A DNA stretch of 36,863 bases from Candidatus Gastranaerophilales bacterium (GTDB taxonomy: Bacteria; Cyanobacteriota; Vampirovibrionia; Gastranaerophilales; Gastranaerophilaceae). The notes below the pieces were generated by a model, which ran no database searches, had not been told where the DNA came from, and worked only from the letters and a program-made list of their open reading frames with translations. Below, in pieces: positions 1 to 36,863 of the stretch (position 1 is its first letter; each line of letters starts with the position of its first letter). The position numbers were made by a program, and so were the translations under genes. The stretch lies in the NCBI GenBank assembly GCA_947631645.1, contig CANRMD010000016.1, positions 1 through 36,863 of the forward strand, read 5' to 3'.

Positions 1-1925
1 AAATTGTATGTAGCAATACGATTATCTGCCGAAATATCTAAATTTGATTCGTTATTAACATTAAATTCTTTAGCACCAGTAAATAGTTTAACTTCACCCG
101 TGTCGCTAATAGGTACACCGCTTCCGACTGCAAGAGTACCGCCTTCAAGGTTAACCGTTCCTTTATACCCTGTCATATCGGCATTCAATATAACGGTTCC
201 GTTATAATCTTCTTTTGTACCTTGTGCTTCTTCGCCCCATTCTTCAAGCCACTCATCTTTTAAATTACGATATTTGTTAATGTTAATAACACCATCAGCA
301 TTGTCATTATAAGAAGTTATTTTATCATTTAAGTGAATAGCGTGTCCCGCTTTTGCATTTAAGGAAATTTCACCACCGTTATCAGTAATACCGCTTGATT
401 CTAAACTGCCTTCCGATTCTCCCGCTTTATTGCCTTCAAATATAACATCTTTATTCTCGGCAATAATAACAAGTTTGGCATCTTTAGCGTTAAATATTGC
501 ACCTCCTGAGGCATTTTCACCAACTACTTTGTTATTTATGAAGCTGGAATCTTTTATTGTTGTTCGTGCAGTATTTTCGTTATATATAGCACCTCCGCCG
601 GATGCTTTATCAGTTATTCCCTCACCGTATTCATACGTATCACCATTTCCTTTTTCAAATTCATCATTATCAAAATCATCGGGAGATGCACTTTCACCGC
701 TTATTTTAACCGTATTGCCTTCAAAAGTTGTGTTATCAACTTCAAAGAAAAATTGATTGTAACCACCTTCGTCATCTCGGCTTTCAAAGTATGCGGCACC
801 ACCTTTTGCGGTAGGACCTTCAACATGGTTATTTATAAATAACGAATTTTGGATTGATGTATTATGGTACGCCCCGAGTGCACCGCCGTATCCGCCGTAT
901 GAACCTATAGATTTGTTATTTTCAAATACGCTGTTTATTATATCAACTGTTTCGGCATCATAATAATTATTATCTAAGAATAAGGCTCCGCCATAGCTTT
1001 TTATAGCTTCAGAAGAGTTACCTCCAAAGTATGTGTTTTTGATTACACAATCCATAAACCCGCCTAATGCAACGGCACCGCCGCCCGTCAAAATACTTAC
1101 ATCTTTGCCGTTAACAGAGTTATTTAAAAAGTAAGAATTTTCTATTAATAACTTATTACTTGGGTTATCATCATATCCGGTTCCGTCTAAGTATAAAGCA
1201 CCGCCTTGAACTTCTGTTTCATATGGCAGTTGACCCTTACCTTTATTGGGGTCGGTTGATTTTGACGAATTATTTATAAATACGCTATTTTTAACGGTAA
1301 CTCCCTTAGCTTCTTCCTCTTCTTCTATCCAAGGAGCCTCCCATCTTAAGGCCCCGCCATTTGCTCCATTTTTGTGTTGTATTAACTTATTGTTTGTAAA
1401 TACACTATTTTCTATATTAAAATTTTTACTTTCGGAATATAAAACAGAAGTGTTTTCAGATGGGCTGGCTACGTGATGCGTAGAATTTTCACTATCATAT
1501 TCAAAATTTTTAAACCCTTCATTTGTTACATTTAAATATTTTGTTGTTTTGTTTCCGCTTTCATCAAGAATTGTAATTTCCTGAGAAGTTTCACTCTTTT
1601 CATCTTTTAGTTCATATTTCCCGACATTTTTAACTGTAATATCATAATAGCTGGCACTTTCATTCTTGCCTTGTGATTCCTCATTATAGAATTGAAACCC
1701 GTGCCCGTTTTCCTCTTGAGTACCGCTTGTAACACCGTGTCCTTGTCCGTCAATTGTTAAGTTGCCATCTTGTTTTGGAGGTGCATCATCTGTGCTGTTT
1801 ATTGTCACATCTTCATTAAGAGTAACTTCACCTTGGTCTTGCCAAGGAGTTTGGGCGTTTGAAGCTGTTTGTATTGTTAAAAATGCTGTACTTAAAATTA
1901 ATGCAGATAAGAACTTCTTTTTCAT
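1..1925 (-). CDS. Secreted beta-helix adhesin / autotransporter-like protein, 3' end outside the window
   Basis: The reading frame is open from the ATG at 1925 to the left edge, 641 codons with no stop, so the C-terminus is missing. Residues 1-24 form a signal peptide (MKKKF, hydrophobic core, cleavage after SNA). From about residue 150 the protein is built of degenerate repeats. Turns such as SVFTNN, SVFINN, SYFLNN, SVFENN and SLFINN alternate with GGA-type turns (GGALYL, GGAVAL, GGALFL, GGAIYN). This is the pattern of polymorphic outer-membrane-protein and other right-handed beta-helix passenger domains. A shaving-resistant surface role and a C-terminal beta-barrel are expected from the family but not visible here. 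A GAGGAAT ribosome site lies about 13 nt before the ATG. The gene diverges from trpS. A poly-C tract upstream of its promoter suggests phase-variable expression. The repeat class is clear; the ligand is unknown. Confidence 0.8.
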   Translation of the reverse strand, partial: MKKKFLSALILSTAFLTIQTASNAQTPWQDQGEVTLNEDVTINSTDDAPPKQDGNLTIDGQGHGVTSGTQEENGHGFQFYNEESQGKNESASYYDITVKNVGKYELKDEKSETSQEITILDESGNKTTKYLNVTNEGFKNFEYDSENSTHHVASPSENTSVLYSESKNFNIENSVFTNNKLIQHKNGANGGALRWEAPWIEEEEEAKGVTVKNSVFINNSSKSTDPNKGKGQLPYETEVQGGALYLDGTGYDDNPSNKLLIENSYFLNNSVNGKDVSILTGGGAVALGGFMDCVIKNTYFGGNSSEAIKSYGGALFLDNNYYDAETVDIINSVFENNKSIGSYGGYGGALGAYHNTSIQNSLFINNHVEGPTAKGGAAYFESRDDEGGYNQFFFEVDNTTFEGNTVKISGESASPDDFDNDEFEKGNGDTYEYGEGITDKASGGGAIYNENTARTTIKDSSFINNKVVGENASGGAIFNAKDAKLVIIAENKDVIFEGNKAGESEGSLESSGITDNGGEISLNAKAGHAIHLNDKITSYNDNADGVININKYRNLKDEWLEEWGEEAQGTKEDYNGTVILNADMTGYKGTVNLEGGTLAVGSGVPISDTGEVKLFTGAKEFNVNNESNLDISADNRIATYN

Positions 1926-1957
1926 AATATTTCTTATTCCTCAGGTAATGTACCAAC

Positions 1958-1986
1958 AGTATAATATATATAATCTTGAAAATCAA
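1958..1986 (-). promoter_or_regulatory. Predicted sigma-70 type promoter of the beta-helix surface protein
   Basis: On the minus strand, TTGATT (1986-1981) and TATACT (1963-1958) are separated by 17 bp, matching 4/6 and 5/6 of the consensus. The start codon lies about 33 nt downstream of the -10, leaving room for the GAGGAAT ribosome site. Read by eye only. Confidence 0.5.
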
Positions 1987-2008
1987 TAATAATAGCAATT
2001 TTGATGTC

Positions 2009-2017
2009 GGGGGGGGG
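2009..2017. repeat. Nine-base G:C homopolymer upstream of the surface-protein promoter
   Basis: Nine consecutive G on the plus strand are nine C on the coding strand of the surface-protein gene. The tract ends 22 bp upstream of the predicted -35 box, roughly 58-66 bp upstream of the likely transcription start. Such a tract is very unusual in this AT-rich DNA. It also lies about 115 bp upstream of the trpS start. Tracts of this kind upstream of -35 boxes are known contingency switches in other bacteria (for example the homopolymer before sabA in Helicobacter). Confidence 0.85.
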
Positions 2018-2093
2018 AATGGTTATTTTTATTGAATTTGAAATTTCTGATATTATTTTAAAATATATAGAAACATTTTTACTTAATTTTGTG

Positions 2094-2099
2094 TATAAT
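2094..2099 (+). promoter_or_regulatory. Possible -10 box for trpS-wecB
   Basis: A perfect TATAAT hexamer lies 32 bp upstream of the trpS start. I see no convincing -35 box at 16-18 bp spacing, so this is tentative. Confidence 0.35.
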
Positions 2100-2131
2100 A
2101 TTGATTGAAAATAGAATAAAAGGTTTGTTTA

Positions 2132-3145
2132 GTGGTGAAATTAAATTTAGTATCAGGGATGCGTTCAACAGGAAAACTCCATTTGGGACATTATATGGGA
2201 GTCTTAACTAATTGGGTAAGTTTGCAGAACGAATATAACTGTTTCTACTTTGTTGCAGACTGGCATGCACTGACTACAAAGTATGATAAGACCGAAAATC
2301 TCAAGCAGGATAAACTTGATGTGGTTTTGGATTGGCTTGCTTGCGGTATTGACCCTGATAAATCGACAATTTATTTTCAATCAAACGTGCTTCAGATAGC
2401 AGAGCTCCATATTTTATTAAGTATGATAACACCTAATAACTGGGTGGAACGTGACCCTACGTTAAAAGATATGGTTAAAATTCTAAAAAATAAAGACGGA
2501 GACAAAAGCGAAAATATGCCTCAATTGAGCTACGGACTTTTAGGTTATCCGATTTTAATGTCAGCCGATATTATGGCGATGAATGGTGCTGTTGTTCCTG
2601 TCGGGGTTGACCAATTGGCACATCTTGAAATAACAAGAGATATTGCAAGAAGATTTAATAATATTTATAAAACGGAACTTTTTAAGGAGCCTATTCCAAA
2701 ACTGACTCAAGTTCCGTTGCTTATGGGTGTTGACGGGCAAAAAATGGGTAAATCGTTCCAAAACGATATTAAAATATCTGATGATGAGCAAACGACCGAA
2801 AAGAAAATAATGCAATGTATTACAGATAGAAGCAGAGCAAGAAAAGATGACCCCGGACACCCCGATAAATGCGAGGTTGCATATAAATATTATGAAATTT
2901 TTGCAGATAATGAAACAACTAAGCAAGTTGAATTTGAATGCAAAGCAGGGCAAAGAGGCTGTGCTGACTGTAAACGGCAATTAGGTAAAATTATTAATGA
3001 AAAATTTGCCCCAATAAGACAAAAACGGCTTGAATTCGTAAAAGATATCGATAAAGTTTGTGATATTATAAACGAGGGCTGTAAAAAAGCGTCTTGTGAG
3101 GCTGAAAAAACAATGACAAGAGTCAGAGAGGCGATAAATATTTAA
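2132..3145 (+). CDS. trpS: Tryptophanyl-tRNA synthetase
   Basis: This cytoplasmic class I aminoacyl-tRNA synthetase charges tRNA-Trp with tryptophan at the cost of ATP. The signature HIGH motif appears as HLGH (residues 17-20) and the KMSKS loop as KMGKS (204-208). SGMRSTGKLHLGHY is a typical TrpRS N-terminus. The 337-residue length is normal. The C-terminal part has a GCADCKR segment like the Cys-containing tails seen in some bacterial TrpRS. The start is a GTG at 2132, placed 8 nt after AAAAGG; a second GTG follows directly at 2135 and could be used instead. wecB starts one base after the stop, so the two are probably co-transcribed although functionally unrelated. Confidence 0.97.
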   Translation: MVKLNLVSGMRSTGKLHLGHYMGVLTNWVSLQNEYNCFYFVADWHALTTKYDKTENLKQDKLDVVLDWLACGIDPDKSTIYFQSNVLQIAELHILLSMITPNNWVERDPTLKDMVKILKNKDGDKSENMPQLSYGLLGYPILMSADIMAMNGAVVPVGVDQLAHLEITRDIARRFNNIYKTELFKEPIPKLTQVPLLMGVDGQKMGKSFQNDIKISDDEQTTEKKIMQCITDRSRARKDDPGHPDKCEVAYKYYEIFADNETTKQVEFECKAGQRGCADCKRQLGKIINEKFAPIRQKRLEFVKDIDKVCDIINEGCKKASCEAEKTMTRVREAINI

Positions 3146-3146
3146 T

Positions 3147-4259
3147 ATGAGCAATAAAATAAAAGTATTAACAATATTCGGAACCCGACCTGAGGCTATA
3201 AAAATGGCTCCTTTGGTAAAAGAAATCGAAAAAAACTCCGATTGTCTTGAAAGTATTGTTTGTGTAACTGCTCAGCACAGGCAAATTTTAGACCAAGTCC
3301 TTGAACTTTTTAATATAAAACCTGATTTTGACCTTGATATTATGAAAGATAATCAAAATTTATGGTCGCTTACATCGGATGTACTTTTAAAAACAAAAGA
3401 AGTTATTGAAAAAGTACAACCTGATATTGTTTTGGTTCACGGTGATACTACAACATCAATGGCGGCGGCATTGAGTGCGTTTTATGCCAAAGTGCCCGTC
3501 GGGCATGTTGAAGCGGGGCTTAGAACTTTTGATAAATATTACCCTTTCCCCGAAGAAATAAACAGAGTTTTCGTTGACAGTGTCTGTACATATTATTTTG
3601 CCCCGACTGATAAATCTTGCGAGAATTTGATAAAATCACAGATACCAAAAGAACACATCTATAAAACGGGTAATACCGTAATTGACGCTCTTTTTTATAC
3701 GGTTGAAAATGTTAAGGCGGATTTAAACGATATAGGTTTAAAAGATGATTTAAAAACAATACTTTTAACATCCCATAGACGCGAAAATTTTGGCGAACCT
3801 ATAAAAAATATATGCAGAGCGGTTTTGGAATTGGTTGAAAAAAACAATGATATTCAAGTGGTTTACCCCGTTCATCCGAACCCTAACGTTCAAAAGCCTG
3901 TTTATGAGTTATTGGACAAAGTTGAAAGAATACATTTAATAAAACCTTTAGAGTATGCACAGTTCTGTGCATTAATGAAAAAGTCGCATATTATTCTAAC
4001 GGACTCGGGCGGAGTGCAAGAGGAAGCCCCCTCACTCGGTAAACCTGTATTAGTTTTAAGAGATACAACTGAACGCCCCGAAGCTGTTGAATACGGCACG
4101 GTAAAACTTGTCGGAACTGATAAAAATAAAATAGTTTCAACCGTTCAATTATTGCTTGATGATACAACGGAATATAAACGTATGTCAGAAGCTGTAAACC
4201 CGTACGGCGACGGTCTTGCTTCAAAACGCATAGTTGAAGTATTAAGGAAAATTAAATAA
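3147..4259 (+). CDS. wecB: UDP-N-acetylglucosamine 2-epimerase (non-hydrolysing)
   Basis: This enzyme interconverts UDP-GlcNAc and UDP-ManNAc, the precursor step for ManNAc- or ManNAcA-containing surface polysaccharides. The 370-residue protein has the family landmarks in order: GTRPEAIKMAPL near the N-terminus, TAQHRQ, VHGDTTTSMAAAL, GHVEAGLRT, HRRENFG, and the UDP-binding segment TDSGGVQEEAPSLGKPVL followed by TERPEA. Length and motif order match the WecB/MnaA family rather than the hydrolysing NeuC type, but the two are close and substrate specificity is inferred. It starts one base after the trpS stop and converges on fabF with only 4 bp between stop codons. Confidence 0.93.
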   Translation: MSNKIKVLTIFGTRPEAIKMAPLVKEIEKNSDCLESIVCVTAQHRQILDQVLELFNIKPDFDLDIMKDNQNLWSLTSDVLLKTKEVIEKVQPDIVLVHGDTTTSMAAALSAFYAKVPVGHVEAGLRTFDKYYPFPEEINRVFVDSVCTYYFAPTDKSCENLIKSQIPKEHIYKTGNTVIDALFYTVENVKADLNDIGLKDDLKTILLTSHRRENFGEPIKNICRAVLELVEKNNDIQVVYPVHPNPNVQKPVYELLDKVERIHLIKPLEYAQFCALMKKSHIILTDSGGVQEEAPSLGKPVLVLRDTTERPEAVEYGTVKLVGTDKNKIVSTVQLLLDDTTEYKRMSEAVNPYGDGLASKRIVEVLRKIK

Positions 4260-4263
4260 ATTT

Positions 4264-5511
4264 TTAACCCTTTTCAAACATTAAAACAGCATTATGACCG
4301 CCGAAGCCAAATGAGTTTGAAAGTGCAACTTTAACGTCTTTTTGTTCTGCTTTATTTGCCACATAATCCAAATCGGCAGCTTCAGGGTCTAAATTAACCA
4401 AATTAATAGTAGGCGGAACTATACCCTCTACTATTGTTTTAACTGCAACAATAGCTTCCGTTGAACCTGCCGCACCAAGCATATGACCCGTCATAGATTT
4501 TGTCGAACTTACACAAAGATTTGTGTTTTCTTTTCTGTCGCCGAATATCCTTGCAACCGTATTAGACTCTGCTAAGTCGCCCAAATGAGTGCTTGTTCCG
4601 TGCATATTAATATAATCAACATCTTTAGGCTGTTTATTTGCTTCTTTTAAGCAGTTGCGAATAGCAAGTTCAGCTCCTTTTCCCTCGGGGTCTGGGGCTA
4701 CCATGTCATAAGCGTCGGAGCTTTGTCCGTAGCCTGTTAATTCCGCATAAATTCTTGCACCACGTTTAAGTGCGTGTTCTCTTTCTTCAAGTATTAACAC
4801 TGCTCCGCCCTCAGATAATACAAACCCGTCGCGGTCTTTGTCATAAGGTCTTGATACTTCATGAGGGGGTCTGGTACTCTTTGAAAGGGTTCTGGCACTG
4901 GTGAATGCCCCTAATCCGAAATCACAAACACTTGATTCGGCACCGCCTGCGAACATTATATCGGCATCTCCGTATTGTATTGTACGATAGCAGTCGCCAA
5001 CAGAATGTGCTCCTGTTGCACAAGCGGATAATACAGCTTTGCTCGGGCCTCTTAATCCAAATTTTATTGATACTTTTCCTGATGCCATATTTGCTATCAT
5101 CATAGGAACGGTAAACGGCGAGCATTTATGAAAACCTCTTTTCATCATATCCTCGTAACCCGTTGTTACAACAACAAGTCCGCCTGCTGCCGTTGATACG
5201 ATTGTTCCTATTCTTGTTAAATCTTCTTTTGATAAGTCTAAACCCGAATCTTTATAAGCTTCTTCTGCTGCGATAAGAGCATAAATTATACTTTTATCGA
5301 GTCTTTTTGCTTCTTTTGGGTCAATATATGCTTCAACATTTATATCTTCAGGTACTTGTCCCGCAACTTTTACAAGGTGTTTTTCTTTATCTAAGTGATG
5401 TTCCGTTATTCCGCTTTTGCCGTTTATCAGGTTTTCCCAAAGCTTATTGACTCCTATACCATAAGGAGTTACACATCCCATACCTGTTACAACTACTCGT
5501 CTTTTTGACAT
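4264..5511 (-). CDS. fabF: 3-oxoacyl-[acyl-carrier-protein] synthase II
   Basis: This condensing enzyme elongates acyl-ACP with malonyl-ACP in type II fatty acid synthesis in the cytoplasm. The Cys-His-His triad is visible: C164 in SACATGAHS, H304 in NMHGTSTHLGD and H343 in KSMTGHMLGAAG. The 415-residue length and the start MSKRRVVVTGMGCVTPYG are typical of FabF. A strong GGAGG ribosome site precedes the ATG by a few bases. There is no acpP, fabG or fabH next to it, so it is separated from the usual fab cluster. A promoter is predicted in the 93-bp gap upstream, so it may be transcribed on its own as well as from the GH38 gene. Confidence 0.97.
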   Translation of the reverse strand: MSKRRVVVTGMGCVTPYGIGVNKLWENLINGKSGITEHHLDKEKHLVKVAGQVPEDINVEAYIDPKEAKRLDKSIIYALIAAEEAYKDSGLDLSKEDLTRIGTIVSTAAGGLVVVTTGYEDMMKRGFHKCSPFTVPMMIANMASGKVSIKFGLRGPSKAVLSACATGAHSVGDCYRTIQYGDADIMFAGGAESSVCDFGLGAFTSARTLSKSTRPPHEVSRPYDKDRDGFVLSEGGAVLILEEREHALKRGARIYAELTGYGQSSDAYDMVAPDPEGKGAELAIRNCLKEANKQPKDVDYINMHGTSTHLGDLAESNTVARIFGDRKENTNLCVSSTKSMTGHMLGAAGSTEAIVAVKTIVEGIVPPTINLVNLDPEAADLDYVANKAEQKDVKVALSNSFGFGGHNAVLMFEKG

Positions 5512-5564
5512 TTTCCCTCCAAAAGCAGAATAACTTCCCTATCTACCTTAATTTATCCATTAAG

Positions 5565-5593
5565 ATATTATATTGAAAATAAGATTAAATCAA
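5565..5593 (-). promoter_or_regulatory. Predicted promoter of fabF
   Basis: On the minus strand TTGATT (5593-5588) is followed after 17 bp by TAATAT (5570-5565). A perfect TATAAT overlaps it (5572-5567) but at 15-bp spacing. It lies about 55 bp before the fabF ATG. Confidence 0.4.
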
Positions 5594-5604
5594 CTGTTTT
5601 AATT

Positions 5605-7812
5605 TTATAACTGAAATTTTGTATCAGTTTTATTTGTATTTAAAGAAATAATAAAATTATAGTATTTATCAGTAATTTGGTATATTTCTTCTTCGGAATT
5701 TGTGAATGTCAGAGCAAATTCAGCTTTATTTTCGCCTAAACACTGCATTTTGGGCGTTTCTATAGGCGGGCCCGCAGGTGTTCCTCGAGTAGGATTATGG
5801 GGGTTAGATATTATTCCAATTGAACGAAGCAAGGTTAAATTTACAGCGTTTTTTGTTATTTCATACTCGCTTAGTCCTTTTGTGATAAGCCCAAAGCCTT
5901 GTGTCATCATAAATCTTTGCATTGGCGATGTATTTGGTTTTATTTCCTTACCTCTTGGAGCCTGAAGATATTTATTTATATTAAAATCAGGGTCAAAATG
6001 GCGTTCAACCGTGCTGAAAAGGTCTTCATTTATTGTTGAATAAATTTTTTCTTTTAAATTAAAAGAAATTTTTAAAATATGGTCTTTGCTTTTATTTATC
6101 CAATTGGCTTTAAATTCAATATGTTTTGACTGATTATATAAAATGGCATTTAGATAAATTTTGTGCTTGCAAGTTTTTTTACTTCTGCCGATTTTATTTG
6201 ATTTTGACGGGATATCTATTTCAAAAATCAAATCCATATTTGCTAAAAGCTGATTTGAAACTTTCAATTTTGATGATTTTAGTTTTGCCTTTACGGGTTT
6301 ATCATTTTTTAGTGCTCCGAAATTATAACTGTCGCCGATATCCCCTAAATCGTATATTGTTATGAAATCACTGTATTTTTGTTTTTTTTGCTTATCTGTT
6401 ATTGTAATTTTACTGTTTGTTATTTCAAGTTTTATATTATTGTTTTCAATAAAGTTTTTACCCGTTTTTAAATAATTTTCTTTGCAGAGATATTTTTCGC
6501 TGATATGTGTTAAAGACATAGCGGGCAAGTTTTTTACGTCGATTAAATATTCATATAATGTTGTATAATCCTCTGTTATCGGAATTTGGTTTATATCGTA
6601 AAGCTTATCGTCTGTAAAACCTTTATAACTTCCGACTTTTAAATAATCAAGTTTTTTATTCGTTATAACCTTTATTACTCCCGTATAAGGGTGTTTTGAT
6701 AAATTTATTACTGCTAAAGGAGCATTATTATCGGATAAATCTCTTATTGTACGTTTTATTATTCCGTTTGATACCGTATCAACTTTTTTAAATCTTTCAA
6801 TTACTTCATCACATACGCTATCCAAACTGCAAGCGTAAATACTGTCATGAGCGTGGTTTTTTATTAAAAGTTTATATGCGTAATTTACTTCAGAGCTTCT
6901 GTCTTTTACTTTAAAATATTTTCTTGCAATTTGCTCTAATGGGTCTGCTATATCAGAGAGAATGTGCTGAGAGTTAGCATTTGCCTGCTTTATATCAAGC
7001 CTTGTTGAATAAACCCCCGGCAGAATAAAGTTTAGGGAATTTTCTAAAAACTCGCCTTTTATCTTTTGACGTTTTTGTATTTTTTCAAAATATTCAAAAG
7101 GAGTTGCTATGTATATTTTATATTCGGAATAAATTTTATTTAATGCTTTTATTTGTTCTTTTATGTTTTTTGTAACTGCTAAATGGTCGGCTCCTATCGG
7201 AAGCAGTACATTTTCACCGCTTTTTAATGCGATTTTATCAAGATATTTTTTTAATAGTTGTGCTTTTTCTTCAATCGGTTTATCAAGGTTTAAAAAGTCT
7301 TGAAAATAGCCTTGGATAAGATTTGTTACTTTTATTCCGTTCCAATCGAGGTCGGCTTTTAAATTGCCTAAGCCCCGCCACAAACAGGCTTTATCAATGT
7401 TGAAGTGCTTAAGTAATATCGGAATATCCTTACTGTGACCGAAACTGTCTGCAATATACCCTATAAATTCCGTTTCACCAAGCTTTTTTGCGTAGTCTAT
7501 ACCAAGTTCAAGATTTTTCATTAAACATTTGCCCGAAACTAAAAAACTGTCGGAAGAACAATAAAAAGGACCAATTCTTAGTTTTTTTTCTTTAATTAAT
7601 TTTTTTATTAACGGGAGTTTTTCACTTCTTATTTCAAGATAATCTTCTAACGCAGCAGTCTGACCGTCAAAATAAAAACAGGGCAGTTCACCTGATTTCA
7701 GCATATCAAGAACATTGTCAAAAACTTCAATAAACCTTAATCTGAATTCATCAAATTCCCGATACCACTCTCGGTCCCAGTGAGTATGAACATATGCCGT
7801 CACTTGCTTCAT
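5605..7812 (-). CDS. Glycoside hydrolase family 38 (alpha-mannosidase-like) enzyme
   Basis: The 735-residue protein has the GH38 zinc and catalytic motifs: HTHWDREW at residues 9-16, the nucleophile region IADSFGH with D122, and NHAHDS at 319-324 supplying H322 and D323. GH38 enzymes hydrolyse alpha-mannosyl bonds with retention; the bacterial MngB branch acts on mannosylglycerate or related mannosides. The HAHDS...C motif resembles MngB, but the protein is shorter than the roughly 880 residues of E. coli MngB, and substrate cannot be read from sequence. There is no signal peptide, so it acts in the cytoplasm unless exported otherwise. No sugar transporter or kinase lies beside it. The start follows the stop of the HExxH gene by 9 bp without a clear ribosome site, which suggests translational coupling. 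Confidence 0.88.
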   Translation of the reverse strand: MKQVTAYVHTHWDREWYREFDEFRLRFIEVFDNVLDMLKSGELPCFYFDGQTAALEDYLEIRSEKLPLIKKLIKEKKLRIGPFYCSSDSFLVSGKCLMKNLELGIDYAKKLGETEFIGYIADSFGHSKDIPILLKHFNIDKACLWRGLGNLKADLDWNGIKVTNLIQGYFQDFLNLDKPIEEKAQLLKKYLDKIALKSGENVLLPIGADHLAVTKNIKEQIKALNKIYSEYKIYIATPFEYFEKIQKRQKIKGEFLENSLNFILPGVYSTRLDIKQANANSQHILSDIADPLEQIARKYFKVKDRSSEVNYAYKLLIKNHAHDSIYACSLDSVCDEVIERFKKVDTVSNGIIKRTIRDLSDNNAPLAVINLSKHPYTGVIKVITNKKLDYLKVGSYKGFTDDKLYDINQIPITEDYTTLYEYLIDVKNLPAMSLTHISEKYLCKENYLKTGKNFIENNNIKLEITNSKITITDKQKKQKYSDFITIYDLGDIGDSYNFGALKNDKPVKAKLKSSKLKVSNQLLANMDLIFEIDIPSKSNKIGRSKKTCKHKIYLNAILYNQSKHIEFKANWINKSKDHILKISFNLKEKIYSTINEDLFSTVERHFDPDFNINKYLQAPRGKEIKPNTSPMQRFMMTQGFGLITKGLSEYEITKNAVNLTLLRSIGIISNPHNPTRGTPAGPPIETPKMQCLGENKAEFALTFTNSEEEIYQITDKYYNFIISLNTNKTDTKFQL

Positions 7813-7821
7813 AAGTTGATT

Positions 7822-8655
7822 TTAATATTTTTTTTGAAATATATCAAATAAATCTTTTAACTCTTTATAGTATCCTTTATCAAGCAGTTCTAAAAATCTG
7901 TTTGTTGTAGCTGGTGCAACAGTTTCAATTGTTTCAGGTGTCATAAAATATCCTGAAACATATCTTGCAAAGAGCTCTGTAGGTTTTTCGTAATATTTTG
8001 TTAATTTATTTATTCTCCTTGCAAGTTTAGATTGTTTTCTCTGCATAGAACATAGTCTTATATAAATTTGAAAGGCTTTTGGCATGTCGGGAAAATCATT
8101 TTCCAAATTTTTAACCGTTAAAATATGTTCTTTTTTAAAGAAAAATCCTTTCATTATCCTTATGGCATCATATTTTACAAGATATTTTGCTTCGGAGTTT
8201 TTTATATATCGCTCAAATTCAGGAAATTTTTTTGACCTTAAAAAGTCGGGATATTCTCGTTTTATTGCACTTTGCATTGATTTTATTGTTTTTGCGGTTT
8301 CTTCTTTTGCGTCTAAAAATACTGTTAATCTTGAATTTTTGTCGGTTAATCTTGTTACATTTATAAGTTCTGATTTGATATTTTCAATATCTTTAGTATC
8401 AAAAAGTTTTTCTAATGTTCCTGAATTTTTGATAAAATCTTTATCAATTTTAGAATGTATATGGTGTGCAAATTCATGTACAAGAACAGCTATTGCTTTA
8501 TCATCTTTGATATTGCGGGATAAATCTATTCTGTTTTTTTGATATAGACCTTGATTACCGCGAGCTTTGGTGTTTGTCTTAACTTCAATTCCGCAGTTAC
8601 GCAAAAATTCTATGACATTTCTTTTTGTTAAAGGTTTAGATTTGTCATAAAGCAT
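7822..8655 (-). CDS. Zincin-like putative metallopeptidase (HEFAHH)
   Basis: The 277-residue protein contains HEFAHH at residues 60-65 and a downstream KPTELFARY segment (E227) that can supply the third zinc ligand. This is the layout of gluzincin-type peptidases and of metallopeptidase domains in phage or conjugative polyproteins. No signal peptide or membrane segment is seen. The target is unknown. The ATG at 8655 has only a weak ribosome site. The frame stays open upstream to about 8720. In that extension an AAAGGGG box at 8718-8712 sits 5 nt before an ATT codon at 8706-8704, which would add 17 residues (IIFGFLKKEKEPQYSVK). A non-canonical ATT start is therefore possible. It probably forms a two-gene unit with the GH38 gene downstream. 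Confidence 0.7.
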   Translation of the reverse strand: MLYDKSKPLTKRNVIEFLRNCGIEVKTNTKARGNQGLYQKNRIDLSRNIKDDKAIAVLVHEFAHHIHSKIDKDFIKNSGTLEKLFDTKDIENIKSELINVTRLTDKNSRLTVFLDAKEETAKTIKSMQSAIKREYPDFLRSKKFPEFERYIKNSEAKYLVKYDAIRIMKGFFFKKEHILTVKNLENDFPDMPKAFQIYIRLCSMQRKQSKLARRINKLTKYYEKPTELFARYVSGYFMTPETIETVAPATTNRFLELLDKGYYKELKDLFDIFQKKY

Positions 8656-8746
8656 TTTTACCGAGTATTGCGGTTCTTTTTCTTTTTTTAAAAATCCGAA
8701 AATAATCTTTTCCCCTTTTTACATATTATATATGATATTTCATATA

Positions 8747-8779
8747 AAAAACAGTATCCAATGCCAGGATACTGTTTTT
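8747..8779 (-). terminator. Rho-independent terminator after the poly-C tract gene
   Basis: A perfect 13-bp stem (8747-8759 with 8767-8779) with a 7-nt loop ends in a T run on the minus strand, 22 bp after the stop codon at 8801. Its A/T-rich base makes it potentially bidirectional. Confidence 0.9.
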
Positions 8780-8800
8780 ATTAATTGAGGATTTCTATTA

Positions 8801-10003
8801 TTATTGCCCGCTAAATTTTTTTAATGTTTCAAAACCTTTAATGGAATTTTCTGTATCAAAAGGTATATTTCTTTTTAATATATTTGAAGCTTTAGTTACA
8901 TAAGGACTGCCTGTATGGTCAATAGCTATTACTTCACCTTCGCCGACAGTTCTAATTCCTTCAAGAGTCTTTACTGTAGTGCCTTCAGGTACTATTTTAA
9001 AGGCTCCGGGTGCTTGTTTGGTGACATTTACAACTTTCCCGTAATCTAAGTTTGCAGGATTTTGATAATTTAATTGACCTGATGTTTTAAAAGCTCCGGT
9101 ATCGACGTAAGAACCTTTAAATACCCCGCCGTCACATACAGCCATATCGCTTGTTCCGTCATACATCATAATCATTTGTTCTTTTGATGTATCTATAATA
9201 TATGGTTCATTAGGATTCCATTTATTAGGAATGCAATATTGTCCGTTCTCGTTTTTAAATACCCCGGGATTATTGGCAAGAATTTCTTCTTCCGTACCGT
9301 TCGGGTTAAATCTGTATGCTTGAGCTTCATTAGCTTTACTCATATATTCAACTTGCCCTTTTCTTAAGGCATTTGAATTAGCATGAATATTTCCTGTTAT
9401 TGAAGTTAAAACGTTTCCTTTGATATTTAAACCGCTTTGTACAACGGATTCAGGAGCTGTTTTAAAGCATTTTGCCGTAGCCTGTAATATATTTAAGTCT
9501 TCATAACCTTTTGCACCTGATACACCCGCTTTTGAAGCTGTTTTCAATGCAGCCTTAGATGAAAATACCGAAGCTGCAATAGTAAAAGTACCGTTACCTA
9601 TATTTTCAAACGCTTGTTTAGCTTCTCCGTCCGTATCTGCGGTTGATGCTTTATATATTCCGTAGCCGACTTGTCCTGCACCTAAAGTTACTCCGCCTGC
9701 GACAAGAAATGGCAGTGCAGCTCCTCCTGTTGCAACAGTCAATGCAGTACCTGCCGCAATTGTCAATCCTGTTGCTATGGGATGTTTAATAACGGATTTA
9801 ACTATTCCAATAAGCCCTTTTCCAAAGGATGCTGCTCCTTCCTTAAAGGATATTTTTCCGTCATCTTTACCATCGGTACAGATTTTATCTTTATCTTCTA
9901 TCCAATCTTTAAACCAGGAACTTTTTTCTAATTCCCTTGTATAATTTACATTTCGGGGGGGGGTATTTGTAATATTATAATTGTTACTTATTGCTGAAAC
10001 CAT
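8801..10003 (-). CDS. Lineage-type membrane-associated protein with EF-hand-like loop; probable phase-variable gene
   Basis: I do not recognise a named family in this 400-residue protein. Visible parts are an Asn-rich N-terminus, an EF-hand-like loop at residues 44-55 (DGKDDGKISFKE, canonical except Lys at loop position 3), and an Ala/Gly-rich hydrophobic stretch at about 72-116 that could insert into a membrane. A long polar C-terminal half contains GxFKxSG-like segments. The start ATG at 10003 has a GAGGAAT site 8 nt upstream. Codons 14-17 (T-P-P-R) are written with nine consecutive C. At the present length the frame is ON. With eight C translation stops three codons later; with ten C it stops about 16 codons after the tract. 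An alternating AT tract lies just upstream (10020-10032). The gene ends at a strong terminator. Confidence 0.75.
   Translation of the reverse strand: MVSAISNNYNITNTPPRNVNYTRELEKSSWFKDWIEDKDKICTDGKDDGKISFKEGAASFGKGLIGIVKSVIKHPIATGLTIAAGTALTVATGGAALPFLVAGGVTLGAGQVGYGIYKASTADTDGEAKQAFENIGNGTFTIAASVFSSKAALKTASKAGVSGAKGYEDLNILQATAKCFKTAPESVVQSGLNIKGNVLTSITGNIHANSNALRKGQVEYMSKANEAQAYRFNPNGTEEEILANNPGVFKNENGQYCIPNKWNPNEPYIIDTSKEQMIMMYDGTSDMAVCDGGVFKGSYVDTGAFKTSGQLNYQNPANLDYGKVVNVTKQAPGAFKIVPEGTTVKTLEGIRTVGEGEVIAIDHTGSPYVTKASNILKRNIPFDTENSIKGFETLKKFSGQ
9955..9963. repeat. Nine-base poly-C tract inside codons 14-17 of the 8801-10003 gene
   Basis: Nine G on the plus strand are nine C on the coding strand. 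The tract sits 41-49 bp into the reading frame, the classic position for a translational on/off switch by slipped-strand mispairing. It has the same length as the tract at 2009-2017. Confidence 0.9.
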
Positions 10004-10095
10004 ATCAAATTCCTCATTAAATATATATATATTAAAAAATTTTAAAGATTGAAATTGATAAAATTTATAAGCAATATTAAATATTGTAACTAAAA

Positions 10096-10407
10096 TTATG
10101 TTTGCTCATCTATCCAATTTAAATACTTTTTACTGCCTGAATTTATCGGGATACAAATTATTTCGGGAACTTCGTAACTATGCAGTTTTTTTATTTCTTT
10201 TTCAACTTTTGAATAAAGCTCTGCTTTTGTTTTCATAATCATTAAGGCTTCATTATCTTCATTTATTTTGCCTTGCCAAGTGTAAATTGAGGTTATTTTA
10301 GGAATAATACTGCAGCAGGCAATAAGTTTTTTTTCAACAAGCTGTTTTGCAATCGTTTTTGCTTCTTCTTCACTCGCCGTAGTTGATTGAATTATACAGT
10401 ATGTCAT
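10096..10407 (-). CDS. cutA: CutA1 divalent-cation tolerance protein
   Basis: The 103-residue protein matches the small trimeric CutA1 family, which binds divalent metals such as copper and has been linked to metal tolerance. Supporting segments are the N-terminal beta strand with TTAS, LVEKKLIACCSIIPKITSIYTWQGKI, and the C-terminal SYEVPEIICIPI followed by YLNWI. No signal peptide is seen, so it should be cytoplasmic. The ATG overlaps the stop codon of the GlcD-like gene by one base (TAATG), and a GGAGGA site lies just upstream, which indicates translational coupling. Why CutA is paired with an FAD oxidase is not evident. Confidence 0.95.
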   Translation of the reverse strand: MTYCIIQSTTASEEEAKTIAKQLVEKKLIACCSIIPKITSIYTWQGKINEDNEALMIMKTKAELYSKVEKEIKKLHSYEVPEIICIPINSGSKKYLNWIDEQT

Positions 10408-11810
10408 TATTCCTCCGAAAAAATTTTATCAGGATTTAAGATATTTTTAGGGTCTAAAAGTTTTTTTATTTGTTTCATTAATTTTAGAGTATCAGGTGCC
10501 ACCGCTTTAGTGATAAACTGCGATTTTTCACATCCTATTCCGTGTTCGCCCGAAAGAGTGCCTCTTAAACTGACTGCTAAGTTAAAAAGCTCCTCTTTCG
10601 CTTTTAAAAAGTTTTCTTTTTCTTTAGGGTTTCTTAAATCAAGTGCAATATTAGGATGAATGTTTCCGTCTCCGATATGCCCCATTATACAAGTTTTAAG
10701 CTCATATTTGTTACATATAATGCTTATTCCCCTGACGAGGGCAACAATATTTTCTCTTGGCACAACAACATCTTCCGTTACAACATTTGGTGCAAGCTTT
10801 GCCGTAGCCCCGAAAGATGAACGTCTTGATATCCAGATTTTTTCTTCTTCCTCTTTTGTTTTTGCGGTTTGTATATATGACGAATTATTGTTTTGACAAA
10901 TTTCTATTATTTTTTGATACTGTTCATCTAATGTCGAATTAAAACCGTCAATTTCAATTAAAAGAGCTGCTTCTTTATCGGTTAATAGGCCTGACGGATA
11001 GAAACTTTCAATTGTTTGGAGTGTATTTTTGTCCATCAAATCTATAACGGAAGGAGTTATCAAGTTTGAAATAATGTCATTAACAGTTTTTGAGGTATCT
11101 TCTAATGTATTAAAATAAGCAAGCATAACTCTTTTGGCTTCGGGCTTGGGAATTAATCTGACAGTAGCTTGTGTAATTATACCAAGAGTTCCTTCCGAAC
11201 CTATAAAAAGCTGGGTTAAATTGTAGCCCGTTACGTTTTTTGAGCATTCGCACCCTGTGTTTATTATAGTTCCGTCAGCAAGTACAACTTCTAAATCAAT
11301 AATAAAATCTTTTGTTGAACCATATTTGAATGTATGAGGTCCGCCGGAGGACAATCCGATACTTCCTCCTATCATTGATACTTTTAAATTTGAAGGATCG
11401 GGCGGGTAAAATAAATCATATTCTTCAACTGCTTTTTGTAAATCTTCAACAATAACACCCGGTTCAACTTTGCATATAAGATTATCTTTATTTATTTCTA
11501 TAATTTTATTCATTTTTGAAAAATCAAGAATAATTCCGCCTTTTTTTGGCAGACATGCACCGCATACATTTGTTCCCGCACTTCTTGCTATTATCGGAAC
11601 GGTTTTTTTATTTGCGTATTTTAGTATTTCACTGACTTGTTCTGTTGTTTTCGGAAATACTACCGCTTGAGCAAGTTCATCTTGATTTGTAATGTTGGTT
11701 GAATCTGTTGAATAGACATAGAGGTCTTCTTTGGAGCTTAGTACATTTTCTTTGCCCGCAATATTTTCCATTGTCTTTACTAATTTACTTTTTAATATAG
11801 TTTCCAGCAT
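10407..11810 (-). CDS. FAD-linked oxidase, GlcD / D-lactate dehydrogenase family
   Basis: The 467-residue protein has the two domains of the GlcD family. The N-terminal FAD-binding domain includes ARSAGTNVCGACLPKKGG, PPDPSNLKVSMIGGSIGLSSGG and KYGSTKDFIIDLEVVLADG. The C-terminal FAD-oxidase domain includes HIGDGNIHPN near residue 370 and GTLSGEHGIGCEK, ending LLDPKNILNPDKIF. Members oxidise 2-hydroxyacids such as glycolate or D-lactate and pass electrons to an Fe-S partner or to quinone. No glcE, glcF or lactate permease lies nearby, so the substrate remains open. A GAGGG site precedes the ATG. The gene diverges from the protease gene across a 166-bp region and is coupled to cutA. Confidence 0.9.
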   Translation of the reverse strand: MLETILKSKLVKTMENIAGKENVLSSKEDLYVYSTDSTNITNQDELAQAVVFPKTTEQVSEILKYANKKTVPIIARSAGTNVCGACLPKKGGIILDFSKMNKIIEINKDNLICKVEPGVIVEDLQKAVEEYDLFYPPDPSNLKVSMIGGSIGLSSGGPHTFKYGSTKDFIIDLEVVLADGTIINTGCECSKNVTGYNLTQLFIGSEGTLGIITQATVRLIPKPEAKRVMLAYFNTLEDTSKTVNDIISNLITPSVIDLMDKNTLQTIESFYPSGLLTDKEAALLIEIDGFNSTLDEQYQKIIEICQNNNSSYIQTAKTKEEEEKIWISRRSSFGATAKLAPNVVTEDVVVPRENIVALVRGISIICNKYELKTCIMGHIGDGNIHPNIALDLRNPKEKENFLKAKEELFNLAVSLRGTLSGEHGIGCEKSQFITKAVAPDTLKLMKQIKKLLDPKNILNPDKIFSEE

Positions 11811-11893
11811 ATTCCCTCTATAAAATTATAAAATAAAACAAAGTATTATAACAATATTTTATACTTAATTTGAAGTTATAATAAATGGTTTAA

Positions 11894-11922
11894 TTGTCAA
11901 AATTACACACTTTATTGCTAAT
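11894..11922 (+). promoter_or_regulatory. Predicted promoter of the membrane-anchored serine protease
   Basis: TTGTCA (11894-11899, 5/6) and GCTAAT (11917-11922, 4/6) are separated by 17 bp. Transcription would start near 11929, leaving a leader of about 48 nt to the preferred ATG at 11977. Confidence 0.4.
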
Positions 11923-11976
11923 GCGATTATTAAAAAATAAATGTTAAATATCAGTGTAAGGGAGATAAAGGTTAGT

Positions 11977-12669
11977 ATGTCGAAACATTGGAAATTATTA
12001 TCGGTAATAATAGTGTTAATAGTATCTTTTGTAAGCGGAATAATGATAAATAATGTCGTATATTCAAAAGATAATGATTATAAAGGTGAAGAATTCATTA
12101 ACGTCACTGTTTACGAGAAAATAAACCCCGCAATTGTTCTTGTGGAAGCTCAAATGACGGACGGGCTTTCAAGCGGAACAGGGTGCATTATCAATAAGAG
12201 CGGAATAATATTAACAAGTTCTCATGTTGTGGATAACTCTTCATATATAGAAGTAACAACATCAAAAGGTGAAACTTATAAGGCGGAACGAATACCTTCC
12301 GATTATAAAAACGGAGACTTAGCACTGTTGAGAATAAAACCTTTAAACCCACTGCCTACTATAAAGCTTGGAGATTCATCGTTAGTTAAAGTTGGGCAGA
12401 AAGTTCTTGCTATAGGTAATCCCTTTGGATTCAACGGTACTTTAACAACAGGTATTGTTTCAAGAATAGACTATGAAAAAAATAAAATTCAAACAGATGC
12501 CGCAATTAATCCCGGTTCATCAGGCGGTCCTATTTTAAATGCAAGCGGTGAAGTTATAGGTATAAGCCAGTCTATTTTTAATCCTGATAACAATAAATCA
12601 AATATCGGTATAGGTTTTGCGGTTCCGGCAAATGAAGTAAAAAAACTTGTTAACGCTTATATAAATTAA
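11977..12669 (+). CDS. Membrane-anchored trypsin-like serine protease (S1C, Deg/HtrA type without PDZ)
   Basis: The 230-residue protein begins with a transmembrane anchor (about residues 6-25) followed by an S1C protease domain facing the periplasm. The triad is H83 in SSHVV, D114 in NGDLALL and S182 in NPGSSGGP. GNPFGF and GIGFAVP complete the HtrA-family pattern. Deg proteases degrade or refold damaged envelope proteins. There is no PDZ domain after the protease domain, so it is a minimal Deg-like protein. I chose the ATG at 11977 because AAAGG lies 5 nt before it. The in-frame ATG at 11941 has no ribosome site and would add 12 polar residues before the anchor. The gene stands alone and is followed by a repeat-like element. 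Confidence 0.88.
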   Translation: MSKHWKLLSVIIVLIVSFVSGIMINNVVYSKDNDYKGEEFINVTVYEKINPAIVLVEAQMTDGLSSGTGCIINKSGIILTSSHVVDNSSYIEVTTSKGETYKAERIPSDYKNGDLALLRIKPLNPLPTIKLGDSSLVKVGQKVLAIGNPFGFNGTLTTGIVSRIDYEKNKIQTDAAINPGSSGGPILNASGEVIGISQSIFNPDNNKSNIGIGFAVPANEVKKLVNAYIN

Positions 12670-12694
12670 AATAAATAAAATAATAAATAAGAAA

Positions 12695-12869
12695 ATAAAA
12701 TTAAAAATAAAAACTTCGTCCGGCTGCTCCGTACAGATAACTTCTAAGCTCGGCTCAAGCTGCGGAACTCCGACCTGGCGGTCGTCAAACAGTCCTCGCT
12801 TTGCCGATGCCTCGCTAAAAAGTTTAACTGTATTTTGCAATGGACTTTAATTTTTATTTTTAATTTTAT
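12695..12869. repeat. Possible 175-bp MITE-like element with 19-bp inverted-repeat ends
   Basis: The sequence is bounded by a perfect 19-bp inverted repeat (12695-12713 and 12851-12869), which is itself AT-rich. The interior (about 12714-12845) is clearly richer in G and C than anything around it, with many CTCGGCT, GCGGAACTCCG and CCTCGC-like words and no convincing gene. It lies between the protease stop and a terminator. The interior composition and bounded ends suggest a dispersed intergenic repeat or non-autonomous mobile element, but a second copy is not present in this window. Low-complexity flanks could exaggerate the terminal match. Confidence 0.5.
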
Positions 12870-12884
12870 ATTATTTTCTGTTAT

Positions 12885-12913
12885 AAAAAACACCTCTTAT
12901 TGAGGTGTTTTTT
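12885..12913. terminator. Bidirectional Rho-independent terminator
   Basis: A 12-bp stem (12885-12896 with 12902-12913) with a 5-nt loop has an A run on one side and a T run on the other, so it can act in both directions. The stop codon of the small Cys protein lies in the loop, so the last codons of that gene are part of the hairpin. Confidence 0.9.
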
Positions 12914-13079
12914 GTGCTTGTTTTTCTTTTATATCTAAAACTGCATTGTGTGCTAACAAATATACCGAGCAAGTTTTATAATTTTTCATATACCACGCAC
13001 AATTTTCTTGTGCACATACAACGTTTACTTCACTTCCCGCACTCATTAGAGGGCAAATTGGTATTTTATTATTACTCAC
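12897..13079 (-). CDS. Small Cys-containing protein of unknown function
   Basis: The 60-residue protein contains four cysteines in the order CPLMS, VVCAQENCAWY and CSVY. This resembles short conserved bacterial proteins with a CPxMS...C...C-W-Y...C arrangement that may bind a metal or Fe-S cluster. No function is known to me. It follows the flavoprotein gene by 11 bp on the same strand, so it is likely co-transcribed. The Cys spacing makes a metal-related accessory role plausible but unproven. Its stop codon is embedded in the loop of the downstream terminator, which argues that the end of the operon is compactly organised. Confidence 0.75.
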   Translation of the reverse strand: MSNNKIPICPLMSAGSEVNVVCAQENCAWYMKNYKTCSVYLLAHNAVLDIKEKQAQKTPQ

Positions 13080-13090
13080 AACACTCTCCT

Positions 13091-13936
13091 TTATCTTACT
13101 GCTTGTGCTTGTTTTAAAAGATTGCAGTTTTCGCTTCTTTTTCTTTCTTCATCTTTATAGATTTTTGTTCTGTTGATAACTTCATCAAAATCAATTTTAT
13201 GAGCATCAAAGTCAGGGCCGTCTATGCATGCGAATTTAACTTCACCGCCAACGGTAACTCTGCATGCACCGCACATTCCTGTTCCGTCAATCATAATAGG
13301 GTTCATGGAAGCTTCTGTTTTAATGCCTTTTTCTCTTGTTAAGTTTGCAACTGCTCTCATCATCGGCATAGGTCCTACTGCTATAACGTAGTCAACCTTT
13401 TCTTTTTCCATAATTTCAGCTAATACTTCGGTTACAAAGCCTTTGTGTCCGAGTGAACCGTCATCTGTTGCAACATGGAGTTCACTGCAAGCCGTTTTCA
13501 TTTTTTCTTGCCAGAATAATAAATCTTTATTTCTTGCACCGGTAATCATGTGTACTTTATTGCCTGCATCATGGAATGCTTTAGAAATTAAATAACAAGG
13601 AGCCGCACCATAACCTCCTGCTACACAAACAACAGTACCGTATTTTTCAATTTCGGTAGGTTTGCCTAAAGGCCCTACAACGTCAACTATTTCATCGCCT
13701 ACTTCAAGCATGGCAAGTTTTTTTGTTGAATAACCGACTGCCATAAAAACTACTGTTAATATTCCTTGTTCTCTATCTACATCAGCTATTGTTATCGGTA
13801 CTCTTTCACCTTGTTCTTCAACTCTGAATATAATAAATTGCCCTGCTTTTGCATTCCTTGTTACATAAGGTGCTTCTATCTTTAATTCATATTGATTCGG
13901 GCACAATTCAACTTTGTTTAAAATTTTATAACCCAC
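13091..13936 (-). CDS. FAD/NAD(P)-binding sulfide/dihydroorotate dehydrogenase-type subunit (NfnA/SudB-like)
   Basis: The 281-residue protein is a ferredoxin-NADP reductase-like flavoprotein. The N-terminal FAD domain contains AKAGQFIIFR and RVPITIAD. The NAD(P) domain contains VCVAGGYGAAPCYLISKAF. The C-terminal segment DGTGMCGACRVTVGGEVKFAC provides C222, C225 and C237 for a [2Fe-2S] cluster. In most genomes this subunit (NfnA/SudB) is encoded next to a GltA-like partner (NfnB) and together they couple NADPH, NADH and ferredoxin. No such partner is here, so it is an orphan in this window. The start is a GTG at 13936 with AAGGAGG 8 nt upstream. A TATAAT lies near 13970 just after the preceding gene's terminator, which fits an own promoter. 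Confidence 0.88.
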   Translation of the reverse strand: MGYKILNKVELCPNQYELKIEAPYVTRNAKAGQFIIFRVEEQGERVPITIADVDREQGILTVVFMAVGYSTKKLAMLEVGDEIVDVVGPLGKPTEIEKYGTVVCVAGGYGAAPCYLISKAFHDAGNKVHMITGARNKDLLFWQEKMKTACSELHVATDDGSLGHKGFVTEVLAEIMEKEKVDYVIAVGPMPMMRAVANLTREKGIKTEASMNPIMIDGTGMCGACRVTVGGEVKFACIDGPDFDAHKIDFDEVINRTKIYKDEERKRSENCNLLKQAQAVR

Positions 13937-13983
13937 AGGTTTAACCTCCTTTTTATGTATTTGAAAATATTATAACATAAAAA

Positions 13984-14010
13984 AAAGACCGCAAATCACA
14001 TGCAGTCTTT
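13984..14010 (-). terminator. Rho-independent terminator after the 14052-14423 gene
   Basis: Stem 13984-13993 with 14001-14010 (nine pairs around one mismatch) and a 7-nt loop is followed on the minus strand by eight T. It separates the small gene from the flavoprotein operon. Confidence 0.85.
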
Positions 14011-14051
14011 GTGAAAAATAACAAACAATATTTGAGATTGGAGAAAAAAAC

Positions 14052-14423
14052 TTAGTATGTTGAATCAATGTAGGCCAGTGCCACTTCTCCGGCAGCTTCG
14101 GATGAAATTCCAAATTCATCTTTTGCTATGGCAACAGCTTCATCATAATCGGCTTCAAACTGTTTCATAAACTCTTCTATACGTGCTTCTTGTTCTTTTG
14201 AGACGTATTTTGACGGCTCCAGCACTTTTGGTGCTACAATAGGTACAAATGCTGCATTTTTTGCTTCTAAAAATGCCAATACATCTTTTGACGAAATTTG
14301 TTTTTCTTGTTTTTCTCCATGTTTGTTTTCTTGTGTTAATTTTTTGTCGGCATCATCATTTGTCTCGGGTCTGTAATATTGATTGCCGGTCACTCCGAAT
14401 TTTAAAGGATCTATGTTTGCCAT
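14052..14423 (-). CDS. Small hypothetical protein
   Basis: I do not recognise this 123-residue protein. It has a polar, Lys/Glu/Gln-rich linker (residues about 25-45) after a short N-terminal segment MANIDPLKFG, and an acidic, probably helical C-terminal half rich in Glu and Ala. There is no signal peptide or membrane segment. AGGAGA lies at normal distance before the ATG, and a terminator follows the stop, so it is a compact single-gene unit. The N-terminus resembles those of other lineage-type proteins in this window in being short, polar and Asn-containing, but the similarity is slight. Confidence 0.75.
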   Translation of the reverse strand: MANIDPLKFGVTGNQYYRPETNDDADKKLTQENKHGEKQEKQISSKDVLAFLEAKNAAFVPIVAPKVLEPSKYVSKEQEARIEEFMKQFEADYDEAVAIAKDEFGISSEAAGEVALAYIDSTY

Positions 14424-14511
14424 GTCTTTTCTCCTAATAGTTTGTTACACACATATTATCGACATATTTTTAATGAACTTTAGTTGTAAAGTCATTTTGT
14501 TTTAACTTTAC

Positions 14512-16863
14512 TTAATATATATTTACAAACTTTTTCTTTTTTGGAGAAAATACACTGATTTTATATTGTTTTTCGTTAAGAATTACTTTTATTGCATTAT
14601 GGTAATCGGTTCTCAGATATTTTTTATTATTTTCTTCAAGAGTATTGATTGTTTCCGGGTTCGGATGGTTATATACATTTTTACCTGTTGATATAACAAA
14701 TAAATCTGCATTTTTAGTCATTTCATTATTGACTGTTCCTTTTGCTCCGTGGTGTCCGAGCTTTATTATTGATAAATCTTTTTTGTATTTATCGGGTAAA
14801 ATCATATATGACTGATTATCCGCATCTCCCATAAATAAAATATTTTGGGCTCCGTAATTTAAATGCGTTAACAGTGATTTTTGATTTTCTGTTTTTATTT
14901 GTCCGCCTTTGGGTTTTATTAGATTTAATTTAAAATTGTCTTTGTTATATATCGGTGTTTCTTCTTTTATTACTTTAGAGTTTAGATTTTTATCTTTAAT
15001 ATATTTTATTATATTTTCTGAAAGTATTGTATTTTCATATACATCGGTAATGTAAATATTATTAATTTTAAGATTTTCAAGGATATCAATGCTTCCTCCG
15101 GCATGGTCAGCGTCAAAATGAGTTAAAATAAGTGCTTCAAGTTTGTTAATTCCTCTGTCTTTTAAATATTTTATTATTATATTCTTTGCTTGAGTAGAAG
15201 AATTCAGATATGGGGCTTTTCCCGTATCAATTAAGAAATAGTCTTTGTTCGGAGCTTTTAATAATATTGCGTCTGCATTTTCTACCGAGAAAAATATTAT
15301 TTCGGGGTTATTATTTTCTATTTTTATAAAAGTAATTAAAAACATTATACACATTGTGCAAATCAGGCATAAAATTTTCTTGTAATACAATTTGTATCTT
15401 AATACACATGTGATTGAAATTATTATGGCAAAGTATAAAAAGATTTGTATTAGCATCGGCTTACTTGTTGTTATTATTGAATGCGGAAGTTTAGAGAAGA
15501 ATTGAGCAATTTTTACTATATAAATCAACAACGGATTAAGAATAAAATCAGCTATAAAGCATATTTTATCCGAAATCGGATTAATTAAAGCAATTATTGA
15601 ACTGATAAAACCGATAAAAGAAACAATGCTTAAAACAGGAACAATAGCAATATTTGCAAAAACGGAATATATTGTAAAAGTATTAAAATAATACATTTGT
15701 AAAGGTGCGGCATAAATCTGTGCAATTAAAGGTATTAAACAAGCACCAAAAATATAATTTAGAGGTTTAAATTTGAAATTAAATGTTATTAAAGGGGCAC
15801 TTAATATTAATGCAAAAGTTACAAGAAATGATAATTGAAACCCTATATCCAAAAGCATTAAGGGATTATATATCAGCATTAAAAATGCCACCAAAAATAT
15901 TAATGATATTGTTGAAGTTGAACGGTTAATAAGTTTGCCGATAAGTATTAACGTAAGCATTAGAAAGGCTCTAATTATAGGAGGTCCGAAGCCTGTCATA
16001 CAAGTATAAAACAATATTAGCAGAATGCCTGTTATTATTGAAAATTTATAATTAAATCTCAAATTTTTTGCAAAAAAGAACCAAATACCGAAAATTAAAG
16101 TAACATTCATTCCTGATGCGGCAAGTATATGAAAAATCCCCGAATTTATAAATGAGTTTTTTGTATCTTCATCAGGATTAACAGCATCATCTCCAAAGAT
16201 AATACCGCCTAATATTTCAAGCATCGGTGATTTTATATTTTGGGCATGTATATTAATTATATTTGTTCTTGTATCATTTAATTTTCTTAGAAATTTCCCT
16301 AAAAAATCATTTGCATGCCCTGTGATTTGCCAATTTTCCTTAACGTATATTAAAGAAAAAGTTTTTCTGTATTGCAAATATTTTGAAAAATCAAATTGTG
16401 ACGGGTTTTTCGCATATTGCGGTATCCTTATATCACCTTTTAAGTTTATAGTATCGCCGATTTTTATTTTTTTATAATTCTCTTTTTTATCATTAATAGT
16501 AATTAATGACTTTGCATTTACGCTCTTATTGTTTACCGTATACACTTTTGCATAAAATTTTGTTCTTGTATCAATATTATTTGTGGGAATAGAGATAACT
16601 TTTGCTTTAATATTTGCATTTTCATTTGCGTATGATGTTAAATCATCTTGTAAATACATATGGCATGAGGAATTTATAATCCCGAAAAATAGTACAAGCG
16701 TTAATATTATGTATAATTGTTTATTTAATATGTTTTTTGTAAGTAAAATAAATAAAATGCCGGAGATAATTAAAAAATAAGCCAAAGTAAAAGATGAAAA
16801 ATATGCAATAATGCCTGACATATAAAGGCAAGAAACAAGAATAATATTAACTTGTTTTTTCAT
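14512..16863 (-). CDS. comEC: ComEC/Rec2-type DNA uptake channel
   Basis: The 783-residue protein has the full ComEC layout. An N-terminal membrane segment and DUF4131-like domain (about 1-170) come first, then a polytopic competence domain with many hydrophobic helices (about 200-500, including ILAASGMNVTLIFG and GFGPPIIRAFLMLTLI). The C-terminal metallo-beta-lactamase domain (about 515-783) carries LTHFDADHAGG and, later, LGHHGAKGT. ComEC forms the inner-membrane channel for transforming DNA, and its lactamase domain is proposed to degrade the non-transported strand. Length is within the family range. GGGAGA precedes the ATG. It lies alone, with no comEA or comF next to it. An intact gene suggests competence, but other com genes are outside the window. 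Confidence 0.95.
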   Translation of the reverse strand: MKKQVNIILVSCLYMSGIIAYFSSFTLAYFLIISGILFILLTKNILNKQLYIILTLVLFFGIINSSCHMYLQDDLTSYANENANIKAKVISIPTNNIDTRTKFYAKVYTVNNKSVNAKSLITINDKKENYKKIKIGDTINLKGDIRIPQYAKNPSQFDFSKYLQYRKTFSLIYVKENWQITGHANDFLGKFLRKLNDTRTNIINIHAQNIKSPMLEILGGIIFGDDAVNPDEDTKNSFINSGIFHILAASGMNVTLIFGIWFFFAKNLRFNYKFSIITGILLILFYTCMTGFGPPIIRAFLMLTLILIGKLINRSTSTISLIFLVAFLMLIYNPLMLLDIGFQLSFLVTFALILSAPLITFNFKFKPLNYIFGACLIPLIAQIYAAPLQMYYFNTFTIYSVFANIAIVPVLSIVSFIGFISSIIALINPISDKICFIADFILNPLLIYIVKIAQFFSKLPHSIITTSKPMLIQIFLYFAIIISITCVLRYKLYYKKILCLICTMCIMFLITFIKIENNNPEIIFFSVENADAILLKAPNKDYFLIDTGKAPYLNSSTQAKNIIIKYLKDRGINKLEALILTHFDADHAGGSIDILENLKINNIYITDVYENTILSENIIKYIKDKNLNSKVIKEETPIYNKDNFKLNLIKPKGGQIKTENQKSLLTHLNYGAQNILFMGDADNQSYMILPDKYKKDLSIIKLGHHGAKGTVNNEMTKNADLFVISTGKNVYNHPNPETINTLEENNKKYLRTDYHNAIKVILNEKQYKISVFSPKKKKFVNIY

Positions 16864-16885
16864 ATTTTCTCCCTAAGCTAATAAA

Positions 16886-16910
16886 AAACTCTTACTTAAT
16901 GTAAGAGTTT
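16886..16910 (-). terminator. Rho-independent terminator after the secreted coiled-coil gene
   Basis: A perfect 10-bp stem (16886-16895 with 16901-16910) with a 5-nt loop ends in a T run on the minus strand, 7 bp after the stop at 16917 and ahead of comEC. Confidence 0.85.
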
Positions 16911-16916
16911 ATATAA

Positions 16917-17360
16917 TTATATCATTGTTTTTCTTATGTTGTTTTTAGATTTTTCAATATCTCTGATTTTTCTTTCAACTGATTTTATTTGTTCGCCTAG
17001 TACTTTTCTTTGTTCTTTGATTAATTGATATTGAGTATCAATTTCCTGATATTTAGCTTTGTAATCTAACAATTCGTTTCTGATATTAACTTGAGCATTG
17101 TCCAATTCAAATAAAGCGTTGTTAAAACTGTTAGATTGGCTTGAAACTGCATTTTGTGCGTAAGTTTGAGATTCTTTTGTATCTTCACTTATATTTGCGT
17201 TAGAGTGAACATGTTCGGGAAGTTCTTTCGGCGGTTCGGATATTTCATTTGTTTCCGGCACGACTTCAAATTCGGTAGGGTCAAAAACCATGCCTTCCGC
17301 GTATGCTTTCCCTGCAAGTGCAAATATAATCAGTGAAATTAATATAAAGATTTTTTTCAT
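16917..17360 (-). CDS. Secreted coiled-coil protein of unknown function
   Basis: The 147-residue protein starts with a signal peptide (MKKIFILISLIIFALAGKAYA, cleavage before EG), followed by a Pro/Glu-rich spacer. The C-terminal coiled coil (about 75-140) has heptad-like spacing of Leu, Ile and Val among Glu, Lys and Gln. It should act in the periplasm. The ATG at 17360 is preferred because AGGGGAG lies 7 nt before it; an in-frame ATG at 17417 would put 19 polar and aromatic residues before the signal peptide. The gene diverges from mfd and ends in its own terminator. The family is not recognised. Confidence 0.8.
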   Translation of the reverse strand: MKKIFILISLIIFALAGKAYAEGMVFDPTEFEVVPETNEISEPPKELPEHVHSNANISEDTKESQTYAQNAVSSQSNSFNNALFELDNAQVNIRNELLDYKAKYQEIDTQYQLIKEQRKVLGEQIKSVERKIRDIEKSKNNIRKTMI

Positions 17361-17456
17361 TCCATACTCCCCTATATAAAAATAATAATATTTATTATCT
17401 ATTGTAGCATCATTCATATAATTGATAAAATTGTTTCAGAGTTTTAAAATTAAATA

Positions 17457-20400
17457 ATGCAAGAATTTATTAAACAATTAAATTGTGATTATTCCGAAAA
17501 AATAACTGCTTTATTGAAAAAGAAGACTTCTTTTGCACTAAGCGGTATAACTAACTGTGCAAAGTTATTAATACTGGCACAAGCTGCAGTTAAAGACCGT
17601 AAAAAAATAGCTTTTGTTGTTGAAACGGAACAACAGGCTTTGAAATTTCAGAATGATTTGAAGAAACTTTTTTCGATTAATGCGGTTATTTTTCCTTATC
17701 AGGATGGGTCAATTTATGATTCTAATTCAAAAAATCTTTACAAATATTCAAAACAGGTAAGTATACTTAGTAATGAAGCATCACACAATATAATTATAAT
17801 TCCGCAAAAGGCTCTGTTTGAAAAGTTTTGTGATAATTCGTTTTTTGAAAAAAATAATATAAAAATAAAACTTAATGAAGATATTGATGTGGATAAACTT
17901 GCCCTAAAACTTGTAAAACTCGGGTATAAAAGAAAAACACTTGTTGCCGATATAGGAGAATTCAGTATAAGAGGAGATATTATTGATATATTTCCTTTGA
18001 ATGATAATCCTGTCCGTTTGGAATTATGGGGAGAAACAGTTACAGATATAAGACTTTTTGATGCATCTTCTCAAAAAAGTATAAAAAAAACCGATATTGC
18101 AATCATTCAGCCTGTCTATAAGTTTATATTGGATATGAATTCCTATAAACCGATTGACAAAATTGCCGATAAAGATGATGAAAATCAATTGGAAATTATA
18201 GAAAATATTAAGCAAGAAAACTATTTTGAGGGTATAGAATATTATGAATCATATTTTAATCCCGATTTAGCACCAATTTCAAAACTTTTATCCAAAGAAT
18301 ACGTTTTTATTTTTGATGATTATACCCAGTTTAAATCACGATATGAACAAACCGATGAAAACCTTATAAAACAGTATAATGAAAATATTTCAACAAATCT
18401 TACAATGCCTTTAGCCGGTATAAACCATTTGAATTTAAAGGAATTTTTAACAACTCTGAGCGGGTTTGAAAAAATTTATTTTGATAATTTTATTTCCGAA
18501 GATTTTGATATAAATATTGAACTTACAACAGAGCTTGTTCCTTATTTTGCTTCGGGAATGGAAGATATTGCAGCTTTTATAAGTGAAAAATTGAAGCAAA
18601 ATTATCGGATAATTACCGCAACAGACTATAAAAACAGAATAGAAGAAATTTTAAAAGAGTTTGAAATTCCATATTCGTACAATATGTCTGATTTACACAG
18701 TGTCTATATTACGGATAATATAACGCTTGCTGGCAGTATTATTGAAGATTGTAAACTTATAATTATTACGGACAAAGAGTTTTTTAATAAACGTTCAAAA
18801 GAAATAACCGGTACAAGGTTTAATTATAAGCGTGAAAATCTTGATTTTATAGAAACTTTGAACGATATAAAAGACGGCGACTATATTGTACATATGGTAC
18901 ACGGAATCGGGATATTTAAAGGATTATCAAAACAGCTTATAGACGGAGAAGAAAAAGATTATTTAACTCTTGAATACGCTCACGGAGATAAACTGCATAT
19001 TTCCGCCGAGCAGATAAATATGCTGTGCAGGTACAGGGGCTCCGGAAATGTTCTGCCTCCTTTATCTAAAATGGGCGGTAACGATTGGAATAACACTAAA
19101 ACAAAAGTTAAAAAGGCCGTAGAAGATGTTGCCCAAGACTTAATTAATCTCTATGCCCTAAGAAAAATCTCTCAAGGATATGCGTTTGAACCTGATACTA
19201 TATGGCAATATGAGATGGAAGATGCATTCGGTTATACCGAAACACCCGACCAAATGAAAGCAATCCAAGATACAAAAGCGGATATGGAATCTGATAAGCC
19301 TATGGATAGGCTAATATGCGGAGATGTAGGGTTTGGTAAAACGGAAATAGCAATAAGAGCTATTTTTAAAGCGGTTATGTCTTCAAAACAAGCGGCAGTT
19401 GTTGTGCCTACTACAATTCTTGCCCTCCAGCATTATCAAACGATTTCGGAAAGATTTAAACCTTTCCCCGTTAAAGTTGAATTATTATCAAGATTTAAGT
19501 CGGCTAAGGAACAAAAAAATGTTATAAAAAAACTGATTTTAGGAGAAGTTGATGTTGTAATAGGCACCCATAGACTTTTGCAAGATGATGTTCAATTTAA
19601 AGATTTAGGACTGCTTGTAATAGATGAGGAGCATAAATTCGGTGTAGCACATAAGGAAAAGTTAAAAAGATTAAAGAAAAATATTGATATATTGACTATG
19701 TCTGCTACTCCTATACCGAGGACTCTTTATATGTCTTTATCCGGCATAAAAGATATGAGTATAATTAATACTCCGCCGACAAACAGGCTCCCTGTTAAAA
19801 CATTTGTTTGCGAATTTAAAGAAAATATTATTAAAAATGCAATAAATTATGAAATAGAAAGAGAAGGGCAGGTTTTTTATCTGTATAACAGAGTTGAAAG
19901 TATATATGAATTTGCACGGCAGTTAAAAAATCTGATGCCAAATATAAGGCTGGCAGTTGCTCATGGTCAGATGGATAAAAGTCAGCTTGAACAGATTATG
20001 ACGGACTTTTTAAACCGCGAGTATGATGTTTTATTGTGCACCACTATTATTGAGTCGGGACTTGATATACAAAATGCAAATACAATGATAATTCATGATG
20101 CTCAAAAGTTCGGGCTTGCACAGTTGTATCAAATAAGAGGAAGAGTGGGCAGAACCGACCGTCAGGCTTTTTGCTACTGCCTTTATAAAGACACTAAAAA
20201 TCTTTCATCGGACGCAATTAAACGTCTGCAATATATTAAGGAATTTACATCCCTCGGAAGCGGGTATCAAATTGCGATGAGAGATATTGAAATAAGAGGA
20301 GTCGGTAATGTTTTAGGTACAAAACAGCATGGGCAAATGGTTAATGTCGGTTTTGATACATATTGCCAATTACTTGAAGATGCGATTAACGAACTTCAAA

Positions 20401-20915
20401 ACGGTAAATCAGTTGAATATAAGCCCGCAATTGTTGACATAAATGTTACTGCATTTATTCCCGATGAGTGGGTAGGCTCTAAAGAACAAAAAATGATTGA
20501 ATATAAACGTTTAGCGGATGTGAAATCAATAGCCCAGCTTGATGCAATACAATCAGAATGGAAAGACAGATTTTCTAAAATGTCGGAACCTGTTGAAAAT
20601 CTGATAAAATTAGTTCATTTAAGACTGCTTGCAACTCAGGCGGGAATTTCTTTAATTCGTGAAGTTGATAATTCAATAAGAATTTATACAAACATGTCTA
20701 AAGGTGAATGGAATATAATAAGTGCAAGTGCTGATAAAAATATTACGAAATATATTAAATATACTTTAGCCCCAAAGTCTTGCACTGACGGTATAGGAAT
20801 ACTTTTATTAAACGGAGCTTATTTAAATTTTGAAGAATTATTTAACATTCTGTCTAATTTATTTTATCATATTTTAAAGATAGGATATGATTATAATCCA
20901 AATAATAAAGGTTAG
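17457..20915 (+). CDS. mfd: Transcription-repair coupling factor
   Basis: Mfd removes RNA polymerase stalled at DNA damage and recruits UvrA for nucleotide excision repair. The 1152 residues match the usual length. In order are UvrB-homology domains (about 1-330), the CarD-like RNA polymerase interaction domain (about 470-570, DGDYIVHMVHGIGIFKGL) and the translocase. The translocase has Walker A GDVGFGKTE near 620, DEEH near 722 and MSATPIPRTL, with helicase motif VI near QIRGRVGRTDR. The C-terminal TRCF domain contains EYKRLADV. A weak ribosome site precedes the ATG. The next gene follows after 19 bp, suggesting an operon. Confidence 0.98.
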   Translation: MQEFIKQLNCDYSEKITALLKKKTSFALSGITNCAKLLILAQAAVKDRKKIAFVVETEQQALKFQNDLKKLFSINAVIFPYQDGSIYDSNSKNLYKYSKQVSILSNEASHNIIIIPQKALFEKFCDNSFFEKNNIKIKLNEDIDVDKLALKLVKLGYKRKTLVADIGEFSIRGDIIDIFPLNDNPVRLELWGETVTDIRLFDASSQKSIKKTDIAIIQPVYKFILDMNSYKPIDKIADKDDENQLEIIENIKQENYFEGIEYYESYFNPDLAPISKLLSKEYVFIFDDYTQFKSRYEQTDENLIKQYNENISTNLTMPLAGINHLNLKEFLTTLSGFEKIYFDNFISEDFDINIELTTELVPYFASGMEDIAAFISEKLKQNYRIITATDYKNRIEEILKEFEIPYSYNMSDLHSVYITDNITLAGSIIEDCKLIIITDKEFFNKRSKEITGTRFNYKRENLDFIETLNDIKDGDYIVHMVHGIGIFKGLSKQLIDGEEKDYLTLEYAHGDKLHISAEQINMLCRYRGSGNVLPPLSKMGGNDWNNTKTKVKKAVEDVAQDLINLYALRKISQGYAFEPDTIWQYEMEDAFGYTETPDQMKAIQDTKADMESDKPMDRLICGDVGFGKTEIAIRAIFKAVMSSKQAAVVVPTTILALQHYQTISERFKPFPVKVELLSRFKSAKEQKNVIKKLILGEVDVVIGTHRLLQDDVQFKDLGLLVIDEEHKFGVAHKEKLKRLKKNIDILTMSATPIPRTLYMSLSGIKDMSIINTPPTNRLPVKTFVCEFKENIIKNAINYEIEREGQVFYLYNRVESIYEFARQLKNLMPNIRLAVAHGQMDKSQLEQIMTDFLNREYDVLLCTTIIESGLDIQNANTMIIHDAQKFGLAQLYQIRGRVGRTDRQAFCYCLYKDTKNLSSDAIKRLQYIKEFTSLGSGYQIAMRDIEIRGVGNVLGTKQHGQMVNVGFDTYCQLLEDAINELQNGKSVEYKPAIVDINVTAFIPDEWVGSKEQKMIEYKRLADVKSIAQLDAIQSEWKDRFSKMSEPVENLIKLVHLRLLATQAGISLIREVDNSIRIYTNMSKGEWNIISASADKNITKYIKYTLAPKSCTDGIGILLLNGAYLNFEELFNILSNLFYHILKIGYDYNPNNKG

Positions 20916-20934
20916 TTAATCTAAGGAGAAATAT

Positions 20935-22077
20935 ATGAATAAATTAAAAATAGCATTATTTGCCCTTTTGGCAGTATTTGTTTTTACGGGTTGTTCTATA
21001 AAAAAGAATGATACTGATTTAATTAAAGTAAATAATACTGTTATTACTAAGTCTGAGTACGATAATGCTTATGCTTCTGTTACTTCAAATCAAATGTTTG
21101 CACAGATGGGAATTGATTTGAAAAATGATATGGATAACTTTTTTTCTCTTATGATGAGAGATAAAGTTGTATCAGAATTGATAATAAAAGCACTTTTAAA
21201 TGAAGAAATGGAAAAAAATAAAATAAGTGTTTCCAAAGAAGAATTAGCAAATGCGGAAAAAGAAATAATCGGCAGATACGGCGGTTCTAAAGAACAGCTT
21301 ATGCAAGTTTTAAAATTAAACGGAGTAAGCTATGAAAAGTTTAAAAAAGATATTGAAGATGAAATAAAATTAAAGAAGTTTGTAGATTCAATTGCAATGG
21401 TTTCTGTCGGTGAAAGTGAAGCAAAGAAATATTACAATGAAAATCAGGATAAATTTAAATATCCGAAAAGAGTTCGGGCTTCTCATATTTTAATTGCTGC
21501 TAACCCCGAACAATATAAAGCAAAATTAAGAAATGAAAATAAAAATATTACCAATGAAGAACTAATTGAAAAAACTCAGGAATATATGAATGCACAACTA
21601 AAAGTTGCTAAAGAAATACAGGCAAAAGTTAAAAAATCACCGTCAAGTTTTGCTGTAGTTGCTAAAGAAAAATCACAAGATACTGCAAGTGCATTGAGAG
21701 GCGGAGATTTAGGTTTCTTTGCAAAAGAAGAAATGGTTGAACCTTTTGCCAATAAAGCATTTTCTATGGCTCCTAATACAATAAGTGAAGTTGTTCAAAC
21801 TCCTTACGGTTATCATATTATTATGGTTACCGATAGACAAGAAGCCGGAACATATTCTTTTGAACAATCCAAAAAAGATATTATTAACTACCTTGAAAGC
21901 CAAGATAAAGTTGATATTTTGAAAAATAAAATAGAAACTTTGAGAAAAGATGCTAAAATTCATTATTTTGACGAAAACTATGACCCTGAAAATATTCAAA
22001 AGAAAATAAGAGCAGCAGCAAAAGATAACCCTGAATTGAGCCAATCTTTTGCAAATCAAAATCAACAAAATAAATAG
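20935..22077 (+). CDS. PpiC/SurA-type peptidyl-prolyl isomerase lipoprotein
   Basis: The 380-residue protein has a lipoprotein signal (VFVFTGC, lipid-modified Cys at residue 20), an N-terminal SurA/PrsA-like chaperone region (about 35-160) and a parvulin domain. The parvulin domain is marked by VRASHILIA, GGDLGFFAKEEMVEPFANKAF and TPYGYHIIMVTDR. It should assist folding of exported or outer-membrane proteins as a membrane-anchored periplasmic foldase. An insert of about 40 charged residues lies inside the parvulin domain after the first strand. A strong AAGGAG ribosome site lies 8 nt before the ATG. It follows mfd by 19 bp and ends at a strong terminator. PrsA-like or SurA-like naming is not settled by sequence alone. 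Confidence 0.92.
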   Translation: MNKLKIALFALLAVFVFTGCSIKKNDTDLIKVNNTVITKSEYDNAYASVTSNQMFAQMGIDLKNDMDNFFSLMMRDKVVSELIIKALLNEEMEKNKISVSKEELANAEKEIIGRYGGSKEQLMQVLKLNGVSYEKFKKDIEDEIKLKKFVDSIAMVSVGESEAKKYYNENQDKFKYPKRVRASHILIAANPEQYKAKLRNENKNITNEELIEKTQEYMNAQLKVAKEIQAKVKKSPSSFAVVAKEKSQDTASALRGGDLGFFAKEEMVEPFANKAFSMAPNTISEVVQTPYGYHIIMVTDRQEAGTYSFEQSKKDIINYLESQDKVDILKNKIETLRKDAKIHYFDENYDPENIQKKIRAAAKDNPELSQSFANQNQQNK

Positions 22078-22086
22078 TTTTTAAAG

Positions 22087-22121
22087 TGCGGGTAAATGTT
22101 ATTATTTGCCCGCATTTTTTT
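22087..22121 (+). terminator. Rho-independent terminator after the parvulin lipoprotein
   Basis: An 11-bp stem (22087-22097 with 22104-22114, one G-U pair) with a 6-nt loop is followed by seven T. The ribosome site of rfaE2 begins directly after the T run, so readthrough or a nearby promoter is needed for rfaE2. Confidence 0.9.
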
Positions 22122-22130
22122 GGAGAAAAT

Positions 22131-22592
22131 ATGCTAATTAAAAGAAACAAAATTGATAATTTAATAAATAAACTTCGCTCAGAGGGAAAAACAATTGTGA
22201 CTACCAACGGTTGTTTTGATATTTTGCACGTCGGGCATGTAAGGTATTTAGAAAAAACAAAAAGTTTTGCGGATGTTTTAATTGTTGCTTTAAACTCTGA
22301 TAAATCAGTAAGGAGTATAAAAGGCGAGGGGCGTCCCATAAATAATGAAAATGACAGAGCTGAAGTATTAAGTGCTCTAAGAAGTGTTGATTATGTAGTT
22401 TTATTTGATGAAGATTCTCCTTTGAACTTATTACTTCAAATAAAACCCGATGTTCATACAAAAGGTGCGGATTATACAATAGAAACTTTGCCTGAGGCAA
22501 AAGGAATTATGGAAAACGGAGGCAGAATAGAATTTATAAGTTTTGTAGAGGGCAAATCCACTACTTCAATTATTGAAAAGATGAGAAAATAA
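22131..22592 (+). CDS. rfaE2: D-glycero-beta-D-manno-heptose 1-phosphate adenylyltransferase
   Basis: This cytidylyltransferase-like enzyme activates heptose 1-phosphate with ATP to ADP-heptose for the LPS inner core. The 153-residue protein has TNGCFDILHVGHVRYLE (the HxGH nucleotide-binding motif), LNSDKSVRSIKG, NNENDRAEVLSALRSVD and VEGKSTTSIIEKM, all typical of RfaE domain II (HldE C-terminal half). It is a stand-alone domain without the sugar kinase. The ATG at 22131 is chosen because GGAG lies 6 nt before it; an in-frame ATG at 22086 would start inside the terminator stem. The next gene follows by 20 bp. Confidence 0.93.
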   Translation: MLIKRNKIDNLINKLRSEGKTIVTTNGCFDILHVGHVRYLEKTKSFADVLIVALNSDKSVRSIKGEGRPINNENDRAEVLSALRSVDYVVLFDEDSPLNLLLQIKPDVHTKGADYTIETLPEAKGIMENGGRIEFISFVEGKSTTSIIEKMRK

Positions 22593-22612
22593 TTAAAAAC
22601 AGAAAGAGAAGT

Positions 22613-23158
22613 ATGAAAAAAATATTATCATTATTTTTAATTTTAGTTTTATTTTTAATTCAAAATACATGTTTTGCAGTTATAAATGATGGCTTATCGG
22701 TAAAAAGAGAAGAGTTAATATTAAAATCCGAATTAAAAAAGAAATACTTAGCTTATGAATATATAATAACAAATCAATCAAGAGAAAATATAGAAATAAA
22801 AAATGCACAAGTAATAAACGGAATAAGCGGTACAGTAGCGTTTAATGCAAATGAAGAAGGGGCGAAAAAATCAATCGGCAGATTATGGATAGTTATGGGG
22901 CCCTTGGGATTGTTTACTTTAGGACTTGGCTGGGTAGCAGGGGTATTGGGTACTCCTATTGCCGCAATAAAAGGGCATTTGAAAAAAAATAAAATAGAAA
23001 AAGAAAGTGAAAATTACAAAATTGATGTATCCGTTGGCATATTACAGCCTCAAGAAAGTATAAGAATAAAAATATTAACAACATTTGGAACATCACCGCA
23101 ATTGAAACTAACGGCAGCAGACCCAAAAACAGGTAAACCGGAAACGGTAATATATTAA
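22613..23158 (+). CDS. Exported or membrane-anchored hypothetical protein
   Basis: The 181-residue protein begins with a signal peptide (hydrophobic residues 4-18, cleavage after CFA, residue 22). A beta-rich segment follows, including YEYIITNQSRENIEI, which resembles domains of periplasmic proteins with an Ig-like fold. A hydrophobic glycine-rich helix lies at about 88-118. The last part is again beta-rich and has no motif I recognise. An AGAGAAGT site precedes the ATG. It follows rfaE2 by 20 bp and is probably co-transcribed. A role in the envelope is likely from topology, but no function can be assigned. Confidence 0.75.
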   Translation: MKKILSLFLILVLFLIQNTCFAVINDGLSVKREELILKSELKKKYLAYEYIITNQSRENIEIKNAQVINGISGTVAFNANEEGAKKSIGRLWIVMGPLGLFTLGLGWVAGVLGTPIAAIKGHLKKNKIEKESENYKIDVSVGILQPQESIRIKILTTFGTSPQLKLTAADPKTGKPETVIY

Positions 23159-23170
23159 AGGCAGAAGTTT

Positions 23171-23425
23171 TTATTTATCCTCATTAGTCTCCTTGTCGTT
23201 TCCATATTTATCATTTATTATACATTCCGGTTCATCAAATTTTTTGGTTACTTCAGTTAAGTAATCATTAATTGTATAACTTAAACTGACTAATTTTTTT
23301 TGCTCAATTTCAACCTCTCCTTCAAGGGCTCTTTCCATAAACTCCATAAGGGTTGAAACACGTTCAATTTTAATACCGATTTCAGAGGCACGTTCACTAA
23401 GGTTTACATTATTGTTATTTTTCAT
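23171..23425 (-). CDS. Small hypothetical protein, divergent partner of the Xre regulator
   Basis: This 84-residue protein is polar and probably helical (SERASEIGIKIERVSTLMEFMERALEG), with an acidic Lys/Glu/Asp tail. The ATG at 23425 is chosen because AAGGGAG lies 8 nt before it; an in-frame ATG at 23482 would lie inside the operator region. It diverges from the Xre-type regulator with 64 bp between start codons, and the intergenic region carries a promoter and three operator-like repeats. Such gene pairs are often regulator-target or toxin-antitoxin-like pairs, but this sequence shows no toxin signature I can identify. Confidence 0.7.
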   Translation of the reverse strand: MKNNNNVNLSERASEIGIKIERVSTLMEFMERALEGEVEIEQKKLVSLSYTINDYLTEVTKKFDEPECIINDKYGNDKETNEDK

Positions 23426-23442
23426 ATTGCACTCCCTTTTGC

Positions 23443-23478
23443 TAGTGTGATTAGTTGTGATTAATGCTAGTATAACTA
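23443..23478. promoter_or_regulatory. Three operator-like palindromes between divergent genes
   Basis: Three copies of a TAGT-N3/4-AYTA palindrome lie in tandem: 23443-23453 (TAGT GTG ATTA), 23452-23463 (TAGT TGTG ATTA) and 23468-23478 (TAGT ATA ACTA, a perfect palindrome). The word GTGATTA repeats exactly 10 bp apart (23447 and 23457), one helical turn. They overlap the -10 region of the minus-strand gene and lie just before the Xre start. The likely ligand is the Xre protein itself, by analogy with other self-regulating Xre genes. Confidence 0.5.
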
Positions 23479-23497
23479 ACAATAATTAAATGGACAA
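23469..23497 (-). promoter_or_regulatory. Predicted promoter of the small divergent gene
   Basis: On the minus strand TTGTCC (23497-23492) and TATACT (23474-23469) are separated by 17 bp. The -35 overlaps the first codons of the Xre gene, and the -10 overlaps the third operator-like site, so a bound repressor would block it. Confidence 0.5.
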
Positions 23498-23702
23498 GGG
23501 ATATTTACAAAAATTTGCAAAACACTTGAAAAAGTTAAGAACAAGTAAAAATTTAACTCAAGATGATTTAGGGGTAAACGGTATTTCTCGTTCAATGATA
23601 AGTTTGGTAGAAACAGCACAAACTGATATCACAATATCAAAATTGAAAATTATAGCTGATAATCTTAATATAAAAGTAAAAGATTTATTTGATTTTGAAT
23701 AA
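23490..23702 (+). CDS. Xre-family HTH transcriptional regulator
   Basis: The 70-residue protein is a single HTH_3 domain: LKKLRTSKNLTQDDLG, then the recognition helix region ISRSMISLVETAQTDI, and ITISKLKIIADNLNIKVKDLFDFE, ending like many stand-alone Xre proteins. It should bind DNA as a dimer. There is no ribosome site before the ATG, and a TATAAC at 23471-23476 sits only 13 nt upstream, so the mRNA may have a very short leader. It diverges from the small gene at 23425 across the operator array and is probably autoregulatory. It is followed by lpxD after 60 bp, but a functional link to lipid A is not implied. Confidence 0.9.
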   Translation: MDKGYLQKFAKHLKKLRTSKNLTQDDLGVNGISRSMISLVETAQTDITISKLKIIADNLNIKVKDLFDFE

Positions 23703-23762
23703 AAAATTGTAATTTTCCCGCCCTCGTATTACAATAAATATAATCAAAAGAGGAATATAATT

Positions 23763-24854
23763 ATGAGGGATATAGATACAATGAGGGAATATTCACTTGA
23801 AGAAATATCGCAAATTGTAGGCGGTATTTTAACAAAGCTTGAAGATGTAAAGATTTCAAGGTTAGGGCCTCCGTTATTGGCTGATGAAAACACTTTAGCA
23901 CTTGCTTTAAATGAAGATGAAATAGAAAATTTGTCCAAAACAAAAGCAAAAGCAGCATTAGTTCCGATAGGAGTTACCTCGGAATTGATTTCAACGATAG
24001 AAGCGGAACGTCCTCGTTTAGCCATGATGAAATTACTTCATTTATTCTATATGCCGCCTGAAAGTACAGTAGGAATTCATCCGAGTGCAACAATTCATCC
24101 GACGGCAAAACTCGGTGAAAATGTATCAATCGGACCAAATGTTGTTATATCAAGAAACGTATCGGTCGGAAAAAATACAAAAATATTGGCTAATACATAT
24201 ATAGGAAGAAGCGTTCAAATCGGAGAAAACTGTCTGTTTCACCCGGGGTGCAACATTGGTGACAACGCAATTATAGGCAACAGAGTTATTTTACAGCACG
24301 GAGTCAGCATTGCGGCAGACGGGTTCAGCTTTGTTACTGAAAACCCTAACAATGTTGAAAATGCAAGACAAGAAGGCAGTGTAAAACAGGATAATTCTGA
24401 CCAAAAAATTTATAAAATTCCTTCTGTCGGTTCTGTTGTTATAGAAGATGATGTTGAAATTGGTGCAAATACCTGTATTGATAAAGGTACAATAGAAAAT
24501 ACAGTTATTGGCGAACAAACCAAAATTGATAATCTTGTTCAAATCGGGCACAATTGTAAAATCGGTAAGGGCTGTATGATTGTTTCACAAGTCGGTATCG
24601 CGGGCAGTTGTAAAATCGGGGACAGAACCGTTATAGCTGGTCAAGTCGGTATGGCAGACCATATTGAAATAGGAAGCGATTCAATTATTATGGCAAAAGC
24701 CGGTATTACAAGAAGCTTCCCCGAAAAATCCATTCTTATCGGTGCTCCCGCTATGCCCAGAAAAGATTTCATTAAACAAATGAAAAACATGAAAAAAGCG
24801 GAAGAACTTGTTAATAAGTTTAAAGAGTACGAACACTTATTAAAGGACTTATAA
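23763..24854 (+). CDS. lpxD: UDP-3-O-(3-hydroxyacyl)glucosamine N-acyltransferase
   Basis: LpxD adds the second hydroxyacyl chain in lipid A synthesis using acyl-ACP. The 363-residue protein has an N-terminal UDP-binding domain (about 1-100) and a left-handed beta-helix of hexapeptide repeats (IGENCLF, IGDNAII, IGKGCMI). The catalytic His is expected at H263 in [10 protein letters not shown], and [13 protein letters not shown] is also present. The C-terminal helix ([14 protein letters not shown]) fits the trimeric fold. GAGG lies 9 nt before the ATG at 23763; a second in-frame ATG at 23781 is possible. It heads an lpxD-lpxC-fabZ-lpxA run, with lpxC one base later. Confidence 0.97.
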
Positions 24855-24855
24855 T

Positions 24856-25662
24856 ATGGCAACAATTAATAAGGAAGTCATATTAAACTCTGTAGCCTTA
24901 ATGACGGGGATAAATTCAGAAGCTAAGGTGTGTCCGTCGGAAAAAAAAGGTATCCGTTTTCATTTTAACAATAAAACAATAGAAGCAAATATTGATAATG
25001 TCGTTTCTACAGAGCATTGCACAGTCATAGGCAATAACGAAATTAAAGTAATGCTTATAGAACATTTTATGGCTGCTTGTGCAATATGTAAAATTGATGC
25101 TTTAGATGTGTATTTAACTCATTTCGAATTACCTATTTTGGACGGAAGCTCTAAAAAATGGGTTGAAGCATTTAAAAATGCGGGAATAAGTAACCCCGAA
25201 GAAAAAAAACTGACCGTGAAAGAACCTGTTTATTACTTAAACGGCAAAACCCATTTAATTGTTTTACCTTCCGATAAATTGAATTTGACATACAGTGTAA
25301 ATTATAAGCATAAAGATTTAAAAAACCGCTGGGTTTCATTAGATTTAAACAATTTAAACGAAATAATCGAGGCCAGAACATTCGGATATTTAGCAGAGCT
25401 TGAAATGCTCCAAAAGGCAGGTTATGGAAGAGGTGCAAGTTTGGAAAACACACTTGGACTCACTGATGACGGGTATACCGCAGAGTTAAAATCTGAATTT
25501 GAACCAATTAAACATAAAATACTTGATTTAATCGGTGATTTTTACCTTTCGGGATGCAATATTTTAAACTTTAAAGGTGAAATTATAGTAAAAGAAGCGG
25601 GACATACGGTACATAGTATAGTGGCAAAAGAATTAAAAAATAAGTTAGTATTGGAGGCATAA
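24856..25662 (+). CDS. lpxC: UDP-3-O-acyl-N-acetylglucosamine deacetylase
   Basis: LpxC catalyses the committed, zinc-dependent deacetylation in lipid A synthesis. The zinc ligands can be seen as H70 in IEHFMAA, H220 and D224 in KHKILDLIGD, with H250 in AGHTVH as the general acid. E53 in STEHC and GASLENTLGL fit the family. The protein is 268 residues, shorter than the roughly 305 of E. coli LpxC but within the range of short LpxC proteins. Its start follows the lpxD stop by one base, and its stop overlaps the fabZ start by one base, which indicates tight translational coupling. Confidence 0.96.
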   Translation: MATINKEVILNSVALMTGINSEAKVCPSEKKGIRFHFNNKTIEANIDNVVSTEHCTVIGNNEIKVMLIEHFMAACAICKIDALDVYLTHFELPILDGSSKKWVEAFKNAGISNPEEKKLTVKEPVYYLNGKTHLIVLPSDKLNLTYSVNYKHKDLKNRWVSLDLNNLNEIIEARTFGYLAELEMLQKAGYGRGASLENTLGLTDDGYTAELKSEFEPIKHKILDLIGDFYLSGCNILNFKGEIIVKEAGHTVHSIVAKELKNKLVLEA

Positions 25663-26114
25663 TGACGGAAGAACAAGTATTACAGTTCGATATTAAAGGA
25701 ATAATGGATTTAATACCTCACAGGTATCCTTTTATTTTGGTAGATAGAATTACCGAATGCGTACCGGGTAAATATTGTAAGGGTTACAAAAATTTAACCG
25801 TAAATGAAGCATTTTTTACGGGACATTTTCCGGGCAACCCCGTATTCCCCGGAGTATTGCAATTAGAAGCAATGGCTCAGGTATCGGCAGGATGCTTAGT
25901 TCCTTTGCCTGAATATAAAGATAAATTATTCTTATATGCGGGAATTGACGGGGTAAGATTTAGAAAACAAGTAATACCCGGTGATAAGTTTGAAATTGAA
26001 TCAGAACTTTTAAAAGTAAAAGGGCCGATTGCAAAAGTACACGCAAAAGGTTTGGTAGATGGACATGTGGCTGTTGAAGCAGATTTAATGTTTTCAATGG
26101 TCGGTAATAAATAG
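25662..26114 (+). CDS. fabZ: 3-hydroxyacyl-[acyl-carrier-protein] dehydratase
   Basis: FabZ dehydrates 3-hydroxyacyl-ACP and so competes with LpxA and LpxD for the same substrate, which is why it is often encoded beside them. The 150-residue hot-dog fold protein has IPHRYPFILVDRI and GHFPGNPVFPGVLQLEAMAQ with catalytic H55 and E69. The ATG overlaps the lpxC stop (TAATG) and has GGAGG upstream. It lies between lpxC and lpxA as in many Gram-negative genomes. Confidence 0.97.
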   Translation: MTEEQVLQFDIKGIMDLIPHRYPFILVDRITECVPGKYCKGYKNLTVNEAFFTGHFPGNPVFPGVLQLEAMAQVSAGCLVPLPEYKDKLFLYAGIDGVRFRKQVIPGDKFEIESELLKVKGPIAKVHAKGLVDGHVAVEADLMFSMVGNK

Positions 26115-26123
26115 GAGAAAATT

Positions 26124-26927
26124 ATGACAATTCATAAAACGGCAATAATAGTTGAAAATGCTGTAATACCTGAAAGCTGTGAAATAGGACCGAATGTTAT
26201 AATCGGAGATAACGTAGTTTTGGGAGAAAACGTAAAAATAATAGCTAATGCTTATTTGGAAAATTGCGAAATAGGCGACGGAACAACAATTTATCCGTTT
26301 GCAAGCTTAGGTACGGCACCGCAAGATTTAAGTTATAAGGGGCAAAAAACAAAAGCCGTAATCGGAAAAAACTGTATAATAAAAGAATATGTAACAATTA
26401 ACCGTGCTGCAGGCGAAGATGGGGCAATTACTAAGGTCGGTGATAAATGTTTATTTATGGCATCAAGCCATGTTGCTCATAACTGCGTTGTTGAAGATGA
26501 AGCTATTTTTGCCAACTTAGCAACAATCGGCGGGCATGTTCATGTCGGAAAATGTGCATTCTTAGGCGGTATGAGTGTTTATCATCAAAATATAAGAATA
26601 GGTGAATATGTTATAATTTCAGGTTTTTCTGCCGCCAGAATGGATATTCCGCCTTTTGCAAAGGCAGCAAGTGCCCCTGCCGTTTTACACGGGCCTAATG
26701 TAATCGGCTTAAAAAGAAGAGGCTTTTCTTCAGACGAAATTAAAAACATAAGAGAAGCATACAGATTAATTGAAGCAAGAAAAACAACCCTTTCTAACGT
26801 TGTAAAGGAACTTGAGGAAATGTTCCCTGAAGATAAAAATATATTAAGATTAACCGAATTTATTAAGACCTCCAAAAGAGGGATCTATTTAGGCAGATTA
26901 AATGCTTTAAATAATGATGAGGTATAA
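26124..26927 (+). CDS. lpxA: UDP-N-acetylglucosamine O-acyltransferase
   Basis: LpxA performs the first step of lipid A synthesis, transferring a 3-hydroxyacyl chain from ACP to UDP-GlcNAc. The 267-residue protein is a hexapeptide-repeat beta-helix (IGPNVIIGDNVVLGENV and similar) with a helical C-terminus. The catalytic His is expected at H119 in ASSHVAHNC. TIGGHVHVGKCAFLGGMSVYHQ and PPFAKAASAPAVLHGPNVIGLKRRGFS are characteristic. Length equals that of E. coli LpxA (262) closely. It follows fabZ by 9 bp and precedes the M29 aminopeptidase by 2 bp. Confidence 0.97.
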   Translation: MTIHKTAIIVENAVIPESCEIGPNVIIGDNVVLGENVKIIANAYLENCEIGDGTTIYPFASLGTAPQDLSYKGQKTKAVIGKNCIIKEYVTINRAAGEDGAITKVGDKCLFMASSHVAHNCVVEDEAIFANLATIGGHVHVGKCAFLGGMSVYHQNIRIGEYVIISGFSAARMDIPPFAKAASAPAVLHGPNVIGLKRRGFSSDEIKNIREAYRLIEARKTTLSNVVKELEEMFPEDKNILRLTEFIKTSKRGIYLGRLNALNNDEV

Positions 26928-26929
26928 AA

Positions 26930-28033
26930 ATGGAAAATTTATGGGAAAAATATGCTAAAGTATTGGTAGATTATTCAGTTAAAGTTCAAAAGGGCGAGCT
27001 GACAATAATCAGGACAGATTCATATCAATCACAGCCGTTAGTTAAAGAAATATATAAACAAGTGCTTAAAAAAGGTGCATACCCTGTTGTAAGGATGGGT
27101 GTAGAAGGCTTAAATGAAGTTTATATTAAAAATGCATCTGATGAACAGCTTGAATATATTGACCCTATGACAGAGCTTGAATATGATAAAGCTAAAAACT
27201 TAATATCAATCGGGGCTCCGTTTAACGTAAAAAATATGGCGAGATGTGATTCAAAAAAAATGGCAAAACGCTCTAAAGCTATGAAACATTTATCTGAAAA
27301 AATGTTAAAAAGAGCAGCTGACGGTGATTTAAAATGGGTTATAGCAGATTTTCCCACTCAGGCTTTGGCTCAGGAAGCTAAAATGTCGCTTGATGAATAC
27401 AGTGAATTTTTAATAAAATCCTGCTGGCTTCATATTGATGACCCTGTTAAAAAATGGCAGAAAATAGGTGAAACTCAGGAAAAAATTGCAAATTACTTAA
27501 ACACAAAATCAAAAATTCATATAACGGGCGAAAAAACGGATATTACATTTAATGTATCGGGCAGAATTTGGAAAAGCTGTGCCGGTGAGTGTAATTTCCC
27601 CGACGGCGAAGTTTATACTTCTCCTGTTGAAGATAGTGCAAACGGTCAAATATATTTTGATTTTCCGCAGATTTATCGGGGTAATGAAGCTCAAAAAGTT
27701 TTATTAACACTTGAAAACGGAAAAGTTGTTGACGCTAAAGCAGAAAAAGGTGAAGATTTCTTAAATAATTTGCTTGATATGGATGAAGGTTCAAGATTTG
27801 TAGGAGAAATCGCTATCGGTACAAATGAAATGATTCAGGATGTTACCGGAAATATTTTGTTTGATGAAAAAATCGGCGGTTCAATCCATATGGCAGTCGG
27901 GGCATCATATCCTGATACGGGCGGTAAAAATGTATCAGGCTTACATTGGGACTTAATTAAAAATATGAAAAACGGCGGTAAAATATACGCTGATGATGAA
28001 CTTATTTATGAAAACGGAAAGTTTTTAATTTAA
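26930..28033 (+). CDS. Peptidase family M29 aminopeptidase
   Basis: The 367-residue protein matches the M29 (AmpS/PepS/aminopeptidase T) family, cytoplasmic enzymes that remove N-terminal residues using two metal ions. Metal-ligand segments are visible: NFPDGEVYTSP, VGEIAIGTN, DEKIGGSIHMAVGASYPDTGG and SGLHWDLI. It is somewhat shorter than the roughly 410 residues of typical M29 members, the difference lying in the N-terminal half. It begins 2 bp after lpxA with a GAGG site inside the lpxA end, so it is probably the last gene of the lipid A operon, although it has no known lipid A role. It converges on the glycosylase gene with 2 bp between stops, and no terminator hairpin is seen there. Confidence 0.92.
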   Translation: MENLWEKYAKVLVDYSVKVQKGELTIIRTDSYQSQPLVKEIYKQVLKKGAYPVVRMGVEGLNEVYIKNASDEQLEYIDPMTELEYDKAKNLISIGAPFNVKNMARCDSKKMAKRSKAMKHLSEKMLKRAADGDLKWVIADFPTQALAQEAKMSLDEYSEFLIKSCWLHIDDPVKKWQKIGETQEKIANYLNTKSKIHITGEKTDITFNVSGRIWKSCAGECNFPDGEVYTSPVEDSANGQIYFDFPQIYRGNEAQKVLLTLENGKVVDAKAEKGEDFLNNLLDMDEGSRFVGEIAIGTNEMIQDVTGNILFDEKIGGSIHMAVGASYPDTGGKNVSGLHWDLIKNMKNGGKIYADDELIYENGKFLI

Positions 28034-28035
28034 GC

Positions 28036-28587
28036 TTACTTTTTCGATACAAATTTATTATCCTTTATGTAAAATCTCCAAGGCAAGTCTATCGCGAGTT
28101 TTATGCCAATTCTTGTTGTTTGAATAATATTTTTATCTTCAACGGGGCTGCCATATTCAAGCCATAGCGGAGATTTTCTCGTGCAAATATCAACCTCGTT
28201 AAGTTCCCGTGTAATATTTAACTCACGGCAGAGTTTAGATGGGCCGTTTGTATTGTTTAAATCTTCACTTAAGGGTTCTATTGCCCTAATTAAAACTCCG
28301 GAGCCAAAACCTTCTTTTTCCGTTATTATATTTAAACAGTGGTACATTCCGTATGTAAAATAAACATAAGCTATCCCCGCTTTTTTAAACATTGTGGAAC
28401 TTCTTTTTGTTATTCCTCTATATGCATGGCAAGATGGTTCTTCTTGAGTGTATGCTTCTGTTTCAACTATTATTCCTTTTAAAATCTCTCCTGAACTCAT
28501 TCTTCTGCATAAAATATTACCAAGCAAATTTCTTGCAACAAGTATGGTTTTATCTTTATAAAAATTTCTGCCAATAACTTTATTCAT
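28036..28587 (-). CDS. mpg: 3-methyladenine DNA glycosylase (AAG/Mpg family)
   Basis: This monofunctional glycosylase removes alkylated purines from DNA. The 183-residue protein has LVARNLLGNILCR, the active-site segment IIVETEAYTQEEPSCHAYRG (catalytic E44, Y46, H54), YVYFTYGMYHCLNI, VLIRAIEPL and GPSKLCRELNI, the order seen in AAG/Mpg proteins. There is no ribosome site before the ATG. A TATAAT (28599-28594) lies 6 nt before it, so the transcript may be leaderless. It sits directly after the terminator of the next minus-strand gene and converges with the aminopeptidase gene. Confidence 0.95.
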   Translation of the reverse strand: MNKVIGRNFYKDKTILVARNLLGNILCRRMSSGEILKGIIVETEAYTQEEPSCHAYRGITKRSSTMFKKAGIAYVYFTYGMYHCLNIITEKEGFGSGVLIRAIEPLSEDLNNTNGPSKLCRELNITRELNEVDICTRKSPLWLEYGSPVEDKNIIQTTRIGIKLAIDLPWRFYIKDNKFVSKK

Positions 28588-28607
28588 ATTAAAATTATAT
28601 ATTAAAA

Positions 28608-28627
28608 AAGCCCTCGTTTGAGGGCTT
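28608..28627 (-). terminator. Rho-independent terminator after the 28635-29444 gene
   Basis: An 8-bp GC-rich stem (28608-28615 with 28620-28627) with a 4-nt loop is followed by a T run on the minus strand, 8 bp after the stop codon. Confidence 0.9.
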
Positions 28628-28634
28628 AAAATTA

Positions 28635-29444
28635 TTAACCTAAATTGTTAAGTTTATCTTTCATACCGTCAACGTCATCTTTTAACATCTTCTTAACAAC
28701 ATCGTTTTGAGCATCTAACATTTTACAAACAGTTTCAATGTTTTTAACTTTATTTTGTAAAATAACATCGGCGTTATTTAAAATACTGCTGGTAACTTTT
28801 TGATAAGCAGCTAAAGGAGCACTTGAACAACCTTGAAGTAAGTTACCTATCATCGTGGTGCCAAGACCAAAAGAACCGAGGTAAGGAGATATTGCTTGTA
28901 ATATACCGCCAAAACCTGCGACTACACCGGCTGCGGGCAATAAGAAGCTGTCACCAAAGCCAAAGCCGGAAGCTAAACCTGCGGTATAACCCAGTGCATT
29001 AACGGCAGCAGAGTTAGCAATTTCTGCAACAGATGTTAATGAAGATGCACCACCTGTTAAATAACCTTCTTCCGTACTTGTTCCGAAACCTTGAACAACA
29101 GGGCTGGCACCTCCCGTGAAACCGGAATATTGAGATAAAGACCCGATGCCAAATGCAGAATTTACACCACTTGTTTGTATATTAGGAGACCAATAAGAAG
29201 TACCCGGAATGTTTAAAGCTGTACCACCGCCCATGGTTGACATAAATGACCCCGGTGAAATCATGCTGGCAAGTTTCCACAAGAAACTGCCTGCTGTACC
29301 AAAACCGGCACCGTCTGATGCGGAACCGCTAACGGTTAAATCACGCAAAAGGTCATATGTCTCAAATAACATCGCCTTCGCATCGCTGCTTAAACTTCCG
29401 TATTTGTTCGATATGACCAGATAACTATCATTTTTGTAACTCAT
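28635..29444 (-). CDS. Gly/Ser/Ala-rich lineage-type protein of unknown function
   Basis: The 269-residue protein has a short polar N-terminus (MSYKNDSYLVISNKYGSL) and a long Gly/Ser/Thr/Ala-rich middle (about 40-205) with repeated GFG and GGAS words. The C-terminal part (about 220-269) is helical and charged. There is no signal peptide. The middle might insert into membranes or form a fibrous or assembly surface; I cannot assign a function. AGGAAAG precedes the ATG. It follows the MGLAASQAR gene by 65 bp on the same strand without a terminator between, so the two are likely one transcript, which ends at the hairpin 8 bp after this gene. Confidence 0.75.
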   Translation of the reverse strand: MSYKNDSYLVISNKYGSLSSDAKAMLFETYDLLRDLTVSGSASDGAGFGTAGSFLWKLASMISPGSFMSTMGGGTALNIPGTSYWSPNIQTSGVNSAFGIGSLSQYSGFTGGASPVVQGFGTSTEEGYLTGGASSLTSVAEIANSAAVNALGYTAGLASGFGFGDSFLLPAAGVVAGFGGILQAISPYLGSFGLGTTMIGNLLQGCSSAPLAAYQKVTSSILNNADVILQNKVKNIETVCKMLDAQNDVVKKMLKDDVDGMKDKLNNLG

Positions 29445-29509
29445 CTTTTACTTTCCTACCGTGTTTATTTGTGTTTACTAACCTTGCTTTAACTTATTTT
29501 TTCTTCACT

Positions 29510-30469
29510 CTATGAGAATGTATTGAATGTATTTTCAACGTTCTTATCAAGTATTGCTTTTACTGCTTCTAATTCTGTTTGAAGTTCGTTTTGTTCCGTA
29601 TCTACTTGATTTAATCTTAATTCTAAGACTTTATCTTCCTGTTGAAGTGATTCGGTTTGAGCGTTCAAATCTGCAACCATTTTGTCGTATTCTTCTTTGC
29701 TCATTGTATAATCACGAAGTGCTGCATCATATTCTTCAGTATTGTATACTCTTTGTGTATTTACTTGGAATGTTCCTAAATCATCAACATTGATACCGCT
29801 CATTCTGTTATTAGCATCAAATGTTAAAGTTGCATTTTCAAATACAATCGGTTCTGTGAATTCTTTTTGATCTTTTGCATATGTTGAATAGAATTCCGGT
29901 AAAGTTTCACTTTCAACAATTGCAGCATCTAAATAGTGAGTTAACCCTGTAGCATCTTTATAGAAGTATAAAGAATCACCTGTGATTTCACTTTGTCCGT
30001 ATGCTTCTTTTATCATTTCAATTGTTGATTGACTGTTTTCTTTTGTTAATTTTGTGAGTTCCAGCGGGTTTTCATCCAAACCGTTTATGTAATATTTGCC
30101 TGTTTCTTCATCTTTGTGGATCGGATATTGTTCACTTTGCATCTTTGTTCCGACTGCAACTTGTTTTTTGTATGTACGTTCTGCATTAACGGTGTATGTT
30201 AAACCGTCTGCATTTTCATAATAACTTTTAATCAAATATGAACCATCACTTGATGATGTATTTGTTAATTCAAATGAATAGTCTGTTTCATAGAATTTTG
30301 TAACATCAGGAGCTATCGGAACTTCTAATGATAATAATTTGTTGTACAACGAGTTAACTTCTTCAGCTAATGCGGTACGTTGTTGGTTAACTTGCTGACC
30401 TTCGTATTCTATGTTTGACTTTCTTGCAGTGATGCCTAAAAATCTTGCTTGTGAAGCTGCTAAACCCAT
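29510..30469 (-). CDS. MGLAASQAR-type protein with C-terminal coiled coil
   Basis: The 319-residue protein starts MGLAASQARFLGITARKS followed by NIEYEGQQVNQQRTAL. This N-terminus recurs in unrelated-looking proteins of some gut bacteria and may mark a shared structural or secretion module; this is from memory, not a search. The middle (about 55-240) is beta-rich with YxL/YxIxG segments, and the end (about 245-305) is a coiled coil (MSKEEYDKMVADLNAQTESL, then Leu/Glu-rich heptads). There is no signal peptide. GGAGA and AAGG lie before the ATG. It heads a two-gene unit with the Gly-rich protein. A surface or appendage role is a guess. Confidence 0.75.
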   Translation of the reverse strand: MGLAASQARFLGITARKSNIEYEGQQVNQQRTALAEEVNSLYNKLLSLEVPIAPDVTKFYETDYSFELTNTSSSDGSYLIKSYYENADGLTYTVNAERTYKKQVAVGTKMQSEQYPIHKDEETGKYYINGLDENPLELTKLTKENSQSTIEMIKEAYGQSEITGDSLYFYKDATGLTHYLDAAIVESETLPEFYSTYAKDQKEFTEPIVFENATLTFDANNRMSGINVDDLGTFQVNTQRVYNTEEYDAALRDYTMSKEEYDKMVADLNAQTESLQQEDKVLELRLNQVDTEQNELQTELEAVKAILDKNVENTFNTFS

Positions 30470-30628
30470 TTTCCTTTTTCTCCATTGTTATTGTTTCCAT
30501 ATTCTTTATCGGCTGTTTAAATTGAAACTTTAGTTTTTAATTTAAAATTGTAAAGATATGTTAACAAATTATTTTGAAAAAAGTTACTTACTTATTTGTT
30601 TATTTAATGAAAAAGTTTAATAAGTCAA

Positions 30629-30656
30629 AAAAAAGAGTCATTAATGACTCTTTTTT
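30629..30656 (-). terminator. Rho-independent terminator after the 30673-31542 gene
   Basis: A near-continuous palindrome (AAAAAAGAGTCATTAATGACTC plus six T) forms an 8-12 bp stem with A and T runs on either side. It can act in both directions and lies 17 bp after the stop at 30673. Confidence 0.9.
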
Positions 30657-30672
30657 ATAATAATTAAAATAA

Positions 30673-31542
30673 TTATTTTGCTTGTTCTGTTTTTTCCTGT
30701 TTTTTAGCAAATAATTTAGAACTTAATTTATTAGCTATAGGAGTGATAATAACAGGACCTAAGAATCTGTATATCAAACCTAAGATAACAAGAACTTTTA
30801 ATTTATTAATACCTGATAAAGTTTTATCAGCTTCGGCACGGGCGGAAGCAACGTTATAAACATCGTCAACAAGTCCTTTAACTGTTTCTTTTGCTTTTTC
30901 TGCACTGCCTGATGATTTAATTGCTTCAACAACCGAAGATTTTACGGATTCAAATTTATCAGGAGTTATTTGAAAAGCTTTCTTTGAACCTTCTTGTTGA
31001 ACAATGGATTTTAAATGTGAACCTAATGTTGAAACAACACTTTCAACACCTTTTGCCATATCATCACCTGTTTTAGATGCTGCTTCTCCTACTTTTGCAA
31101 GTAATTCGGTTTTAGGTGAGAAAACTTCTTGAGCTTTTTTGCCAAGATTCATATAAAAATCTTTATTCTTAGCAAAATATTTTTCAGAACCTTTCATAAC
31201 GACATCGGTTATTTTATCTTCAAGCAAATAAGCTCCTGCTGTTGAAACTCCCAACGTTAAAGCATCATTTATTATCATTTGAGGTTTTTGTTCTTTTTTT
31301 ATTTTTTTATTCCTCAAAGTATTAATCATATAAAAACCTGACAAGAAGCAGCTTTCTGCAACTAATATATGTGTAAAGGTTTTGTCTGATTTACTGAAAT
31401 TTTTAATAAAAGATTGAAACGGTTTTGTTGCCGCAACATTTTCGTAGAACTTAGAAAGTCCTTGTACAACAGGTTTTGGAGTTAAACCTTTGAATGACGG
31501 CTTAGAATAATTATATTGATTATTAATGTTATTTACTTTCAT
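30673..31542 (-). CDS. SFKG-motif lineage-type membrane protein (second of an overlapping pair)
   Basis: The 289-residue protein begins MKVNNINNQYNYSKPSFKG, with the Ser-Phe-Lys-Gly motif at residues 16-19. It has hydrophobic stretches at about 58-75, 92-108 and 250-272, separated by long Lys/Ala/Ser-rich helices. The pattern suggests a membrane-associated helical protein with no classical signal peptide. GGAGGT lies 8 nt before the ATG inside the end of the upstream gene, with which it overlaps by 14 bp. The SFKG N-terminus is shared with the upstream gene, so the two are probably paralogues or partners; no function is known to me. Confidence 0.8.
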   Translation of the reverse strand: MKVNNINNQYNYSKPSFKGLTPKPVVQGLSKFYENVAATKPFQSFIKNFSKSDKTFTHILVAESCFLSGFYMINTLRNKKIKKEQKPQMIINDALTLGVSTAGAYLLEDKITDVVMKGSEKYFAKNKDFYMNLGKKAQEVFSPKTELLAKVGEAASKTGDDMAKGVESVVSTLGSHLKSIVQQEGSKKAFQITPDKFESVKSSVVEAIKSSGSAEKAKETVKGLVDDVYNVASARAEADKTLSGINKLKVLVILGLIYRFLGPVIITPIANKLSSKLFAKKQEKTEQAK

Positions 31543-32488
31543 TGTTGGTTACCTCCAAAAATGATTTAAATATTTCTTTTTCGGTACTGGTTTGAAAAAC
31601 TTCATAATTTAAAGTTTTGAGAAGATTTTCCTGTTCTTGCTCTTTAGGCTTTGAGCCACCTTTCTTTAAACCGAATAATCCGAGTATAAAAGGAATTAAA
31701 GCAACGGTAACATTAGCTCTTAACGGCATAAATATGGGTTGGAAAAGTTTATCCATAACATTTTTGCCTGTTTTAGCATAGTTATTAATGATTTGCTGTT
31801 CTTTTAAAGCTCTTGAAACGGTATCTGAAATTTCGGGAGCTACTTCTTTAATTTTTTCTTGGAATAATTTTTGAGCACCTTTACCGGCTTTTTTGAATAT
31901 TGATAAATTCATTTTTCCGCCGTCAGTTAAAGCTGAAATTTGTTGAGTAAGTTCAGATGCACTACCATCGGTTGTTAATTTTTTACCTAAATTAGTTAAA
32001 GCATCAACACCTTGTTTAACAAGTTCTTGTGATTTAGCTTTCATTTCTTCAGGCATTTTAAATGCTCCGTTTTTATTGGCGTTTTTAGTAGCAAGTGCGA
32101 TTGTTGAACCGATAATTGCCGACATTACTAATCCGACAACACCTGAGGCTACTGATTTTGCTGCTTGATAGGAACACTTTTCTTTGTCTTCTTCGTTTTT
32201 TGCGGTAGCCATAATACATAATGGTCTTAATCCGCAGGTTATTAATAAGGCAAATGCCGCTTCGGCTACGATAGGGTAATCTGATGCAAAGCTTGCAGCT
32301 CTGTGGAGGAGAGGAACACCGCCTTTAAAACTCGCACGACCATCAGAATTACTCTTGATGGTCGTGTTTATTTTATAATATTCATTTTTTTGATTTTGCT
32401 CAGTTCTCTCGTGTTTATCCGCACTCCATTTAGCCAAGCTGTTACTCTTTGGATACCCTGTATTCGTTGTAATAGAATTAATTTTCAT
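31529..32488 (-). CDS. SFKG-motif lineage-type membrane protein (first of an overlapping pair)
   Basis: The 319-residue protein begins MKINSITTNTGYPKSNS and has the ASFKGG motif at residues 52-57 after a polar, Asn/Lys-rich leader. Hydrophobic segments follow at about 73-95 (AEAAFALLITCGLRPLCIMA) and 112-130 (VASGVVGLVMSAIIGS). A long Lys/Ala-rich helical part comes next, then another hydrophobic segment near 265-280. There is no ordinary signal peptide. The architecture parallels that of the downstream gene, with which it overlaps by 14 bp. A weak GGAAAGAG site precedes the ATG, and an extended -10 is predicted upstream. Function unknown. Confidence 0.8.
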   Translation of the reverse strand: MKINSITTNTGYPKSNSLAKWSADKHERTEQNQKNEYYKINTTIKSNSDGRASFKGGVPLLHRAASFASDYPIVAEAAFALLITCGLRPLCIMATAKNEEDKEKCSYQAAKSVASGVVGLVMSAIIGSTIALATKNANKNGAFKMPEEMKAKSQELVKQGVDALTNLGKKLTTDGSASELTQQISALTDGGKMNLSIFKKAGKGAQKLFQEKIKEVAPEISDTVSRALKEQQIINNYAKTGKNVMDKLFQPIFMPLRANVTVALIPFILGLFGLKKGGSKPKEQEQENLLKTLNYEVFQTSTEKEIFKSFLEVTNNESK

Positions 32489-32557
32489 AATCTCTTTCCA
32501 TACACTCTACATTCGTTCTAAATCGTCAAAAAATAAATTTTGCTATTTGAAGTCTTG

Positions 32558-32566
32558 ATTATAACA
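32558..32566 (-). promoter_or_regulatory. Extended -10 promoter of the SFKG gene pair
   Basis: On the minus strand TGTTATAAT (32566-32558) is a perfect extended -10 (TG, one base, TATAAT). It lies 70 bp before the ATG at 32488. Upstream are long A and T runs (32590-32616) that could act as an UP element or curved DNA. No good -35 is seen. Confidence 0.5.
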
Positions 32567-32680
32567 AAAAATAATCATGCTTTTACAAATTTTTTTGTAA
32601 AAAAAAATTTTTTTTTCTTGTGTAAGTAAGTAATGACGGTAAAAAATTGATTTTAAAAAAACTTAATATTTAATTAAATG

Positions 32681-33979
32681 TTAAGCTCCGAAATTTATAT
32701 AATTTATTCCCGACTCTTTTAATTTGACTGCATTATACTGATTTCTTCCGTCAAAAATTGTTAAGTCTTTTACTAAACTTTTAAATTTTTCTATATCAAG
32801 GTGTCTGAATTCGTTCCATTCGGTTAAAAGTATCAGTGCATCTGAATTTTCAAGTGCATTATAAGCTGAAGAAGAATAAACAATATTATCTTTAAAAATT
32901 TTCTTAGCATTTTCCGCTGCTTTTGGGTCATATGCTTTAACCTTTGCTCCATGACTCAATAAAAGATTAATAATATCAACAGATGGTGCTTCTCTCATGT
33001 CATTTGTTCTGGGTTTAAAAGACAAACCCCATATCGCAAATGTTTTGTTTTCGATATTTCCGTTATAAAAATTTAATATTTTTTCAAAAAATAATTTTCT
33101 TTGATTTTCATTAATTTTTTTTACTGCTTCAAATAAGCTTCCATCCGTATTATATTGATTTGCCATATTAATTAAGGCATTAATATCTTTAGGGAAGCAA
33201 CTTCCGCCATATCCTATACCGGGAAATAAAAATTTGTTACCTATTCTTAAATCAGCGGCAATACCTGTTCTTACTTTTTCAATATTGGCTCCGACTTTTT
33301 CGCATAAATTTGATATTTCATTTATGAATGAAATTTTTGTTGCTAAGAATGCGTTAGCGGCATATTTTGTCATTTCTGCGGATTTAACATCCATAAATAT
33401 CATTCTGTCTGCTGTCTTAAAATAAGAAGAATAAATTTCTTTCATTATCTGTGATGCTTTATCGGAGTCAGAACCTATAATTACTCTATCGGGTGATAAA
33501 AAATCATTAATAGCAGCACCTTGTTTTAAAAATTCGGGATTAGACACAACATCAAAAGGTATATCTGTTATATTTTTAATAATTCGTGTTATTTTTTCGG
33601 CTGTACCGACTGGTACTGTTGATTTATTTACTATTACTTTATATTCATTTAAATTTGATGCAATCTCATTAACAACATCAAATACCATATCAAGATTACA
33701 CAAACCGTTATTATCTTGGGGTGTGGCAACACATATAAAACAAACTTTGGATGTTTTTATTGCTTCTGCAATATTTGATGTAAAAGTTAAACGATTTTCT
33801 TTAACATTATTTTTTATTATTTCTTCAAGTCCGGGTTCAAATATAGGAATAATACCATTTTGAAGTTTATTAATTTTATCAAAATTATTATCCGTACATA
33901 TTACGGTATTGCCCATATCCGCAAGACACGCACCTGCAACTAAACCGACATAACCTGTACCTATAATACATATTTTCAT
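32681..33979 (-). CDS. ugd: UDP-glucose 6-dehydrogenase
   Basis: This enzyme oxidises UDP-glucose to UDP-glucuronate with two NAD+, supplying precursors for surface polysaccharides. The 432-residue protein has the N-terminal Rossmann motif GTGYVGLVAGACLA, FICVATPQ, NKSTVPVGTAEK, SNPEFLKQGAA and the catalytic Cys C261 in GIGYGGSCFPKD. WGLSFKPRTNDMREAPS and LTEWNEF follow in the C-terminal domain. The start at 33979 is preferred because AGGAGA lies 8 nt before it. An in-frame ATG at 34030 would add 17 unrelated residues before the Rossmann strand. The gene is transcribed alone. Confidence 0.96.
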   Translation of the reverse strand: MKICIIGTGYVGLVAGACLADMGNTVICTDNNFDKINKLQNGIIPIFEPGLEEIIKNNVKENRLTFTSNIAEAIKTSKVCFICVATPQDNNGLCNLDMVFDVVNEIASNLNEYKVIVNKSTVPVGTAEKITRIIKNITDIPFDVVSNPEFLKQGAAINDFLSPDRVIIGSDSDKASQIMKEIYSSYFKTADRMIFMDVKSAEMTKYAANAFLATKISFINEISNLCEKVGANIEKVRTGIAADLRIGNKFLFPGIGYGGSCFPKDINALINMANQYNTDGSLFEAVKKINENQRKLFFEKILNFYNGNIENKTFAIWGLSFKPRTNDMREAPSVDIINLLLSHGAKVKAYDPKAAENAKKIFKDNIVYSSSAYNALENSDALILLTEWNEFRHLDIEKFKSLVKDLTIFDGRNQYNAVKLKESGINYINFGA

Positions 33980-34086
33980 TTGATACTCTCCTAAGGGTAT
34001 TTTATCATGAATTAATTTTATATTTAGCAATGTAAAATTTGTTCAAAAAACAAACAATTAAAGAGATTTATATGTATTATTAGGGT

Positions 34087-35739
34087 ATGTTAATTTCCCG
34101 TATAAAACAAAATATTCATTCACCTATGTTTGGAGCTGCGAAAATCTCCATTAATGCGTTTTCGGATACTCATGGGAATTTAGCTGATGCAAATAAAGCT
34201 TTGGAAGAACTTCGTGACAGACAGGAAGATATATTTTGTAAAAATAAAAAAGGTAATTACAATGTTTTGGCAGTAGTAGGTGATTGGTTTATGGACGGGG
34301 CAAGACAAGGTTATTCTTCTGAACCTGATAAACCTTTAGCTTTTTTTCAACTGGATATTCTTAATGAATTTATATCTCAGATTAAGAATATTGCTCAAAA
34401 TACACTGTCGCTATTTACTCCCGGCAATCATGAATTTGATTCGGGGGTTGATTTATTAGATAAAGTTTTATCTGAAACTGATGCTGAAATTTTAATGACA
34501 AACTTAGATATAGATAAATCAGGTGCATTTAAAAGAAGTATTTCGGGTGATAAGATTATTAACGAAAAAATTCTTGAAGTTGAAGATGATAAAAATCCTC
34601 ATTTAAAACATAAAATATTATTCTTGGGTGTAAGCCCCGTTAATATGCTGAGTTATCAAAGAAATTTAGACGGTGTTGTGTTTAAAGATAATATTGATAA
34701 AACTCAAAATTCGGTTCAAAAAAATGATTATGAGAAGACATTGAATGATTGTAAGAACAAAATTTTAAAATTTAAAAAAGATAATCCAAAAGGAGTTGTT
34801 GTATTACTTTCTCATACGGGAGTTAAATTTGCGGAAAATTTGATTAGAGAATCAAGTGTTGATTTAGTCTTTGATGCTCATGAACACAGGGAAAAAGTTA
34901 GACATGTAAAAAAAGTTCCTATAATACCGTTATCACAGAATTTTAAAAAGCTTGCCAATGCAAAAATTATGTTTGATGACGACGGAAATAAACAACCGAT
35001 TGATTATTGTGAATTTTCTCCTCTTAAAAATTCAAAAAAAGGACCTTTGTTTAAGTTATATAATAAACTTTTTGGAAATGATTTAAAAAAGAGATATTCA
35101 ATTAAAACGGATAATCCGTATATACATGAGTTAAGTATTGAAAATATTAGAAAAGGTAATAATTTTCTTGCTAATTTTATTACAGATTCTGTTTTGGAAG
35201 AAATTAGAAAAACACATCCCGAAACAGACTTTTTTGCGTTAAATTCTTCCGCAATCAGACATTCTTTAAAAGTTACTCAAGAGGCGGAAATATCAAATTT
35301 CGATGTTTTAAATACCTTGACGGGAATACGTTCTGATGAGGCACAAATATTTTTGACGGAAGTTACGGGCAAAGAATTAACATTACTTGTATTAAGAAAT
35401 TTATTATTTAACGAAAAAAGTCCTAACCAAAATAGTTTAGTGCAATACTCCGGTTTAATAATTGACAGAACAAGGTTACTTGAAGATTATAAAGCGGGTA
35501 AAAAAGCAAATTTAAATCAATATATATATGAAGCTAAAACCAACAAACCTATAGATCCAAATAAAACGTACACTATTGCAAATGTTGAAAAATATTTTGA
35601 AAAATATTCCAACGCCCAAATTAAGGCTATGAAAAACCATTCAAAAAGAATAGGGAAAACTGTTCAGGAATTGTTTATTCAACATTTTAAACAATCCGAT
35701 GGTAATTTAATTGCAAAATGTGATGTTAGAATAAAATAA
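34087..35739 (+). CDS. 5'-nucleotidase / UshA-type metallophosphoesterase without signal peptide
   Basis: The 550-residue protein has a calcineurin-like phosphoesterase domain with metal motifs D27/H29 (FSDTHGN), D66 (VVGDW), N114/H115 (GNHEFD), H243 (LLSHTG) and H265/H267 (FDAHEH). The C-terminal 5'-nucleotidase domain includes NFLANFITDSVLEEI, NSSAIRHSL and TEVTGKEL. Family members hydrolyse nucleoside 5'-monophosphates, UDP-sugars or 2',3'-cyclic nucleotides, usually in the periplasm. This one has no visible signal peptide but begins MLISRIKQNIHSPMFGAAK; PMFG resembles the SFKG-type N-termini nearby and may serve an alternative localisation. The best ribosome site (AAAGAG) actually fits an ATG at 34072, which is followed by two codons and TAG in the same frame before the ATG at 34087. 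Confidence 0.85.
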   Translation: MLISRIKQNIHSPMFGAAKISINAFSDTHGNLADANKALEELRDRQEDIFCKNKKGNYNVLAVVGDWFMDGARQGYSSEPDKPLAFFQLDILNEFISQIKNIAQNTLSLFTPGNHEFDSGVDLLDKVLSETDAEILMTNLDIDKSGAFKRSISGDKIINEKILEVEDDKNPHLKHKILFLGVSPVNMLSYQRNLDGVVFKDNIDKTQNSVQKNDYEKTLNDCKNKILKFKKDNPKGVVVLLSHTGVKFAENLIRESSVDLVFDAHEHREKVRHVKKVPIIPLSQNFKKLANAKIMFDDDGNKQPIDYCEFSPLKNSKKGPLFKLYNKLFGNDLKKRYSIKTDNPYIHELSIENIRKGNNFLANFITDSVLEEIRKTHPETDFFALNSSAIRHSLKVTQEAEISNFDVLNTLTGIRSDEAQIFLTEVTGKELTLLVLRNLLFNEKSPNQNSLVQYSGLIIDRTRLLEDYKAGKKANLNQYIYEAKTNKPIDPNKTYTIANVEKYFEKYSNAQIKAMKNHSKRIGKTVQELFIQHFKQSDGNLIAKCDVRIK

Positions 35740-35819
35740 TTCAAATATTGAAAAAATTTTTTTAAATGCTAAACTGAATATAAATTGAGTTATAGTAATA
35801 TTTTGCTTTTGCTCAAAAT

Positions 35820-35910
35820 TTGAAAACTGAATAGAAAATCAAAAATCGGGACACTCTGCCGACGAGAACGATTGAGTATCGTTCGAGGAGAGGTAGCAGC
35901 CTGGTCTAAA
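35820..35910. repeat. Partial duplication of the tRNA-Pro 5' region carrying a hairpin insert
   Basis: A 33-bp block (35820-35852) recurs at 35911-35943 with 30 of 33 identical bases. The second copy runs into the true tRNA gene, so both include the tRNA's first bases CGGGAC. In the first copy, 39-40 bases follow (about 35853-35892) before GTAGCAGCCTGGT, a near match to the D-arm GTAGCGCAGCCTGGT; it then stops. The insert contains a 7-bp hairpin (GAACGAT, loop TGAGT, ATCGTTC) flanked by CTCT and AGAG. It therefore reads as a broken tRNA 5' end with an insertion. Confidence 0.6.
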
Positions 35911-35937
35911 TTGAAAACTGAATAGCAAATTATAAAT

Positions 35938-36011
<74 letters not shown>

Positions 36012-36320
36012 TTTTTTTATTTGTATAAATTGCTCGCAAGTTCTCACGCTTCGCACAACTCTAAAAAAATATCAAAAGAGTTTGTATTTTAATGTCCGTA
36101 TTGAGTCGGAAGTTTTTTGTCGTCTATTCGTCTCTGTTACAAACACAATGCCAATTTCGGTGGTCGGAAATAAGATGATTTTCTCATTTTGAAATTGGAT
36201 AAAAACGGACTTTTATTACTCCAAAAAGGACTCAAAATTTTTAAACAAAAAAACAAGTCATGGTTGAAAAGTGTAGATAAAAAATTATTGAGGGGTTATG
36301 TCAGCAAACAAAACTATACA
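36012..36320. other. Gene-free stretch between tRNA-Pro and the cyclase-like gene
   Basis: I find no convincing gene here. Short inverted repeats are present, including CCAATTTC (36151-36158) with GAAATTGG (36191-36198), TTGAGTC (36101-36107) with GACTCAA (36229-36235), and TCCG/CGGA at 36095-36110. They cross rather than nest, so no single fold is evident. TCGCAAGTTC near 36034 repeats a T-arm word of the tRNA. This could be an island boundary or decayed DNA. Confidence 0.35.
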
Positions 36321-36863
36321 CTATAAAAAGTTATTTATATCTTCTTGTGTAATAAATTGACAAGAATAAGGGTCAAGACTTTTCCAATAATTATTAAAGC
36401 TATTATAATATGAAATAAGCCACATAATTTTTTGTTTTATTCTTTCATCTTTATTATTTTTTTTTAATAATTCTAATAAAGTATATTTTAATGTTTGAAG
36501 ATTAAGAGGATTAAAATTAAATACTAAATTATTTACAATATAATTGCCATCAACATCTTCAAAAATATATTGTGGGAATAGTTGTTTTATTTCTTCATTA
36601 ACAATAACTCTTGGGAATATCGCAATATTTTCTTCTATATTAACTGCTTCAATTAATCCTTTACCATATACAAAAATATCATTGTGAAAAAATTCGCCAA
36701 TAGTAATAGCACCACGGATTAAATAATCATAATCTAAAGCTTCATTTTGAATATTAGCAACGATATTCAACATTTTTTGTATTTTTGTATTTCTTTCTTC
36801 CGGATTATTTTCAAGATTAACAGCAATTAAAATATTATCTGAAAATATTTTTATAAAAAACTC
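36321..36863 (-). CDS. Class III nucleotidyl-cyclase-like protein, 5' end outside the window
   Basis: The frame is open from the right edge to the TAG at 36321, 180 codons, with the N-terminus missing. The visible start FFIKIFSDNILIAV resembles the second metal-binding strand of class III cyclases. About 40 residues later comes IRGAITIGEFFHNDIFVYGK followed by GLIEAVNIEEN, the counterpart of the cyclase segment R-x-G-I-x-x-G-x-V...YG-x-x-V-N-x-A-x-R-L-E. This pattern is shared by small bacterial proteins that include PycC pyrimidine cyclases of Pycsar anti-phage systems, and also by uncharacterised relatives that may be inactive. The C-terminal 70 residues are helical and charged. The first metal-binding Asp would lie outside the window, so activity cannot be judged. 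Its neighbours to the right are unknown. Confidence 0.55.
   Translation of the reverse strand, partial: EFFIKIFSDNILIAVNLENNPEERNTKIQKMLNIVANIQNEALDYDYLIRGAITIGEFFHNDIFVYGKGLIEAVNIEENIAIFPRVIVNEEIKQLFPQYIFEDVDGNYIVNNLVFNFNPLNLQTLKYTLLELLKKNNKDERIKQKIMWLISYYNSFNNYWKSLDPYSCQFITQEDINNFL

Follow-up and report, generated by a model that had tools for sequence, protein, structure and literature searches.

A run of nine cytosines near the start of an open reading frame raises the question of whether it works as a genetic switch. The run considered here lies in a stretch of 36,863 nucleotides (the window) that forms contig C16 of a Candidatus Gastranaerophilales genome, an AT-rich assembly of 1.87 Mb in 77 contigs (G000). 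A preliminary description of this DNA had interpreted the run as the contingency tract of an on/off phase-variable, lineage-specific membrane protein. Read directly from the window, positions 9955-9963 are G9 on the plus strand, which is C9 on the minus, coding strand. The run and its gene are:

9955..9963, minus strand: C9 homopolymer in codons 14-17 of the focal ORF, ACC CCC CCC CGA (T-P-P-R)
8801..10003, minus strand: focal ORF of 400 aa, intact at nine C, with no Pfam or NCBIfam match

Tract, codons and protein length are thus as first described, and the outcome of slippage in each frame was recomputed with the same result. Counted from codon 14, the focal frame stays open for 387 codons with nine C, ends after 5 codons with one C fewer and ends after 18 codons with one C more, the two stops falling about 3 and about 15-16 codons past the tract. 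In silico, loss or gain of a single base therefore closes the frame within 18 codons either way, as expected of a tract that alters expression. The next in-frame start-type codons are TTG at 80, 88 and 153 and ATG at 221, making a near-full product after frame loss unlikely. The assembled copy is the ON state. The likeness in position, length and frame outcome to contingency loci holds up, and both the genome and its family have many tracts of this sort. The run is of slippage-prone length beyond what chance gives, both in the shuffles and in the genome-wide counts below. Slippage in the focal gene is probable.

The reading that we place first, with somewhat better than even confidence and ahead of its main competitor, is that the focal C9 is a slipped-strand contingency tract with an on/off effect on a lineage-specific protein. 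Replication slippage would gain or lose one C, shift the frame at codon 14 and truncate the protein, and a later slip would restore the frame, leaving a population in which some cells would be ON and others OFF for this protein. The tract would be one element of a genome-wide phasome of 37 G/C tracts of 9-11 bases; some of the others would alter the spacing of promoters, and some are located in genes whose products are exported, modify glycans or carry surface repeats. Slippage at the focal tract, ON/OFF switching of the protein and selection for that switching are what we infer; the genome-wide tract system, as far as sequence can tell, is well supported.

The protein itself belongs to no Pfam family up to E = 1 and to no NCBIfam family, and a profile search against solved structures returned six matches with E values of 0.06 to 0.39, taken as noise. 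Five partial relatives are found elsewhere in its own genome, and a part of it, mostly residues 40-200, is matched in 49 of 58 genomes, its own included. The EF-hand-like loop ascribed to it is there as a D-rich stretch (DKDKICTDGKDDG), in which D39, D44, D47 and G49 are invariant across eight aligned sequences; the loop is recognized by eye only, with no EF-hand model matched in Pfam up to E = 1. The membrane assignment corresponds to one moderately hydrophobic stretch at about residues 79-115, whose best 19-residue mean of 1.64 is borderline. No signal peptide was seen by eye. The upstream neighbors are CutA-like and GlcD-like, both below NCBIfam cut-offs.

Related loci indicate how old such a switch might be. 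A run is present at none of eight orthologue loci, which at this place have other residues in mixed codons, for instance N-N-Q-L-Q-K in the closest orthologue (78% identical). Four of the eight lie in the same assemblies as G034, G028, G003 and G031, and the orthologue-bearing genomes are Candidatus Gastranaerophilales MAGs labelled Lapin (taken as rabbit) and BRZ_FP, plus sheep and goat bacterial MAGs. Orthologues with T-P-P-R in mixed codons and no homopolymer had been named in advance as a result that would speak against the switch; this came true in part, the run being absent and the codons mixed, with residues that differ. In the wider protein family, 64 loci (some places counted twice) include six with a run of at least 7: the focal locus, four in which the run is at a clear distance from the matched gene, and one (L197) whose G7 is some 400 nt upstream of the matched segment. 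Only at the focal locus, among these 64, does such a run lie within the N-terminal part of the matched gene. A conserved focal tract was rejected on both counts. Retention in orthologues, which supports a contingency locus without defining it, is seen for other tracts described below and not for this one, and since the run is missing from all eight loci and their codons are mixed, the focal tract looks like a recent gain rather than a conserved switch.

This age profile also suits the main competing explanation, to which we give a minority but substantial weight. It regards the run as an unselected by-product of a lineage that expands chance G/C runs, a recent accident in a tolerant linker that slips occasionally and will be lost. 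Besides its absence from the orthologues, the run sits where conservation is low, past residue 10 and ahead of the W34 region, which is conserved. It also has C on the coding strand, an orientation that accounts for 5% in Campylobacter ORFs according to one survey (PMC6321876).

What weighs against the by-product is found outside the focal gene, beginning with the distribution of run lengths. Under neutral growth, runs of 6-8 would be expected as intermediates, yet they are fewer than the long ones: genome-wide, G000 has 52 G/C runs of at least 6, comprising 15 of 6-8 and 37 of 9-11. Around its tracts the counts for lengths 5 to 11 are 43, 1, 0, 1, 16, 18 and 3; they are 42, 0, 0, 2, 40, 20 and 5 in G034, and 30, 2, 0, 2, 21, 9 and 2 in the analyzed part of G003. 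Since these loci were picked for their tracts, their ratios to short runs are local, which does not apply to the genome-wide 37 versus 15. The tracts of at least 8 analyzed number 38 in G000 (37 of 37 runs of at least 9, plus one of 8), 67 in G034 (65 of 65, plus two of 8) and 34 in G003 (32 of 47, plus two of 8), along with 24 of the 119 in G032; ten further G003 loci entered the leader analysis only.

Across the genus, runs of at least 9 range from 0 to 119 in the 35 genomes searched, 21 of which have at least 16 and 14 at most 8. In 155 genomes drawn from the order, the median is 14 for the own family (135 genomes; maximum 176, with 79 genomes at 10 or more and 15 at none) and 2 for other families (20 genomes; maximum 6); the genomes are related, and the rank-test P of 9e-7 is a guide only. 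Genomes of other families may be rich in runs of at least 6 yet poor in runs of at least 9, as in G052 (330 versus 5). Among the sampled genomes, an excess of long G/C runs thus marks one family of Gastranaerophilales. The maximum belongs to G086, from another genus of the same family, with 176 runs of at least 9 in a 2.2-Mb genome.

A comparable collection is the Campylobacter phasome, likewise with many G/C tracts per small genome and lengths that peak at 9-10, reported there as 53% at 9 and 26% at 10 (PMC6321876), and with on/off control by frame or promoter, which is predicted for the present tracts. The present tracts differ in belonging to another phylum and to an uncultured gut lineage known here from sequence alone. 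They also differ in placement, with 23% of the Campylobacter tracts outside ORFs (PMC6321876) versus 21 of 38 in G000 outside gene calls, in a genome with 13% non-coding sequence. The corresponding counts are 17/24 in G032, 30/67 in G034 and 12/34 in G003. Gene calls were longest-ORF picks, for which an out-of-frame tract may make a coding place look intergenic, and part of the non-coding excess could be due to selection against frameshifts.

Many of these tracts share one arrangement, and such repeated, functionally placed contexts that recur between species are the second point against the by-product. A promoter-like sequence, TTTGCnnn-Gn-nine bases-TATAAT, has 38 copies among 58 genomes, spread over 11 that belong to a single genus, and the reversed pattern has no match in the 58. 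Tract and TATAAT are exactly 9 nt apart in 35 of the 38 copies, with n of 8 (4 copies), 9 (18), 10 (13) and 11 (3). TG one base before TATAAT is frequent, and in the G000 copies that were read an ATG follows about 35-46 nt past the tract. If TTGCnn serves as the -35 box, the spacer would be 18-22 bp, which would leave many copies with little or no activity. In Neisseria porA and fetA and in Bordetella fim, the spacer varies in length through a homopolymer located between -35 and -10; unlike those spacers, the present arrangement, with its putative -35 box, recurs many times within and between species.

A second tract in the window lies outside any gene call, and its surroundings are:

2009..2017, minus strand: the other C9 homopolymer, between genes and 83 nt ahead of a PMP-like gene, with G9 at the corresponding site of G003
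3..1925, minus strand: PMP-repeat protein, 641 aa to the window edge (Chlam_PMP, E 8e-13)
1958..1986, minus strand: sigma-70-like match TTGATT-17-TATACT between tract and PMP-like gene, a consensus match only, of which shuffles give as many

This tract corresponds to L145 of G003 (83% over 372 bp), and its flanking bases are less conserved than the tract itself. On the other side, trpS has a conserved TATAAT of its own, and the PMP-repeat gene is the likely target. As a candidate switch, the 2009-2017 tract is better conserved than the focal tract. The repeats of the PMP-like gene are of the Chlamydia PMP type.

Another recurring context is the N-terminal leader of exported proteins. In G032, nine of the 24 analyzed tracts lie 23-26 nt past an ATG, ahead of a prepilin sequence of the FTL(A/S)E type. 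Five of these nine leaders were scanned, and all five match N_methyl at E < 0.001, in three cases under the Pfam cut-off; three of the five genes also match DUF6613. Read from that ATG, two of the nine tracts are in frame and seven are out of frame, though one or two of the seven may use another start. The sheep MAG RGIG6412 has eight tracts of 9-12 (L181-L188), of which three are in prepilin leaders (GFTLAEVLITLG) and two are ahead of a Sec-like hydrophobic signal, to which a third, L187, was assigned by its similar flank. The flanks of these three Sec-like leaders are 93-97% identical over 101-250 bp, with runs of 12, 10 and 9. By eye, all eight RGIG6412 tracts are followed by a stop within a few codons in at least one frame.

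On export, the residues that such runs encode would be removed together with the leader. A parallel is Neisseria pilC, in which poly-G lies in the signal-peptide region and the repeat residues leave the mature protein. As in pilC, the tracts of these relatives of the focal genome are in cleavable N-terminal leaders; unlike pilC, the leaders are multi-copy and both prepilin-like and Sec-like, and the focal gene is without one. Surface pili are also switched in a gut commensal, Bifidobacterium breve, by slippage in intragenic G-tracts, which is described for two sortase-dependent pilus clusters (PMC9187656); here there are tens of tracts per genome, and relatives with type IV prepilin-like genes.

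Length comparisons bear on both leading explanations. Two contigs of G000, C39 and C43 (L169 and L170), overlap by 13,501 bp at 99.67% identity, and every difference between them (41 mismatches and two single-base indels) falls within the first 1.1 kb. This stretch also contains a tract directly before TATAAT that is G9 in one contig and G11 in the other, and four A8 or T8 runs further along are equal. Because both contigs carry MutL, the pair looks like one locus in two haplotypes, and the position of the tract in the divergent 1.1 kb points to a haplotype difference rather than a slip within one clone. This pair is the only within-species length difference found.

Between species, seven tract pairs could be aligned over at least 90 bases on both sides, and six are of equal length, four at 9 and two at 10 (2009-2017/L145, L068/L160, L073/L161, L081/L153, L083/L154 and L128/L162); the exception is L076/L110, with 10 and 8. 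Given how often each length occurs in G000 and G003, a share of about 0.4 of the pairs would be expected to agree by chance, and lengths therefore look steadier than free slippage would give. The equal lengths thus argue against free slippage and count in favor of the by-product; the recurrence of tracts between species argues for function.

Loss of mismatch repair as a general cause of the tracts was rejected, because most genomes have MutS and MutL whether they are rich or poor in tracts. MutS_V was found in 57 of the 58 genomes and DNA_mis_repair (MutL) in 52. With both, G000 does not qualify as a repair-deficient hypermutator, for which loss of MutS or MutL would be required, and the presence of these genes counts against the contingency reading of the focal run. 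The six genomes without DNA_mis_repair include the tract-rich G032 and G027 as well as the tract-poor G002 (1 run) and G015 (2). G027 has 43 runs, is 83% complete and has no MutL match; for it and G032, repair loss may be the cause in single cases. G032, with 119 runs, 96% completeness and no MutL match, has several of its tracts in prepilin leaders (L091-L100).

We consider it improbable that the runs are sequencing or assembly artefacts, such as the false G runs of two-colour sequencers. The study label is a possible confounder among the eight orthologue-bearing genomes, in that the five labelled Lapin all have at least 17 runs (17 to 65) and the three others 0 (BRZ_FP), 8 (RGIG6412) and 1 (RGIG1973). 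Nevertheless, RGIG6412 bears another label and still has its eight tracts, three in prepilin leaders and three before secretion-type signals. An artefact would also have to produce the fixed 9-nt distance to TATAAT in the promoter-like copies, place tracts at corresponding sites in separate assemblies and keep a 400-codon frame open in the focal gene.

Marginally less credible still is that the focal G9 is an antisense promoter spacer acting on transcription and not on the reading frame. An exact TATAAT does lie 12 nt past the run. However, this spacing is not the 9 nt of the promoter class, there is no TTTGC element, and the TATAAT falls within N-Y-N-I codons for residues common to close orthologues that have no tract; a promoter scan finds nothing of such geometry. 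A promoter reading of the focal run is thus unlikely.

Plain chance within the 36.9-kb window is the least credible of all: it has 65 G/C runs of length 4 and five of length 5, lacks any of 6-8 and has two of length 9, and although two of 100 dinucleotide shuffles reached two nine-base matches, their mean is 0.04 against the two observed, and both the bimodal genome-wide excess of long runs and their family-level distribution stand against it.

Contingency loci have mostly been studied in pathogens of a few phyla. At the outset they had been supposed to be little described in non-photosynthetic relatives of Cyanobacteria, and no report of phase variation in Gastranaerophilales or Melainabacteria was found in open PMC papers, the passages of a Melainabacteria-related paper on flagellins being unrelated. 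Mechanisms of this kind are known; what seems new is the scale and the position in the tree. What was pointed out as the curiosity of a single locus has a larger counterpart in the genome-wide and family-wide set of tracts, to which the 2009-2017 tract belongs. On balance, we lean toward a large phasome in a family of uncultured, non-photosynthetic Cyanobacteria relatives in animal guts. It would comprise up to 176 switch-length poly-G runs per 2.2-Mb genome and recurring modules (the G-run promoter and the prepilin or secretion leaders), vary from 0 to 119 runs between species of one genus with repair genes kept in nearly all, and have the focal gene as a recent recruit. If so, hardly cultured commensals would diversify their pili, glycans and surface proteins on a Campylobacter scale, presumably under pressure from phages, immunity or competitors. 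A single genus whose species range from 0 to 119 tracts offers a natural comparison for the origin of a phasome.

The genes associated with tracts in G000 include LicD, a fragment of a family 10 glycosyltransferase, a formyltransferase, a hexapeptide transferase, acyltransferase 3, PIG-L, a methyltransferase, and kelch and PMP repeats. Ordinary genes are also near tracts, such as undecaprenyl diphosphate synthase and several without any family. In a Pfam comparison, 136 genes with or beside a tract were set against 110 drawn at random from the 351 other genes of the same loci (G000 and G034 loci and 24 G003 loci, with 22 of G032 left out). Among the matches listed, FkbM methyltransferase, AlgX, kelch and PMP are in the tract-gene list and absent from the random one, and Radical_SAM (7/136 versus 5/110) and GT2 (3 versus 2) hardly differ; no formal claim of functional enrichment is made. 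In one apparent operon (L061:2646-5644), three consecutive genes (hexapeptide, formyltransferase-like and ATP-grasp/HAD) each have a C-run 60-90 nt before the gene end.
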